A stretch of 64,000 bases of DNA, taken from the NCBI GenBank assembly GCA_003290465.1, contig CP030759.1, forward strand, positions 1,517,144 to 1,581,143, read 5' to 3'. The DNA comes from Candidatus Sumerlaea chitinivorans. Lineage in GTDB: Bacteria > Sumerlaeota > Sumerlaeia > Sumerlaeales > Sumerlaeaceae. Below are positions 1-64,000 of the stretch, in pieces. A program made the position numbers and the translations under genes. Numbering within the stretch: position 1 is the first letter of the stretch; each line of letters opens with the position of its first letter. Below the pieces are notes generated by a model. It saw only the letters and a program-made list of their open reading frames with translations, was not told the DNA's origin and searched no databases.

Positions 1-1
1 T

Positions 2-604
2 TTTGCGTTTGTCTACGATCCCCAAGCGAAGTTTTCAGAAGAGGTTGCGAAGCCTGGGCCGGAAAGCATGGAAAAACTTCGCAAGCGGACAAAAGAACAG
101 CTGGACGCTGTGGTGAAGGCGATCGTCGAGAACGCCAAGAAGGGTCTCCCGATCCGGGATGGGAAAATTGGGGATTGCTACATTATTGAGAACCGATTTG
201 TCCGCCCGCCGATCAGTGACTTTGGCATCATGCCACTGGGTGTGGACCAAAGCGTCACCGTCCAAGCTGTAAAGGAGAACGGCGAGGTCGTAGATTTCCC
301 GGTCATGCTCAAGCTACGCGGCAAGAACGGCGATATTTGCGAACCACACCTGCCGACCACTTCTTCGCCGGGGCGGTTCGTGTTCGCCGACCTGATACCT
401 CAGCGCTACGATGTATTTGCGATCGGCGTGAAGTTGGAGCCTCGTGCGGACGCGCCCGAAACAACGCCAACGCTTGAGAATACCGCTTTTGAGTTCGACG
501 GGACGCCCTTGGAGCACAAGGTTACAGTCAAACTGGAAGCCGCTGAGGGACAAAGTGACAAACCAACCGCCTCGCGCAAGTCAGTGAGTAGCAAGCGCAA
601 TTAG
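2..604 (+). CDS. Hypothetical protein, C-terminal part (5' end outside window)
   Basis: The reading frame is open from base 2, so the gene begins upstream of the window. About 200 residues are visible; an internal ATG at 68 is probably not the true start. I do not recognise the family. The visible part has a charged, probably helical stretch (KLRKRTKEQLDA) followed by alternating hydrophobic residues suggestive of beta strands. It has no membrane segment and ends in a basic Ser/Lys-rich tail (SVSSKRN). The next gene, on the same strand 116 bp downstream, ends in a very similar tail. Function unknown. Confidence 0.6.
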   Translation, partial: FAFVYDPQAKFSEEVAKPGPESMEKLRKRTKEQLDAVVKAIVENAKKGLPIRDGKIGDCYIIENRFVRPPISDFGIMPLGVDQSVTVQAVKENGEVVDFPVMLKLRGKNGDICEPHLPTTSSPGRFVFADLIPQRYDVFAIGVKLEPRADAPETTPTLENTAFEFDGTPLEHKVTVKLEAAEGQSDKPTASRKSVSSKRN

Positions 605-720
605 CCCAACGAAGGGAGCACAGGTGTGTTCTCCGCCAACGAAGAGGAGTGAAAAATCCTTGAGAAGTTGACCTATCGAACGAGCCGAGATACTACACCG
701 CGCGCTTTACTATCGCGGAG

Positions 721-1875
721 ATGTTCAAGCCGCAAAAACACGGCAGAACGGTAAGGGGAATGGTTTTTCTGCTTCGGCGTGGACTGAGAATCCTCGTGCT
801 GATCACCCTGTTTGCCAGCCAGCTTGGCTGGGCGCGAGTCGAAAGTCTTAGAGAGCGTCCGCTCCCGTCCCCAAACGGGCGAATGGCAGCAAACGTGGAG
901 TGGGAGAGCCTTGGCGTGGTCGGGTTGCTGCGAATGCGACTTTATAGCCCTTCCGGTACGCCCATTGCTTCAGTTGAAGTTCCCGAGATCTCCCCAAACC
1001 CAGACGAGCTTCACTGGCTTGATGACGATTGGGTCATGTGCGAGTCTTTTTTGGGTGAGCACGCAGTGGGTTTTTTTTACGTCCATGCCCGACAACGGCG
1101 AGGGTACCTTCTGGAAATCCTACAGCCCAATCGTGGGTCAGACTGGAACTTCACGGTGAGTTACTCGGAGCCGGGAAGCACAATGACCGTTTCGTGCGTT
1201 GGGCGAGCACGATCCATGCTCTTTCCAGTTCTTTTGCGCGATTGCCCCAAAAGCGAAAACGAGTACTTTTCGTTGGAGTTTTGCCGCAACTTCGCGGATG
1301 AGGTCGACGGCTTTGTAAGTTGGAAAAAGACACAACGTATTCGCGAATTCGAGCTGATCGGTGAAGCTGCTCTTGCTGAGGGGAAGGGTGGGCTTATCGT
1401 CGCGCGCTTGGATGGGCGCCATGCCGTTCTCTACTTTCCGCTCAGTGCAACAAGCACGAAGGAAATGTTGGCCAGAGTTCGTCGTCTTGACGTTTTCACT
1501 ACGCAGTCTCAAGCGCTACTGACCTCAACTTGTTTGTTTGAGATGAGTCCGCGGTGGCTGGAGGGTACGCGCTTCGTCGTCGAATGCACCTCGTCAAGAG
1601 TGGGTGCTTCTCGGTCCAAGCCCGCAAGAATCCAACTTGCCATTGGGGAAGTGCCAGAAGCTGTGGACGGAGCGATTCGCATCAGCACGGATACGGAAGT
1701 CGTCCGCGGTCGTTCAACTCTGGTTTCGCCCTCAGAGCCTGCTGACACGGAGGATTCTGAGTTGTTAGACGATGCCGTGGATTTGGCAAGACAGACTGGG
1801 ACAACCACACCGCCTGCCATTCTTGAGTATCCGAGCGTACCTTCCTCGACCAAGAAGAAGTCTAAGCGAAACTGA
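721..1875 (+). CDS. Hypothetical exported protein
   Basis: A 384-residue protein of unrecognised family. Residues about 10-38 look like a signal peptide: basic residues (RRGLR), then a hydrophobic stretch ILVLITLFASQLG, with possible cleavage near GWA. A shorter start at the second ATG (760) would give a more ordinary signal length. The body is rich in beta-type alternation. The C-terminal 60 residues are Ser/Thr/Pro/Glu-rich and end in a basic tail (KKKSKRN) like that of the preceding gene. No catalytic motif is visible. It is probably periplasmic or surface-exposed. Confidence 0.6.
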   Translation: MFKPQKHGRTVRGMVFLLRRGLRILVLITLFASQLGWARVESLRERPLPSPNGRMAANVEWESLGVVGLLRMRLYSPSGTPIASVEVPEISPNPDELHWLDDDWVMCESFLGEHAVGFFYVHARQRRGYLLEILQPNRGSDWNFTVSYSEPGSTMTVSCVGRARSMLFPVLLRDCPKSENEYFSLEFCRNFADEVDGFVSWKKTQRIREFELIGEAALAEGKGGLIVARLDGRHAVLYFPLSATSTKEMLARVRRLDVFTTQSQALLTSTCLFEMSPRWLEGTRFVVECTSSRVGASRSKPARIQLAIGEVPEAVDGAIRISTDTEVVRGRSTLVSPSEPADTEDSELLDDAVDLARQTGTTTPPAILEYPSVPSSTKKKSKRN

Positions 1876-1985
1876 TATTAAGCTGATTGCCACAAGGGAA
1901 AAGTGGACGAACACACCTAACCACGGACGACAATGGGGTACGGTGCGACGAGAAATCCCCACAGGAATCCGCCGCAAAGAGGTAC

Positions 1986-2978
1986 TTACGAGGACGCGAA
2001 AGTGCCCCCCTTGAGCAATCGGTCTACCTCACCCACCATGACCTTCACCCCCGGCTCCTCCCAAATACTGACGGTTTGTTCGCGATCGCGTGTCAGTTGG
2101 CGTATTAGCGCATCAGCACCCGAGAATACTTGTTCGTCACGTAGTCGCTTGAGGAAAAACAGGGAAAGCTTTGTCCCGCGCAGCTCGCCAGCAAAATTCA
2201 GAATGTGCGCTTCAATCGTCAGCCTGTCGCTACCAAAGGTAGGATTGTACCCGATGTTGACCATGGCGGGTAGAACACCGGGCACGCGGTCGCCCGCCAC
2301 GGCACAAACATAGACCCCGCGCGCTGGGACGACAAACTGGGGGGTAGGATCGAGGTTGGCGGTTGGAAAACCCAGCTTATGCCCTCGAGCATGGCCGGGA
2401 ACAACCGTTCCCCGCAGTTCATAGGGGCGAGTTAGGATTCGATAAACCTTGTCGAGTTCCCCCGTAAAAAGAAGGTCCCGCACGATTGTGCTGCGGGCGA
2501 ACATGTTATCCACCGAGCATGGTTCTACGACATCGACAAAGAAGCCGAACTTTTCGCCCAAATCTCTGAGCGTTTCGACGGTTCCAGATCCATTTGTGCC
2601 AAACGTAAAATCGGGCCCGCAAACTACACCTTTGGTTTTGCAGCGGCTTACCAAGTAATTGCGCACGAATTCTTCAGGGGACTGTCGTGCAAAATCGCGT
2701 GTGAAGCGCACGCAAGCCAGAAAGTCGATCCCGAGTTCTGCAAGGATTTGCTGCTTACGATCGGGATAGAGCAGCCGTTTGGGACAAAAGGGAGGGGCAA
2801 GAATCGCAAGTGGATGCTCATGAAAAGTCAGGACTGCTGAACAAATGCCTTTTTCCTTCGCCCGGGAAATCGCGTGCTTGATAAGTGCTTGGTGGCCAAG
2901 ATGCAGCCCATCAAAAACACCAACCGTCAAAACGCTTGGTGCGGGGAAATTCCATGGCTCTTGCTCAAAAACCTGCAT
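1986..2978 (-). CDS. ribF: Bifunctional riboflavin kinase / FMN adenylyltransferase RibF
   Basis: Converts riboflavin to FMN and then FAD in the cytoplasm. The N-terminal nucleotidyltransferase domain shows GVFDGLHLGH near residues 20-29, with the HxGH motif that binds ATP. The C-terminal kinase domain, from about residue 185, carries RGTVVPGHARG and GFPTANL, as in flavokinases. The length of about 330 residues is normal for bacterial RibF. I chose the ATG at 2978, preceded by a GAAGAAAG ribosome site; a GTG at 2993 would add five residues but lies at that site. The gene stands alone, convergent with the upstream hypothetical gene. No FMN riboswitch is visible in front of it. Confidence 0.95.
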   Translation of the reverse strand: MQVFEQEPWNFPAPSVLTVGVFDGLHLGHQALIKHAISRAKEKGICSAVLTFHEHPLAILAPPFCPKRLLYPDRKQQILAELGIDFLACVRFTRDFARQSPEEFVRNYLVSRCKTKGVVCGPDFTFGTNGSGTVETLRDLGEKFGFFVDVVEPCSVDNMFARSTIVRDLLFTGELDKVYRILTRPYELRGTVVPGHARGHKLGFPTANLDPTPQFVVPARGVYVCAVAGDRVPGVLPAMVNIGYNPTFGSDRLTIEAHILNFAGELRGTKLSLFFLKRLRDEQVFSGADALIRQLTRDREQTVSIWEEPGVKVMVGEVDRLLKGGTFASS

Positions 2979-3257
2979 GTGGACTTTCTTCACACAACAT
3001 ATGGGAGTGAGTAATCAACTGGTTGAAAGTACGATAGAGGTTGAGTGTGTGTTCAAGCACGTTCGTGCGAATCAGGAAGTTCCGACCTCTGATACCGCGT
3101 GGACGGATGTAGAACGCACAAGGCGCGGTCACTCGCATACCGAAAACAACATGATTGCATCGTACCTCGCGACTAAGGAAGAACGGGAATGCTACGAGCG
3201 TGAATGTTGGGTAAACAAGCGGCCGCCGTCTAACTCACGGAGGTGAGATCGAACGTT

Positions 3258-4523
3258 GTGAAATCCACGAAGCCCATAATCTCCTTCGAGGGCGTGTGGA
3301 AAGCTTATCGGCTTCATCCGCCTGCGTCGCTTTCGCTTCCCCAACGGATCGGTTATACTCTACGGCACCTTTGGAAACCAGAACTGTTGGAAGTTCTGCG
3401 AGATCTTACCTTTCAAATTGGGGCGGGAGAAAGTGTGGCTTTGCTTGGGATGAACGGTTGTGGCAAAACCACGCTCTTGAAACTGATCTGTGGGATCACG
3501 CGACCCACAAAAGGGAAGATCACAGTGGACGGTCGCGCGGGTGGACTTATCGAACTTACCTCGGGATTCCATGAGGATCTCACCGGCTGGGAAAACATTT
3601 ACCTCAACGCGACTTTGCTGGGACTGCCGCGTGCGGAGATTAATCGCCGGCTGCGAGACATTGTGGAATTCGCGGAGCTCGGCGACTTCATTCATTCCCC
3701 AGTTCGCCACTATTCGTGGGGCATGCTACTTCGCTTGGGCTTTGCGATTGCCGTTCATGCCGATTTGGACGTGCTTGTGGTGGACGAGGCGCTGGCGGTC
3801 GGAGATGGCTACTTCCAGTGGAAGTGTCTGAAGAAAATCGAGGAGCTGAAAGCTGGGGGGACCACGCTACTCTTTGTGTCTCATGTGCCAGCCCAAGCGG
3901 AAGCCGTGTGCGAGCGAGCCCTCTGGCTGGAAGGCGGCGGGATCCGTGAGGATGGCCCAGCTTCCGTTGTCGCAAGACACTACAGCGAATCGATTGTGAA
4001 ACGGCTCTGTGCCGACGCGCCAAGCAATGTGTCGTTGGAAGTTATCGCACTTGTTCCCCATGTGAGGCTTGGAGACGGGGAAATTCGCATGCGCTCGGTC
4101 TACCTGCAAAACGGATCGGGAGAACGTGTGAATTCACTAAATCACGGGGAACCGTGGGAAATCGTGGTCACCGCGGACGTCACTGAGAGGGTCGAAAAGG
4201 CTACATTGACCTTTCAATTGGACCTTCCCAACCGTGCTGTTGTTAAAGCCTTCAGCCACCACATATCCGGCCCTTTATGCCTTACCCCGGGGAGCTACGA
4301 ATTCAAAGTGCGATTTCCGGCGATGCGTCTTTATGAAGGGACATACTATCTCTCCATCGGTTTTGTCCCACCTGATGTTGCCTCCCACATGGATGACTCG
4401 AAGGTTTACGATGGTTTCGTACATATTCTATCGTTCAGTGTTAAGAGCCGTGGCGGCAGCCGATTCTCCACGCGCGCACTGGATCTGGGAGCATCGGTAG
4501 AAATCGAGGCGGTCCACTCGTAA
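3258..4523 (+). CDS. ABC transporter ATPase, polysaccharide-export (Wzt/TagH) type
   Basis: ATPase subunit of the kind that drives export of O-antigen or teichoic-acid polymers with a Wzm-type permease. Visible are Walker A GMNGCGKTT (residues 64-72), the signature YSWGM (usually YSSGM), Walker B DVLVVDEAL and the switch SHVPAQAE. After residue 240 comes a beta-rich domain of about 170 residues, as in Wzt proteins that bind the glycan end. A GTG at 3243 is also in frame, but GGAGGTGAG (3239-3247) overlaps it and fits GTG 3258 as ribosome site, giving 421 residues. No permease or glycosyltransferase cluster is adjacent, so the partner must lie elsewhere. Confidence 0.88.
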   Translation: MKSTKPIISFEGVWKAYRLHPPASLSLPQRIGYTLRHLWKPELLEVLRDLTFQIGAGESVALLGMNGCGKTTLLKLICGITRPTKGKITVDGRAGGLIELTSGFHEDLTGWENIYLNATLLGLPRAEINRRLRDIVEFAELGDFIHSPVRHYSWGMLLRLGFAIAVHADLDVLVVDEALAVGDGYFQWKCLKKIEELKAGGTTLLFVSHVPAQAEAVCERALWLEGGGIREDGPASVVARHYSESIVKRLCADAPSNVSLEVIALVPHVRLGDGEIRMRSVYLQNGSGERVNSLNHGEPWEIVVTADVTERVEKATLTFQLDLPNRAVVKAFSHHISGPLCLTPGSYEFKVRFPAMRLYEGTYYLSIGFVPPDVASHMDDSKVYDGFVHILSFSVKSRGGSRFSTRALDLGASVEIEAVHS

Positions 4524-4616
4524 ACACGAGTTGGGGTCGAAAAACGCACCTCCCCGTCTGCTCGAATAGCTATTTTGAGCTACGGTATAAATTTTGTGCA
4601 ACGACGCCAGAGACGC

Positions 4617-4692
4617 AGGCGAGTGGCGCAATTGGCAGCGCATCTGACTCTGGATCAGAGGGTTCTAGGTTCGAATCCTAGCTCGCCTGCCA
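4617..4692 (+). tRNA. tRNA-Gln (anticodon CTG)
   Basis: A complete 76-nt cloverleaf. The acceptor stem AGGCGAG/CTCGCCT has 7 bp, with discriminator G and encoded CCA. The D stem is GCGC/GCGC, the anticodon stem TCTGA/TCAGA encloses the loop CTCTGGA, and the T stem CTAGG/CCTAG encloses TTCGAAT. The anticodon CTG reads CAG (Gln), and G73 agrees with glutamine tRNAs. A TATAAA box lies about 30 bp upstream at 4586-4591, and a T-rich tract follows the gene. Confidence 0.96.
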
Positions 4693-4788
4693 TTTATTTT
4701 TTCCCACCCGCTTCGCGTCCGCGAAAAAGGTGTTGCCTCATTGGTGCCTCTCGCCCTATACCACGTCGGTAGAGACAAACGAGAAGCC

Positions 4789-6492
4789 ATGCCAGCGTAC
4801 CTCTATCCAAGCAAAGAGCTGGGACTGACGGGCCCATTTGAACTTAAGCTTCGGGTGACGACAATTGGCCGCCACCCGAATAATGATATTTCTCTCCTCA
4901 TGGAATCGGTGTCCCGTTTCCATGCAAAAATTGAGCAATGCGGCTCGAAGTGGATCATCACCGACCTGAATTCCAGTAACGGAACGTTCATTAATGGGGA
5001 ACGAATTGCCACCCCGCGAGCACTGAGCGAAGGGGACGTCATCACGTTTGGGCGAGCAGACTTCGTCTTTTCACTTCTCAGCCCAGAAGAACGCAAATCG
5101 CTCACCGCGGAAGGAGCAACGCCCACCCCGATGTCGACGAGCAGCGTGAACCTGGTGGGAGATGACCAAAGTTCCAGTACCATTCTGTCAACGAAACTGA
5201 GCGTTGAGTCCACCCCGTTGCCCCAAGAACTTGTGCCCGAGCGGGTAGTGGACATCGCTGCGCTCCGGAAAGCCAATCAGCGGCTGCTCACATTATATAA
5301 ACTTAACGAATTAGCCCGCACGAGCTCCACGCCGGAAGAAATGATGGAGCGCACAATGGATCTCATCTTTGAGAATCTTCCGGCAGACCGCGGGGTGATC
5401 ATGACAGTGCACTATCCTGATGGTGCGCTGGAGCCTCAGGTTGTACGGTTTCGCGACCCCGGGAAGCGCGGTGAACTTGCGATTAGTAAGACGATCATTC
5501 AAAAATGTCTCCGTGAACAAGTCGCCGTTTTGAGTCGCGATGCAACCATGGACTCGCGTTTCAACAGCAGCGAGTCGATCATTGCAAACGAGATCCGCTC
5601 CGCAATGTGTGTTCCGCTGGTTTCGAAGAAAAGACCGCTCGGAATAATTTTTGTGGACACACGAGAGTTTGTTCACGCCTTCACGGAGGATGATCTCGCG
5701 TTTCTGTCTTCACTCGCCTACGATTTGGCTATGTGGCTCGACAACGCCATGCTCATGCGCGAAAGTATCAAGAATGAGCGCTTGGCGGCGGTCGGGCAGA
5801 CCATCGCGGGGTTAGCGCATAATATCAAAAACATTCTCCAGCTTGCGAAAGGTGGCCTTGAGCTGCTGGATCAGGCAATTGAGCGCAAATCGCTCGAAGA
5901 GATTCAGACGTTCTGGCCCGTCGTGCGGCGCGGTATCGAGCGCATGCAGGTTCTGACACAAGAGATGCTCGATTACTCACGCCAAACGCCGCCCGAATTA
6001 GTTGAAGCTTCGGTGAACGAAGTCATTCGAGACACTGTTCAAGCTTTCGAGAAAGATGCAGTGGACGCCGGTGTCGAAATCGTCGTGAACCTTGCCCCAG
6101 ACCTTCCTAAGCGCAAAATCGATCCCGGCGGTTTAATGAAGAGCCTCTTGAATTTAATTACCAATGCGGTGGACGCATTTGAGGGTCGTGGGGGACGAAT
6201 TGAAATTTCAACATGCTTAAAGGATGACGCAATCCTTATTGTGGTCTCCGATAACGGAAAAGGGATTCCTCGCGATAAGATGGCACGAATCTTCCAGCCC
6301 TTCTTTACCACAAAGGGCTCGAAGGGGACAGGTCTTGGCCTTTCCATGACGAAAAAGTATATCGACGACATGGGTGGGCACATTTCCGTGCAGAGTGAGG
6401 AAGGGCGGGGAACCACCTTTACGATTGTTTTCCCTCCCCCACCGAAGGAAATCTCTTTCGACGTAGATACGCAGCCGGAGACAAAGCAGTAA
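4789..6492 (+). CDS. FHA-GAF sensor histidine kinase (soluble)
   Basis: A 567-residue cytoplasmic signalling kinase. An N-terminal FHA domain (about residues 20-95; motifs TIGRHPNND, SRFHAK, SSNGTF) should bind phosphothreonine. A GAF domain follows (about 175-325). The histidine-kinase core has an H-box with LAHNIKN (His344) and an ATPase domain with N-box NLITNAVDA, DNGKGIP and GTGLGLS. There is no membrane segment. The ATG at 4789 is chosen because GAGAAG precedes it and the FHA domain follows directly. No response regulator gene adjoins it, so it is an orphan kinase. FHA input suggests cross-talk with a Ser/Thr kinase. Confidence 0.92.
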   Translation: MPAYLYPSKELGLTGPFELKLRVTTIGRHPNNDISLLMESVSRFHAKIEQCGSKWIITDLNSSNGTFINGERIATPRALSEGDVITFGRADFVFSLLSPEERKSLTAEGATPTPMSTSSVNLVGDDQSSSTILSTKLSVESTPLPQELVPERVVDIAALRKANQRLLTLYKLNELARTSSTPEEMMERTMDLIFENLPADRGVIMTVHYPDGALEPQVVRFRDPGKRGELAISKTIIQKCLREQVAVLSRDATMDSRFNSSESIIANEIRSAMCVPLVSKKRPLGIIFVDTREFVHAFTEDDLAFLSSLAYDLAMWLDNAMLMRESIKNERLAAVGQTIAGLAHNIKNILQLAKGGLELLDQAIERKSLEEIQTFWPVVRRGIERMQVLTQEMLDYSRQTPPELVEASVNEVIRDTVQAFEKDAVDAGVEIVVNLAPDLPKRKIDPGGLMKSLLNLITNAVDAFEGRGGRIEISTCLKDDAILIVVSDNGKGIPRDKMARIFQPFFTTKGSKGTGLGLSMTKKYIDDMGGHISVQSEEGRGTTFTIVFPPPPKEISFDVDTQPETKQ

Positions 6493-6823
6493 AAGCTAAC
6501 CGTAAATTGTCCGCTTTTGGATGAGCGCAAACTTCGTTTCGACGAATCGTGGCGTGCTCTTATTTGATGCTGTTTTTAAAAACGGAACGTAAGTCCAAGT
6601 TATCCGAACGGTTCATAAACCGAAGCGCCAACGCCGGCTCATTCGTTGTTTCCCTTGGCAAGGGTTTGGATTTTGCTCACCGAAGTTTTTCCACGTACGC
6701 AGGCTGTTGTGGGAAAGGAGAACCGCAAACGAAGCCCCTCGCGGGATTTCCCTCAGAATAGGGCGGGTTGCCATGTGGCTCAGCGAAGCGGGATGCAAGA
6801 ACTCTTGGAGCCTCCATGGAGGT
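6493..6823. other. Intergenic region with no supported gene
   Basis: 331 bp between two convergent genes. Short frames here lack ribosome sites or family features. A perfect 12-bp palindrome CCTCCATGGAGG lies near 6811-6822, just beyond the stop of the minus-strand gene. It has no loop and no T tract, so I do not call it a terminator. Confidence 0.6.
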
Positions 6824-8758
6824 CTACAAGCTTTCGGGCCCACCCACTTGATCGATAGCAATGGAATAAATTTTGAGGCCCAATTCGAGCGGAACAACAC
6901 ATTTCAGCTTCAGCGTGTCTTCAACCATTAGGATCACGTTGAGCGACGTGAGCTCGCTCTCACTGGTGAACGGGAGTTCAACGACTGTTTCGTTGCGAAT
7001 AGCGACCTGCTTTTGTTCTTCGCCCAGCCGAATCTGGACTGAGACCTCTCGGTCGGCCGATTGCGCTGTGTCAGGGCACTCGAATGTGACGCCGCAGTGC
7101 ACCCGCAACACATAGGAGCCGGGCTGGAGCGCCACGGGCAAACGAAGCAAAGCTTGCGCCCCCCGCATCCACACAACTCGCCGCCCGTCGAGTTCATAGC
7201 TGAGATTCTTGAGGTCCCAGTAAAACTGGTCGTTTCGAAAAACGGGATCATTCGGCAGAAAGATGAACTGCGTTTGGGAAGTTGGTTGGTCAACCACGTT
7301 GAGACTTTCTGGGCCGTCGTACCAAAGGCGCAGGCTAAGCATGTTGAGGCGCTGGGCGCGCACGGCAAAGTTCAGTTTTTCTCGCCACAGGACATCAGCA
7401 TCGGCGTAGTAACGAAGGGCACCAATGAAGGTGTACAAGTGGGCCGATTTCCACGGAAACTGAAACAAGGCGAAATAGATGTCTTGATCGTCCGGGATGA
7501 CCGCCCATTTCTCAAAGAAGTCGCTCGCTGGCACTATCTGATAGGTGGAGCCAAAAAAGTAGTCCCCAATTTGACTAGTGAAATCTGGCCAGAAGACAAT
7601 CGGGGCGCCGGGTGGGGCAACTGCCTCCAAAGACTTTGCAAAAGCCAGGTAATCAGTCTTGTCGCGTTGGATGCCCTGCCGCACAAGTCCAAAGCTGAGG
7701 CTACCGACGGTAATCACGACCAATATCAGCCGAACTACAGGCTTACACCACGAGAACAACACGCTTAGCGTCAGGGCATAAAACGGTAATGCCAGAGCAG
7801 CCGTTTGAGGTAATGTGAATCGTGTACGACCAATGTAGCTCCATGCGAACGGAAGCAAGGGGACAAGCACAGTCAGCAGCAGGGCTGCTCGTTGAGCAAA
7901 AGCCCCGCGCCGGAGAACTTTGAAAATAGGGGGCATTAAAACAAGAAAAAGCGTAAGAGTGACGAGCACCGGTACCCCCCCATCTTTCACCGAGAGCCCC
8001 CAAAACCCGTCCCGCAACCATACGAGAAAAAGCTCTCTCCAATCGGGTTTTGGCTCGTACCACTCCGCCTTGGTCGGCATGATTGCCAACCAGGGGATAG
8101 AAAGAACTACGACTAAAACGTAATTGAGACCGATTAGCCTAAGTCGCTTCCAGCGGACTCGACGACTCTCGGGTTCGACCGAGTACAAATTGGTTCTCAA
8201 CAGATGTACAAGGAGGAATGCCGCAAGAACAAAGGCCGCTTCGCGGTGCAGATGCAGCAATGCGATCGCGCTTACGTTAAATCCGACCCAATATTTCCAC
8301 GATTCTGCCTGAAGGCATGTCCCCAAAAGGAAATAGAAGGCCAGCACTGATGCAAGACCCGCTAAAGCTAAAGGCTGAGCCTCTTGAGAATAAAAAATGT
8401 GGAGGGGGTTGAGTGTCAGAAGAATGGCAGCCCACCACGCTATGCTCTCGCCAACCACGCGCCGATAGAGCCAATAGAGTAAAGCGGGGGTCGCTGCGCC
8501 AGCAAACAAGGAGACAAGCCGCAAAACCCACAGCTTCGTGCTCACCCACGATACAGGTTTCAGCACAAGATAGTAGACGGGAGGGCAAAGATCTATCTGC
8601 AGCATTCGGAGATAGCGGCCGACGGGCTGAAGGACAGCAAGTGAGGCAACGATCTCCTCAAAGCTGGGCGGCTCACCATGGCGAAAATTCCAACTGCGGA
8701 CTGCTGCCGCGAGAAAAAAAACGAATGCAAGCTTTACCCAACGCGCGTAGTCGTGCAT
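6824..8758 (-). CDS. GT39/ArnT-like membrane glycosyltransferase
   Basis: A polytopic membrane protein of 644 residues resembling the dolichyl-phosphate-mannose/ArnT superfamily, which moves sugars from polyprenyl-phosphate donors on the outer face of the inner membrane. About ten hydrophobic helices fill residues 8-410. An acidic loop with FEEIVASLAVL follows the first helix, where the catalytic Asp/Glu of the family sits, and the next loop has PPVYYLVLK. The last 230 residues form a soluble, beta-rich periplasmic domain. The ATG at 8758 has AAGGAT upstream; the longer frame adds 26 non-hydrophobic residues and is unlikely. Substrate unknown. Confidence 0.8.
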   Translation of the reverse strand: MHDYARWVKLAFVFFLAAAVRSWNFRHGEPPSFEEIVASLAVLQPVGRYLRMLQIDLCPPVYYLVLKPVSWVSTKLWVLRLVSLFAGAATPALLYWLYRRVVGESIAWWAAILLTLNPLHIFYSQEAQPLALAGLASVLAFYFLLGTCLQAESWKYWVGFNVSAIALLHLHREAAFVLAAFLLVHLLRTNLYSVEPESRRVRWKRLRLIGLNYVLVVVLSIPWLAIMPTKAEWYEPKPDWRELFLVWLRDGFWGLSVKDGGVPVLVTLTLFLVLMPPIFKVLRRGAFAQRAALLLTVLVPLLPFAWSYIGRTRFTLPQTAALALPFYALTLSVLFSWCKPVVRLILVVITVGSLSFGLVRQGIQRDKTDYLAFAKSLEAVAPPGAPIVFWPDFTSQIGDYFFGSTYQIVPASDFFEKWAVIPDDQDIYFALFQFPWKSAHLYTFIGALRYYADADVLWREKLNFAVRAQRLNMLSLRLWYDGPESLNVVDQPTSQTQFIFLPNDPVFRNDQFYWDLKNLSYELDGRRVVWMRGAQALLRLPVALQPGSYVLRVHCGVTFECPDTAQSADREVSVQIRLGEEQKQVAIRNETVVELPFTSESELTSLNVILMVEDTLKLKCVVPLELGLKIYSIAIDQVGGPESL

Positions 8759-9048
8759 GATACTATCCTTGCTATGACCTCTGCGCCACGAACGCGAGCA
8801 AAATTCGTTCACGACAAGTGCCAGAAAGGTCGGCACTTGGCCAACGTGACATGACGGGGTGGAAAAAGAACAATGCTGATCTTCTTGATCAAAGCACTTT
8901 TCGATCCGTTTTTCAGGGTCTCTGGCGTTGTGGCATGACGCTTGAGAAAGCTACGAATGCGGACGATGGGGCGGAATCGTAGGCGGTTTCTGGGAATTCT
9001 TTCTACTTGGCTATTATAATCTTAGGACGAAAGAAGGAATCCGAATCG

Positions 9049-9762
9049 ATGAGGGGCCAATTGCAGTTTACTGCCTATCTGATGGTGGCAGCCGCGTTCG
9101 TGGTGGCATCTTCGCAGGGTCGCGCTGAACATGCCCTCACGCAGGATGGGCATGCGCTATTCAACGTCTACGTGGAGCAGACAGCAACAACGTGGAGCCG
9201 CCCACTCCGTGTCCGTTTTCAGAGCGGAAGCTTCGAATATGACTATCAGCAGCACGCGATTGTGAATGCCTTTGATGGTGGCACGGGGTTGTACTGGATT
9301 GCGGACGTTGTAAGTACAAGCACGCAGGTCGGGAAAGAGGAAGGTCGCCTGCTCATGCAACAACTGGGGTGGCATCGCTACACTCCACCTCCGCCACGTG
9401 TCATCGTGCTGCCAACTCCGACCCCCGTCCCCACGACTACACCCGCCCCCGAGGTGGCGCAAATTGATCCCAACGAACTTGCTGACCAATCGTTACCGTT
9501 GGAGGAGAGACTGGAAGCTCAACGCCAGATCTTCATTGACCAGCAGCGTGCACTTGCAGATCGCCTGCTGCTGGACAAGAGAATGCATCAGAGCGACGAC
9601 GAACGTGGGAAACAGGAACGAATTCGGCTGCTAAAACGTCAGATCGAGATACTCAACACGTATTATCCCAAGAATGAACACCGGGTTCGGCTTACGCGTG
9701 AGGCCTTAGAGGACCAACTGCGCAAAGTGGACGAGACGGGGAAATTCTCCTGGGAACTGTAA
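9049..9762 (+). CDS. Hypothetical secreted protein with Pro-rich linker and coiled coil
   Basis: 237 residues from ATG 9049, preceded by GAAGGAA. A clear signal peptide (TAYLMVAAAFVVASS, then GRAEHA) leads into a beta-type domain of about 95 residues. A Pro/Thr-rich linker (PTPTPVPTTTPAPE) and a charged helical or coiled-coil C-terminus follow. Family not recognised. It ends 9 bp before infA and could be co-transcribed with the ribosomal operon, though it may simply be its upstream neighbour. Confidence 0.65.
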   Translation: MRGQLQFTAYLMVAAAFVVASSQGRAEHALTQDGHALFNVYVEQTATTWSRPLRVRFQSGSFEYDYQQHAIVNAFDGGTGLYWIADVVSTSTQVGKEEGRLLMQQLGWHRYTPPPPRVIVLPTPTPVPTTTPAPEVAQIDPNELADQSLPLEERLEAQRQIFIDQQRALADRLLLDKRMHQSDDERGKQERIRLLKRQIEILNTYYPKNEHRVRLTREALEDQLRKVDETGKFSWEL

Positions 9763-9771
9763 CGAAGAAAA

Positions 9772-10095
9772 ATGAATGAAAATTGCGCGGGTTTTGTAAG
9801 ACTCGCGCGGGTAGTTTGTGCCTTGAAACGAAATCCAAATAAACGAAAAAAGAACAGCGAAACGCGTCCCGTTCACGAGTCAGCGGAAAAGGGCATTGAG
9901 TTGGACGGCACGATTATTGAGCCCCTGCCCAACTGCATGTTCCGCGTGGAACTCGAGAACGGGATGACGGTGTTAGCACACATCTCGGGAAAGATGCGAA
10001 TGAACTTTATTCGCGTACTTCCCGGAGACAAGGTTCGTGTGGAGCTTTCGCCTTACGATTTGACGCGCGGTCGAATTACCTACCGTTTCAAGTAA
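9772..10095 (+). CDS. infA: Translation initiation factor IF-1, N-terminally extended
   Basis: IF-1 binds the ribosomal A site during initiation. The last 70 residues are a textbook IF-1 OB fold ([30 protein letters not shown]). Normal IF-1 has about 72 residues, but this frame has no ATG, GTG or TTG at the usual place. The nearest in-frame starts are TTG 9823 (90 aa) and ATG 9772 (107 aa), the latter with GAAGAAAA upstream. Either way there is a Lys/Arg/Asn-rich extension of at least 17 residues. It heads the alpha operon directly before rpmJ. Confidence 0.93.
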
Positions 10096-10167
10096 TACGT
10101 TACGCGCGAGCACCATGGCGGTGGCTTCATCACGCACGCAGATTTTACCACAAACGGTGACAAGAAA

Positions 10168-10281
10168 ATGAAGGTACGAGCGTCCATCAAGCCAATTTGC
10201 AAAAAGTGCAAGCTGATTAAGCGCAAGGGTGTCCTGCGTGTTATTTGCGAAAACCCGAAGCATAAGCAGCGCCAAGGGTAA
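10168..10281 (+). CDS. rpmJ: 50S ribosomal protein L36
   Basis: A 37-residue zinc-ribbon protein of the large subunit. It starts [11 protein letters not shown] and carries the Cys/Cys/Cys/His zinc set (CKKC, then C27 and H32), so it is the zinc-binding form. It lies between infA and rpsM, its standard place. Length and ending (KHKQRQG) are typical. Confidence 0.96.
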
Positions 10282-10455
10282 AAGTGAATTTTCTGTGCGC
10301 TGGGCAGTGAAGAAGGAACGCGAAGAAAAGTAGGATCAGCGGTGCTCCCCCCCGAGGGGAAGAATCGCGGGTCAGATGTAAGAAAGGAGAATTCAGCGCC
10401 GACGGTGCACGTGTGGGTTCGCCAACAAGCACCATGGGCGTGAGGGCGAGTCACT

Positions 10456-10833
10456 ATGGCAAGAATTGCCGGAGTAGATATTCCGCGCGATAAGCGCGTT
10501 GAGATCGCACTAACGTACATTTATGGCATTGGGCTGACGACTTCGCGTAAGATTTTGGCTGAGGCGGGGGTGAACCCCGACACGCGCGTGCGCAACCTCA
10601 GCGAAAGCGAAGTTAGCAAGCTGAACACCATCATCACCAATAACTACAAGGTGGAAGGTGACCTTCGACGCGAAGTCGCCCAAAACATCAAACGATTGAT
10701 GGACATTGGCTGCTACCGTGGGCTGCGCCATCGCAAAGGATTACCTGTTCGAGGGCAACGAACGCGTACGAATGCGCGCACACGGAAAGGCCCACGCAAG
10801 ACCGTTGGTGTAAGAAAGAAAGAGACAAAGTAA
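10456..10833 (+). CDS. rpsM: 30S ribosomal protein S13
   Basis: 125 residues. It begins [11 protein letters not shown], has the helix-hairpin-helix region ([10 protein letters not shown]) and ends in the basic tail [13 protein letters not shown], which reaches between tRNAs at the subunit interface. Normal length. A 174-bp spacer separates it from rpmJ; rpsK follows after 6 bp. Confidence 0.97.
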
Positions 10834-10839
10834 GGTCCT

Positions 10840-11253
10840 ATGGCTGAGAAAAAGACATCTAAAGCAACTGCTTCGACGGCAAAGGTTAAGAAAAAGGCAC
10901 GCAAGAATATTGCAAATGCCGTCGCGCACATCTTGGCAACGTTTAACAATACGATTGTCAACATCAGCGACGAGCAGGGCAACACCATCGCTTGGGCCTC
11001 AAGCGGTACGGCCGGATTCAAGGGTTCGCGCAAGAGCACACCGTTTGCAGCTCAGCTTGCAGCCGAGCAATGCGCACGTAAAGCAATGGAGCACGGCGTG
11101 CGCAGCGTGAAGATTTACGTGAAAGGGCCCGGAAGTGGCCGCGAAGCTGCGATTCGCAGCCTCCAAGCGGTGGGACTTGAAATTACGATGATCAAGGATG
11201 TAACCCCGATTCCCCACAACGGCTGCCGTCCTCCAAAACGTCGCCGCGTATAA
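10840..11253 (+). CDS. rpsK: 30S ribosomal protein S11
   Basis: 137 residues. A Lys/Ala-rich N-terminal extension of about 20 residues precedes the conserved body ([42 protein letters not shown]). It is a platform protein near the E site and is co-transcribed with rpsM. Confidence 0.97.
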
Positions 11254-11342
11254 CCCCCGCGTTTGCACGGGAGTGCGGCACCGTTTGGCGGTCGAGGAGC
11301 TTCGGCAAAATGGGGAGCAGTGGGTAAGGCCCGCGAGAAAGG

Positions 11343-11666
11343 ATGTGGCACAGAGTGTTTCCACCCGCGTCCGATGAGAGCTCATCGTTGGTGATAGGGG
11401 TGGCAGGCATGATGGTGGTCTTGCTCCTATCCCTGCGTTTTTTTCGAACGCGGCGACTGGGGACAGCGGGGCGAATTGCCTTATCGGCCGTTGCAATGGT
11501 GCTTCTGCTCTTGCCGGTGCTTCGAGGAGAAAGTCCTGAGAGCGGGCGAATCGTACTTGCAGTGTTTGCAGCTGTGGTGCTCAGCGCCGGAATCTGGTAT
11601 CTGTGGCGCTTTGAGCGCGCGGAACGACAGAATCAACAAGTTTCCGGGACGAAGGAGTCCCCTTGA
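11343..11666 (+). CDS. Possible small three-helix membrane protein inside the ribosomal operon
   Basis: 107 residues with three hydrophobic segments: VIGVAGMMVVLLLSL, IALSAVAMVLLLLPVL and IVLAVFAAVVLSAGIWYLW. Charged loops separate them and a polar tail follows. No family is recognised. It sits between rpsK and rpsD, which normally adjoin. The ribosome site is poor: AGAAAGG abuts the ATG, so the start may differ. The evenly spaced membrane segments argue for a real gene, but the sequence alone cannot prove expression. Confidence 0.45.
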   Translation: MWHRVFPPASDESSSLVIGVAGMMVVLLLSLRFFRTRRLGTAGRIALSAVAMVLLLLPVLRGESPESGRIVLAVFAAVVLSAGIWYLWRFERAERQNQQVSGTKESP

Positions 11667-11823
11667 AAAAAACGTGATCGAGGGCACATGAGGCCCACAT
11701 CACTACTCCGTAAACCGGAAGAACGAAGAAGGGTGGACCATGGTGATTTCGCGAGGAAGAACCCAGCTCCTCGCGGCCACATGGTAACCCAAACAATCTT
11801 AAAGGTGAAAAGGGAGATCATCA

Positions 11824-12450
11824 GTGGCTCGATACATTGATGCCAAATGTCGGCTCTGCCGGCGCGAGGGTGAAAAGCTTTTTCTAAAAGGAGCACGGTG
11901 CGTTTCTTCGAAATGCGCCATCGAAAAGCGCAATTATCCTCCGGGACAACATGGTCAAAACCGCGTTAAGCTCTCAACTTACGGTCAACAGCTCCGAGAA
12001 AAACAAAAAGCCAAACGCATCTATGGAATCCTTGAACGGCAATTCCGCCGTTATTTTGCTCTTGCCGATCGTTATCGTGGCGTGACAGGTACGGTCTTGC
12101 TCCAATTGTTGGAGCGCCGGCTCGACAACATTGTTTACCGCTTGGGGTTAGCAGCTTCGCGAGCCCAGGCTCGCCAGCTTGTCCGCCACGGGCATTTCCT
12201 TGTAAACGGGCGGCGGGTAGACATTCCGTCGTACCTCGTGAAGCCGGGTGAAGCCATTCAGGTGCGGGAAAAATCGCGGAACTTGAAAGTTATCGTTGAG
12301 AACATCGAAGAAGCAGCCAAACGTCCGCTTCTACAGTGGCTTGAATGGAACCCTGAAACGTGGACAGGGCGTATGCTCGCGATCCCATCACGCGAAGACA
12401 TTCCTGTGACCATCAACGAACAGCGGATCGTCGAGTTGTACTCGAAGTAA
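11824..12450 (+). CDS. rpsD: 30S ribosomal protein S4
   Basis: 208 residues from a GTG start with GGGAG upstream. The N-terminal region keeps four Cys (CRLC, then C26 and C31), the zinc-binding C+ form of S4. An S4 RNA-binding domain follows ([23 protein letters not shown]). It is the primary 16S rRNA binder and in many bacteria the autoregulator of this operon. A 157-bp spacer precedes it. Confidence 0.97.
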
Positions 12451-12567
12451 GGTTTACGACCTTGCGGTGTTTTGGTTCTTTCAGCCGGAACACCGCAAGG
12501 ATTTAGGCATAGGTCGTTGGATTCAAAGGACGCGTTGGCCCGCGGGAAAAAGGCCAGGAGAGAGTGC

Positions 12568-13617
12568 ATGGACTTCAAACTGCCGAGATCGCCTCGTGAG
12601 TTAGTCACGGACAAGGCGACATTGACGGAAACGTATGGGCGCTTTATTGCTGAACCGTTCGAGCGCGGATTCGGTACCACGATCGGAAACTCACTTCGCC
12701 GGATTCTTTTGAGCTCGATCCAAGGTGCAGCGGTAACGGCGCTTCAGATTGAGGGCAAGGTACACGAATTTGACACGATTGAGGGTGTGAAGGAAGACAT
12801 CTTAGACATTACCCTCAACCTCAAAAGCCTTCGGCTGAAGATGCTCAGCCAGAAGGGCGAGGCTATCTTGCGACTCAATGCTGAGGGACCGAAAAACGTC
12901 ACCGCAGCCGACTTCGAAACCGATGGCGCTGTGGAGATCCTGAATCCCGATCAGCACATTGCTACGCTCTCCAAAGGCGCCAAACTCGTGATGGCCTGCT
13001 ACGTTCAAATGGGGCGCGGCTATGTTCCAGCCCAACAGATTAAGGAAGAGTCGCCCCTGCGGAACTCTTTCGGCACGATCTTCCTCGATGCAGCCTTCTC
13101 CCCTATCATCAACGTCAAAGTGACTGTGGAGGCTGCCCGTTTTGAGCGGCGCACTGACTACGACCGCTTGATCCTTGAGGTTACAACAAACGGCACAATC
13201 AAACCCGAGGATGCCATCAGCTGTGCCGCGAAAATTCTCCGCGACCACCTGAATCTATTCATTTCGATGAAGGATCAGGAAGCGGAGTTGGCAGCTCGGG
13301 AAGAGGAACTGGAAACCGAGAATGCAATCCAAGCATTGCGCGAGAAGCTCGACAAGAGCATCGAGGAGCTTGAGTTGAGCGTGCGCAGCTACAACTGCTT
13401 GGAGGCCGCTGGCATCAAGACCATTCGCGACCTCATCCAAAAGACCGAGAGCGAAATGCTCAAGTATCGCAACTTTGGCCGCAAGTCCCTCAATGAAATC
13501 AAGACGATCCTCAAAGAAATGGGATTGCGGTTCAACATGGAGATCGATCCTGAAACCGGGCTCCCGAAGGGGATGTTCCCTGAAGCAAAGATTGGCTCAG
13601 GTCAGAAAAATTACTAA
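12568..13617 (+). CDS. rpoA: RNA polymerase alpha subunit
   Basis: 349 residues. The N-terminal dimerisation domain has ERGFGTTIGNSLRR and the C-terminal domain has LELSVRSYNCL and KYRNFGRKSLNE, which contact UP elements and activators. I chose ATG 12568 (AGGAGAGAG upstream); the frame is open further back, but the added residues are not rpoA-like. It is followed 19 bp later by rplQ. Confidence 0.97.
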   Translation: MDFKLPRSPRELVTDKATLTETYGRFIAEPFERGFGTTIGNSLRRILLSSIQGAAVTALQIEGKVHEFDTIEGVKEDILDITLNLKSLRLKMLSQKGEAILRLNAEGPKNVTAADFETDGAVEILNPDQHIATLSKGAKLVMACYVQMGRGYVPAQQIKEESPLRNSFGTIFLDAAFSPIINVKVTVEAARFERRTDYDRLILEVTTNGTIKPEDAISCAAKILRDHLNLFISMKDQEAELAAREEELETENAIQALREKLDKSIEELELSVRSYNCLEAAGIKTIRDLIQKTESEMLKYRNFGRKSLNEIKTILKEMGLRFNMEIDPETGLPKGMFPEAKIGSGQKNY

Positions 13618-13636
13618 CGAAGAGTAGGACAGAACC

Positions 13637-14110
13637 ATGCGACATCGCCGTCATCGGACAAGACTCAATCGGACTACCGAGCATCGTGCAGCGCTTATGC
13701 GCAATCTTGCCGCTGCATTGATTCAGCACGAAATCATCCGTACTACGGAGGTCAAAGCAAAGCAGCTGCGCCAATTTATCGAGCGGCTCGTCACCATCGC
13801 AAAAGATGGGATTCGTGCGAATGAGCCAGCGGGTAAGACCTTAGCTAAGCGTCGCTTGGCTTTCTCGTACCTGCAGAACAAAGAGGCCGTAAAGCGGCTG
13901 TTTGATACGGTTGCGCCCCGCTGCATGGAACGCAACGGAGGGTATACGCGGATCGTACGCTGCGGTCGGCGGATGGGTGACGGGGCTCCGATGGCCTACA
14001 TTGAATTCGTGGATCGCCCCGTGATTATCCCCGAGGTTGATGAGAAAGAATCCAAGGGTGGACGCAAGCGAACGCGGAAGAAAGAAGCAGCGGCACAGGC
14101 CTCTGCATAA
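13637..14110 (+). CDS. rplQ: 50S ribosomal protein L17
   Basis: 157 residues. It has the L17 signature at the start (MRHRRHRTRLNRTTEHR) and GGYTRIVRCGRRMGD in the middle. A Lys/Glu/Ala-rich C-terminal extension follows, longer than the E. coli protein and common in other phyla. It is the last gene of the operon. Confidence 0.97.
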   Translation: MRHRRHRTRLNRTTEHRAALMRNLAAALIQHEIIRTTEVKAKQLRQFIERLVTIAKDGIRANEPAGKTLAKRRLAFSYLQNKEAVKRLFDTVAPRCMERNGGYTRIVRCGRRMGDGAPMAYIEFVDRPVIIPEVDEKESKGGRKRTRKKEAAAQASA

Positions 14111-14187
14111 ATAAGGGATCTGCCCCAAGGCAAACCGAATGTTGAAGGGCAGAGACACGATCACGTAATCGTCAGCGAAATGTGGAA

Positions 14188-14232
14188 GCGGAGTAAGTAC
14201 TCACAAGGTGCTTACTCCGCATTTGTTATTTT
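14188..14232 (+). terminator. Terminator hairpin of the rpsM-rplQ operon
   Basis: A perfect 10-bp stem GCGGAGTAAG/CTTACTCCGC (14188-14197 with 14211-14220) encloses a 13-nt loop. ATTTGTTATTTT follows on the plus strand. The 3' arm contains the stop codon of the convergent TPR gene. Confidence 0.8.
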
Positions 14233-17200
14233 GCGCATGCGGGCACGGCCAGCTTTTGCCACCTGATTGCGCGAATCGATCCGCAAGACCTGTTCGTACG
14301 CCTCCAGTGCTCGCAGCGCCGCCCCTTTGTTCTCGTAGCAACGTGCAAGAGCTATCAAATCTGCCAACGCCTCATGCTCAGGGGCAATCTGCATCAAAGC
14401 TTGGACGTACTTGCGGATCAGTTCAGGGTTGGTGTCGTCGATGTCTCGCGCTTGCCGATAACTTTGCAGAGCACCATCGATCTCTCCCTGCTGGTAGAGC
14501 AGATCCCCAAGCCGGACCAACGCGTCGTAACGATCTTTCGGTGCTAATCCCTTTTGACCAAGTCGGGCCCGCAAAGATTCCACTGTCTCCGGCTCATATT
14601 CTTTCGCACGCGCTTCATACTCGCTTGCCTTATCGGTCTGGCCGTTTGCCCGATAAAGTTCCGCCAAATAGAGAGCATTGGCAGCGGCTTCAGCTCGTTC
14701 CCCAAGCCTCATCAACAGAGGGCTAAAGACGAGCCGTGTCGCAAGATGGTCAGGATCAATTTCGAGAATTCGCCTACAGGCTGACACCGCACGTGTAATG
14801 TCAGTCTCCTCGCATGCCCGAACCACTTGAGAATAATGCTCCACGGCCGCGGAGTGCATTCCGGCACGCGCGTAGTTCTCAGCCAGTGATTCGGTGATAT
14901 TGACATCGGTAGGATTCAGGGAGTGAGCTCTGGCAAGGGTCCTTGCCGCAGCCGCAAAATCACCCGCAAGAGCATAAAGTTCGCTGAGCTTCACCATCTC
15001 CGCCACAGCACGCTGGCGTTGCCCCGTATTGAGCAAAAAGGCGATGAACTTCTCACGAACGTCGCGCTGGCGGCGATCGATGGCCAGAATTCGCTCGAAG
15101 GTGCGAGTCGCCTCCACGAACTGTGCCTTCTTAACGTACAGATCCGCAAGGCGTATATAGTCATCCAAGATCTCGAGCTCGTTGCCGACTTGGCCAAACA
15201 GCTCAATGTAGCGCTGAAGTGTCGCGGGATCCTCGGGCCGAAGCTCGACCAACTGCCGATAAACTTCTACGGCTTCTTCGACTTGTCCTAACGACAAATA
15301 AAGGTCTGCCAACTCTTGAAGCTGGACGGTGCGCTGCTCTCTTTCGCCAAGAATCTCCAGTAATTCGATGAGCTGCTTGCGTGGCTCGACTTCCTTAGGC
15401 GCAAGCTGGATACGTTGGCGCAAAACGTCGACTGCTTCGCGCACGCGTTTGCTATCAAGGAAGAGCTTGGTTAGGTTTTCCAGTGCATTGAGTGCATCTA
15501 TAATCCTGTTGGCGTTGCGGCACGCCTCAACGAGTTTCTGGTGGGCTTCGACCCACCGCGGCCGTGCCTCGACGGCCTTTTGCAGCAACCGGATACGATC
15601 CTCCGGCGAAGCTTCTTGGGCAGCCAAATCCGCGCAGCTCATGTAATAGCGTGCCGCAAATTCGTGAATCTGGTGCTCGAAGAAGAGATCGGCCAAGCGT
15701 TCTCGCAGCTGAATATCTTTTGGATAGTTCGCCACCTGAGTCTCAGCGATTTCACGGGCCGTTTCAAACTCTCCTTCAGCGAGCCGTTGGCGAACAATCT
15801 CGATCAATTCGTTTTGGGCAAGTTCCGTTTGGCCAAGTTCGCGGTAGAGCTGCATGAGCTCCTCACGAACGTCCGTGAGCTGAGGCTCCTCCCCCACCAC
15901 CTCAGAGTAAAGCGTGGCGGCATTACGCAAATCCCCGATCTCACGATACTTCGCTGCAAGCTGACGTGCACGATACAGGAATTCTTCGCGTCTCCCCTGC
16001 CGGCGGGCAATCTCGACGAGATACTGCTGTAGGCTCAGATCCTGCGGGTCAAGCTCGAGGCCCTCCCGCGCATACTCTTCGGCTTTGTCGTAATTACGTT
16101 TTCTTAGGTAGTACGCTGTAAGCCAGACGAGCTCGGGAAGAATTTCCTCCGTGCGCCCACACTGGCGATAAATGGCCAAGACTTTCTCATGGGTCGCAGG
16201 ATCATCGGGTGAGTGCTCAAGAATCCTGCCGAGTATAAGGCATGCTTCCTCCGCCTTCCCAGTTGCCACAAGCGCTTCGGCAAGGCGAACTCGAGCCCGA
16301 CTTGCCCCCTCTTCGTCCCCAAAAAATGCAAGCAAATCTCCGAGGCGCTTGAGAATTTCTGTGTCGTTCGGTACGGCGTCCGCAGCGATCTCAAGGCAGG
16401 CTAATGCGTCGTCGTAGCGCTTTGCCGCCGCAAACTGTTCGGCCGCTCGCGTCCATGCTTTCACAGCGTTTGCGACATCACCCAACGCTAAGTAAGCTTC
16501 GCCTAAACGTTTGCGTACTTGCGGCAGATTGTCGTTGATGGTCAAAACCGTGAGAGCCGCTTGGCGTACCTCGGCTGGATCTCCACCTCGGGTAGTCAAC
16601 TCGAAGAGCTGTGTCGCATAATACGCCGCTTTTTCGGATTGCTTCGCTGCCGCGCAACAATCCACGAGTATTCGAAGTACGTCGGGATCCTCTGGGCGAA
16701 GTTTCAAGAGCTTCTCAAAGCACTCAATCGCGTGCGCGTACTCTAACTGCTTCGTGTGGTGGTAACCAAGCGTGCGGAGCGCATATTCCTGAAGCTTTTG
16801 GTCGCGAGCGGCTTCGGCGAGTTGAAGCAGTCGTTGCAGGGCTTTGAGTTTTTCAGGATGTTGATCAACGAGAGACTTTAAAATGCGGCACGCTTCCTCA
16901 AGGTTGCCTTCGGAGGCAAGTGCATCCGCTAAGGTCATGGAATAGCGAACCAATCGCTCCCGATCATTCCCCTCACGAGCAAGGTCCACCAGCTCCCGAA
17001 TGATTTCTACTCGGTCCGGAGAGATGACCAAGATACGCTCATAAGTTGCGATGGCCCGATCGGCAAAACGCAGATTCCGATACATGCGTGCAAGCTCGTA
17101 CAGCGCTTCCACGGCTTGGTCGACGTCGCCAGAGGCCATAAGCTGCTCAGCAAGTTTCTCGCGGGATTCGAGATTTCCCGGATCGTGCTCGAGTATTTTC

Positions 17201-20200
17201 CGCAGCCAGCGAGCGGCGGCAGCGTGATCGCCGACCTTGAGTGTGAGTTCAACCAAGCGCTTCAGAAGGTCGAAGACGTCCGCTTTGCGACGTTCACGTT
17301 CGTAGAAACTCACAAGCGTTTCCAGAACGCCGATGTCATCGGGGAATTCCTCGAGCACTTCACGATAACACGTCTCTTCTTCTGTAACGGCACCCGCTTG
17401 CGAGAAGAGGCGAGCCGCCTGAAGCGAGGCGTTTGCCGCGCGGTCCTTTTCGCCAATCTTCTTGAAGGTTTGTGCAGCCAACCACCAGGTCTCGGGGGAG
17501 TTTCCGGCGAGGGAGATGATACGATCCATCACTCGCCGCGCCTCGTCCGTTCGCCCACGTTCGATGAGCCAGTCAATGTGGGCGCCCCCGATGGCGGTAA
17601 GGAAGGCTGCCCCAGCTTTCACATGTATTTGTTCGAGCAAGTTATCCGCTTCTTCGCGAGGAAGGCACTCCAGAAGCGCTGTGCAGAGTATCAGAGCGCG
17701 GGTACGACTCCGACTGCGCAAAGCAGACTCAACAGCTCGTTCTGTGACCGCACGCACATCGGGGTGGCACGAAGATTGTCGGATCAGAGTCGCAACGTTT
17801 GCTGCCGGCACCGTTGCGGGATCCAAACCCATGGCTGCCTCAAGCGCACGAGCTGCCGAAGAGAAATCCTGCGCTTCTGCAAATTCTTTCGCGACCTCGA
17901 GATACGCGTCGATCGCCTGCTGCGTATCGTTGGCATTGGCGTAGAGCTTCGCTGCGCGGAGAGCAATTGTGGGAGTCCGAGGTAGCTCGCGAAGCTCGCT
18001 GAGCGCCTGCTGACATACATTTCTTTCGCCGGTCTCACTTGCGAGTTCTGCAAGTTCCAAGAGCTCGTCCACAAGCAGTTGGGTCTGCCCCGTCTGACGC
18101 CAATAATCCACCAACCGCTGACGAATCGCGAGATTGCGTGGAGCAACCCGCTTTGCACACTGAAGCAACTGTGCGCAAGCGGTGGACTCTCTGGGGAACG
18201 CATCCAGCAGGCTAAGTGCACGGGCTGGCACTTGGTCAGGAGGTAGCAGTTCCAGCAGTTCCTCCGCAACGCTCAGATCGTTCTTCACAAGCTTTAGGAG
18301 CTGCTCGCAGAGAGCAATCCGATCTGCCCGTGGTACGGAGGACGTTTCGTGCGCCATGGCCAAAGCGCGACGATAGGCAACTACCGCGCCATCGTTTTGG
18401 CCTGCCTCCGAGCGCATTTGGCCAAGTTTCATGAAATCCTGATAGTTGGCTGCAGGAAGTTGTGAGAGACGTTCTTGCGCGGTCAGCGCTTGGTTGGTGC
18501 GTCCCTCTTGTTCATAGAGCCGCACAGCCTCGCGCAATGCCTCCGCAGCAAATTGAGGAACGTTCAGAGTATGATGGAGTTCCGCGAGAGCTTCAAAGAT
18601 TTGAGCGTCTGACGACGTGGGAAGCAGACTCGTGGCGCGCCCGAAATACTCGATGGCTTTTACTGGGTCGTTAAGTTCATCGCGATATGTGTGAGCCAGC
18701 AGAATGTACTGCTGCTTCGCGGCCGCAAGCTCCCCACACGCTTCAAGGAATTCCGCGTACTCAGCCCGTAAGTCAACCTCGCTCCCCTCCAACCTTATGA
18801 GCGACTCGTACAGGGCCTTGAGCTTCGCTGTGTCGCCATTCGCCCGGCGAAGTTCGATCAGTTTGCGGTAATACGGAAGCGCCTTTGCAAAGCCCTCGTA
18901 CTCGTACGTTAGGGAAGCAAGCCGCTCGAGTGTATCGGGGCATTGCGTCCGATACTCAAGAATGCGCGACAAGAGGGCGGAAGCATTCTTGTAGTCGCGG
19001 CGGTCCACGTAGGTCTCCACCAGTTGCTGCATTTCGGCCACAGCATCATCCACGCGGCCGAGATCCAGGAGAAGCTGGCACAACTGATGTCGAAGATCTG
19101 TGTTTTGCGGCTCCAATTCGAGCGCTTGCTGGAGTCCCACGAGACCACGCTGACTGTCACCTGCTTGTAGACAAGCTTGCACGTACGCGTTGAACGCCTC
19201 GATTGCCCGTTTTGTGCGTTTTTGCGCAGCAGCTGCTTTTGCGGCAGCCTCAAGAGCGTCAAGGTCCTGTGGCGCCAACCCCAACCACTTCGCAACGTAC
19301 GCCTCGGCCTCCTTTCCCTTATTCTGTTCGAGCAGTGTCAGCACCTGCTTACGATAAAATTCAATGGCCCTCGCCGGTTGCCCCAGCTCAGCCAGTTCAG
19401 CGACAACTTGCTCATATTCCGCGGTTTCTCCTAACGCTTCGCTGGCGGCGGCAAGTAAATTTAGAACAACCTCCCTCGACGGAGTTAGTGGAAGCGCGAT
19501 TTGTGCTGCTTCGCGAGCTAAGTGCGGATCATTTTGCTCGAGAGCACACTGCGCGACCTCGAGTAGAAGAGTTGATGCGTGCTCGCTCTCACCGATCGCT
19601 AAGCAATCCTGCGCAAGGTGGAATTTGGCTCGGAGGTCGTCTGGTCGTAGCTCGAGAATCTTCTCGCGGAGTTGGCGAACGCGGACCCGATCGCCAGCGG
19701 CCTCAACTTCGGCAAGAAGGAGCTCCAGCTGGCTACAAGCGCGATCCTTTTGCCCTGCGGAGGCAAGGAGCTCGGCATATTTTTCGCGCGACGCTTGGTC
19801 GGTCGGCCAGCGCTCAAGGTAGGTTTCGTACTCCGAGAGCAGCTCTGAGGTAGCACCTTTTTCTTCTAAGATGTGGATGTAATCGAGTGCTGCGAGTCGG
19901 GCCAATTCCGGATCATCCAGTGTTGCAAGCACGTCCGCCCGCCGCTTAACTAATGAGGCATTGCCCGGGTCACATTCGAGAGCAGCCGACAGGTAAGTCA
20001 GTGCGGCGCGTAAATCGTTGCGGCCCTCACACAAAGTCGCCAATTGCGAGTAGGTGGTGGCTGCCTCATTCGCCTTGCCAAGCTTTTGGAGGAGCATGGC
20101 GTAGTTTCGCAGGACAGATTCTTCCTCCGGAGCAATTTGAAGCAATTGCTCCGTAAGGAGAAGAAGTTCGTCCGTGTTTGTTTCCAACCACGCTGGGGCT

Positions 20201-22017
20201 ACAAGGAGGTAAAACTTTACAGCGGCTTGGCGCTGTCCGATGGCGATGGCCTGTCGGAGTAGCTCTCGCACGAGCTCGGGATCGTTTGGCGGACGCTGAC
20301 TTGCTGCCTCAAGCAACTTGCCGCCCACGCTCGCTTTCTGCTCTTCCGGCAGGGCTGCAACGGTTTCCACCGTGACCTTCGAAGCAAGGGAACGCAGCTC
20401 AGCTTCCCAAAGCAGCTCGCAGAATCGCACCTTAATGTCCAGCGCGTCGGGAACGAGCTCTAAATAGCTTTGGTAGCATCCAACTGCCCCTGCGACATCG
20501 TCGTCTTGTTCGGCAGATTTAGCAGCTTCTAAATAGAGTCGTGCGGCTGTTGCGGTACAACCACGGTTCGCAAGGTGGGCCGCTACCTCAAGGCGTGCGC
20601 CGGGCAATGGGTTAATCTCTAAGATTTCAAGCAAAGCTTTTTCGCCGCTCTCACTGTCACCGGCCGTGAAGTACAATTCGGCCAAATTTGTGAGCTCAAA
20701 ACAGGCTTCTTGAACTTCGCCGGCAGATTTCAAAAGCTCGATGACATCGCGGCGGATGGAGGGGTCTTCCGGGCTAAGGAATCGCGCACGCCCTAAGAGT
20801 GATTTTGTGCGGGCGAGATCCCCTTGAGCTTGAGCAAGGCCGGCAGCAAGGCGAAGCTCCTTCACCGCTTCTTCGTTGTTGGCCTGTTCTTGATGGACGC
20901 GCGCCAGCCACTCGTGAGCTTCAATGCTTTCGGGCTCAATCTCAAGCCACTTTCGCGCAGTCTGGAGGGCCCCAACAAAGTCCGAGTTATCCATCTGGGC
21001 GTTGAGGATAGTGGCTACCTCAGCTTTCGCCCGTTCGTATTCGCCCACCTTTACAAGCTGGTCCACCAGAAGCACGCGCAACGGCGTCATTTGCGGTTCA
21101 TAGTCGAGCACTCGTTCGAGCACTTGAATAGCCTCGGTGGGCTGCTCCTCAGCAATATAATGCCGTGCTAAGGTCTCGAGCCATTGGCATGCTGTTTTGA
21201 TATCATGACGCGCTACGTGAGCGTCGGCGAGTTTCTGAAGGTAAGCTGGGTAGTTGGGCCGCAGCTCGAGTAGCTTCTCATAGAGGCCGATATTTTCGGC
21301 GATGCGGCCTTCGGCCTCCCGACGCTGCGCGATGTTCTCGAGGAGCGCCACCATGCGCTCTGTCTGCCCTTGAAGTTCGGCACTGCGTATCTGAAGGAAG
21401 ATCAGGTCCTCGTTTTGCGGGAAGTCTATGGCAGCGCGCTCGAGAACCCGATCTGCATCCTCGTAGGCTTGTTTTTGCAGGTACGACTCAGCGACCGCAA
21501 TGAACTCCTCGCATGCTTGGGCCGTCTCGCCTTTGGCGGCATGGATATTCGCTAACAGCAGGCGAGCCTCAACCAAATCGGGCTGAAACTGAAGCGCGAG
21601 GCGGGCCGTTGTTTCGGCTGTCTCGTGGTCGTGATCTACGAAGGCTCGCTCTGCTTCGTCCAAGTACGAAAGCGCGAGTTCAGAAAACTGGGCGGTATCA
21701 ATCGGAAGATCAAGCGCACCGACTAACTCGAGCGCGGCCGGCAAAAGCTCCAGCCCACGAGTCAGAGCATAAAGCTGAACCAGCGAGCCTCCGTTGAATC
21801 CCTGACACGTCTTGATCGTGCATTTAAAGGATCGCTTGTTCGAGTCGACAAGGAGCGATCGGAATCGGGTGTCCTTGTGGATCGGGCAAAATGCTTTGAC
21901 CGACGAGCCGACCACTTGAACTTTATCTGTGGCGTAGCCAATGAGCTGAAGCAGCGCCGTCGGATCAAGCTGCTCGTTGACCTGTTCAATGAAGCTTGTA
22001 GTGGCGTGCTGGTCCAT
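14212..22017 (-). CDS. Giant TPR-repeat protein with N-terminal DnaG-like CHC2 zinc finger
   Basis: 2601 residues, the largest gene in the window. Residues about 40-100 resemble the zinc finger of DnaG primases. The likely ligands are C44-x2-H47, C66 and C71, followed by a GGSLVQLYAL segment like the GGDVFDFV of primases. There is no primase (Toprim) domain. Everything after about residue 115 is a continuous array of TPR-like helical hairpins, dozens of 34-residue units with A/G-x-Y/F-x-A patterns and frequent LEIDP- or LRPEDP-type ends. There is no signal peptide or membrane span, so it is probably a cytoplasmic scaffold. It follows the SPOR-domain gene by 71 bp, likely in one operon. Function unknown. 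Confidence 0.88.
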   Translation of the reverse strand: MDQHATTSFIEQVNEQLDPTALLQLIGYATDKVQVVGSSVKAFCPIHKDTRFRSLLVDSNKRSFKCTIKTCQGFNGGSLVQLYALTRGLELLPAALELVGALDLPIDTAQFSELALSYLDEAERAFVDHDHETAETTARLALQFQPDLVEARLLLANIHAAKGETAQACEEFIAVAESYLQKQAYEDADRVLERAAIDFPQNEDLIFLQIRSAELQGQTERMVALLENIAQRREAEGRIAENIGLYEKLLELRPNYPAYLQKLADAHVARHDIKTACQWLETLARHYIAEEQPTEAIQVLERVLDYEPQMTPLRVLLVDQLVKVGEYERAKAEVATILNAQMDNSDFVGALQTARKWLEIEPESIEAHEWLARVHQEQANNEEAVKELRLAAGLAQAQGDLARTKSLLGRARFLSPEDPSIRRDVIELLKSAGEVQEACFELTNLAELYFTAGDSESGEKALLEILEINPLPGARLEVAAHLANRGCTATAARLYLEAAKSAEQDDDVAGAVGCYQSYLELVPDALDIKVRFCELLWEAELRSLASKVTVETVAALPEEQKASVGGKLLEAASQRPPNDPELVRELLRQAIAIGQRQAAVKFYLLVAPAWLETNTDELLLLTEQLLQIAPEEESVLRNYAMLLQKLGKANEAATTYSQLATLCEGRNDLRAALTYLSAALECDPGNASLVKRRADVLATLDDPELARLAALDYIHILEEKGATSELLSEYETYLERWPTDQASREKYAELLASAGQKDRACSQLELLLAEVEAAGDRVRVRQLREKILELRPDDLRAKFHLAQDCLAIGESEHASTLLLEVAQCALEQNDPHLAREAAQIALPLTPSREVVLNLLAAASEALGETAEYEQVVAELAELGQPARAIEFYRKQVLTLLEQNKGKEAEAYVAKWLGLAPQDLDALEAAAKAAAAQKRTKRAIEAFNAYVQACLQAGDSQRGLVGLQQALELEPQNTDLRHQLCQLLLDLGRVDDAVAEMQQLVETYVDRRDYKNASALLSRILEYRTQCPDTLERLASLTYEYEGFAKALPYYRKLIELRRANGDTAKLKALYESLIRLEGSEVDLRAEYAEFLEACGELAAAKQQYILLAHTYRDELNDPVKAIEYFGRATSLLPTSSDAQIFEALAELHHTLNVPQFAAEALREAVRLYEQEGRTNQALTAQERLSQLPAANYQDFMKLGQMRSEAGQNDGAVVAYRRALAMAHETSSVPRADRIALCEQLLKLVKNDLSVAEELLELLPPDQVPARALSLLDAFPRESTACAQLLQCAKRVAPRNLAIRQRLVDYWRQTGQTQLLVDELLELAELASETGERNVCQQALSELRELPRTPTIALRAAKLYANANDTQQAIDAYLEVAKEFAEAQDFSSAARALEAAMGLDPATVPAANVATLIRQSSCHPDVRAVTERAVESALRSRSRTRALILCTALLECLPREEADNLLEQIHVKAGAAFLTAIGGAHIDWLIERGRTDEARRVMDRIISLAGNSPETWWLAAQTFKKIGEKDRAANASLQAARLFSQAGAVTEEETCYREVLEEFPDDIGVLETLVSFYERERRKADVFDLLKRLVELTLKVGDHAAAARWLRKILEHDPGNLESREKLAEQLMASGDVDQAVEALYELARMYRNLRFADRAIATYERILVISPDRVEIIRELVDLAREGNDRERLVRYSMTLADALASEGNLEEACRILKSLVDQHPEKLKALQRLLQLAEAARDQKLQEYALRTLGYHHTKQLEYAHAIECFEKLLKLRPEDPDVLRILVDCCAAAKQSEKAAYYATQLFELTTRGGDPAEVRQAALTVLTINDNLPQVRKRLGEAYLALGDVANAVKAWTRAAEQFAAAKRYDDALACLEIAADAVPNDTEILKRLGDLLAFFGDEEGASRARVRLAEALVATGKAEEACLILGRILEHSPDDPATHEKVLAIYRQCGRTEEILPELVWLTAYYLRKRNYDKAEEYAREGLELDPQDLSLQQYLVEIARRQGRREEFLYRARQLAAKYREIGDLRNAATLYSEVVGEEPQLTDVREELMQLYRELGQTELAQNELIEIVRQRLAEGEFETAREIAETQVANYPKDIQLRERLADLFFEHQIHEFAARYYMSCADLAAQEASPEDRIRLLQKAVEARPRWVEAHQKLVEACRNANRIIDALNALENLTKLFLDSKRVREAVDVLRQRIQLAPKEVEPRKQLIELLEILGEREQRTVQLQELADLYLSLGQVEEAVEVYRQLVELRPEDPATLQRYIELFGQVGNELEILDDYIRLADLYVKKAQFVEATRTFERILAIDRRQRDVREKFIAFLLNTGQRQRAVAEMVKLSELYALAGDFAAAARTLARAHSLNPTDVNITESLAENYARAGMHSAAVEHYSQVVRACEETDITRAVSACRRILEIDPDHLATRLVFSPLLMRLGERAEAAANALYLAELYRANGQTDKASEYEARAKEYEPETVESLRARLGQKGLAPKDRYDALVRLGDLLYQQGEIDGALQSYRQARDIDDTNPELIRKYVQALMQIAPEHEALADLIALARCYENKGAALRALEAYEQVLRIDSRNQVAKAGRARMRKITNAE

Positions 22018-22088
22018 ACTGGCGATGCAAACTCGTCTCCATTGTGGCGACCCCTGGTTGCCTAACCCCAGTTACGCCACCTTCATGG

Positions 22089-24872
22089 TTAGCCTTTGTA
22101 AATGCGAATGTTGTCCAAATAAAGCACACCGGTCGTTGCCAGATTGTCACGAATCGAAAGCGTGTTTACATAAGCCGGATTCGTGGCGAGCTTGGCTTCG
22201 CGCACAATTTCCTGCCCGTCCACATACGCCGTGACAAGCCCGGTGAGCAAATTCAGCTCATATTTGACGTGTCGCCAGGTTCCAAGGTCGTAGGGCACCG
22301 GCTCCCCTTGAACCCGCAGCGTGGGCTGCGAGCGGGAGTCGAGCCGGTGAATGATGGTATGGACCGATTGTTTGAAATCTTCGTCTTTCTCAATGTAGAA
22401 GCCCAATAGGTACTTGTTCTTCTCGTCGCACCGAATGTCGAATTCTACGATCACAATCCCGGAGACCTTAGGGAAGTGGCATACGTAATGCGCGCTGCCT
22501 GCTCCTGTCCGCTTTTCGAATTTCAAGCAAGCCTTCGAATTCGGTGCAGGATTCGATGCGTCGACAACAAGTGTCGCGTACTCGTATTCCCCTTGCCAGC
22601 CGCGTGGGGGGCTTCCCACTTCTTCGTCATCAAAAGTCTGCTCAAACACAACCGAGGCTGTCGGAGGGGCGGCGGCAGCGCCTACCGAGGCTTTCTCCGA
22701 GCGCGAAGTGGCTGCTGGGGCTTCCACCGCAGGAAGCTGTTGGGTCGGGGCAAAAGCTTCTTGGGGAGCTTCGGCCGATGCCGCGATCGTAGGCTGAGAA
22801 TCCCCGCTTTCCTGCAAAACCACCGTATCGGGCTCCTTTGCCGGCGGGGTAATGTCCACAATATTTGGCATTGGCACCTCGAACGAGGCCGGGGTCTTGG
22901 CCTCCACCGGGGGCGCCTCGGGCATCGTTGGCGCAACTGCTGGAGCCGCTTCTGCGGGCTTGGTCTCGCCCAGAAGCTCATCCAGATTCACGGTTGCCAA
23001 GTCTTCTCCAGTCGGCGTGCCAATGCCAAATGCCTCGGCTTCGCTTGGCATTGGGATGTCGATATCTGGTAGTTTGATTTCCTCAAGACCGGCAGAAGGT
23101 GCGGCGCTCGGGGCAGGGGTGGGGCTGCCACTTGCCGCTTGGAGATCGTCGAGAATCAAAACATCGGCTTCGCCGGCAGGGCGCGACTCCTGAATGATAT
23201 TCGCAGCCGCGGGCTCGGTTCGGAAGATTTCCGGCGCGCTGGGCTCCGGAGCAGGTTTTTCTTCCTCAGGTTCAACCGCAACTGCCTTGGAAATCACAGA
23301 ATCGGTGAGAATCGAACCGCCTCCTAATGCGCTTGGGATCCCTTGGGCCAAAGGCGATGTGCCCAACGCCGGCGCAGATTCCGCCGGTTTCGCCTCTGAC
23401 ACTGCTGGGGTACTCGGAGGAGTAAATTTCAATGGCGAAGGGGTTGTATCCGGCACTGGCGCTTTCGGAGCGGCTGCTCCACCAGCCTGCTCGGCCATAG
23501 CCTGAACCTGCGCCAAAAGTTTTCGCTCACGCCGCGTGTTGACGACTGCAATACCCCCCACCACCAGCAGAAGGACGATAATTACCCCGCCGCCAACATA
23601 CAGTATGAGATTCTGGGTTTTCGGGGCAGCCGAGGTGGATGAAGCAGCAACCTGAGCTTGCTGCTTGCTTATAAGCTCATTGAGCTGACTCAGTCGCGTC
23701 CGGGCTTCTGCATGATCCGGCGCAATGCCGAGGATACTGATGTAGTACGCGCGGGCATCTTCAAACTTTCGTGCCTCTTCAGCCGCCTTTGCATCCGCCA
23801 AGAGCTTTTGGATTTTCTTTGCTTGATCGCCAGCTCCGCCACCGGCTCCAACACCACGGAGCTGAGCAAGCTGCGTCGCATAGAACGCAATGGACGGGTC
23901 GTTGGGATCTACGGCACGGAGCTCTTCGAGCGCCCTTTCGGCAGCTGCAATGTCTTTATCCAGAATCGCTTTGTTGAACCGCTGGGCGATTGGTTGGATC
24001 CGTCGGGAGCGCTCCAGGCGTTGCTGCTCGTTCGACGTCACAATTTTCACAACCGAAGCAACTTCGCTGCGCAGCTTTTTCATTTCCTCGCGAAGTTCAA
24101 GAATCTCGTCCGCGCTCAACTGACCAGCTTCAGCTTGAGCACGCTTTCTGATGAGCTCTTCCGCTTGGCGGCGTTCTTCGGCGGTCAGTCTTGCTGCAGC
24201 CTCGGATGGCAGAGCGACCTCGACTTCTCGGGCAGCGCGACCGGTGCTCTTGCCAGCTGCTTCTGTGCTTTGGACAATTTTTGCCAGCGTGTAGCCGTCG
24301 TTGCGCAGCTGCTCGTAGAGTTTGTTAGCATCGCGCTCCGTAGGAAAGGCACCGAGCATGACTTTATAGGTTCCACCCTCTTGGACGACTTCCACCCCCG
24401 CGTAGTCATCACTCACGAGGGTCTGTCGCAAACCATTCGCCTGTTGCTCATCGGGGAATTCGCCCACTTGAACACGGAAAACTTTTCCCACTTCGGCTCG
24501 GCTTACGGTCCTGCCTGCGGTTTCCGCTGCGGATACGATACCTTCGGCTTGGTAGCCAGAGTTTTGAAGGTCTTGAACAAGTGCTTTCGCCAAGTCCTGA
24601 GTCGCAAGGGGTCCGATGAGTACGGCAAACTTGCCGGGCGACTCCTCGACTAACTCGATGGGACCGTAGCCATCTGCCTGAAGAGTACGCTGAAGCTGGG
24701 CAGCGGCCTTTTCATCAAAGTTAGAAGCCACCTTGACCTTCACCTCACTGCCGCCGCCGACTTGTCCAGCTCCGGCACCTCCAGACGGCTGAACAAAAGC
24801 GAATAGACTGCCCGACATGAGGATTGCTGTAAACACAAGTAACGCAGCGATGAGTGGGAAAACCTTCTTCAA
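22089..24872 (-). CDS. SPOR-like membrane protein with C-terminal ConA-like domain
   Basis: About 927 residues. I chose TTG 24872 because AAAGGAGAG lies just upstream and a hydrophobic signal or anchor (FPLIAALLVFTAILMSG) follows. The order is: N-terminal membrane segment; two SPOR-like domains (YKVMLGAFP, FRVQVGEFP), known elsewhere to bind denuded peptidoglycan; a charged helical and TPR-like stretch; a second membrane helix (about 420-443) ending in RRERK; about 290 residues of Pro/Ala/Glu-rich linker; and a lectin-like jelly-roll domain (about 737-927). The topology implied is SPOR outside and C-terminal domain inside. It is probably co-transcribed with the TPR gene. Confidence 0.8.
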   Translation of the reverse strand: MKKVFPLIAALLVFTAILMSGSLFAFVQPSGGAGAGQVGGGSEVKVKVASNFDEKAAAQLQRTLQADGYGPIELVEESPGKFAVLIGPLATQDLAKALVQDLQNSGYQAEGIVSAAETAGRTVSRAEVGKVFRVQVGEFPDEQQANGLRQTLVSDDYAGVEVVQEGGTYKVMLGAFPTERDANKLYEQLRNDGYTLAKIVQSTEAAGKSTGRAAREVEVALPSEAAARLTAEERRQAEELIRKRAQAEAGQLSADEILELREEMKKLRSEVASVVKIVTSNEQQRLERSRRIQPIAQRFNKAILDKDIAAAERALEELRAVDPNDPSIAFYATQLAQLRGVGAGGGAGDQAKKIQKLLADAKAAEEARKFEDARAYYISILGIAPDHAEARTRLSQLNELISKQQAQVAASSTSAAPKTQNLILYVGGGVIIVLLLVVGGIAVVNTRRERKLLAQVQAMAEQAGGAAAPKAPVPDTTPSPLKFTPPSTPAVSEAKPAESAPALGTSPLAQGIPSALGGGSILTDSVISKAVAVEPEEEKPAPEPSAPEIFRTEPAAANIIQESRPAGEADVLILDDLQAASGSPTPAPSAAPSAGLEEIKLPDIDIPMPSEAEAFGIGTPTGEDLATVNLDELLGETKPAEAAPAVAPTMPEAPPVEAKTPASFEVPMPNIVDITPPAKEPDTVVLQESGDSQPTIAASAEAPQEAFAPTQQLPAVEAPAATSRSEKASVGAAAAPPTASVVFEQTFDDEEVGSPPRGWQGEYEYATLVVDASNPAPNSKACLKFEKRTGAGSAHYVCHFPKVSGIVIVEFDIRCDEKNKYLLGFYIEKDEDFKQSVHTIIHRLDSRSQPTLRVQGEPVPYDLGTWRHVKYELNLLTGLVTAYVDGQEIVREAKLATNPAYVNTLSIRDNLATTGVLYLDNIRIYKG

Positions 24873-25119
24873 TGTTCCAACTCTCCTTTGAACGAGTGAA
24901 TCAGCCTTTCTCGATCTTCGGATCACCCCGCACGGTTCACAACCGGTGGGCAACACCGTCGGTCCCCCTGGCACACCATTGGAGCGACCGATCAGTACAT
25001 TTTCCGAAAAACCAGCTCCGCACCGCACGGAAGTTGCACCGCGCAAATTCATTCACGCGCTGTCAAAACTCCAAAATCCACTAAAATTCTTCACACGCGT
25101 TGTCGCCCAGATTCAACCT

Positions 25120-25959
25120 TTACTTGAAGAAAACCGCAGCTAAATATCCAACCACATAGTCCTCGCGCCCCGGGTGAACGTCGTAGCTCGTGGTGAGTGC
25201 CAGCACCTTCGCTCGAGTGGCACCCAGCTCTTTGCTCGCCAGCATGACGATCGTAATCGGCCCCGCACCGCACGCCTGAAACTCCCCTGCTTCAATGCCT
25301 TGCGAGAAAGTGGTTGGGTCCATCTTCTCAATAGCACGAGCAGCCTGAAGACTCTTGGTTCGCGCAATTACAGCTCCCGGGCCATGATAAAGATCCGAAC
25401 TTGCCACAAGTAGAGTGCGCCCAGAGGTTTTGCGGGTTACCTCCACAATAGCACGTGCGACACGCTGGCAGTTTGACAGACTCCGATCGTAGACCACAAT
25501 GGGCACAATCTTGAAATCTGGAAGCATGAACTGAAGGAAGGGCAACTGAACCTCAAGCGAGTGCTCGCGGGTCTCTGCGTCGGGGTAGAAATCGAACACA
25601 TTGGACAAATTCCAAAGAGCGTCCGCAAACTCCCGGTCCACCGGAACCAATCCCAATGGGGTTTCGTAGGCGCGCCCCGGGAAAAGACTTGCTCCCGGAA
25701 ATACTGCGTAATGGCTGGGCGCCACAATAATGACGCGATCGTAACGCCGTCCTTGGAGGAGCTTATACGCGTGAGCCGCCGTCGGCCCACTATAAACGTA
25801 ACCCGCATGCGGCGCAACCAGTCCTATAGGCTCGAGGGTCTGGTCCACCTTTACCGCCTGAAACATCTGCCGCAGACAAAGGCGCAACTCCTGCGGATCT
25901 GATGGGTAAAAGCCATACCTCCCCGCGCTGACAGCCGGACGCACATCCGTAACCGTCAC
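25120..25959 (-). CDS. MEMO-family protein (AmmeMemoRadiSam protein B)
   Basis: 279 residues of the MEMO family, a fold related to extradiol dioxygenases with a metal site. Visible signature segments are APHAGYVYSGP, VAPSHYAVF, EHSLEVQLPF, SSDLYHG and ACGAGPI, which include the His and Cys expected at the metal site. I prefer GTG 25959: AAAGGAGGTGA (just upstream) overlaps the in-frame GTG 25968. There is no signal peptide, so it is cytoplasmic, unlike the second MEMO copy at 32310-34010. It lies between nuoH and the SPOR gene. Its reaction is not established to my knowledge. Confidence 0.88.
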   Translation of the reverse strand: MTVTDVRPAVSAGRYGFYPSDPQELRLCLRQMFQAVKVDQTLEPIGLVAPHAGYVYSGPTAAHAYKLLQGRRYDRVIIVAPSHYAVFPGASLFPGRAYETPLGLVPVDREFADALWNLSNVFDFYPDAETREHSLEVQLPFLQFMLPDFKIVPIVVYDRSLSNCQRVARAIVEVTRKTSGRTLLVASSDLYHGPGAVIARTKSLQAARAIEKMDPTTFSQGIEAGEFQACGAGPITIVMLASKELGATRAKVLALTTSYDVHPGREDYVVGYLAAVFFK

Positions 25960-26144
25960 GTTTCTCACCTCCTTTAGGTCTCCCCAATCATTTACCGTAC
26001 GGAAAGCCCGGAATGCAAGTAGGTTCTCTTAGAGGAGGTACGTGGGAGGACAAGTTCTCGCCTTTGACGGAACGCCATGAGGAAATGTCGAAAACGCGAG
26101 CGCGGGGCTTCTCCCGCAAGGGACCCGTATCGCGGAGGTAAAGT

Positions 26145-27317
26145 CTAAACGGATTTTGCCGAATAGCTGCGCGACGAACGCGCAAGCGAGTACGTCAAAC
26201 CCACAAGGAAAGCAAAAAGCATCCACATCAAGATATGGGAACCCATCACCAACTCAAAGGCCGCCCCAATCAGACATACCAGCGAAAAGGGAAGCAATAC
26301 TTTGAGGCACATGTACATCACTTGATCGATGCGCACACGCGGTAGGGTCCAACGTAGCCAGAGCATGACGAATAACAAAAAACTGGTTTTGGTGAGTAGC
26401 TGAATCGCGCCAAGAACGGGATGGCCTGCGGCCGGGAACGGAAAGTTCCACCCTCCGAGAAAGAGAAGGGATGCCACCATGCTAACCAAGACCATGACCG
26501 CATACTCGGCGAGGAAAAAAAAGGCGAATCGCATGCCGCTGTACTCGGTGTGGAAACCACTGACGAGCTCGCTCTCAGCCTCGGGGAGATCAAAAGGGGC
26601 CCGTTTGGCACTCGCGAGACCTGCCACATAGAAAATCACGAACGCAACCAAAGCCCACGGAGAAATGAAAATATACGGCAACACAGTTTGCTGGGCCGCG
26701 ATCTCATTGAAATTAAGAGTTCCAGCCAAAAGCACCACGGTGAGGGCAGATAGGCCCATCGGAATTTCGTAGCTCATCATCTGGGCGGCCAAACGCATAC
26801 CGCCATATAGAGACCACTTGGAGTTTGAAGCCCAGCCGGCCATAATCACACCGATCACTTCCAACGCGGCAAAGGCGAGAACGAAAAAGAGTGCCGCATC
26901 CATGTTCGCCACCACGAAGATGTCCGCGAACGGGACTGCCGCAAATGGAACAAGCGCGCCAACCAGCACCAGCGCCGGGGCAAATGAGAACAAGAACCGG
27001 TGGGCATTTGCTGGCACGACATCCTCTTTGACCAGCAGCTTCAAGCCATCCGCGATACTCTGCAAGATGCCATGCCAACCGACTCGCATGGGCCCTAGCC
27101 GGCTCTGGATATGCCCAGCAACCTTTCGTTCGGCGTAGATTAGAATCATTGCAGCAAGGCTGATCACGCCGAGGATCACTGCGCTTGCGACAAGGATGCC
27201 ACCAGCCACAACCACCCATGCCGGCAAATGAGTCTGCTCAACGATACGCTCCAGCAAGCCGCCAAAGATGTTCGGGGGTGGCGAGAAAAGTGGTAATTCG
27301 GAGGCCTTTTCAATCAT
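26145..27317 (-). CDS. nuoH: NADH-quinone oxidoreductase subunit H
   Basis: A 390-residue membrane subunit of respiratory complex I that lines the quinone chamber. Family motifs are IYAERKVAGHIQSRLGPMRVG, WASNSKWSL, SAKRAPFDLPEAESELV with its acidic quinone-site residues, and FLLFVMLWLRWTLPRVRIDQ. About eight or nine helices are seen. The length is slightly above the usual 325-350 because of an extended N-terminus. No other nuo gene is in the window, so this subunit is separated from its complex. AGGAA precedes the ATG. Confidence 0.95.
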   Translation of the reverse strand: MIEKASELPLFSPPPNIFGGLLERIVEQTHLPAWVVVAGGILVASAVILGVISLAAMILIYAERKVAGHIQSRLGPMRVGWHGILQSIADGLKLLVKEDVVPANAHRFLFSFAPALVLVGALVPFAAVPFADIFVVANMDAALFFVLAFAALEVIGVIMAGWASNSKWSLYGGMRLAAQMMSYEIPMGLSALTVVLLAGTLNFNEIAAQQTVLPYIFISPWALVAFVIFYVAGLASAKRAPFDLPEAESELVSGFHTEYSGMRFAFFFLAEYAVMVLVSMVASLLFLGGWNFPFPAAGHPVLGAIQLLTKTSFLLFVMLWLRWTLPRVRIDQVMYMCLKVLLPFSLVCLIGAAFELVMGSHILMWMLFAFLVGLTYSLARSSRSYSAKSV

Positions 27318-27432
27318 ACTTTCTTGTTCCTATTTCGGGTGCTGCTCCTTCATTCGCTCGGAGGGCCAACCGAGCGGCCTTGGCTTCACCGACGTCCACC
27401 TTAGCAAGCCCGTACGAACTTGTGCGTACGGC

Positions 27433-28563
27433 TCAGCCACGAACAAGGCCGCGCTGTTCGAGTTCCCGATGGGCTTGCTCGACCTTATCCTCGGCGGTCA
27501 CGCCAGCCGACCACTCGACCAGTTCCCGCAATCCATCCTCAAGGGCAATGCGGGCTCGCCACCCAAGCGCAGCCAGCTTGGAGTTGTCGCCGTAACAATG
27601 GCGAATGTCGCCGGCTCGGTAACGCTTTGTCACGAGCGGTTCAAGATCTTCTCGGCCGTTGAGCCGCGCAAGCAAGCGCGCCAGCTCGAGAATCGAGGTG
27701 GGGCGTCCGGTGCAGATGTTGTAGGCTTCGAGGTTTGCGTTTGGATTCTCGAGCAGGAAGAGCTTGGCTTCCACAATATCGCGCACGTTAATAAAATCCC
27801 GCACCTGTTGCCCATCTTCGTAGATCAGGGGACGATTACCGTTCTTGATGCGCGACAGGAAAATCGCAGCCGCCCCAGTGTAGGGATTCGAGAGCGATTG
27901 ACGAGGGCCGTAAACATTGAAATATCGACACGCCACCACTGAGAGTTTGTGGGCCCGCCCTACCACCAACGTGTACTCTTCTTGATCCTTCTTGTTAAGC
28001 GCGTAGACCGAGGTGCAGTAGAGGGGTTTTGTTTCCGGGGTCGGAATTGCTTCCAGCACTTCACCAGTGTCGGGGTCGTGCACATCGAAGTCCTTCGCCT
28101 CAAGCTGACTTTCGGGACGGAGCGTGGGATAGATAACTTTTCCGTCGCTTGGACGACGATAAGCACCCTCGCCGTAGATGCTCATGGAACTTGCGACGAG
28201 CAAGCGCTCCACAGAGGTCTTCTCGTTTACGATCAAGTCCAGTAAGTTGGCGGTGCCATTCGTGTTGACGTCGGTATAGCGGAGGATCTCGTACTGGGAT
28301 TGCCCGACGCCGACCATTGCAGCATCGTGGATGATGGCGTCCACCCCTTCGAGTGCTTTGCGCAATGCGTCGCGGTCACGCACATCACCGTAGACAAACT
28401 CGGCTTCGCGATTGAGGTACTCCGGTGGGGTGGTCCGCCCACCGTGAACCTGAGGTTCAAGATTATCGAAGACGCGCACCTTGTAGCCGCGTTCCACAAG
28501 CAAATCCACCATATGGGAGCCGATAAAACCGGCACCCCCTGTCACAAGAACTCGCGAGAACAT
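27433..28563 (-). CDS. NAD-dependent sugar-nucleotide epimerase/dehydratase (extended SDR)
   Basis: 376 residues. A Rossmann motif TGGAGFIGSH (8-17) binds NAD(P), and the catalytic pair is Tyr187-x3-Lys191 (YALNK), with Ser residues near 125-128. The later segments RYFNVYGPRQ and NICTGRPTSI are typical of UDP-glucose 4-epimerase relatives. An insertion around residues 140-180 is longer than in GalE. The substrate cannot be named from sequence. GGAGAAGAG precedes the ATG. It sits between the radical SAM gene and nuoH on the same strand. Confidence 0.88.
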   Translation of the reverse strand: MFSRVLVTGGAGFIGSHMVDLLVERGYKVRVFDNLEPQVHGGRTTPPEYLNREAEFVYGDVRDRDALRKALEGVDAIIHDAAMVGVGQSQYEILRYTDVNTNGTANLLDLIVNEKTSVERLLVASSMSIYGEGAYRRPSDGKVIYPTLRPESQLEAKDFDVHDPDTGEVLEAIPTPETKPLYCTSVYALNKKDQEEYTLVVGRAHKLSVVACRYFNVYGPRQSLSNPYTGAAAIFLSRIKNGNRPLIYEDGQQVRDFINVRDIVEAKLFLLENPNANLEAYNICTGRPTSILELARLLARLNGREDLEPLVTKRYRAGDIRHCYGDNSKLAALGWRARIALEDGLRELVEWSAGVTAEDKVEQAHRELEQRGLVRG

Positions 28564-28667
28564 ACTCTTCTCCAGTTTTCTGAACTTGGTGCGATCTTTG
28601 AGGCAGGGCGATCAAGGAACAAGGAAAAATTCGTAAAATTACTTTCTCGTTCCGCAACTCTCCCGAC

Positions 28668-29966
28668 TTAGGCCCATATCCCAGCAATCGGGGTACGGCA
28701 GAATTCGCATTTCCCGTCATTCAAGTGTTGTTCGACCACCGTAAAAACATCACGCAGGATGATAGGTTTGCGGCAATTAGGACAGTAGGTTGTGCCAGCG
28801 TCGGGGACGTTGCGAACGTTACCGATGTACACGTAGCGCAATCCCGCAGCGCGCGCTTGCTCTCGGGCGGCCAGAAGCGTCTCAACTGGCGTTGGAGGGA
28901 GATGCGTTAGGCGATGCGCAGGATGAAACCGCGAGAAATGCAGTGGAACATCCTGGCCAACTTTCTCTGCAATCCAACCGCACATCTGACGGATCAGCGC
29001 GACGTTGTCTGTGTAGGTTGGAACGATCAGGTTGATAATCTCGACCCACACCCCAGCGCTCTTCAAAGTGAGAATTGCATCAAGGACAGGTTGAAGATGC
29101 CCTGAATTCAGCCTCATATAGGTTTCTTCATCAAAACCTTTGAGGTCCACGTGAGCAGCGTCAATATACTGCGCGAGTTCCCGCAGAGGGTCGGGACGGA
29201 TGTAGCCGCTCGTGACCAAGATATTGCGCACCCCTGCTGCGCGAGCAAGCTTGGCTGTATCGAGTGTGTATTCGAACCAAGCGATTGGCTCGGAGTAGGT
29301 GTAAGCAATAGCTTCGCACTTGGAAGCGCGTGCGTTTGCAACCACATCCTCTGGAAACAGACTCATTCGCGCGAGCTCATCCAGAGACGCAGGAGGCGGC
29401 CCACCCGGCTTCAAGCGAAACTCAGGCCCATCGGCCCGTTTTGTGTCCTCTGGGCGTTTCTGGGAAATCTCCCAGTTCTGACAATTCATGCACCTGAGCA
29501 CGCACCCGGCAATCGCTAATGAGAACGTGCGGCTGCCCGGCAGAAAATGGAAAAGGGGTTTCTTCTCGACGGGGTCAATGTGGAACGTACATGGGTTCGC
29601 ATAGGCAAGCGTGTAAAGCGTGCCGTCGCGATTCACGCGTGTCCGGCAATGACTCCGGTCACCCGGCTCGAGGATGCAGCGGTTTGGACAGATGGAACAT
29701 TGCACCGTAGTGCCGCGTTTGAGATAAAACTCAGCCTCGCGGATCCACCCCCGCTTGCGCCAAGCCTCGAACGTTGCGTCATCAGGCGCGCCGCGCTTGA
29801 ACACCCCCGGATTGTCCTGAGTTGCATCACGGATGCTCGCTTGAGACCAAAGCCATGCCCAAGTTGAAGAGCTGCACCCCGCCAGTGCTCCAAGTCCCAC
29901 AAACTGCAGGAACTTGCGGCGACTGAGTCGCGTACTTGCTCGCCTCTGTTGAAGCTTGGTTCTCAT
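28668..29966 (-). CDS. AmmeMemoRadiSam radical SAM enzyme with Tat-lipoprotein signal
   Basis: 432 residues. The radical SAM cluster motif is C155-x3-C159-x2-C162 (GCVLRCMNC). Upstream are further Cys (C90, C93, C97, C107), and the C-terminus has a CPNC...CEFC zinc-ribbon-like pair. The N-terminus is unusual: a twin-arginine motif SRRKFLQ (15-21), a hydrophobic stretch and a lipobox LAGC with Cys31. It is thus predicted to be exported folded by Tat and lipid-anchored. Radical SAM enzymes are normally cytoplasmic. Its start overlaps the stop of the upstream spermidine-synthase-like gene (ATGA), indicating co-translation. The reaction is unknown to me. Confidence 0.9.
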   Translation of the reverse strand: MRTKLQQRRASTRLSRRKFLQFVGLGALAGCSSSTWAWLWSQASIRDATQDNPGVFKRGAPDDATFEAWRKRGWIREAEFYLKRGTTVQCSICPNRCILEPGDRSHCRTRVNRDGTLYTLAYANPCTFHIDPVEKKPLFHFLPGSRTFSLAIAGCVLRCMNCQNWEISQKRPEDTKRADGPEFRLKPGGPPPASLDELARMSLFPEDVVANARASKCEAIAYTYSEPIAWFEYTLDTAKLARAAGVRNILVTSGYIRPDPLRELAQYIDAAHVDLKGFDEETYMRLNSGHLQPVLDAILTLKSAGVWVEIINLIVPTYTDNVALIRQMCGWIAEKVGQDVPLHFSRFHPAHRLTHLPPTPVETLLAAREQARAAGLRYVYIGNVRNVPDAGTTYCPNCRKPIILRDVFTVVEQHLNDGKCEFCRTPIAGIWA

Positions 29967-32176
29967 TCCGCCTGCGACTCCTTGGCTGCCTCAAGAGCGC
30001 CACGCGTCGCCCCTTCGTGTATTCCAGAAGCGGCGAAGCGAGCGCGCCACATTTCAATTGCTCCCCATATATTTACCGCCGCGCAGCACAAAATTGCAAT
30101 CCCCACACCAAACGTGGGCACCAACATGGTGCTCAACAGAATTGCTCCAGCTGCAGCACCAATGAAATCCGCTGTGTAAAGGCGGGCAGGCGTGGTTCCG
30201 GAATGGAATCGCTCCGCGCGCGCAGCTACTGGGAATGCGTAACCCACAAGTGTGGCAAGCCCCAACACCACGATCGTAACAGACAGCAAGGGGGCGATGG
30301 GGTTCACGATGGATCGGGTGATCGTCGGCATTGGGGGGAGAAGTGCCACCAGCGCCAGTGCGATACCAGCTGTGAGAAGCTGATTCCACACAAGAGACGT
30401 GGAAGAAACGCGAGCTTTCGCTCCCATCCAAGCCCCCACCACAAGCCCAACCATGAAAGCCGTGACCACAACGCCCACTTGATAGTAGAGTGCACCCGCA
30501 AGGACCTGAAGCAAGAACAGTAGGACATACTCGAGCCCTGCAGCGCTATAGCCAGAAGCGAAAATCGCCACGGCCGGGCCACGCAGCGAGGCGGCGTAAG
30601 CAAGGATCAGCAAGGCGATCACCACCTCCAGTGCGCCAACCTTATATCCGTGTTCGTCGAGCCAACGGCGGAGTGTGAATGAAAGCAGTTTGGGCTGAAA
30701 ATCGCGATTGAGTGGGACGGGGACCTGAACGGCTGCCTGGAGAGTAGCCAGCCGGTCAGCAGTGATCATAGTTTCAAAATAGGAAGGACCCACATACGCC
30801 GTTTTAATTTGGGCTTCCCTGTAGAGCGTGGCATAGTCAGAAGATAGTAAGCCATCACTGGCCAGGAAATAACTCTGCGCAGCGGGAAGTATCAGCACGT
30901 TCCCAAACACAGCGCTCAGCGTCCTATAGCACGTTGCAATGGACCGTGCTTGTGCGGGACTCAAATAGCCCGTAAAATCTCCAAAGGGGAAGGCCAGTAC
31001 TCCACCCTGCCGCAAGGCAGCACGCACTTCACGGAAAAACTCTACGGTGTACAAACGGTGAAACTGAAGTGTGTCGGGTAAAGGACTGAACAGAAGAATC
31101 AAATCGTATTTGGGGCCACATGCTCGAACGTAGAACCGAGGATCCGCCGAGATGAGATGGACACGCGGATCGTTCAAGACGTGAGATGCAACTTTTTCAA
31201 TCTGCCGTATGAGACGGTCATCTGGATGCACACAGTCTACTTGCAAGCGCGGATACTTGAGTAGTTCAGCAATAATTTCTGGAATTGGGGCGCCAAGAAG
31301 CAACACGCGTTCTGCATTCGGACGCTGAAGCATGGCAAGGTGGACTCGCTCCTCTGCAGTATCGTGCTGCCCAGTCGAAAAGTACGGCACACCGTTGAGA
31401 AAGAAATTATACTGCTCGCCCACCTTCGTTGCCAGAAGATGGCCATACGGAGTGTTGGCGTTTAACTGGACAGGCTGCCCCAACGCCAAAGCATTAAGCG
31501 TTCGGCGCTCTGCCGCCGCTGCAATGAAATAAACGAATATCGTTGCCACCACCACGAGGGATGCGCGGTGCCGTTGGCCATCCAGCAACTGACAAGTTAC
31601 GGCTGTTCCGAGAAGCAAAAGTCCTGTGCCCACTACAATCGCACCGTGGGTGAGAAAGTGGACAAGCACGAAAGAGAAGAGTACGCCGCCAAGAACACTG
31701 CCTGCTGCATCAAGCATATAGCCATGCCCCAGCCCTTCGGCGGGACCACGCTTGGCGGCCAACACCGAGCTGGCACGGCACAGCAGAAAGCCTGAGAGCA
31801 TACAATAGGGAAGCATGGAAGCTGTCGCAGCCAGCAGTGCCTCCGTGGGGCCTGCTTGCGCTCCTCGGACCATGAGAGTGAGACGGACTCCGCGGAGAAC
31901 CAGCAATGACGTGGGAGCCAACACTCCCAGTCCTGCCACAGCAAAGGCAATGCGGGCGGAAGACGGGTGATTCGGCGAGTGCTGCGACCGTGCGATGGTG
32001 CTACCCAATCCCGTGAACAGCAACCAGAGGCCGAGACTCACACCCACCACGTATTCGTTGCCTGCAAACGCCCCCAAGAGTTCTCGAGTCACTACAAGCT
32101 GAACGAGTGGCGAGGCTATTCCAACGGCAAGAATGATGAGTTGCCATGGTGTAGTTTGTCGCCTGAGTTCGTGCAT
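29963..32176 (-). CDS. Membrane-embedded spermidine-synthase-like protein
   Basis: 737 residues. Six or seven N-terminal helices (about 10-225), a soluble methyltransferase-fold domain (about 240-480) and about seven C-terminal helices resemble fused membrane/spermidine-synthase proteins. The soluble part keeps the order of polyamine synthase motifs, with FLNGVPYFST, a stretch like the EERVHL helix, and LYTVEFFREVRAAL. The substrate motif that should read GGGDG is GAPIPE, and the acidic motif (D-DP) is LFSPLPD. Spermidine synthesis is therefore unlikely. It starts at ATG 32176 (TTG at 32179 also in frame) and ends overlapping the radical SAM start. Confidence 0.82.
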   Translation of the reverse strand: MHELRRQTTPWQLIILAVGIASPLVQLVVTRELLGAFAGNEYVVGVSLGLWLLFTGLGSTIARSQHSPNHPSSARIAFAVAGLGVLAPTSLLVLRGVRLTLMVRGAQAGPTEALLAATASMLPYCMLSGFLLCRASSVLAAKRGPAEGLGHGYMLDAAGSVLGGVLFSFVLVHFLTHGAIVVGTGLLLLGTAVTCQLLDGQRHRASLVVVATIFVYFIAAAAERRTLNALALGQPVQLNANTPYGHLLATKVGEQYNFFLNGVPYFSTGQHDTAEERVHLAMLQRPNAERVLLLGAPIPEIIAELLKYPRLQVDCVHPDDRLIRQIEKVASHVLNDPRVHLISADPRFYVRACGPKYDLILLFSPLPDTLQFHRLYTVEFFREVRAALRQGGVLAFPFGDFTGYLSPAQARSIATCYRTLSAVFGNVLILPAAQSYFLASDGLLSSDYATLYREAQIKTAYVGPSYFETMITADRLATLQAAVQVPVPLNRDFQPKLLSFTLRRWLDEHGYKVGALEVVIALLILAYAASLRGPAVAIFASGYSAAGLEYVLLFLLQVLAGALYYQVGVVVTAFMVGLVVGAWMGAKARVSSTSLVWNQLLTAGIALALVALLPPMPTITRSIVNPIAPLLSVTIVVLGLATLVGYAFPVAARAERFHSGTTPARLYTADFIGAAAGAILLSTMLVPTFGVGIAILCCAAVNIWGAIEMWRARFAASGIHEGATRGALEAAKESQAE

Positions 32177-32309
32177 CAAATCACTGCCCTTGAGGTTGAC
32201 GTCTCGCGCACCCCCCTACGGACAAAGCGTTGCTATAGCGAGTGCCCCCGAGCGTCATCCTTCTGTTTGCAGCCGTTTGGGGTGTCCGCCTCGACGAACA
32301 CCACCGGCC

Positions 32310-34010
32310 TCAGTGCCGGCTGACGAACTGAGATTCCTCGAAAGCTTGGACGTGATAGATCTGCACTTCTACATTTGGCCCGCGCCACGCATCAGCAGCG
32401 CACCCTGCTTTGCGGCTCAAGTGGCTGAGAAAATCTTCCTTACGTGGCAGCTGTTCCCACACCTGAGGTAAAAATGTCGCCATGTAGGGGCCGATCTTAA
32501 GCACGACACCATCGCGATGCGGCTGGAGTTTGGCCAGAAGATCCTCGGGAGAAGAAAACGCAAGCGGCTTGGGAACTGTCAGAACGCTCACTTCTATCTC
32601 CAGTTCGGAGAGTTCCGCTGGCCGAACGGGCGAGAAACGAGGGTCTTCCAATGCTGCGCTTCTTGCTGAAGACATGACCGCCTGATAGAGCGGCTCACGG
32701 GGAAAGATCTGACCAATGCAACCGCGCAGTTGCCCATGCTTCGTCAGGGTCACGAAGCACCCTTTGGGATCGTGAAACTTCTTTGGAAATTCCTCCGGTC
32801 TCACCACAGGCAAGCGACCGAAACGGACGACCTCTTCGACCGTGCGTCGCGCAAGTTGCACCAGCAAGCGCCCTTCCTCCACGGTGAGAGGCTGCGTGGT
32901 CCCATCCGTCGGATTTGTTGTGGAGCGATCTTCGTTTGGCAGAGGGTTTACCCCATCTCCGCCACCTCCTTTCTTCGCTTTTGGGTCAGAGGATCTTGCC
33001 GTTGAGCGTTCGCAGAAGGCAATAGCGGCGTAGCCGACCACGCCCCCTTCTTTCCGACCACTCGTATCACCGCTGTTCTGATAACTTAGCAAAATGGGTT
33101 CCCAGTCAAACTGTCGCGCAAGGTGCATAAGGACGAGTATGGGAGTCTTGCCACAGGCCTCCTGCTGCTGCATCCCGCGAATGTCGAGCTCGCGGATCCT
33201 ACGGACGCATTCAAGGTCCAACGAACGAGCCGTCTCGTACGGATGATAATGGCTGAGATCAGAGCTGGCGATGACGACATCCTGCGGGCCAATCCGCTTT
33301 GCCAGCACGTCAGCCACAACTTTTGGGTCCACTCGACCGCACACGAGAGGAACCAAGCGAAACTCCCCGAGTCCTGCTTGCAAGAACGGCAGCTGTACCT
33401 CCAACGAATGTTCGTACGTATCGGGCCGTGGATCTTGGCTCGATAGTCCCGTACGGCTTGCCCACGGCGGCGCTTCGACCAACGCCTTGGGACGAAAAGT
33501 AAACGGCGACTGCGTGGCTAACTCATGGACCAGCGGGTCAAGGTTCACTATCCCAAGCGGGGTGCGATAGTGTGCAGGGGTAACCGCTACGCCATTAAAA
33601 TCGGCGTAGTGACTCGGTGCCAAAATTATGACGCGCTGGTGGCTGCTACCGGCATCCGTGGCTCGCGTCTGCCCGATGAGCGCTTTATAGGCAACTGCAG
33701 CAACCGGGCCAGAGTACTCATAGCCAGCGTGCGGGACAATCAGCCCACGAATTTTACCGGGCACCTGAGGGCATGCTGCTGCAGAAAGCAATCCGTTCAC
33801 CCCCTCACGAAGTTTGGAGGCTTCGGCAGGATAGAACGCGCCCGCGACAGCAGGTCTGCGCACCTCGACGATCGGTCCGCTTGTAGCAACGTCAGCAAGC
33901 GAGGAAGCCATGCCGGCAGAAATTCCGCCAGCGGCCACACCAATTAGAACAGCCATGCAATGAAGTTTGCGACGGACGTCGAAAATCCACTTGTGAAGAG
34001 CCTCCCGCAT
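32310..34010 (-). CDS. MEMO-AMMECR1 fusion (AmmeMemoRadiSam proteins B and A) with signal peptide
   Basis: 566 residues. The N-terminus looks like a Sec signal: RRK, then CMAVLIGVAAGGISAG and SSLA, with likely cleavage near residue 39. The MEMO domain (about 48-335) has VPHAGYEYSGP, LAPSHYADF, EHSLEVQLPF, SSDLSHY and ACGKTPI. After a Gly/Lys/Pro-rich linker comes an AMMECR1 domain (about 370-560) with the hallmark LRGCIGQ near residue 430. The fusion joins two of the three AmmeMemoRadiSam parts; the radical SAM part is two genes downstream. It is the first gene of the minus-strand run and is divergent from the release-factor-like gene. Confidence 0.9.
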   Translation of the reverse strand: MREALHKWIFDVRRKLHCMAVLIGVAAGGISAGMASSLADVATSGPIVEVRRPAVAGAFYPAEASKLREGVNGLLSAAACPQVPGKIRGLIVPHAGYEYSGPVAAVAYKALIGQTRATDAGSSHQRVIILAPSHYADFNGVAVTPAHYRTPLGIVNLDPLVHELATQSPFTFRPKALVEAPPWASRTGLSSQDPRPDTYEHSLEVQLPFLQAGLGEFRLVPLVCGRVDPKVVADVLAKRIGPQDVVIASSDLSHYHPYETARSLDLECVRRIRELDIRGMQQQEACGKTPILVLMHLARQFDWEPILLSYQNSGDTSGRKEGGVVGYAAIAFCERSTARSSDPKAKKGGGGDGVNPLPNEDRSTTNPTDGTTQPLTVEEGRLLVQLARRTVEEVVRFGRLPVVRPEEFPKKFHDPKGCFVTLTKHGQLRGCIGQIFPREPLYQAVMSSARSAALEDPRFSPVRPAELSELEIEVSVLTVPKPLAFSSPEDLLAKLQPHRDGVVLKIGPYMATFLPQVWEQLPRKEDFLSHLSRKAGCAADAWRGPNVEVQIYHVQAFEESQFVSRH

Positions 34011-34087
34011 CACCCATCACCTCGTAAGAAGGTATGTAGTCGCGCGCCACAAAGTTGCCAAATGGAAAATACACTTGGAACGGGGCA

Positions 34088-34519
34088 ATGACAAGGTTTG
34101 GGGTGTCGCCACAAAAGGAAAACGCTCTGCTCCAGAAGATGGCAGAATTAGGGATTCGCGAAGAAGATCTCGAGGAGCGCTTTGTCCGATCCGGCGGACA
34201 TGGGGGGCAAAATGTTAACAAAGTTGCAACATGCGTTTACCTCAAACACCGACCCACGGGAATCGAGGTGAAGTGCCAACGCGAGCGCTCCCAAGGGCTG
34301 AACCGTTTTTTAGCGCGTCGGCTCCTTGCTGAAAAGATTGAAACACTCCGACGCGGTAAACAGAGCGCGGAGCAACAGCGAATCGAGAAAATCCGCCGTC
34401 AGAAACGCAAGCGCTCGAAACGGGCAAAAGAGAAAATGCTCGCTCAGAAACATCGCGATGCAGAAAAGAAGGCCTTGCGCCAACCTCCCTCAACCGACGA
34501 AGAATATCAAGAAGAGTAA
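34088..34519 (+). CDS. Release-factor-like protein with GGQ motif
   Basis: 143 residues. The peptidyl-tRNA hydrolysis motif GGQ lies in RSGGHGGQNVNKV (about 36-46), with CVYLKHRPTG and ERSQGLNRFLA as in the small class-I RF-domain family. The decoding domains of RF1/RF2 are absent. The C-terminus is a long Lys/Arg-rich helix of the kind that, in ArfB, enters the empty mRNA channel. Rescue of stalled ribosomes is therefore likely by analogy. I chose ATG 34088 because family members start just before FGVSP; ATG 34055 would add 11 residues. Confidence 0.87.
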   Translation: MTRFGVSPQKENALLQKMAELGIREEDLEERFVRSGGHGGQNVNKVATCVYLKHRPTGIEVKCQRERSQGLNRFLARRLLAEKIETLRRGKQSAEQQRIEKIRRQKRKRSKRAKEKMLAQKHRDAEKKALRQPPSTDEEYQEE

Positions 34520-34841
34520 CACCGTGCCGGAAGAATGGCCCACAGAGGACAGCACAGATAGGTGTGTGCAATCGGAATGCGGCGGAGCCTACTAAATCGT
34601 CCCTGAAAACATGTCATTCCCTGAGTGTTTCATGATTTTACGGCGAGAACTTTGGAGTGTGTCACATTTTTACTCTGAGTGACGAGATATCGGCCCCCCA
34701 AGGAGTTTTCTCCCACTTCCGAACGCTTTTCACGAGCAGGTGCCTTGGCATTTCTTTTGTTCTGTGTCAGCGTTGGAAACGGCTGAGACTACGTCGTGCA
34801 GAAAAGTTCACCCAAGGATCCAGTTCTGAGGAGGAAAGACC
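34520..34841. other. Intergenic region with no supported gene
   Basis: 322 bp between two same-strand genes. Only the strong ribosome site GAGGAGGAAAG just before ATG 34842 is clear. I see no hairpin with a T tract and no known riboswitch core. Confidence 0.6.
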
Positions 34842-36836
34842 ATGGTTATTACGAAGCTCCATGCAGTTGCACTCGAGAAATTGCTTCAAGCGGAAGACGA
34901 AGCAAGAACCCCGATCCAGCCCGCTGAGGTCGGCGAGGAGGTCGCGCGGGAGCTGGAGGCGATGGGGCTGGTGCGCTTTGAAACGCCAGTGTGTCTCGCC
35001 CTGACGTACAAAGGGCGCGAGCTTACTCAGGTCCTTCGTGAGCTTGTCGCGCTTGGGCCGACGCCTTACGCCCAATCCGAAGACGAGGCAAAGGACGACG
35101 TCTACATCGTTCAGGGACACGGCCTTCCGCCAATCTCCGACTGGGATGACGCCTTCCGTTTCCTCGGTAGCGAGGTCATCGCAATGCTCGATGCAGCTCG
35201 GCGTGCTCATCAGGCAGCGGAACACAGCGAGGAGCCTTTGCTTGAACGTGGACTGGCTGCGCGCGTGCGCCATCGCAAGAAGCACAAGGACTACGTCGCG
35301 CTCACCGAGCAAGGACTGCGCATTTTAGAAATCTACGAGACAACACATCCGCGTTTGGAAATAAATTACACGCTGGCAGACGCCATTCGGGCTTTGCCCA
35401 TGGGACCAACGCCTGCAAGTAATTTCCCGGCTACCCAGCATGATCGTTATCTCTTAGAGGGCATGCGACTGATTAGCTATTCGGTGCCTCACGGCGGCAT
35501 CTGTAGCTTCACGGCTTTAGGTCAGGCCGTCAAACAGGCTCTTGAAACAGGTGGTTTCGGGGAAGGGGACGTTTTGACGGAAGACATCCTTGCGGCGTTA
35601 GCAAACTATACTCGCGATCCCAAAGCCGATCATCCAAGCTTGAGCATGTTGCAGGCGCTTGGATATGTTGGCGCGGACGGCGATCTGTTGCCTGCGGGAG
35701 AGTGGGCCCTCGAAGCTTACCGCTTACTCCATGAAGGCGCACGCAGCGACGTGTGGACCATTGCAGTGCATGCCGAGGACATTGCGGTGCTGCGTGCGAT
35801 TGATGCGATCTGGCAAAAGGCAACATCTAACCGCGAGGAGGCTCCTACGTTTGAGAAGCTTCGAACCGAGATGATTGATCGAAAGGTCCGCCAATACAAG
35901 GCACTCCTTGAAAAGTACGGGCGAAAGCTCAACGAGATGCCGCATAAATATCAGCAAATTGCGAGCAAGTTCCAAGAAGCGAAGAACTATGCTCAGTGGT
36001 TTGACGACAACTTTGACCTTCGTGCCGTTCTCCATTCGCTTGAGTCCTTCCAACTCATCGAAAGTATCGAAGATCGAAAAGGGAGAGAAGTCTTCCGGCT
36101 TACGGAGCACGGGCAGCGGGTTTTGGCTGACGGTGCAGAGCAGGTGAGTTCGACCTCTGTGAAGAGCATTACGATGACCCGCAAGACGTTTAGTTCACCG
36201 AACCGCACGTGGTATAATGAAGCCGTCGAAGAGGGACTCATCGGCACCGCTGCACCGACTAAGCGCGGATATCTCTACGCGAATCTTGCGGAAACTATCC
36301 ATCGCCTTCCGTTCCTGACACGTTTCGAGCAAAGGGTGTTCGACGCGATCCCTGAGTACGGAATGACGGTTTCACAGGTCTTCCGTGAGCTTGAAAAGGA
36401 AATCGAGCCGGAGTGGATCAAATGGGCCTTGGAGAAACTGGAGGCCCGGCATCTAATCGAGGTCTTACCTGACGGCAATATCGTGGAGACTGAGGCGGGC
36501 AAGCTGCTGGATCGAGCGCTCTCAGGTGTGCCGAAAGGCATGGGATTCCCGGTCACGCCTCTTATTGTGCGTGTGCTGCAGGCTGTCGCAGAGGTAGGAA
36601 GCCTCTACCGCAAGGAGCGGTGTGTGCGCATCCTACCGCGGCAGTTCGCGGATGCGCGCAGGCGGTCCGGGCTCGCAGGTGACGCTTTCCAAAATGCCCT
36701 CGAACTTGCCCGCGCCGCAGGTTACATGGGGCAGAATTCCATCAATGAGGCCGGTCTACTGATTCTGGAAGCTGTGGCCAAGATGAACCCCAGCGAGAAG
36801 TTGGCTGGTCACGTTGGGTTTGATTCGGAAAGCTAA
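34842..36836 (+). CDS. DUF505-like protein
   Basis: 664 residues of a soluble protein. It opens MVITKLHAVAL and consists of repeated winged-helix-like segments ending in phrases such as LTEQGLRILE, LTEHGQRVLA and ETEAGKLLD. A mid-region (SPNRTWYNEAVEEGLIG, then LTRFEQRVFDAIP) resembles the DUF505 family, mostly known from thermophiles and archaea. That assignment is from memory. Repeated wing motifs suggest DNA or RNA contact, but this is inference. GAGGAGGAAAG gives a strong start. It stands alone. Confidence 0.7.
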   Translation: MVITKLHAVALEKLLQAEDEARTPIQPAEVGEEVARELEAMGLVRFETPVCLALTYKGRELTQVLRELVALGPTPYAQSEDEAKDDVYIVQGHGLPPISDWDDAFRFLGSEVIAMLDAARRAHQAAEHSEEPLLERGLAARVRHRKKHKDYVALTEQGLRILEIYETTHPRLEINYTLADAIRALPMGPTPASNFPATQHDRYLLEGMRLISYSVPHGGICSFTALGQAVKQALETGGFGEGDVLTEDILAALANYTRDPKADHPSLSMLQALGYVGADGDLLPAGEWALEAYRLLHEGARSDVWTIAVHAEDIAVLRAIDAIWQKATSNREEAPTFEKLRTEMIDRKVRQYKALLEKYGRKLNEMPHKYQQIASKFQEAKNYAQWFDDNFDLRAVLHSLESFQLIESIEDRKGREVFRLTEHGQRVLADGAEQVSSTSVKSITMTRKTFSSPNRTWYNEAVEEGLIGTAAPTKRGYLYANLAETIHRLPFLTRFEQRVFDAIPEYGMTVSQVFRELEKEIEPEWIKWALEKLEARHLIEVLPDGNIVETEAGKLLDRALSGVPKGMGFPVTPLIVRVLQAVAEVGSLYRKERCVRILPRQFADARRRSGLAGDAFQNALELARAAGYMGQNSINEAGLLILEAVAKMNPSEKLAGHVGFDSES

Positions 36837-37048
36837 TGGAAAGCCCGCTGACGTTGCAAACGACCCAAGGGCATTGGCAGATCGCGGATGGATCGCAAGC
36901 GGACTCCAATTGCGAGCCAGCCTCTGCGAAGAAATCCCTTAGGCCCGCCAACCCAAAAAATCACCGGGCGTACAGAAGCGAGCTTCCCTGCACGCCCGGA
37001 TGTGCTTTCAAAACCAATAAGTGTCGCGGCCGGTGGCGCGCACTTATT

Positions 37049-38176
37049 TTACGTCAGACTTGCGGCCAACTCGTTCAGAATCTCGAGTCCTGCAGCAAGC
37101 TTTTCATCGGTTGTTGCGTATGAGATCCGGAAGTGCGTGTCTCGGTCAGAGAAGACATTCCCGGGAATCACCAAAACATTTTTCTCAATGGCACGGGTTA
37201 CAAATTCCGTGGCTGTCAATCCACCGGGGGCCGGGACAAAGGCGTAGAACGCGCCTCCCGGTTTGACGAGACCAAACTTCTCGCGAAGGGCCTCGTATAC
37301 CATATCGCGTTTGCGCCGGTAAGCGGCCACTTGGGCGGACATATCGGTGCGCAAAGCGGTGGGTCCGGCGGCCTGAGCAATGCTGGGGGCGCAAACGAAA
37401 CTGTACTGCTGAAGCATGGTCATCTTCTCCATGACGTTGCGGGGCCCAGTGCACCAGCCCATGCGCCATCCCGTCATGGCGTAGCTTTTGGAGAAGCCGC
37501 GCAAAAGCAGCGTATGTTCATAGATTCCCGCAAGGCTCACGAACGGCTCATCGTAGCAGAAGAGATCATAGATTTCGTCGGACATGACCAGAAGCCCATG
37601 ACGGCGCGCCACCTCGGCAATCGCTTCGAGCTCGGCGCGCGTGTAGACGGCGCCAGAGGGATTGTTTGGGCTATTGACAACCAAAAGCCGAGTCCGGGGG
37701 GTAATAGCGGCTTCGATCTTGTCAACTGGCGGGCGGAAATCGGGATAGGTGTCCACGATGACCGGCACGCCCCCTGCAAGTTCCACCAAATGGCGGTACA
37801 TCACGAAATAGGGGTCGAGCAAGATGACCTCGTCTCCGGGGTTTACGAGGACAAAGAATGCAAGAACAAGTGCCCCGGAAACACCACTCGTCACGAGAAT
37901 CGGGCGCTCGTCTTTCCAACCGAATTCTTTCTCGAGGAGCTCTTGAATCGCGGCCCGCAACTCGACCGTGCCTTGGGTTTGGGTGTATTTATTCGCACCC
38001 TTGCGGATCCCCTCAATCGCCGCCTCCTTGATTGGGTCAGGCACGTCAAAATCCGGCTGACCAATCGAGAGGTTGATGGGATCCTTCATTTTGGCTGCAA
38101 GATCGAAGACCTTGCGAATGCCGCTTGCGTCCAAGTTCGCAACGCGGTCCGCCACCGGAAATTTCTTCTCATCCAT
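37049..38176 (-). CDS. PLP-dependent class I/II aminotransferase (aspartate aminotransferase-like)
   Basis: 375 residues of fold-type I. The cofactor lysine is Lys230 in GFSKSYAMTGWRMG. Asn171 (NSPNNPSG), Asp200 and Tyr203 (SDEIYD) hold the PLP ring, and YTQTQGTVELR near residue 64 is the usual substrate-side loop. The sequence is closest in style to the aspartate/alanine group of thermophiles, but substrate specificity cannot be fixed. It is divergent from the acyltransferase gene at 38380. Confidence 0.92.
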   Translation of the reverse strand: MDEKKFPVADRVANLDASGIRKVFDLAAKMKDPINLSIGQPDFDVPDPIKEAAIEGIRKGANKYTQTQGTVELRAAIQELLEKEFGWKDERPILVTSGVSGALVLAFFVLVNPGDEVILLDPYFVMYRHLVELAGGVPVIVDTYPDFRPPVDKIEAAITPRTRLLVVNSPNNPSGAVYTRAELEAIAEVARRHGLLVMSDEIYDLFCYDEPFVSLAGIYEHTLLLRGFSKSYAMTGWRMGWCTGPRNVMEKMTMLQQYSFVCAPSIAQAAGPTALRTDMSAQVAAYRRKRDMVYEALREKFGLVKPGGAFYAFVPAPGGLTATEFVTRAIEKNVLVIPGNVFSDRDTHFRISYATTDEKLAAGLEILNELAASLT

Positions 38177-38379
38177 CGTCCGTTACCCGTATTGTTCTTA
38201 ATGATCCAAGTGCGCATGGTTCGCAGGCCAAAATCGTGAACGCAACGAGTTTTGCATGACTCTCACGCTGACAGAACCTCGAAGACGGGAGGCGAAAACG
38301 GGTTACAGGGGGACAACTATCATTCAACCCATAATTTGGACTTGAAAAATTTCGGATTCCGTGGCGCCTGTTCGAGTTT

Positions 38380-39810
38380 ATGAACGCGCCTTCTACCCGT
38401 GACTCGAGCAGTCTGCGGTTCGCCGGACTTGATGCCCTTCGCGGTTTCGCGATCCTGACGATGGTTCTGTCGGGGGTGATTCCTGATAAGATTCTACCGG
38501 CGTGGATGTACCATTGCCAAGTTCCCCCACCGGATCATAAGTTTAACCCGAACATACCCGGCATCACATGGGTGGACCTTGTCTTTCCCTTTTTTCTTTT
38601 CGCGATGGGCGCAGCCTTTCCGTTTGCGCTCCAGCGCCGTATGGAAAAAGGCATGACGCAAGCTCAAGCTTCGCTCGTGATTCTCAAGCGGGGAGCGTTG
38701 CTTTTCGCTTTTGCAATCTATCAGCAACACATCTCGCCATGGGGAATGAAAACCGATCCAGCGTGGTTACGATGGGTCTATGCGCTCACCGGCTTTGCCC
38801 TGCTTTTCCCAATGCTGATGCGCTTACCCGATACGCTCAGGCCGCAATGGCATTGGGCAATCCGCGCAGTCGGGTGGGGTGGCGCGGCGATTCTTTTATC
38901 TCAGCTGCGCTATTCGGACGGAACCGGCTTCTCCATCTACCGTTCGAACATTATCCTGATGCTGCTCACGGTCTCTGCCGTGTTTGGGTCCTTCGCGTGG
39001 TTGCTGACGCGCGACAACGTGCTGCTACGTCTCGGCATTCTGGGAATACTGCTTGCACACCGGCTGACCGGGGATCTCAGCGGTTGGGCGAAATGGCTCA
39101 ACGAGCTGGTCTCCATTCCAAAGATCTGGCACCTGACATATGTCCACTACCTTTTCATTGTGATTCCGGGCACGATTGCAGGCGACATGATGTTGGCTTG
39201 GATGCGTGACCGAAAACAGGCGGCCGACTTCGGCAAATGGGCTTCACCCCGGTTTGCGTTGCTGGTGGCACTGATGGTTACGTTCGTGGTCGTCAATCTT
39301 GTGGGGCTGAAAGCTCGCCTGAGTAACCTCACCTTGGCTTTGGACTGCGCTCTCGTAGCGGTGGGGGGCTTGCTTGTTCGAGATGCGGAATCGCGAACAG
39401 AACGTTTCCTGCAAGCACTCTATTGGTGGGGGGCATACTGGCTACTGTTGGGTATGGCATTTGAACCCTACGAGGGAGGCATCAAGAAAGATCCCAACAC
39501 CCTTAGCTATTTCTTTGTGACGAGCGGATTGGCAATCTTTACGGTGGTGGCCTTTACGATCGTGCTGGATGTTTGGCAGGTGCGCGTGGGCTCCCAGCTT
39601 CTGATTGGGAGCGGACAGAACCCCATGATTGCCTACGTGGGCATGGGAAATCTCATCCATCCGTTGTTTGCGCTAAGCGGCTTGGGCGATAAGTTTGATC
39701 GATTGTTCCCCGGCCCCTGGCTCGGCACTCTCCGCGGCGTTCTTCTGACCCTGCTGCTTGCGTGGGTTGTGAGCCTGTTTACACGAGCCCGCATCTACTG
39801 GCGTACGTGA
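38380..39810 (+). CDS. DUF5009/HGSNAT-like membrane acyltransferase
   Basis: 476 residues with about ten to twelve transmembrane helices. The opening LRFAGLDALRGFAIL and the loop WVDLVFPFFLFAMGAAFPFAL are typical of the DUF5009/heparan-alpha-glucosaminide N-acetyltransferase-like family, which transfers acetyl groups across the membrane to sugars. The C-terminal GQNPMIAYVGMGN segment also fits. Target glycan unknown. The ribosome site is weak and the start is taken from the family pattern. It is followed 108 bp later by the aldolase gene on the same strand. Confidence 0.78.
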   Translation: MNAPSTRDSSSLRFAGLDALRGFAILTMVLSGVIPDKILPAWMYHCQVPPPDHKFNPNIPGITWVDLVFPFFLFAMGAAFPFALQRRMEKGMTQAQASLVILKRGALLFAFAIYQQHISPWGMKTDPAWLRWVYALTGFALLFPMLMRLPDTLRPQWHWAIRAVGWGGAAILLSQLRYSDGTGFSIYRSNIILMLLTVSAVFGSFAWLLTRDNVLLRLGILGILLAHRLTGDLSGWAKWLNELVSIPKIWHLTYVHYLFIVIPGTIAGDMMLAWMRDRKQAADFGKWASPRFALLVALMVTFVVVNLVGLKARLSNLTLALDCALVAVGGLLVRDAESRTERFLQALYWWGAYWLLLGMAFEPYEGGIKKDPNTLSYFFVTSGLAIFTVVAFTIVLDVWQVRVGSQLLIGSGQNPMIAYVGMGNLIHPLFALSGLGDKFDRLFPGPWLGTLRGVLLTLLLAWVVSLFTRARIYWRT

Positions 39811-39918
39811 GGCACCGAAGCCCAATGAGTCCCGAATCCCAGACTTGCCAGAAGCTGAATGCATGTGGCTTATTCCTTGTGAATTTAGGCACAAACCTCG
39901 GATTGGAGCGTCCCATCC

Positions 39919-40914
39919 ATGGAAATGACAAGTGATGTTACCCAGAAGGCGCCGTGGATCACTTATCGGCCGGAAATCAAGGTGCTCGACTGCACGATTC
40001 GCGACGGCGGCCTGATGAATAACCACCAGTTTGACGACTCGCTCGTGAAAGCCGTTTACGAAACCTGCGTTGAAGCGGGCATTGACTACATGGAGATCGG
40101 CTACAAAGCCTCAAAGCGAATCTTTGCGCGTGATCAGTACGGCGACTGGAAATATTGCGACGAGGACGACGTGCGCCGCATAGTGGGGGAAAACGCGACT
40201 CCGCTCAAGCTGGCAGCCATGGCAGACGCCGGGAAAACTGACTATAAGACCGATATCTTGCCCAAGGAAAAGAGTGTGTTCGACATGATTCGCGTCGCCT
40301 GTTACGTGCACCAGTTGCCGGAAGCTGTCGACATGATTCAGGACGCCCACGACAAGGGCTACGAGACCACATGCAACATCATGGCAATCTCCGTCGTGAA
40401 GGAATCAGAGATTGATCAGGCGCTTGAGGTGCTCGCCAACACGCCCGTCTCGACGGTGGTGGTGGTAGATAGTTATGGTGCTCTGGTCCCCTATCAGATC
40501 CGGCTGCTTGTGGAGCGCTACAAGCGGCTCCTTGCTGGAACAGGCAAGGAGGTGGGAATTCACGCCCACAATAACCAACAGCTGGCTTTTGCAAACACTA
40601 TTGAGGCAATTATCGAAGGGGCAAACCGGCCGGACGCTACGATGGCTGGCTTGGGTCGCGGCGCCGGAAATTGCCCTATGGAACTCCTGCTTGGCTTCCT
40701 TCGCAATCCGAAATTCAAGATTCGTCCTGTATGGAAGCTTCTACAGGATCATTTTGTTACGCTCCGCGAAAAAATGGAGTGGGGACCACTCCCACCCTAC
40801 ATGATTGTTGGCCAACTCAACCAGCATCCACGCACTGCGATTGCGTGGCGGGCTGGGGACCAAAAGGATTTGTACGCAGAATTCTACGATCGGTGCATCG
40901 CGGACATCGTGTGA
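39919..40914 (+). CDS. HMGL-like (DRE-TIM) aldolase, 4-hydroxy-2-oxovalerate aldolase type
   Basis: 331 residues. The TIM-barrel opening VLDCTIRDGGLMNN contains the Arg-Asp pair of DRE-TIM metallolyases. GIHAHNNQQLAFAN supplies the metal-binding His-x-His, and GLGRGAGNCPMELLL is the family's C-terminal signature. It resembles 4-hydroxy-2-oxovalerate aldolases, but no dehydrogenase partner or catabolic cluster is nearby, so a different keto-acid substrate is possible. GGAGCG precedes the ATG. Confidence 0.87.
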   Translation: MEMTSDVTQKAPWITYRPEIKVLDCTIRDGGLMNNHQFDDSLVKAVYETCVEAGIDYMEIGYKASKRIFARDQYGDWKYCDEDDVRRIVGENATPLKLAAMADAGKTDYKTDILPKEKSVFDMIRVACYVHQLPEAVDMIQDAHDKGYETTCNIMAISVVKESEIDQALEVLANTPVSTVVVVDSYGALVPYQIRLLVERYKRLLAGTGKEVGIHAHNNQQLAFANTIEAIIEGANRPDATMAGLGRGAGNCPMELLLGFLRNPKFKIRPVWKLLQDHFVTLREKMEWGPLPPYMIVGQLNQHPRTAIAWRAGDQKDLYAEFYDRCIADIV

Positions 40915-41224
40915 GGCAACCGGGGAGTTCCGCGACTGCGACGCTTTACCCCTTCCCCAACCAAAAACAAATATCGCCTCATTCGGGCTTAGAGACGAAA
41001 CAGGTACGGGAGCCGAAATGCCTGATGCTGGGAGTCAATCCAGCAATTTTTCTATCTGGTCCGTGACTCTGAGAAAAATCTCGTGGTCCGGCTTGAGGAA
41101 CTGCCCGCACGCACGGCGACCGGCTTCATGGCCATTCACCCAAACATTCACTGCCCTCTCCTCTCCCAAGCCTCGCTAGCAAGTGAACCAGTTGTCTTGT
41201 CCTACTGGCTTTGTCCGCAGAGGA
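40915..41224. other. Intergenic region with no supported gene
   Basis: 310 bp between convergent genes. Several short frames cross it, but none has a ribosome site or recognisable features. No clear terminator hairpin is seen. Confidence 0.6.
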
Positions 41225-43948
41225 TCAATACTCTTCCCAATTGGTTACACTTGAGGAAACGAAGACGGCGCGAGCGGCATCCGCCACGACCAATTTGCTT
41301 GGATCACTGATGGCATTCGATAGCACAAGCTTGGCGGACCCATCGGCGCGGAACTGGAACTGGCCCAACGACAGCCACACTCCGCCGTTGAGCTGCTGGT
41401 TGACGAGAACTGTGGTTTGGCCCCCGGCGTGGTAGATCGTAAATGGAGCATCCGTCGCGCGGTTGGAGGCTTGCGGGTACCAGATGAAAATCTCGTAGAT
41501 GCCGGGAGTGGGAATATAGAGTTTCCACGTTGCTGTGCTGGGCGGGTTACTGCCCCACGAGTAGCGATAGGAAGTCTTATACTTATTTGGCTGTGCCGTG
41601 CCGAACGTCCACGTGCCCGTCAGAGTAAATTCCGGGTCCGTGTCGTCGATAATCGACAGATCCCGCGGTGTCCCCACGGTCAGAATATCTAAAAGCTGTC
41701 CTGCGTCGTCGTAACAGTATGCCACAAAATACTGGCTCGTGGTGGTCACTGACACGCCTGAAAGCAGAAGGCGGCCATTCGCTCGCGTGGTGGTCTCACC
41801 TAAGAATTCCGCTCCATTAAACACGCGCGCACGCTTTGCGCGATGGTGATAGACTTCAACTCGGAACGGCACTCCGCTTTGAACCGGCTTGCAGTCGTTG
41901 ACCACCAGGTCGCCGTTGTTGGGCGGGAAGGGATCGCTATCAAAGGCGGCCCAGTGAATTGGGGAATTCGTGCGCACGGTCGCCTGCAGTTGACGCAACG
42001 TCGGCGTGTCTAACAGGTCGGTATTCGACAACCCATCTTTAGCCATCATTGCTGCGGCTGTTCCCACCGCGCTTCCGATTGCCCACTCAATAGGATGCAG
42101 CCGATAAGCTGCATTGGTGATATAGGTGGTAGCAATTTGCTTTCCGCCCGCGAGGAGGTTGCGAACGTTGGCCGAGCCGAGAGCACGGTAGGGAATGTAG
42201 AAGGGCGCTGCGTAGGTGAACGGAGGGCTGATGCCGGTACTGTTCTTTGTGGGATGGATGTCCACCGCATAGTTCCCGATCCCGACCGAGTCATAGAAGC
42301 GCCACGAGGTTCCGCCGTTGTAATCAGAAGCCAACGTGTTGACGAAATAGCGGCTCGTGAGCCTGAAGTTGTTCAAGCCGATAATCCGCCGGCAGCAGCG
42401 GATGTAGGGGAATTTTGCGAGCCCATGGCCGGTTGCCATCATGTTCATTGGGTCGCTTCCTCGAGGCATTCGGGTATCCCACGAGGTGGTGCGTCGCTCT
42501 TTCATGTAGAAGTACCAAGCCACTGCGTGCTTCTCGGCCTGAGCCAGATGCGTCAGATTGAGGCCACCACGCCAATCACTCGCTTCCGCCGAGCACTCAG
42601 CCTTGGACTTGTAGATCGAGCCGTATGGGTAATCGTTGCCCGGATACCAATTCTGCATCGAGACATCGCCCAGGTTCACGCTGTCGAAGTTGAACAGAGG
42701 GCCCGTGTTCTTAAGCCTGCGGTAGGTCCAAATGCGGTTATAGGTATAACTGCCAAAAGAGAAATACGTAGCGCTCTGAGTGGCATAATACGAATCGAAA
42801 TCGGGCCATGGCGTTTTGAGTTCGTCCTCGGTGTGCGTCGTTGGGTTGTCCGTCATACAGAAGGGAAAGACAGTCGCTTGGCTGCCGTGCTCGTCGCAGA
42901 GGGGAAGCGAACCATCCTCGCCGAGTTCCTCTGTTGTTTTTTCGCGACCAACCGTATAGAGTGCGCCTGAGAGCACAATGACGTCGCCTGTCTCTGAAGC
43001 GTCAATGACTACCAGTCCCTTCGTGGGGTCGCGGGGAACCACCGAGTAAATACTTTTTGCAAAATCTGAGGAGGGATTGGGGTCGTACCAATCCATGATT
43101 TCTTGGGACGTAAATTTGGTGTGAGGAACGTAGCCGTTGATTGGGCTGCGCTGGATAAGGGTAAGGCTCGTGATTTTGAGCGCGGTTCCAAGCGAATCGA
43201 TGACCGTTGTGGTGGTCACGCTTTTCACAACCGTCATGCGCATGACGGTTATTGAGGTATATTCCGCCATCATGTTGTCGAGCGCCCACACGGCGGTGCG
43301 CGGGTCGAAAGCTTCGCGTGTCACCCATGCCGAGCCATTTGGGGCAAAACCTTCGCCGGGAGCCTCGGGCGGCGCTGTTTTGAGGCGATTGAGAAAATCC
43401 AAGTAATCGGCAGGATAGTAAAGTATCGGGTTATTGCGCATAAGCGTTGCGCCCGGATTGTGCCAAGCGTTGTCAATCGCAGCTACGCCTTGGGCTGTCG
43501 TCTGCCCACCCAACCAGTCGGTCGGCTCAACCAGAAGAATTTTTGCGGATGGGTTGGTGCGGGCCGCAGCCAGCGCAGCAGCAGGAGCACTAAACGACCC
43601 ACCTACAATTACCACATCGTATGAAAGGACAGAGGCAGATGTTGTCATGGGGACTCCAATAAAAACGAGTAATGACACGAAGGATAGCCAAGGGGACAGC
43701 CGACTCAAAATTTGAGGGCGAAAAGCAAACACGAAGCCACAAACCCTGCGCCAGAGCACAACCGCGGCGTGCCTAAGGTTTGTGAAGATCTCTGCAGATG
43801 TCGCACTTTTGAAGTGTTGGGTCAGAAGTAATCGGCACCCACGCTCCATTGTGGATCTACTTGCTAAGCTGCTCACGCTCGTCATCAGCGCACCTGAAAG
43901 GTAGTCACATGATCGAGATGCTCTACCGGGCACCCTTTCCGTCAACAT
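41225..43948 (-). CDS. Exported FAD-dependent oxidoreductase with golvesin-like C-terminal domain
   Basis: Up to 907 residues. A FAD-binding Rossmann start (YDVVIVGGSFSAPAAALAAA, then DWLGGQTT) matches the FAD_oxidored family common in planctomycete-like bacteria. It follows a hydrophobic signal (LSPWLSFVSLLVFIGVP) that ends at about residue 107. The first 60-80 residues are probably not translated, but I cannot pick the start. The last 125 residues (TWKLYIPTPGIYEIFIWYP) form a golvesin-like beta domain, often found on polysaccharide-active exported enzymes. A role on extracellular glycans is inferred. Confidence 0.8.
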   Translation of the reverse strand: MLTERVPGRASRSCDYLSGALMTSVSSLASRSTMERGCRLLLTQHFKSATSAEIFTNLRHAAVVLWRRVCGFVFAFRPQILSRLSPWLSFVSLLVFIGVPMTTSASVLSYDVVIVGGSFSAPAAALAAARTNPSAKILLVEPTDWLGGQTTAQGVAAIDNAWHNPGATLMRNNPILYYPADYLDFLNRLKTAPPEAPGEGFAPNGSAWVTREAFDPRTAVWALDNMMAEYTSITVMRMTVVKSVTTTTVIDSLGTALKITSLTLIQRSPINGYVPHTKFTSQEIMDWYDPNPSSDFAKSIYSVVPRDPTKGLVVIDASETGDVIVLSGALYTVGREKTTEELGEDGSLPLCDEHGSQATVFPFCMTDNPTTHTEDELKTPWPDFDSYYATQSATYFSFGSYTYNRIWTYRRLKNTGPLFNFDSVNLGDVSMQNWYPGNDYPYGSIYKSKAECSAEASDWRGGLNLTHLAQAEKHAVAWYFYMKERRTTSWDTRMPRGSDPMNMMATGHGLAKFPYIRCCRRIIGLNNFRLTSRYFVNTLASDYNGGTSWRFYDSVGIGNYAVDIHPTKNSTGISPPFTYAAPFYIPYRALGSANVRNLLAGGKQIATTYITNAAYRLHPIEWAIGSAVGTAAAMMAKDGLSNTDLLDTPTLRQLQATVRTNSPIHWAAFDSDPFPPNNGDLVVNDCKPVQSGVPFRVEVYHHRAKRARVFNGAEFLGETTTRANGRLLLSGVSVTTTSQYFVAYCYDDAGQLLDILTVGTPRDLSIIDDTDPEFTLTGTWTFGTAQPNKYKTSYRYSWGSNPPSTATWKLYIPTPGIYEIFIWYPQASNRATDAPFTIYHAGGQTTVLVNQQLNGGVWLSLGQFQFRADGSAKLVLSNAISDPSKLVVADAARAVFVSSSVTNWEEY

Positions 43949-44261
43949 TAAAGTAAGTCTTGCCGTAAATTCGCGGGGGCTTTTCTTCTAAGTGCCATTT
44001 TCCACGCAGAACAGACTACGTGTGAAAATGTTGGGAGCTTTGGGGACTCCAAACTTTCGCTTATGCTCATTTACCTTGCCCCTCGTTTCCCCGAGAGAAC
44101 CTATGGGTGTCTGGGCAAAACGGTACTGGATGCTGGTGATATCTTTTCCTCGCAACAGAGGAGCGAACGCGCGTTGTAGATACCACAGAAACAGTGCCCT
44201 CCCCGATAAGAGTCCGACCTTTTCGGGGAGGGCGTACCAGCTATGGGCGATACGAAACGGC
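43949..44261. other. Intergenic region carrying a terminator-like hairpin only
   Basis: 313 bp between two minus-strand genes. No supported gene is present; a short frame at 43992-44330 is not credible. The only clear structure is the hairpin at 44196-44233, listed separately. Confidence 0.6.
44196..44233 (-). terminator. Strong hairpin downstream of the parvulin gene
   Basis: An 11-bp stem GCCCTCCCCGA/TCGGGGAGGGC extends inward by three more pairs after one mismatch. It lies 28 bp past the stop of the minus-strand parvulin gene. The following minus-strand sequence (ACTGTTTCT) is only weakly T-rich. Confidence 0.6.
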
Positions 44262-44546
44262 CTAACCTCGCGTATCGGTCACAAGCACCAGATGGTAGCC
44301 AAATTGCGTCTTAATCGGACCTGCGACTAAATCTTTTCCCGCGGAGAATACGGCGTCTTCGAAGCTCTTAACCATGACGCCGCGGCCGAACCATCCGAGA
44401 TCGCCACCCTCTTGGCCACTTGGGCATTTCGAATACTGTTTCGCTAAGGCTGCAAAGGACTCGCCACGCTCGACTCGCGATTTGAGCTCGTTTGCTTCTT
44501 TCTCAGTAGCCACAAGAATGTGGCTTGCACGGATTTCAGTCACCAT
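44262..44546 (-). CDS. Parvulin-type peptidyl-prolyl isomerase
   Basis: 94 residues, a single parvulin domain without signal or chaperone domain. Motifs are IRASHILVAT, FAALAKQYSKCPS, GGDLGWFGRG, FEDAVFSAG and TQFGYHLVLV. It resembles stand-alone cytoplasmic parvulins such as E. coli PpiC. AAAGGAGA lies 8 bp before the ATG. It follows groEL on the same strand, past two terminators. Confidence 0.94.
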   Translation of the reverse strand: MVTEIRASHILVATEKEANELKSRVERGESFAALAKQYSKCPSGQEGGDLGWFGRGVMVKSFEDAVFSAGKDLVAGPIKTQFGYHLVLVTDTRG

Positions 44547-44632
44547 TTTGATATTCTCCTTTATTTCCAGAGCGCGGCCTGGGAGCGCAGCCTCTTTAAT
44601 TCACATAGAGAGTGAGGAGAGCTTTTACTCAT

Positions 44633-44656
44633 GAAAAAAGGCCTCAAAAGAGAGGC
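44633..44656 (-). terminator. Second terminator after groEL
   Basis: On the minus strand, stem GCCTC/GAGGC with loop TCTTTT is followed by CTTTTTTC. It is short but has a good T tract. It lies about 125 bp beyond the main groEL terminator and may act as a backup. Confidence 0.6.
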
Positions 44657-44761
44657 AAAAGCGTAGAGACCAGGCACGCCGGCAGATGAACGACAACGAA
44701 CCGCAAATCAGTGAGAAGTGCATTTCTTGGATGCAAAGTCTCTGGGTATGCCAAGCGGTAC

Positions 44762-44806
44762 GCAAGAATAAAAAACATGGCGGGCGAGACCTGCTCTCGC
44801 CCGCCA
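44762..44806 (-). terminator. groES-groEL terminator
   Basis: A perfect 12-bp stem TGGCGGGCGAGA/TCTCGCCCGCCA (44778-44789 with 44795-44806) with a 5-nt loop. On the minus strand it is followed by TGTTTTTTATTCTT, the classic factor-independent form. Confidence 0.9.
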
Positions 44807-44861
44807 CGCGGTGGATCGGAGATTCCAGCGCGTCGGACTTGCCGCGCATGCGTCGGCTGGA

Positions 44862-46502
<1,641 letters not shown>

Positions 46503-46535
46503 TTAGGATTCAGTGTTTGGGTGTTTTGTGGGGTG

Positions 46536-46829
46536 TTATTTCTCGATCACGCCGAGAATATCGCTCTCGTGCATGATGAGGTATTCTTGACCATCAATCT
46601 TGACTTCGGTGCCCGCATACTTGCCGAAGAGCACCTCGTCGCCGACCTTCACGTCCAAGGGGATGCGTTTCCCGTTCTCGTCCTTCTTGCCGTCTCCGAC
46701 GGCAACCACGGTACCCCGCTGCGGCTTTTCTTTTGCGGTATCAGGAATGATGATGCCTGCAGCGGATTTCTGCTCGACTTCCTCCGCGCGCTTTACCAGC
46801 ACACGGTCATGCAACGGTCGAACCGGCAT
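46536..46829 (-). CDS. groS: Co-chaperonin GroES
   Basis: 97 residues from ATG 46829 (AAGGAGG upstream). It has the opening [14 protein letters not shown], the mobile-loop segment [16 protein letters not shown], and the ending ESDILGVIE. It caps the GroEL ring. An in-frame upstream start would add ten residues and is disfavoured by the ribosome site. Confidence 0.97.
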
Positions 46830-47226
46830 GGCTGGTGAACCTCCTTGTTTAGTGTGCAAAATTCAATTCGCCATTCCTGTTATGCAAAGCGAATGCCGAA
46901 ATCCATTTCCTATCTAAGTATTGTCTTTTCAGTAATTTGCACAAGTATTCTCAGTCGCACTTTGGGCAATTCGTATCAAAATGCGCCAAAATGCTTCCTG
47001 AGCGGGCTGGAGTGTGTCAGTTCGCCGTCTCAATCCCGCCATGGCGGAGATGAAAGCGGCTGATATACGAAGCGACGATGTGCCGACGAGCGCAGGACAT
47101 TCAGGATCCGGCGAATAAAGGCCGCCACGAAGGGTTACGTTGCGGCGTGTCTGTATTTGCAGCGGGCGGCAAAGAGTGTCGGCCGCGCAAGGTCCAGACC
47201 ATTTTATCAAAAGCGAGGAAACTCCA
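46830..47226. other. Divergent promoter region between groES and rplY
   Basis: 397 bp with no supported gene. I looked for the CIRCE inverted repeat (TTAGCACTC-N9-GAGTGCTAA) upstream of groES and did not find it. In the future leader of rplY, an imperfect hairpin lies at 47122-47147 (GCCGC-ACG with CGT-GCGGC). Further GC-rich complementary blocks lie at about 47163-47190. Confidence 0.55.
46915..46944 (-). promoter_or_regulatory. Possible groES promoter
   Basis: On the minus strand, TTGTGC (46944-46939) and TACTTA (46920-46915) are 18 bp apart. They lie about 90 bp upstream of the groES start and resemble a housekeeping promoter. Match quality is modest. Confidence 0.3.
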
Positions 47227-47889
47227 ATGGAAAAAGTTGCCTTAAAGGTCAAGCCGCGCCTCGTGACAGGCAAAGGGCCGAACCGCCGGCTTCGCGCCAG
47301 CGGTCAGATCCCAGCCGTCATCTACGGTGCGGGAGCACAACCCGAAAAGGTGACCCTTGATGCGCACGAGCTCCAGCTTCTACTCCAAAAGTATGGAGCA
47401 AGCGCGATGTTTACGCTAATCCGCGACGACGGCAACAGCGCCGAGGAAGTGAACGCTGTCATCCGCGAAATTCAGCGTGACCCCGTAACACGACGCATCC
47501 TCCACGTGGATCTTTATCATGTGCGGATGGACGTGGAAGCTGAGTTCGAAGTTCCGGTGCATGCAGTCGGAAATGCCATCGGCGTGCGCGAAGGCGGTAT
47601 TCTTGAAACACTTCGCCACACGGTGGAAGTCCGGTGCTTGCCGGGTCTGCTGCCAAAAGCCATTGAAGCCGACATTAGCGGACTGCGCATTAACCACTCC
47701 TTCCACGCCAGCGACCTTAAGTTGCCCGAAGGGGTCAAACTCGTCACGGACCCGGAAGAGGTGTTATTCAACATCCTCCCGCCGAAGGATTATGTGGAGC
47801 CCACACCGTCCGCCGAAGGCGAGGAGATTGCTCAGCCCGAAGTGATCAGCAAGAAGAAAGAGGCAGAGCCGGAAGAGGAGAACGAGTAA
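47227..47889 (+). CDS. rplY: 50S ribosomal protein L25, long (CTC) form
   Basis: 220 residues. The 5S-rRNA-binding L25 domain (GKGPNRRLRASGQIPAVIYG) is followed by the TL5/CTC C-terminal domain (VPVHAVGNAIGVREGGIL, LPEGVKLVTDPEEVL) and an acidic tail. I chose ATG 47227 with GAGG upstream; the longer frame has no ribosome site. It stands alone, divergent from groES and followed by a terminator. Confidence 0.95.
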   Translation: MEKVALKVKPRLVTGKGPNRRLRASGQIPAVIYGAGAQPEKVTLDAHELQLLLQKYGASAMFTLIRDDGNSAEEVNAVIREIQRDPVTRRILHVDLYHVRMDVEAEFEVPVHAVGNAIGVREGGILETLRHTVEVRCLPGLLPKAIEADISGLRINHSFHASDLKLPEGVKLVTDPEEVLFNILPPKDYVEPTPSAEGEEIAQPEVISKKKEAEPEEENE

Positions 47890-47921
47890 ATCCGGTTCAG
47901 CGGTCTTGCCTAACCGTTTGG

Positions 47922-47983
47922 CCGGCGGCTGCGTGAGGATCGCAGTAAAATGCCCCTCACCGAACCGCCGGTTCTCTTTTTTG
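47922..47983 (+). terminator. rplY terminator
   Basis: A long hairpin: CCGGCGG (47922-47928) pairs with CCGCCGG (47965-47971) and GTGAGG (47933-47938) with CCTCAC (47955-47960), with a small internal loop. TTCTCTTTTTTG follows on the plus strand. Confidence 0.85.
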
Positions 47984-48115
47984 CACGAGCATTTTCACGC
48001 CAAGAACTATTGATAGGGCGCACTTCAAGGCATTGAGACAGCTTTGGGGTGAGAATGGAACAACCGCGGTTCAAGGGTACCGACGGAAATCGTTCTCGGG
48101 GCAAAGAAGGCTCAG

Positions 48116-48664
48116 TTAGCGATTACCCGCTACGCTGCGCCACCACGCAGGCGCAACACCGCCAACATAGCTACGCATCCCAGCCTGCAAATACGAGTGG
48201 CTGGCGGAGGGCTTTAGGACTGTATCAATATGAGCCGGCACGGCAGGGGGTAGGTCGGGTTTGAGCGTTTGAAGCCCAACCGCTTTGACGTGACGGTTGG
48301 ACGGAGAGGTCCGCTCGAAAGCCCCTACGAGCCTTGGCCCATTGTAGCATGGCGTGTTCGCGTATGCCCGCGGACCGTAATCCACATAAATCGGATCGCC
48401 GAACTGATCCTTAACCACAGGGCGAATATGAACGTTCTTGAATAACTCCGCTCGGCGCTGCTCTTCGGCCTCTGCGGCTTTGGCATACGCCTCACGAACC
48501 GCTTTTTGAGACTCTGCCACATATCGGTGCCACTGACGAGCTGACCACCGCTGGTCAGTGTCCGGCGTGGAGCGGACTTCTCCCCCACCCCAACCGGGTA
48601 GGACGGCTCCCATGAGCAGACACGCAAGGCTAACTCGCCACCAGCATTGCAACTTCGTCCACAT
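48116..48664 (-). CDS. Hypothetical secreted protein
   Basis: 182 residues. A signal peptide (WWRVSLACLLMGAVLPGWG) is followed by a helical segment rich in Ala, Glu and Arg (about 40-75) and a polar region with many Pro and Tyr. Family not recognised. AAGGGGAGG gives a good start. It follows the small lipoprotein gene by 14 bp, so the two are probably an exported pair. Confidence 0.65.
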   Translation of the reverse strand: MWTKLQCWWRVSLACLLMGAVLPGWGGGEVRSTPDTDQRWSARQWHRYVAESQKAVREAYAKAAEAEEQRRAELFKNVHIRPVVKDQFGDPIYVDYGPRAYANTPCYNGPRLVGAFERTSPSNRHVKAVGLQTLKPDLPPAVPAHIDTVLKPSASHSYLQAGMRSYVGGVAPAWWRSVAGNR

Positions 48665-48678
48665 CGTGGTTCCTCCCC

Positions 48679-48984
48679 TTAAGGCAAATCGTGCACCTTG
48701 CGTAGGCGATAGATCGCTTCGTTCACCTCACATTTGCGCCACTGATCCTGTTCCCGGAGGTAACGAGCCACAAGGTCAAGAGACCCCATTTGGCTGTACA
48801 AGCGATCCGCATGGACAAACTGCTCATTTTCAATATAACAGCGATCGCCGGCATCGGCAGCCATGGGGTCCACCGGAATCTTCGTGCGCCACGCGCAACT
48901 ACTGGTCAAGAGCACAGCAGCAATAGAAACACTGAGTGCTGCGAGTTTAGCGAGCGTAGGTCGCTTGATGAAGCGTGCCACCAC
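48679..48984 (-). CDS. Hypothetical small lipoprotein
   Basis: 101 residues. The N-terminal signal (LAALSVSIAAVLLTSSC) ends in a lipobox-like TSSC with Cys30, suggesting a lipid anchor. The mature part has about 70 residues with two more Cys (C49 and C84). Starts with GTG. No family is recognised. It is the first gene of a two-gene unit with the secreted protein downstream. Confidence 0.6.
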   Translation of the reverse strand: MVARFIKRPTLAKLAALSVSIAAVLLTSSCAWRTKIPVDPMAADAGDRCYIENEQFVHADRLYSQMGSLDLVARYLREQDQWRKCEVNEAIYRLRKVHDLP

Positions 48985-49060
48985 CCATCATCCTTTCCTG
49001 GCGCACCAAGAAGAGCGCCACGGATCGGCTCGAGCCTATCCGACGTCCTGCTTTTAGAAC

Positions 49061-49327
49061 TTAACCTTGGGCACGCGCAACCTTTTTCATCAGGCGAGAC
49101 TGAAGACGGCGCGCCTTATTCTTGTGGATGATGCCACGCTTCCATGTGCGGGCGATCAGCGCCTGAGTCTCGCGGCATTTCTCAACCGCAGCTTCCTTTT
49201 CGCCGACCGTGAGCAAGGTCAGCGTCTTTTTGATAGCCGTCTTCATTGCGGACTTTGCGGCGCGGTTACGCAGTTCATTGCGCTTGTTCTGCTTTACACG
49301 CTTCTTTGCAGACTTCTTGTTTGGCAA
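49061..49327 (-). CDS. rpsT: 30S ribosomal protein S20
   Basis: 88 residues, very Lys/Arg/Ala-rich and helical. It begins MPNKKSAKKRVKQ and has the typical SAMKTAIKK and GIIHKNKARRLQSRL segments. It binds 16S rRNA at the bottom of the small subunit. Usual length, monocistronic. Confidence 0.96.
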   Translation of the reverse strand: MPNKKSAKKRVKQNKRNELRNRAAKSAMKTAIKKTLTLLTVGEKEAAVEKCRETQALIARTWKRGIIHKNKARRLQSRLMKKVARAQG

Positions 49328-49562
49328 GGTCTCACTCCTTTAGGTTATCAGTTGATCCATGCTCCCTACGCAAGGAACGTGGCCCAGCGAAGGCCTTGTG
49401 CCATCAGCCTCTACCTTCGACGTGGTACGTCCTGGAGCACAAATCTGTCCACGGTAACTACCCGCGCTACTTACCGTTGCCCCGGCAAATTGTTCGTCGG
49501 GATGATAGGTTCCGAAGCATGGCGTTCCTGCACTCTGCGACTTTCGCTGTCGGGTACCCCGG

Positions 49563-51386
49563 TTACGACGACGAATCACTTGAGTCAGCGGTCCGGCTCA
49601 GCAACCGATCCTCGTTTTCCACGACGGGAAAAAGTAAGGTAACGATGGTTCCACGCCCCTCTTTACTGCGAATTGTGATTCGGCCGTGGTGATCATCCAC
49701 AATTCGCTGGACAAGGGCTAATCCGAGGCCGGTTCCATGAGTTTTCGTCGTAAAGAAAGGCGACCAAATCTTTTGAAGGATGTCGCGAGGAATGCCGCAA
49801 CCGTTGTCGGCAATCCGCACACGGACGTACCCGTTTAAGTTTTGCGTGCGGATGAGAATCATCCCTCCCCGGCTGACGGCTTGGCGGGCGTTCTGGAGCA
49901 AATTAATGAAGGCTTGGCGCATTTGCATGCGGTCGCAAACGGTTTCCTGAAGATTAGGCGCGAGGTCAGGAAGAATTGTGATCTCTTTACGCGCGAAGTC
50001 GTCCCGGAGAAGGGCAAGCACATCGGCAATGACCGTGTTGAGGTTGGTTCGTTCGAAGTTAGGCTTAGCGTGGCGGGCAAAGTCGAGCACGTCTTTGATG
50101 AACTTGTTCAGCCGGTCCACCTCTTCCATGATGATGCCCGTGTACTCGGCAAGGCGCTCGTCCGCCACGTGAGCATATCGGCGTTGGATGCGTTGGGCGA
50201 AGCCGCGAATGCTGGTGAGGGGATTGCGAATCTCGTGGGCTACCGTGGCTGCCATCTCACCCAACGCCGCAAGTCGCTCTTTGCGGAGGAGTTCCTTTTG
50301 GGTGTTGCGAAGCTCTTCATAGGAGCGCAATAGCTGCCGGTTCTGCTCCTCAATCGTATGGTACAGGCGAGCGTTTTCGATAGCTTGCGCGGCTTGGCCG
50401 GCAATTGCCGAGAGGATCTTGCGTTCGGAGAGATCGAACTCGCGGCGTTCTGCGGTGTACAAACGTATGGTGCCAATGGTCCGCCGACGGGCAACGAGCG
50501 GAGCACAAACCATTGAAACGACACCTGCACGTTTGGCCTCCTCCCGCCATCGGAACTTTGGGTCGGTCCGAACGTCCTCAATATAGATCATCTCCCCCCC
50601 AATCACGGGCTGGTCCACCTGACTCTCTTCCAAAGGCACCTCTTCCGGACCGATGAAATCCTTCCCGCTACTGGCTACGACTCGGATGTAGGGTTTGCCG
50701 TCGTGCTCGACCAACAAGCGAATGGTGCATTCCGACGCATTCATGATTTGCTTCGTCCGATGCACGATCAGCTGGAGAACACTGTTGTAGTCGAGCGTCG
50801 AGGCAATTTCCTGCTGAATTTCATATAGGAGCGAAATTTCTCGATAGTGCTGTTCGAGCTCCTCATAAATCAGAGCATTGCGCAGGACCTGAGCAGCCTG
50901 AGACGCTAAGGTGGAGAGGAACTCCTCGGTTTCGGGCTCAAAGCGTTTTGAACGTTCGGCAACAAGGTCAATGACGCCTGTAGTTTCATCGCCCGAGACA
51001 AGTGGTATCGTGATGCGCCAAAAACGCTGCTGCTTGGCGCGAGCTGGACGGAGGACAAAAGGCGTCTGGGTCAACTTGCCGTGATGGGCGACTTCGGTCA
51101 CAAGCCCATCCTCTTCTTGGGCGGGAAGTAGAGATGACTCAATCGCCCGACCGTACGTGAGTCGGGGAACCAAACGATCGCGCTGCTGATCATAAAAATA
51201 TACGACTGCAGCAACTGCTTCCGTCCAACGTACCACCTCATCCAGCACCAGCCGCATGATTTCCGTGGGCTTCATGGTCGAAGCCGTGGCGACCGCGATG
51301 CGATAAAGTGCCTGCAGCTGGAGCATCCGCTGATTAAGCTGCTGGGTTGTTGACCCACAATCGGGCATTTTTTTGCGGAGCGGCAT
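49563..51386 (-). CDS. GAF-GAF sensor histidine kinase (soluble)
   Basis: 607 residues from ATG 51386 (GAAAGGG upstream). Two GAF domains (about 25-175 and 185-345) precede a linker coiled coil, the H-box ATVAHEIRNPL (His384) and an ATPase domain with NLLQNARQA, DNGCGIP, FFTTKTHGTGLGLA. There is no membrane segment. A response regulator is not adjacent. The arrangement is NtrB/AtoS-like, but the partner cannot be named. A second orphan soluble kinase is at 4789-6492. Confidence 0.92.
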   Translation of the reverse strand: MPLRKKMPDCGSTTQQLNQRMLQLQALYRIAVATASTMKPTEIMRLVLDEVVRWTEAVAAVVYFYDQQRDRLVPRLTYGRAIESSLLPAQEEDGLVTEVAHHGKLTQTPFVLRPARAKQQRFWRITIPLVSGDETTGVIDLVAERSKRFEPETEEFLSTLASQAAQVLRNALIYEELEQHYREISLLYEIQQEIASTLDYNSVLQLIVHRTKQIMNASECTIRLLVEHDGKPYIRVVASSGKDFIGPEEVPLEESQVDQPVIGGEMIYIEDVRTDPKFRWREEAKRAGVVSMVCAPLVARRRTIGTIRLYTAERREFDLSERKILSAIAGQAAQAIENARLYHTIEEQNRQLLRSYEELRNTQKELLRKERLAALGEMAATVAHEIRNPLTSIRGFAQRIQRRYAHVADERLAEYTGIIMEEVDRLNKFIKDVLDFARHAKPNFERTNLNTVIADVLALLRDDFARKEITILPDLAPNLQETVCDRMQMRQAFINLLQNARQAVSRGGMILIRTQNLNGYVRVRIADNGCGIPRDILQKIWSPFFTTKTHGTGLGLALVQRIVDDHHGRITIRSKEGRGTIVTLLFPVVENEDRLLSRTADSSDSSS

Positions 51387-51709
51387 GAAACCCATCCCTT
51401 TCTTGCGCCGTGGAAAACCCCGCGAAAAGTGGGGCACTTACGCTTGGTTATCTAACTTTTCGTTTGCCCCACGTCCCGTGTCAAGATATGGGGTACGCAA
51501 TCAGTCGGACCTTCGAGCCCATTCCGTTCGATCCTCGATGGGGAGCGCTCCAATCCTACGCCGAAAGAACTGCTCGAACCAACGACGCACTCATGATGAT
51601 TCCCACAACAACTGACGGAGGCTCTCACTCCCTTCAAGAGGGCGCCGTGCGACACGCGCTCGGCCTGAGGGAACGGCAGGCCCTCCTGAGGCCTCAATCC
51701 TCAGAGGCT

Positions 51710-53533
51710 TCAGTCGGAGGCATACTTGCGCGGCCGCGGCGGAATCAGACTGACATCGACTGGCTCATAGTCAAAGCTCGGGCCATCGGGCGTGAAGGTC
51801 GCCTTAGTGGTTTTGAGCCAGTTCTTGTCGTCGCGATCCGGGAATTCCGGCTTGTAATGCGCTCCGCGACTCTCGTTGCGGGCTAAGGCGCCTAAAGTGA
51901 TGCAGCGAGCAAGGTGAAGCATGTCACGCAACTGCTTGGTGAACAGCACGCTTGTGTTCATCGTGCGGTTGGTATCGTTGACGTCAATGCGCTTCCACCG
52001 TTCGAGGAGTTCGCGGAGTTTTGCGTCGGTTTCTGCCAGCGCCTTGTTGTAGCGCACAATGGTGACGTTCTTGTTCATCCAGTCGCCGAGCTCACGCCAC
52101 AGGGCGAATGCATTTTCGTCGCCATCCATTTTCTGGATCTGGGCAATGTCCGCCTCTTCCTGACGCTGCTCGGCGTCAAAGATGGCACTGGAAACGTCAG
52201 TTGCACCGACGCTGAGCGATTTGATGTACTGTGGGATGTGTGAGCCTGCGACCATTCCCGCGTAGATACAAGACAGAAGCGAATTGGCCCCAAGGCGGTT
52301 TGCACCGTGATATTGGTAATCGGCCTCACCAACAACATACAGGCCGGGGATGTTCGTCATTTGATTGTAGTCGCACCACAGCCCGCCCATCGAGTAATGA
52401 ACGGCGGGGAAGATTTCCATGGGCTGCTTGCGCGGATCGACGCCAACAAACTTTTCGTAAATCTCAAGAATGCCACCAAGCTTGCGATTGAGCTCCTCTT
52501 CAGGAATGTGGGTTAGGTCGAGGTAGACCTTGTTCTGGCCGTTGATCCCCATTCCGAGTTGGGTGCAAATCATGAAGATTTCTCGCGTGGCAATATCGCG
52601 GGGAACCAAGTTGCCATACTTGGGATACATCTCTTCGAGGAAGTACCACGGCTTGCCCGTCTCTCCGCAGCGAAATTCCTTGGGATTGCCATTCGCATCG
52701 CGAATGAAGGGATTGCGGTAAACTTTACTCGAGTCGCCCCAAACCCAAACGCGTCCGCCTTCGCCGCGGGCGGATTCACTCATCAGGCGCAATTTGTCCT
52801 CCCCCGGAATTGCGGTGGGGTGGACCTGAATAAACTCGCCATTCGCATAAATGGCGCCCTGTTGATAGGCGCGGGAATTCGCAGCGCCGGTGTTGATCAT
52901 CGAGTTGGTGGATCGGCCAAAAATCAGGCCGGGACCGCCGGTGGCAAGCACCACGGCATCCGCCCGAAATGCGCGAACCTCAAGATTACGAATATTGACC
53001 GCCACAATTCCCCGGCACGTACCGCCTTCGTCGCGCACCACCCGCAGGAACTCCCAAAGCTCATATTTTGTTACGCGACCTGCCGCTTCCCACCGCCGCA
53101 CCTGCTCGTCGAGCGCGTAAAGCAACTGTTGTCCTGTGGTAGCGCCTGCGAATGCCGTGCGGTGATAAAGAGTGCCACCGAAACGGCGAAAGTCGAGAAG
53201 GCCTTCCGCCGTCCGGTTGAACATCACGCCCATGCGATCGAAAAGATCAATGATGCCGGGCGCGGCATAGCACATCCCTTTGACTGGAGGTTGGTTGGCC
53301 AAGAAATCGCCACCATAAACGGTGTCGTCGAAATGAATCTCGGGGGAATCTCCCTCGCCCTTCAGATTCTTTGCAGCATTGATGCCGCCCTGAGCGCATA
53401 CGGAGTGAGAGCGTTTCACCGGCACGATGGAAAACAAATCCACAGGCATACCGGCCTCGGCTAGCTTGATGGTGGTGGTTAGCCCGGCGAGACCTCCCCC
53501 TACGACGATCACGCGCGATTGTTTAGGTGGCAT
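51710..53533 (-). CDS. sdhA: Succinate dehydrogenase/fumarate reductase flavoprotein subunit
   Basis: 607 residues. The FAD Rossmann motif is VVGGGLAGLTT (10-20). The His43 that covalently holds FAD is in KRSHSVCAQGG. Substrate-site residues are in QVHPTAIPG and ESARGEGGR. The length and layout match the Bacillus/epsilon-type SdhA. The start has AAGGAGAG upstream. Neither the iron-sulfur subunit nor the cytochrome b subunit is next to it, which is unusual because sdhCAB normally form one operon. Confidence 0.95.
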   Translation of the reverse strand: MPPKQSRVIVVGGGLAGLTTTIKLAEAGMPVDLFSIVPVKRSHSVCAQGGINAAKNLKGEGDSPEIHFDDTVYGGDFLANQPPVKGMCYAAPGIIDLFDRMGVMFNRTAEGLLDFRRFGGTLYHRTAFAGATTGQQLLYALDEQVRRWEAAGRVTKYELWEFLRVVRDEGGTCRGIVAVNIRNLEVRAFRADAVVLATGGPGLIFGRSTNSMINTGAANSRAYQQGAIYANGEFIQVHPTAIPGEDKLRLMSESARGEGGRVWVWGDSSKVYRNPFIRDANGNPKEFRCGETGKPWYFLEEMYPKYGNLVPRDIATREIFMICTQLGMGINGQNKVYLDLTHIPEEELNRKLGGILEIYEKFVGVDPRKQPMEIFPAVHYSMGGLWCDYNQMTNIPGLYVVGEADYQYHGANRLGANSLLSCIYAGMVAGSHIPQYIKSLSVGATDVSSAIFDAEQRQEEADIAQIQKMDGDENAFALWRELGDWMNKNVTIVRYNKALAETDAKLRELLERWKRIDVNDTNRTMNTSVLFTKQLRDMLHLARCITLGALARNESRGAHYKPEFPDRDDKNWLKTTKATFTPDGPSFDYEPVDVSLIPPRPRKYASD

Positions 53534-53670
53534 AAACTGGCTCTCCTTGTTGGTTTAGATCTTCCATTTACGCTACAGAGTGCGAGTGCGATGCAATCGC
53601 TCACCAAATTACTTTGCTATCAGGGGAAGGCACGTAATTCCAGAAAAATTCCTGCGGAGCACAAGGCCAG

Positions 53671-54936
53671 CTACTTCGAGGCGGCCCCGCGATACTTTTC
53701 AGGAATGCGCGCCATAGCGAGCGCCTCCTGAATCCACTGATCCCATAAGCGCATGTGCTCGTTCAGCCGTTGCGCGCGTTCCGCGGCATCGGGAATGAGC
53801 TTGTGCTCCACCAATGTTCGGTAGATCTCTTGGGCCAAGAGTGCGTGGCGCAGTGCGTTGGGATGTGCATCGCCGTTTTCGATGTCCACACTTAAAGCAA
53901 AAGAGTGAAGACCATGCCGATCGAGAAACTCGAGGAGAGATTGGAAGGGAGAGATGACCACAAATCCCAGTTGCTTGGCTAAGGCATCGGCGTCGGCACC
54001 CGGATCGGGAGGAAGTGTAGACGGAGTAGTTCTCCAAGGCTCGAAGTAGTAGTAGTCGCGCAGGAAGAGGACAGGAATTTTGCGCTCGCGTGCAAGGTCT
54101 GCGATTTCACGCATGGCTTGCGCGGCGCGGTCCCATCCGACCAATGCCTGATACTCCGGCGGTACATTTGCGGGATCGACGTATTGAACGCCCGCTTCGA
54201 GTGCGCTGCGGGCGGACGCAACGGAGCGTGTTCGGAGCATCTCCCATAAGTAGGAGTGCGTGAGCGTGTAGAGGGGCCGGGGGCGCGCCACAAAGTTGGG
54301 TAAACTTGTGTCGTTGTCCGCGCAGTAACCGATAAGGATTGCGTCGGGCTGGTAACGCAGCACGCGCGTGCGCAGCAACTCCGCCTCCATCACCGTGTTA
54401 TAACCCGGTATTCCGAAGTTCAGCACCTCGTAGCGAGTTGAGGTTGTTGCTGTCTCGTTGAGAAACTTTTCCAGTCGATCCGAATAGCGCGCCTCGGGAG
54501 GCACCCCCCACCCAAAGGCGATCGAGTCGCCGATCACCGCGATCCGAAACGTTCGGGCCGGTTTTTCGAGTGAGCGCTCGCGGTCCGCAAATCCCGCAGA
54601 ATTCGTGCGCAAGGGCGCCTTATGAAATGTCCCCTCGATGTTGGGAAGCATTTCGTACACGAGGCGTGGATTGTCGCTGATTCGCACAAAATGAATCAGT
54701 TTCAGCTCGCCCACAGTTTGCTTCGCATGATTGAAGCGCCGGAGGGCTTCGATATCATTGGGGCGAGAAGCGAGAAGGGCCCGTACGAAGACCTCCATTG
54801 CAACGAAGGCCACAACGCAACCAAAGACGATTGCCAGCATCCGAAATAGCCACAGTCGTCGGTGTGTGGCGTGGGATGCTGTGGGCTGCGGCGATTGCCC
54901 TTGCGCTGTCGTCATCTCATCAGTCATTGGGTTCAT
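53671..54936 (-). CDS. Membrane-anchored SGNH/GDSL-family hydrolase
   Basis: 421 residues. A membrane anchor at about 28-52 is followed by an SGNH fold: block I IGDSIAFGWG (Ser138), block II NFGIPGYNT, block III CADNDTS, and block V DAHPN with the catalytic Asp and His near the C-terminus. The active site should face the periplasm. Such proteins often add or remove acyl groups on cell-surface glycans. The substrate is unknown. It is divergent from rpsG. Confidence 0.82.
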   Translation of the reverse strand: MNPMTDEMTTAQGQSPQPTASHATHRRLWLFRMLAIVFGCVVAFVAMEVFVRALLASRPNDIEALRRFNHAKQTVGELKLIHFVRISDNPRLVYEMLPNIEGTFHKAPLRTNSAGFADRERSLEKPARTFRIAVIGDSIAFGWGVPPEARYSDRLEKFLNETATTSTRYEVLNFGIPGYNTVMEAELLRTRVLRYQPDAILIGYCADNDTSLPNFVARPRPLYTLTHSYLWEMLRTRSVASARSALEAGVQYVDPANVPPEYQALVGWDRAAQAMREIADLARERKIPVLFLRDYYYFEPWRTTPSTLPPDPGADADALAKQLGFVVISPFQSLLEFLDRHGLHSFALSVDIENGDAHPNALRHALLAQEIYRTLVEHKLIPDAAERAQRLNEHMRLWDQWIQEALAMARIPEKYRGAASK

Positions 54937-55088
54937 TCTATCTTATTCAACGAATCGAGAATTTGAGGTAAAGGGAATTAGACGTGGACGACGAACCGCC
55001 TCTTGGTACGTCCGTGTTGAATAAATTACATGCCACCTCATAGAATTCGCTTCGGTCCTATGACATTTCATGGAGGCAGTGGAAAGCC

Positions 55089-55565
55089 ATGGCGCGCCGA
55101 CGCGTAGCCACCAAAAGAGTGATACCACCTGATCAGAAGTATGGCAGCGAGCTTGTCTCGAAATTCATCAATTGCGTGATGGAACGCGGCAAGAAAAGTG
55201 TCGCCCAGACGATTGTGTACAAGGCGATCGAGGCTGGCGCCAAGCGAGTGGCCGAGACGCAAGACCAGCTCGAGTTTTTCCTTAAGGCGCTTGAAAACGT
55301 TAAGCCTATCCTCGAGGTCAAGTCGCGGCGCGTCGGTGGTGCGAACTATCAGGTGCCGGTTGAAGTGCGACCTGAGCGGCGCGTATCCTTGGCAATGCGT
55401 TGGATCATTCAAGCAGCGCGTAGCCGTGGCGAGAAAACCATGGCGGAGCGCTTGGCGAATGAGCTTTTCGATGCGTTCAATAATACGGGTATTGCGGTAA
55501 AGAAAAAGGAAGACACGCACCGTATGGCCGAAGCCAACAAGGCTTTTGCCCATTACCGCTGGTAA
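55089..55565 (+). CDS. rpsG: 30S ribosomal protein S7
   Basis: 158 residues. Motifs are [40 protein letters not shown] and [13 protein letters not shown]. It nucleates assembly of the small-subunit head. In most bacteria it sits in rpsL-rpsG-fusA-tuf; here it is alone, between an SGNH hydrolase and a symporter. GGAGG lies 12 bp before the ATG. Confidence 0.97.
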
Positions 55566-55751
55566 GCGAATCCCCTCGCTACATAAGATTTTCGCTGGCT
55601 TTGCAGCTGTCCTGTAGGTTGTGCAGGGCAGCTGCTATTTCTTTTCGTTCCTGTTGACTCTTGCGTTTGGCTCAACTCAGATTTTCGGACCACGCGTTCA
55701 ACTCTTCACAAGTCGAACGCTGGATCTACTTTGAGGTGCGTGGAGGAGATT

Positions 55752-55931
55752 ATGTTGGGCTTTGCAGACTTTGGGGCCTTCTTAGGCTACGTTCTCACCA
55801 TTCTGGTGACCATCTTGTGCATCGTGTATGGCTTCCTGAATTGGAACAACGACGGAGAGCCGGTCTCCCCTTCCGAGAGCGACATCTTGTGGGAGAAGGA
55901 AGAAAAAGAAATTGACGAGACCCTCGGATAA
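55752..55931 (+). CDS. Symporter small accessory protein
   Basis: 59 residues. One membrane helix (FGAFLGYVLTILVTILCIVYGFLNW in parts) begins almost at the N-terminus, followed by a charged cytoplasmic tail (DILWEKEEKEIDE). Proteins of this form precede sodium:solute symporter genes and are annotated as small accessory subunits. I chose ATG 55752 with GGAGGAG directly upstream. The symporter starts 12 bp downstream. Confidence 0.85.
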   Translation: MLGFADFGAFLGYVLTILVTILCIVYGFLNWNNDGEPVSPSESDILWEKEEKEIDETLG

Positions 55932-55943
55932 AGGAGACGCGCC

Positions 55944-57542
55944 ATGGAACAGGTTCCAATCTTTACGCTAACGATCGTTACGCTAATTTACCTCCTCATC
56001 ACTGTCTATCTGGGTTTTCGCGGTTATCAAGAGACGAAAACCGCCGCTGACTTTCTCGTCGCCGGGCGCAAGACGCACCCAATAGTCATGGCTCTGAGCT
56101 ACGGAGCCACGTTTATCTCCACCTCTGCCATTGTTGGGTTTGGTGGTGTTGCGGCTGTCTTTGGAATGGGAATCTTGTGGCTGACCTTCCTCAATATTTT
56201 GGTAGGAATTTTCATTGCCTTCGTCTGCTTCGGGAAGCGAATGCGGCCGATGGGGCACAACCTGCAAGCACACACCTTTCCCGAATTTCTGGCCAAGCGC
56301 TACCAGTCGCGTGCAATCCACCTGTACGCTGCTTTGCTCATTTTCCTCTTCATGCCTCTCTACGCTGCAGCCGTCATGATCGGGGGAGCGCGCTTCGTTG
56401 AACAATCCTTCCACATCTCCTACGAGACCGCCCTCTCGGTCTTTGCAATTATCGTGGCCGGGTATGTGATTGCTGGGGGGCTAAAGGGCGTCATGTACAC
56501 CGACGCATTTCAGGGCTTCATCATGATTGTCGGCATGCTGGTGCTTGGCATTTCGACCTACCTTCATTTGGGCGGCATTGTATCGGCTCACCAAGCGCTC
56601 AACGACCTTGCCACTCAAATCCCTGAAAAGCTGAAGGCTGGTGGCGTAGTGAATTGGGCTGCTATGCCGGCGACGGGCTCGCCGATGTGGTGGCAGCTCG
56701 TCACCACGATCGTCATGGGGGTTGGGATCGGTGTGCTCGGTCAGCCCCAGCTGGCGGTTCGCTTTATGACTGTGAAGTCCAATCGCGAACTCAACCGCGG
56801 GGTAGGAATGGGTGGACTGTTCATTCTTTTGATGACGGGAACAGCGTTCGTCTGCGGGGCCCTGTCGAATGTGTACTTCTTCAACTCCAAGGGGCAGGTC
56901 GCCATCCAGGTGGCAGGAGGCAACGCCGACAAGATTATCCCCATGTTCATTAATGCGTTCATGCCGAGCTGGTTTGTGGTGCTGTTCATGCTGACGCTTC
57001 TATCCGCAGCGATGTCCACTATGTCCTCGCAATTCCACACGATGGGAACCGCAATCGGTCGCGACATCTACGAACAGGGATTCGGATCACCCCATGGCTC
57101 GCCTCGAACAGTCCTGATTACCCGGCTTGGGATTGTCGTCGCAATTATTGTGACCGTAACTCTTGCTTACCAATTGCCCAGCAGTGTGATTGCACAGGCC
57201 ACCGCTGTCTTCTTCGGCCTCTGTGGCGCAACCTTCTTGCCAGCCTATCTGGGGGGATTATACTCAAAACGAGTGACGCGCCCCGCAGCTCTGGCGAGTA
57301 TGCTCATTGGTTCCATCTCGGCCCTCCTGTGGCTTGCGTTTGTGCAGGAGAAAACTGCCGGAGGGCTGGGGCTGTGCAAGTTGATGTTTGGGCAGGACAC
57401 ATTAGGCGGCGCCCCATGGAAAAGCATTGATGCGCAGATCATTGCACTTCCGCTCTCGACGCTGGTGCTTATCGTGGTATCCGCGCTAACGCCCCCGCCA
57501 CCCCAAGAGCACGTGGAGGAGTGTTTTAAAGGAATCAAGTAA
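55944..57542 (+). CDS. Sodium:solute symporter (SSS family)
   Basis: 532 residues with about thirteen helices. Family features are the early SYGATFISTSAIVGFGG with unwound-helix Ser residues, AGGLKGVMYTDAFQGFIM, and LLSAAMSTMSSQFHTMGTAIGRDIY, whose Ser/Thr cluster belongs to the Na2 site. The transported solute cannot be named. The small accessory gene upstream suggests the monocarboxylate-like subgroup, but this is inference. GGAGACG precedes the ATG, and a hairpin terminator follows. Confidence 0.92.
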   Translation: MEQVPIFTLTIVTLIYLLITVYLGFRGYQETKTAADFLVAGRKTHPIVMALSYGATFISTSAIVGFGGVAAVFGMGILWLTFLNILVGIFIAFVCFGKRMRPMGHNLQAHTFPEFLAKRYQSRAIHLYAALLIFLFMPLYAAAVMIGGARFVEQSFHISYETALSVFAIIVAGYVIAGGLKGVMYTDAFQGFIMIVGMLVLGISTYLHLGGIVSAHQALNDLATQIPEKLKAGGVVNWAAMPATGSPMWWQLVTTIVMGVGIGVLGQPQLAVRFMTVKSNRELNRGVGMGGLFILLMTGTAFVCGALSNVYFFNSKGQVAIQVAGGNADKIIPMFINAFMPSWFVVLFMLTLLSAAMSTMSSQFHTMGTAIGRDIYEQGFGSPHGSPRTVLITRLGIVVAIIVTVTLAYQLPSSVIAQATAVFFGLCGATFLPAYLGGLYSKRVTRPAALASMLIGSISALLWLAFVQEKTAGGLGLCKLMFGQDTLGGAPWKSIDAQIIALPLSTLVLIVVSALTPPPPQEHVEECFKGIK

Positions 57543-57586
57543 TCTACACATCTCTGCGTTGCTGCACTTTGGCGATAAAAAAGCTC

Positions 57587-57622
57587 GCCGTGCTCCGCTG
57601 ACGTGGAGCACGGCATTTTCTT
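57587..57622 (+). terminator. Symporter terminator
   Basis: A perfect 10-bp stem GCCGTGCTCC/GGAGCACGGC (57587-57596 with 57605-57614) with an 8-nt loop, followed by ATTTTCTT. It lies between convergent genes. Confidence 0.82.
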
Positions 57623-57670
57623 GCTGAGCAATGGATCTTTGCCGTTCAATGGGGTGAGCGTTAGCAAACC

Positions 57671-58891
57671 TCACGTGAGCGTAGCAACTAAGGGCTTCCA
57701 CCCCCGTGAATCTGAAAGTCGATTCATCATCAAGTTGAACTGATCGGGGTAAAGCTTGCGGATGGTCTCTTCGTTGATGCGCCGCGGCTTGGCATGCCAC
57801 AAATTGTAGATGCAGTGGCCCATGGAAATGTTGTGGTCGGCCTCGAGGCTCTGCTCCAGCCGAGCCATATCGCGCTGCTGGAGATATGTCTTTTCCGTGT
57901 ACGTGATGTTCAGAATTTCGTAGATGGGGAGAAGTCCTTTTCCGTCGGCGGCTTTGACCAGTTGTTGACTGATAATCCCACGCAAGCAGTTCGCAAGCCG
58001 AAGGAAGAATTCTTCTTCGAGTTTGCCGGTTGCGCCAACCACGTGTTGCAAACGGGTAATGGCGGGAACCGCTCCAATGGCGTGGATGGTGCCAAAGGTC
58101 TGGATGCCCGTTTCTGCAGCACTCAAAGCGATCTCAGCTGTTTCGGCGTCACGAATTTCACCGATGAGCAGCACGTCGGGATTCTTGCGAACGCTTGCTC
58201 GCAGGGCATGCCGAAAGTCGGGGGTATCGCGGCCAATCTCGCGGCGGGTGACAAGGCATTTCTGGCTTGGGATCATGTACTCCACGGGGTTCTCGATCGT
58301 GCAGATGGAGCCGTAGCGAGTGCGATTGATGTAGTCGAGCATCGCCGCAATTGTGGTGGTTTTTCCGGAACTCGTTTCCCCTGCCACAAGCACAATGCCA
58401 CGTTCGGCTTCTGCCAATTTGCGTAGCATCACAGGGTCGATGCCAAGTTCCTCCAATGGGATGATCTTCGAAGGCAGGTAGCGCATGACAAAATGCAGAC
58501 GCCGCCCATTTGCGTACCCCACGTTGACGCGTCCTGTCGCGGAACGAAAAGCGAGCGAGAAATCCACGTCGGCTGTTTCGTCAAACTGCCTTTTCTGATC
58601 GGGGGTTAGGGCGAACTGCAAGATGTCGAGGATATCCTGTCGCGTCACCACTGGATGCTCTCGGGAACTAATAGGAACGAGGTCGCCGTGGATGCGGACG
58701 CGTGGGGGTTCCCCTTCGAGCATGTGAATGTCCGATCCCCCTTTGAGTTCGAGGACTTGGACCAGCCGTTCGAGCAACTGCATCCCCCCGAGCTGGGAAG
58801 CAGCGGGTGCTGCAGGTGCACCTGTTGGCGTGCTGACTGCCGATGGATTTGGATGCGTTTCCTCGAATGCTTTTTGGATATCGTCCTGCAT
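57671..58891 (-). CDS. PilT-like type IV pilus/secretion ATPase
   Basis: 406 residues from ATG 58891 (GGGGAGGGC upstream). An N-terminal PAS-like PilT domain (GGSDIHMLEGEPPRVRI) precedes the RecA-type core. Walker A reads GETSSGKTTT (about 171-180; PilT usually GPTGSGKSTT), with the Asp-box region ICTIENPVEY, Walker B PDVLLIGEIRDAE and the His-box region FGTIHA. The C-terminal retraction motif AIRNLIREGK of PilT is not seen. It is thus a PilT relative rather than a certain retraction motor. No pilin genes are adjacent. Confidence 0.87.
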   Translation of the reverse strand: MQDDIQKAFEETHPNPSAVSTPTGAPAAPAASQLGGMQLLERLVQVLELKGGSDIHMLEGEPPRVRIHGDLVPISSREHPVVTRQDILDILQFALTPDQKRQFDETADVDFSLAFRSATGRVNVGYANGRRLHFVMRYLPSKIIPLEELGIDPVMLRKLAEAERGIVLVAGETSSGKTTTIAAMLDYINRTRYGSICTIENPVEYMIPSQKCLVTRREIGRDTPDFRHALRASVRKNPDVLLIGEIRDAETAEIALSAAETGIQTFGTIHAIGAVPAITRLQHVVGATGKLEEEFFLRLANCLRGIISQQLVKAADGKGLLPIYEILNITYTEKTYLQQRDMARLEQSLEADHNISMGHCIYNLWHAKPRRINEETIRKLYPDQFNLMMNRLSDSRGWKPLVATLT

Positions 58892-59020
58892 CGTTCTGCC
58901 CTCCCCAGATTCACGAGTCGTGCCTGAATGCGCGTCGGCGGCTCGGCAATCTCCACAAGCGCGTTCAACCTTTTCGTGGCATTGCTCAGCCAACAAATGC
59001 AAGTAGAAGGATTAGATGAA

Positions 59021-59049
59021 TTGGTGAAACGATTATGCCGGGATAAGAC
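59021..59049 (+). promoter_or_regulatory. Possible promoter of the fluoride operon
   Basis: TTGGTG (59021-59026) and TAAGAC (59044-59049) are 17 bp apart, 20 bp ahead of the riboswitch. TATAAC at 59053-59058 is an alternative -10 element. The match is modest, but the position is right. Confidence 0.3.
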
Positions 59050-59069
59050 CTGTATAACAAGTTAGACAC

Positions 59070-59120
59070 ACGGTAATGGAGTCTACCGTAACCGCCACAT
59101 CTGTGGCTGATGACTCCTGC
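59070..59120 (+). promoter_or_regulatory. Fluoride riboswitch (crcB motif) aptamer
   Basis: All parts of the fluoride aptamer are present. Stem P1 ACGGTA/TACCGT (59070-59075 with 59084-59089) encloses the loop ATGGAGTC. The AACCGCC segment opens stem GCCAC/GTGGC (59094-59098 with 59103-59107). The diagnostic TGATGACTCCTGC follows. The pseudoknot GGAGT (59078-59082) with ACTCC (59113-59117) is intact. The operon it leads ends in the fluoride channel gene crcB, which confirms the identity. Confidence 0.94.
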
Positions 59121-59158
59121 AAACATTCACCATGCAAAAGGCGAGAATTGCAGGAGTC
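59112..59158 (+). promoter_or_regulatory. Riboswitch expression platform (anti-aptamer helix)
   Basis: GACTCCTGCAA (59112-59122) is perfectly complementary to TTGCAGGAGTC (59148-59158). The helix would take the ACTCC of the aptamer pseudoknot and at the same time bury AGGAG, a ribosome site 7 bp before ATG 59162. No T tract follows, so the switch looks translational: fluoride binding should free the AGGAG. Confidence 0.75.
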
Positions 59159-59161
59159 GTC

Positions 59162-59356
59162 ATGCTGAAAGCCGCGAGACAAGAGACACAACTTCCCCTT
59201 TCTAACATCCCCGTGGGAGAAGGCTGCTTCGGCGCAGCAAACCACCTGCAACTCCCCAGTTCTCTTCACTCAAGCACCGTATCAGGAAATTATGTGAGCC
59301 TTTGGAGGGATAACGGTCGTGGGATATCGACATACCCCATTTTTCAACCTTGTTGA
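59162..59356 (+). CDS. Possible leader ORF controlled by the fluoride riboswitch
   Basis: A 64-codon frame starting MLKAARQETQLP, with AGGAG 7 bp upstream inside the switching helix. It resembles no family and overlaps the start of the next gene (GTG 59319) by 38 bp in another frame. It may be a leader whose translation opens the ribosome site GGAGG at 59304-59308. Its composition alone would not suggest a gene; position is the main support. Confidence 0.4.
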   Translation: MLKAARQETQLPLSNIPVGEGCFGAANHLQLPSSLHSSTVSGNYVSLWRDNGRGISTYPIFQPC

Positions 59357-59969
59357 TGCGCTGGCCTACAAAGGATGCCCTATCTGCATCCTTGTTGGGC
59401 GGGCCGTTCGTCGATACCTCCAAGCCTCGCTCTACGAGTTCGTGAATGATCCCGGACTGCAGGAGGCACTTCTGCGTTCTGGCGGGCTGTGCGTTCGGCA
59501 TGCCGATTTATTGCGTTCTTTCGGCGACGGTTTAGGAGCAGTCCTTCTCCACAAGACTTTAGCGCAAAGTCTCGCTGATCACGGAGTCTCTCGGCGCCAT
59601 GGGTCTCGCAACGCGGAGTGCCCAGCCTGCCTCCAGGCAAAAGAAGCGCTCGAGTGCTACGGCTCAACATTTATGGATCACTTGGATGAACCGGAGCTCC
59701 AAGACTACCTTCGTGTCGAGCCACGGCTGTGTGCGCGATGCTGGTTGTGGGTGGTGGAGCGAGCGAAGACTCGTTCAGCGCGTGCACAGCTTCAAGCCTG
59801 CTTCCGCGCAGCAGCAGAACGGCAACTCAGAAACATCGAGCGTTATGCTGAGACAGCAAATGCAACTGTTTCCACTGGGCACGAGAATCTCGATGAATCG
59901 TGGAAGCGCTGCTTGGCGTTTTTCTCACCCTTGGATGAGCTGGATTCGGAAAGGGGGGCTCTGTTGTGA
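59319..59969 (+). CDS. Cys-rich DUF6062-like protein
   Basis: 216 residues, soluble, from GTG 59319 with GGAGG 10 bp upstream. Two zinc-site-like modules are visible: C20-x2-C23 with C58-x2-H61 (GGLCVRH), and C101-x2-C104 with C138-x2-C141. The layout resembles DUF6062 proteins as I remember them. The end overlaps the start of the dynamin gene (GTGA), implying coupled translation. The function is unknown; a metal-binding partner or regulator of the GTPase is conceivable. It is the first full gene behind the fluoride riboswitch. Confidence 0.75.
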   Translation: MGYRHTPFFNLVDALAYKGCPICILVGRAVRRYLQASLYEFVNDPGLQEALLRSGGLCVRHADLLRSFGDGLGAVLLHKTLAQSLADHGVSRRHGSRNAECPACLQAKEALECYGSTFMDHLDEPELQDYLRVEPRLCARCWLWVVERAKTRSARAQLQACFRAAAERQLRNIERYAETANATVSTGHENLDESWKRCLAFFSPLDELDSERGALL

Positions 59970-61753
59970 CCATCCTCAACAATATTGGGAAAATAATGGC
60001 GTCGGATTGCGATCGAGCCGTTCAGAGCGACCACCTCTACGATGTCCTCATCCGGTTGGCGCAAAGCTTGGACAACGATGCCGACCAAAAGCTACTGCGG
60101 CATCTTGCCCAGCGCTGGCAGGAGAAAACCTTCAACCTCATGGTCTTGGGGCAGTTTAAGCGCGGCAAGAGTACGCTCATCAATGCGCTACTCGGCATGA
60201 GCATTCTGCCCACAGGTGTGGTTCCGGTCACGGCGATTCCCACCTCTCTCCGTTACGGGGATACCATTCGGTGTGTGGTCGAGTTTCGAAATGGTGAGTC
60301 CTGCGACATTCCCTTGGAAGAGCTGCCTCACTATGTAACGGAAGAGGGCAATCCGAAAAACGAGAAAGCCGTAGCTCACGTCACGGTTTTTGCACCAAGT
60401 CCTTTTCTGAGCCACGGTGTGCAAGTCTTCGACACACCGGGAATTGGCTCGACTCTGCTCACTAACACGGACGCAACAAAGAAGGCACTTCCGCAGGGGG
60501 ATGCTGGAATCTTTGTCCTCTCCCCCGACCCGCCTCTGACCGAAACGGAGGCTACATTCCTTCGGGAAGTGAGCAGCCGTGTGACGCGACTCTTTATTGT
60601 GTTCACGAAAGCCGACATCGTAGGGCGGTCTGAGCTGGAGGAACTCATTCAGTTCAATTTGCAGCTCCTCCGAGAAATCCTTGAGACAGACGATGTGCCT
60701 TTGTTCCGAGTTTCGGCGCGGATGGTGCTTGAGGCGATCGAGCGTAGCCAAACACCGCGCGATGCATACGAATTCGCGAAACTCCGGGAAACCATTCAGG
60801 AATTTCTACGCAACGAGAAGGAAGCCGTCTTGCGCAAAGCAATCGTAGCGCGAGCACGTGGCGTGGTGACACGCGAACGAGACCTCATTCAAATCGAGAT
60901 TCGATCGATCACGATGGACGAGGTGGAACGCGCAGAGCGCCTTGAACGATTCCACGCAGAGGTCCAGCGGTTGGCCCGGGAACAACAAGCCGCCAATGAT
61001 ATTCTACGGGGTGATGGAGCTCGACTAATTACGGAGATCAATCGTTGCGCCGAATCCATTCGTGAACGCGTAACGCGAGAACTCGAGCACGACTTCCGTG
61101 AGCTAAGTGCATCTGACATCCCGCGCAGTAAGCTTTTAAAGGGGGCGAGCACAATTTTTAGCCGTCTGAGCGAACGAATTGCCATCGTCTTTTCGCGCGA
61201 ACGAGCGCGCCTCGAGCGCCAGATTGGGGAGCAATTCGCCCGCATCCGCGAGGACCACGTAGAACGCATTCACGGAGTCTTGTCACGCCTCATGGAAACT
61301 GCGGGCAATTTATTCGATGCCCCAACATCCGCGTGGGATTTGAAGGTGGAATGCACCGTAGAGCTCGAGGACTACTGGCCACTTTTGCAGCCCAGTAGCG
61401 CGTTGGGCACAGTCCCTGTGGAGATTTTTGCCTTCTTACTTCCCACGCAGTGGCTACGGAGACGACACGTACGACGACTTTCACAAGCGTTAGAAGAGGC
61501 CATTGTAGCGAACACGGAACGTTTGCGGTATCATTTTATCCAAGGACTTGAGCGGACGCTCCGCGCGTTACGCGATGAACTGGAAGTCGAGTTTTCGGAC
61601 CTTGTCCGTGTCGTGGAGGAGGCAGTGCAGCGGGCTGCGGTGACTTCCCGCCAGGAAGCCACGCTCCGGCAAGCGACGTTGTCAGAGTTGCAAACGCGCC
61701 TACAAATGCTGGAGGAGTTTGATGAAGTACTTTTGAAGGAAGAATCGCAATGA
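59966..61753 (+). CDS. Bacterial dynamin-like GTPase
   Basis: 595 residues. The GTPase domain has P-loop GQFKRGKS (62-69), switch Thr in VTAIPTS, G3 DTPG and G4 TKAD. The long helical part that follows is Glu/Arg-rich, as in dynamin stalk regions. A hydrophobic patch (VEIFAFLLP, about 480-490) flanked by RRRH could be a membrane-touching paddle. Relatives remodel or stabilise membranes. It overlaps both neighbours by 4 bp (GTGA and ATGA), firmly inside the fluoride operon. Such a link is not one I know. Confidence 0.88.
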   Translation: MTILNNIGKIMASDCDRAVQSDHLYDVLIRLAQSLDNDADQKLLRHLAQRWQEKTFNLMVLGQFKRGKSTLINALLGMSILPTGVVPVTAIPTSLRYGDTIRCVVEFRNGESCDIPLEELPHYVTEEGNPKNEKAVAHVTVFAPSPFLSHGVQVFDTPGIGSTLLTNTDATKKALPQGDAGIFVLSPDPPLTETEATFLREVSSRVTRLFIVFTKADIVGRSELEELIQFNLQLLREILETDDVPLFRVSARMVLEAIERSQTPRDAYEFAKLRETIQEFLRNEKEAVLRKAIVARARGVVTRERDLIQIEIRSITMDEVERAERLERFHAEVQRLAREQQAANDILRGDGARLITEINRCAESIRERVTRELEHDFRELSASDIPRSKLLKGASTIFSRLSERIAIVFSRERARLERQIGEQFARIREDHVERIHGVLSRLMETAGNLFDAPTSAWDLKVECTVELEDYWPLLQPSSALGTVPVEIFAFLLPTQWLRRRHVRRLSQALEEAIVANTERLRYHFIQGLERTLRALRDELEVEFSDLVRVVEEAVQRAAVTSRQEATLRQATLSELQTRLQMLEEFDEVLLKEESQ

Positions 61754-62094
61754 AACTGGAAGGCGAACAGGTCTTACTGCGCATCTTCGTAGATTCGTTT
61801 CGACGTTATCGGCACCGGCCTTTGTACGAGGCCATCGTGGAACACGCCCGACGCCGCGGCTACGCTGGGGCGACTGTCTTTGAAGGCATCGAGGGATTCG
61901 GCATGAGCGGAATTTTCCTTAAGGAGAAGCGGTGGGCTTTAGCAAATGACCGCGAAATGGTCATCGAACTTGTGGACACTCCTCAGCGCTTGGACGCGTT
62001 GCTCGAGGAACTCGAGCCAATGCTGGAAGATGTGGTGGTCACGCGTGAACGCGCAAAGGTGGTCCGCTACCTTGGGCATGGGAGGCGATCATGA
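61750..62094 (+). CDS. DUF190 family protein (first copy)
   Basis: 114 residues, a small PII-like ferredoxin-fold protein. DUF190 features are LLRIFVDSFRRYRHRPLYEAIV, GYAGATVFEGIEGFG and VIELVDTPQRLDALL. It overlaps the dynamin stop and the second DUF190 start (both ATGA). DUF190 genes often accompany crcB fluoride channels, but their biochemical role is not settled to my knowledge. It differs clearly from the next copy, so it is not a recent duplicate. Confidence 0.92.
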   Translation: MKLEGEQVLLRIFVDSFRRYRHRPLYEAIVEHARRRGYAGATVFEGIEGFGMSGIFLKEKRWALANDREMVIELVDTPQRLDALLEELEPMLEDVVVTRERAKVVRYLGHGRRS

Positions 62095-62441
62095 AACTAC
62101 CTCAGGAAGGCACACTGCTGCGTATCTTCATTGGTGACTCCGACATGTACCAAGGCAAGCCCCTCTACGAAGCAATTGTCTTGAAGGCACGGGAAATGCA
62201 TTTGGCCGGCGCCACCGTGCTTAAGGGAATCATGGGGTTTGGCAAGAATAGCCGACTTCATTCTACCAAGCTTTTGGAACTATCAACAGATTTACCGGTG
62301 GTGATCGAAATTATAGATACCCAAGAGAACATCTCGCGGTTCCTGCCGGAGCTGGACACCATGATTACCGACGGACTCGTGACCGTCGAAAGCGTTCAGG
62401 TCATCAAGTACATTGCACCGGAAAAACGTTCGATCGGTTAG
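62091..62441 (+). CDS. DUF190 family protein (second copy)
   Basis: 116 residues. It starts MKLPQEGTLLRIFIGDSD and has YQGKPLYEAIVLKARE, LAGATVLKGIMGFG and VVIEIIDTQENI, which is closer to the common DUF190 form than the first copy. The two may form a hetero-oligomer. crcB follows 45 bp later. Confidence 0.94.
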   Translation: MKLPQEGTLLRIFIGDSDMYQGKPLYEAIVLKAREMHLAGATVLKGIMGFGKNSRLHSTKLLELSTDLPVVIEIIDTQENISRFLPELDTMITDGLVTVESVQVIKYIAPEKRSIG

Positions 62442-62486
62442 GCGGACTTGAGCATCAGCTTGCCGACAATGGAGAAGGAGCGATTC

Positions 62487-62876
62487 ATGCAAGACCTTTT
62501 GCCCTATCTATGGGTTGGGGTGGGGGGATTTCTGGGAGCAAACGCTCGCTACGTGATTGGGCGTGTGGTGGGAGCGTGGCTTGGGCCAAGCTTCCCTTAT
62601 GCGACATTCTTTATCAATGTGAGCGGTTCGTTCTTGCTTGGCTTCCTGTCAGCGCTTCTGGCAAGCGGCCAACTTCCGCATGCGCGCACTCTGCGCGAGT
62701 TTTTCGCTATCGGTTTCTTGGGGGCCTACACAACTTTTTCGACGTTTGAATACGAGACGCGCCAGCTATTCGACGATGGAAGCTGGCTTCTGGCGATGAG
62801 CAATATCTTCGGAAGTGTGTTTCTGGGGCTCTTGGGGGTTCACGTCGGAATGGTGTTGGGAAGATCGTGGCGCTAA
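62487..62876 (+). CDS. crcB: Fluoride ion channel CrcB/FluC
   Basis: 129 residues with four membrane helices. Signature segments are GGFLGANARYVIG, FINVSGSFLLGFLSAL (with the channel Asn) and GFLGAYTTFSTFEYET (Phe box and Thr/Ser track). Fluc channels are dual-topology dimers that let fluoride out of the cell; a single gene is enough. I chose ATG 62487, with GAAGGAG upstream. It is the last gene of the riboswitch operon, ending 7 bp before the convergent comM-like gene. Confidence 0.95.
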   Translation: MQDLLPYLWVGVGGFLGANARYVIGRVVGAWLGPSFPYATFFINVSGSFLLGFLSALLASGQLPHARTLREFFAIGFLGAYTTFSTFEYETRQLFDDGSWLLAMSNIFGSVFLGLLGVHVGMVLGRSWR

Positions 62877-62883
62877 TCGCCGC

Positions 62884-64000
62884 TTACTCAAGACGGCGAT
62901 CCAAGGTGCGGTAATTAATCGCCTCGGCGACATGATGCGACTCGATCGCGTCCGAGTCCTCCAAATCGGCAATCGTACGCGCCACCTTGATAATGCGATC
63001 GTACGCACGTGCACTAAAGCCGAGCGAATTAAGCGCTGCGACCAACATGGAATGCGCGTCGGCTGTTAGGGGACAAAAGCGTTTTAGGTCGCGCGTTCCC
63101 AAATGCGCATTGCAATGGATGCGCGGCAAGCCCGAATAGCGGTGTCGTTGACGTTGGCGGGCCCGATTCACACGCTCGCGAATGCGTTCACTCGGCTCCC
63201 CGCTGCCATGTCGTGTTGCCAATTCTGCAACACTCACGGCTGGCACTTCGATGTGCAAATCAATGCGGTCGAGAAGCGGGCCACTCAGCCGCGACCGATA
63301 CTTTTGGATTTGTTGCGGCGAGCACCGGCAGACTTTCTTTGGATCGGTAGAGTAACCGCAGGGGCAGGGATTCATAGAACCGCAAAGAATAAAACGCGCT
63401 GGGAAGGACAGGCTCATGGACGCACGTGAGATGTTTACGACACCGTCCTCAAGAGGCTGGCGCAACACCTCAAGAACCGTGCGTTGGAACTCAGGCATCT
63501 CATCGAGAAAGAGCACGCCATTGTGGGCAAGGGAGACCTCGCCCGGCCGTGGGATCGCACCGCCGCCCACCATGGCAATATGAGAGATGGTGTGATGAGG
63601 CGAGCGAAACGGCCGCGTGGCAACGAGTGACTCACGCGCACTCACAAGCCCGGCAATCGAATGAATTTTCGTCGTCTCGATGCTTTCTTCGAGCGTAAGA
63701 TCGGGTAGGATCGACGGCAGGCGCTTGGCGAGCATCGTTTTGCCGCTCCCCGGAGGACCGATCATCAGGACGTTATGCCCACCCGCAGCCGCGATCTCGA
63801 GAGCACGTTTCGCAGCCTCCTGGCCTTTCACGTCGCTAAAATCGGCGTCGTAGTGCGCGTTGCGATGAAAAATTTCTGAGGTATTGACGCGGAAGGGGGC
63901 AATTTCGCGAACCCCGTTCAGGTAGTCGACTGCCTCGCGTAAGGAGGCAACGGGAAGAACCTCGACGCCATCCACGACTGCGGCCTCAGCCGCATTGTCG
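62884..64000 (-). CDS. ComM/YifB-type Mg-chelatase-like AAA+ ATPase (5' end outside window)
   Basis: About 372 visible residues of a protein that normally has about 500. The frame stays open to the window edge, where NAAEAAVV matches the end of the family's N-terminal LonC-like domain. The ATPase part has IGPPGSGKTML, RPFRSPHHTIS, GVLFLDEMPEF and the C-terminal CPCGY...C.C zinc-like segment. ComM relatives are hexameric helicases that extend branch migration in natural transformation. The true start lies beyond base 64000; GTG 63975 is internal. Confidence 0.94.
   Translation of the reverse strand, partial: DNAAEAAVVDGVEVLPVASLREAVDYLNGVREIAPFRVNTSEIFHRNAHYDADFSDVKGQEAAKRALEIAAAGGHNVLMIGPPGSGKTMLAKRLPSILPDLTLEESIETTKIHSIAGLVSARESLVATRPFRSPHHTISHIAMVGGGAIPRPGEVSLAHNGVLFLDEMPEFQRTVLEVLRQPLEDGVVNISRASMSLSFPARFILCGSMNPCPCGYSTDPKKVCRCSPQQIQKYRSRLSGPLLDRIDLHIEVPAVSVAELATRHGSGEPSERIRERVNRARQRQRHRYSGLPRIHCNAHLGTRDLKRFCPLTADAHSMLVAALNSLGFSARAYDRIIKVARTIADLEDSDAIESHHVAEAINYRTLDRRLE

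Follow-up and report, generated by a model that had tools for sequence, protein, structure and literature searches.

Does an AmmeMemoRadiSam system operate outside the cytoplasm? Radical SAM (rSAM) chemistry is normally intracellular, where its cofactor and electrons arise. These enzymes require SAM, a low-potential electron, and intact Fe-S clusters, which are thought to be available inside the cell only, and to our knowledge no extracytoplasmic radical SAM enzyme has been characterized. No biochemical activity is known to be established for any AmmeMemoRadiSam member. The question is raised by a gene trio in the window (the whole stretch of 64,000 nucleotides analyzed in this study), which belongs to a complete genome of 3.29 Mb. 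An earlier note, made from the sequence alone, had claimed that all three AmmeMemoRadiSam parts are present, that a polytopic spermidine-synthase-like protein lies between the other two genes, that the MEMO-AMMECR1 fusion and the rSAM enzyme both bear export signals, and that this points to an envelope-located version acting perhaps on a secreted or membrane substrate. The three genes are arranged in tandem on the minus strand, with the following features.

32310-34013, minus strand: MEMO-AMMECR1 fusion, 567 aa, probable start ATG at 34010; TIGR04336 at 214.6 bits (cut-off 26) and TIGR04335 at 199.3 bits (cut-off 99)
34017-34023, minus strand: Shine-Dalgarno sequence GAGGTGA of the fusion gene, 6 nt before the ATG
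33900-34010, minus strand: Sec-type export signal of the fusion, residues 2-38, predicted from the sequence and aligned relatives
33015-33860, minus strand: MEMO domain, metal ligands H95, H135, and C287 kept
32340-32867, minus strand: AMMECR1 domain with the LRGCIG motif, the sole AMMECR1 domain found in the genome
29963-32179, minus strand: polytopic spermidine-synthase-like protein, 738 aa, with seven transmembrane helices, a soluble domain, and seven further helices; PF01564 at 40.3 bits (cut-off 22.9)
30695-31486, minus strand: spermidine-synthase-like domain, residues 232-495, predicted to be extracytoplasmic, catalytic Asp replaced (F364)
28668-29966, minus strand: rSAM of the AmmeMemoRadiSam system, 432 aa; TIGR04337 at 341.3 bits (cut-off 220)
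29978-29983, minus strand: Shine-Dalgarno sequence AAGGAG of the rSAM gene, 11 nt upstream of the ATG, within the 3' end of the preceding gene
29847-29927, minus strand: Tat signal of the rSAM, residues 14-40, SRRKFLQFVGLGALAGC...; TIGR01409 at 20.2 bits (cut-off 16.7)

The first three claims held: TIGR04336, TIGR04335, and TIGR04337 all scored above their NCBI cut-offs, the PF01564 match lies between the other two genes, and the export signals were identified by the Tat model for the rSAM and as a Sec-type N-terminus for the fusion. When neighborhoods were clustered, the recurrent unit consisted of the three core gene families alone, and a conserved fourth gene as substrate was rejected on this result. 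The epimerase and NuoH neighbors of the trio were common only to the close relatives L006 and L007.

Several other genes of the window were recorded as side observations. An additional lone MEMO without a signal is encoded at 25120-25968, with NuoH between this MEMO and the epimerase and the same order in L006; the isolated nuoH occupies 26145-27317, and the other nuoH of the genome is located at 1.02 Mb. A short RF-1-domain protein (34055-34519) adjoins the trio and is also present beside L006, a DUF505 protein (34842-36836) lies next to the trio, and a protein of 2601 aa built of TPR repeats is encoded at 14212-22017.

The rSAM contains the cluster motif CxxxCxxC at residues 155-162, with C155, C159, and C162 invariant in eight aligned sequences, as well as further cysteines in an N-terminal set (C90, C93, C97, and C107) and a C-terminal ribbon of two CxxC motifs. 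The closest named relatives of the genome are Sumerlaeota MAGs (rSAM identity of 72 and 69%), from which a Sumerlaea-like organism is inferred. The nearest characterized relatives of the rSAM by score are the pyruvate formate-lyase activating enzymes, which are cytosolic, yet the match is far under the curated cut-off for glycyl-radical enzyme activases (PFLA, 49 vs 231.75 bits). The structure model of the rSAM was weak (pLDDT 63) and was used solely for noting a hairpin formed by the conserved N-terminal segment. The start of the gene overlaps the stop of the upstream gene by four bases; no second ATG was found in the first 100 codons, and the GTG codons at positions 23, 55, and 88 have no Shine-Dalgarno site.

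TIGR01409, the NCBI Tat signal model, was run on residues 1-80 of the rSAM; among 1133 background genes, 43 (3.8%) had a Tat-like start. The Pfam TAT_signal model gave no match for the window rSAM, was weak in its relatives, and was at its cut-off in L051. TatC is encoded in the genome (196.5 bits). With a twin-arginine motif, a score above the curated cut-off, and TatC present, the window rSAM meets the criteria for a Tat substrate, Tat-dependent export itself being inferred from sequence alone. A lipoprotein reading of the same N-terminus is not claimed: a lipobox, LAGC, is possible in the window but absent from close relatives.

The N-terminus of the fusion combines a basic n-region with a hydrophobic stretch (MREALHKWIFDVRRKLHCMAVLIGVAAGGISAGMA), and is less clear-cut than that of its nearest orthologue, L006, which has a textbook Sec signal (MCKQTKITIVSFVGILLAAIMFARPVAADS). 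The starts of both proteins include their signals and do not lie downstream of them. H95, H135, and C287 were invariant in four aligned sequences and equal the metal ligands H49, H81, and C244 of human MEMO1 (PMC11081632), and the RGC[IVM]G motif of the AMMECR1 domain was retained in 33 of 33 fusions. The genome encodes a second TIGR04337 enzyme at approximately 2.12 Mb (L033, G000:C1:2123769-2124755) without a signal. Because this other rSAM and the lone MEMO are unsignaled and the single AMMECR1 is exported, the only complete set here is the exported one.

The AlphaFold2 model of the membrane protein reproduced the two sets of seven helices with the soluble domain between them (pLDDT 77.5, pTM 0.76), and the soluble domain matched 1uir by Foldseek (E 3e-10) and spermidine synthases by sequence. 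Positive-inside analysis placed the Lys/Arg-rich loops on the side opposite to this domain in 20 of 20 members; therefore, the domain is predicted to face outward, on the side of the exported partners. The adenosyl-side Asp (D346) was invariant in the alignment (21/21 members), whereas the catalytic Asp of the IIxDxxDP motif was gone in 19 of the 21 and kept in two, with Phe in the window copy, where the glycine-rich loop is also degenerate. Compared with spermidine synthases and the fused MFS-spermidine synthases (PF01564, NF037959), the domain shares the fold and the adenosyl pocket, but it has lost the catalytic Asp, is predicted to lie outside, and falls below the NCBI cut-offs, including that of NF037959; the curated equivalog cut-offs for polyamine aminopropyltransferases were not met (138.3 vs 472 and 60.7 vs 260 bits). 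An active spermidine synthase is ruled out by the active site. The membrane protein probably binds an adenosyl compound and does not make polyamines, as inferred from the active-site alignment with no binding data.

To survey relatives, TIGR04337 was searched in 198 genomes of Bacteroidota, to which L009 belongs, and in 145 from the phylum that includes L008 (labelled Verrucomicrobiota), 40 relatives were searched with the rSAM protein, and about 135 neighborhoods were read. Outside the curated Tat model, N-termini were called by a motif-and-hydropathy rule and checked by eye. Among 138 rSAM cores, 37 were classed as exported, comprising 31 with Tat-like N-termini (28 with RR) and six with membrane-helix N-termini. 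The exported rSAMs had the fusion or the membrane protein alongside at 22 loci, neither at 15, and only cytosolic partners at none, vs 2, 60, and 24 for the signal-less, non-truncated rSAMs. The informative cells (22:0 vs 2:24) gave p = 2e-11, a descriptive value, as related loci are not independent. Of the two exceptions, L062 has its exported fusion close to another rSAM copy, a cytosolic one, and L187 has a weak match to the membrane protein. The sole unsignaled fusion beside an rSAM was found at L159, and that rSAM is unsignaled too.

A profile follow-up of 20 genomes identified a signaled fusion in 16, and a signaled fusion or separate signaled genes in 18; the separate genes were MEMO and AMMECR1 in G313 and AMMECR1 in G384 (only AMMECR1 checked). 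The fusion accompanies a truncated rSAM in G012 and G298, and the membrane-protein profile matched in all 20 genomes, several of them weakly. These results indicate that the exported arrangement recurs in several phyla, with the signals being predicted and MAG contamination of single loci not excluded.

The rSAM tree was built from the 138 cores over 320 core columns with the signal region left out, using a quick method that leaves deep forks uncertain. The 37 exported rows required three label changes vs a shuffled mean of 32.8, and none of 500 shuffles was as low; the window rSAM falls inside starred all-exported clades of 3, 6, and 11 rows. Apart from the uncertainty in the deep forks, these data show that export is an old property of essentially one rSAM clade.

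Membrane electron carriers were found in some relatives. A NapH-like polyferredoxin lies beside L038, L200, and L202, and a DsbD_2 protein beside L066, L200, L202, and L203; the rSAMs of L200-L203 are among the few with a plain N-terminal membrane helix, the orientation of which is ambiguous. In L218 and L058, representing one subclade, the membrane protein is fused to an FMN_bind and Fer4_5 module of the NosR/RdhC-like type, with an SGATxTS FMN-attachment motif and Fer4_5 CX3CP helices. By analogy, this module recalls the reductive dehalogenases with RdhC/PceC (and NosR-NosZ), in which an exported redox enzyme is paired with a membrane protein of FMN/polyferredoxin type; the FMN domain of PceC faces outside (PMC5928378). 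The reductive dehalogenase is a Tat-exported Fe-S enzyme. The catalytic protein here is an rSAM and not a corrinoid or copper reductase, and the catalytic subunits are not homologous. No gene for a transmembrane electron carrier adjoins the window copy, and the NosR/RdhC-type module is absent there.

Two further loci were recorded. At L198:4651-6936, a DsbD_2 transmembrane electron carrier and an rSAM are naturally fused, and the charge pattern of this fusion is predicted to place the rSAM outside. At L046:9485-10618, an unidentified ORF with a Tat-like motif (SRRQFLRDSLALAAGG) lies between the rSAM gene and the MEMO-AMMECR1 neighborhood, overlapping the start of the latter.

The earlier note held that homologues with the same neighbors but without signals would refute the export reading. 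Such homologues exist in one place, a supported subclade of 15 rows nested within the exported clade, in which the rSAMs begin at the first Cys motif and carry no signal, and in most linked cases the MEMO-AMMECR1 protein is exported. In six loci (L218, L058, L229, L232, L234 with LSDHAAKYY, and L225), the membrane electron carrier terminates in LSxxEAxYY, which resembles the segment preceding the first Cys motif, the first strand of the rSAM, in other rSAMs; by helix count, this tail is predicted to lie outside. It is possible that the NosR-like carrier tail and the signal-less rSAM form a split enzyme completed in trans. Either the split rSAM is exported by an unknown route or the predicted topology or partner is wrong, and this remains unresolved. 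As a separate observation, L235 has a truncated-type rSAM beside unsignaled, separate MEMO and AMMECR1 and appears to be an all-cytosolic member of the subclade.

The remaining claims of the earlier note fared unequally. An envelope-located version is supported, since the starts, the co-occurrence of rSAM and MEMO-AMMECR1 signals across phyla, and the model-predicted topology of the third protein agree, while no evidence bears on a secreted or membrane substrate, and the spermidine-synthase-like domain is by its active site not a polyamine synthase. The parts, the signals, their conservation and co-occurrence, the carrier fusions, and the predicted topology are shown at the level of sequence. 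The likely and best reading is a variant of the AmmeMemoRadiSam system that is located in the envelope, where the membrane protein serves as its hub. In this view, the rSAM would fold in the cytoplasm, Fe-S clusters included, and exit via Tat, MEMO-AMMECR1 would exit via Sec, and the two would come together outside the cytoplasmic membrane, at its surface, on the 14-helix hub with its outward, inactive spermidine-synthase-like domain. The hub would most likely handle an adenosyl compound outside, through supply of SAM or removal of 5'-deoxyadenosine or methionine, and, where membrane electron carriers are fused or adjacent, may cooperate with them, the carriers reducing the rSAM cluster. The 5'-deoxyadenosyl radical of the rSAM would then modify a substrate that is exported or lies in the membrane, or else AMMECR1/MEMO itself; the MEMO metal site may finish the reaction. 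Assembly at the outer face, SAM handling, and the electron route are inferred. The signals, topology, and structure are all predictions, and no SAM outside the cytoplasm has been demonstrated.

A bolder reading, compatible with the evidence though slightly less likely than not, proposes extracytoplasmic radical SAM catalysis in Sumerlaeota, Bacteroidota, and Verrucomicrobiota-like phyla, with a dedicated SAM-exporting or product-handling membrane protein and dedicated transmembrane electron carriers, the enzyme of one branch being completed in trans by the C-terminal strand of its membrane electron donor.

Among the rival explanations, a maturase role survives best and remains possible. In this case, the rSAM would act on MEMO-AMMECR1 by modifying one residue within its invariant RGC[IVM]G motif, and the protein so modified would be the working envelope enzyme. 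It is favored by the lack of a fourth conserved gene as candidate substrate, the retention of the motif in every fusion, and the proximity of the rSAM to glycyl-radical activases. However, no modification is known, and the motif defines AMMECR1 generally and so does not explain export. This rival concerns the substrate and is compatible with an envelope location.

A two-compartment relay is unlikely. Here a cytoplasmic rSAM would act on a precursor, the 14-helix protein would translocate it, and the exported MEMO-AMMECR1 would finish it, the rSAM N-termini being just membrane anchors. The main argument for it is the nested subclade pairing a signal-less rSAM with an exported MEMO-AMMECR1; the ambiguous N-terminal helix on some rSAMs and the cytoplasmic location of SAM and reductant also support it. 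Against it stand the true Tat motifs of the 31 rSAMs (28 with RR), the outward spermidine-synthase-like domain and the charge pattern of the L198 fusion, both by prediction, and electron carriers of kinds that serve exported enzymes.

It is also unlikely that the spermidine-synthase-like domain works as a transferase within the same pathway, using SAM or a derivative on an envelope substrate: the fold and the adenosyl-side D346 are kept, but the catalytic Asp is lost in nearly all members and the window copy has a degenerate glycine-rich loop. That the signals are artefacts of wrong starts in a cytosolic system is very unlikely and largely refuted, for although the Memo and rSAM domains start well downstream of the called starts, a single ATG precedes the rSAM core, ribosome sites are strong, genes overlap, and the signals are conserved across phyla.

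The envelope-located reading leaves a system that is an AmmeMemoRadiSam member because of its families and new as a variant because of its location and added parts. It shares with the cytosolic system (TIGR04335, TIGR04336, and TIGR04337) the same three families, all above the NCBI cut-offs, with the metal-site and radical-SAM cysteines kept. Unlike that system, all parts here are exported by prediction, MEMO is fused to AMMECR1, a dedicated 14-helix protein is present, the rSAM forms its own clade, and some lineages have electron carriers attached. Wording of the type 'periplasmic radical SAM' was not found in the literature searched, which is weak evidence, and no link between AMMECR1 and spermidine synthase was found in that literature, which excluded a 2019 JBC study of Memo-AMMECR1 contexts.

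A conserved clade of exported rSAMs with a hub and carriers would mean that the intracellular limit on radical SAM chemistry can be broken, and would point to extracytoplasmic SAM and reductant. MEMO and AMMECR1 are both tied to human disease. Their role would be narrowed by this arrangement, as in these organisms the substrate must be accessible from outside the cytoplasmic membrane.
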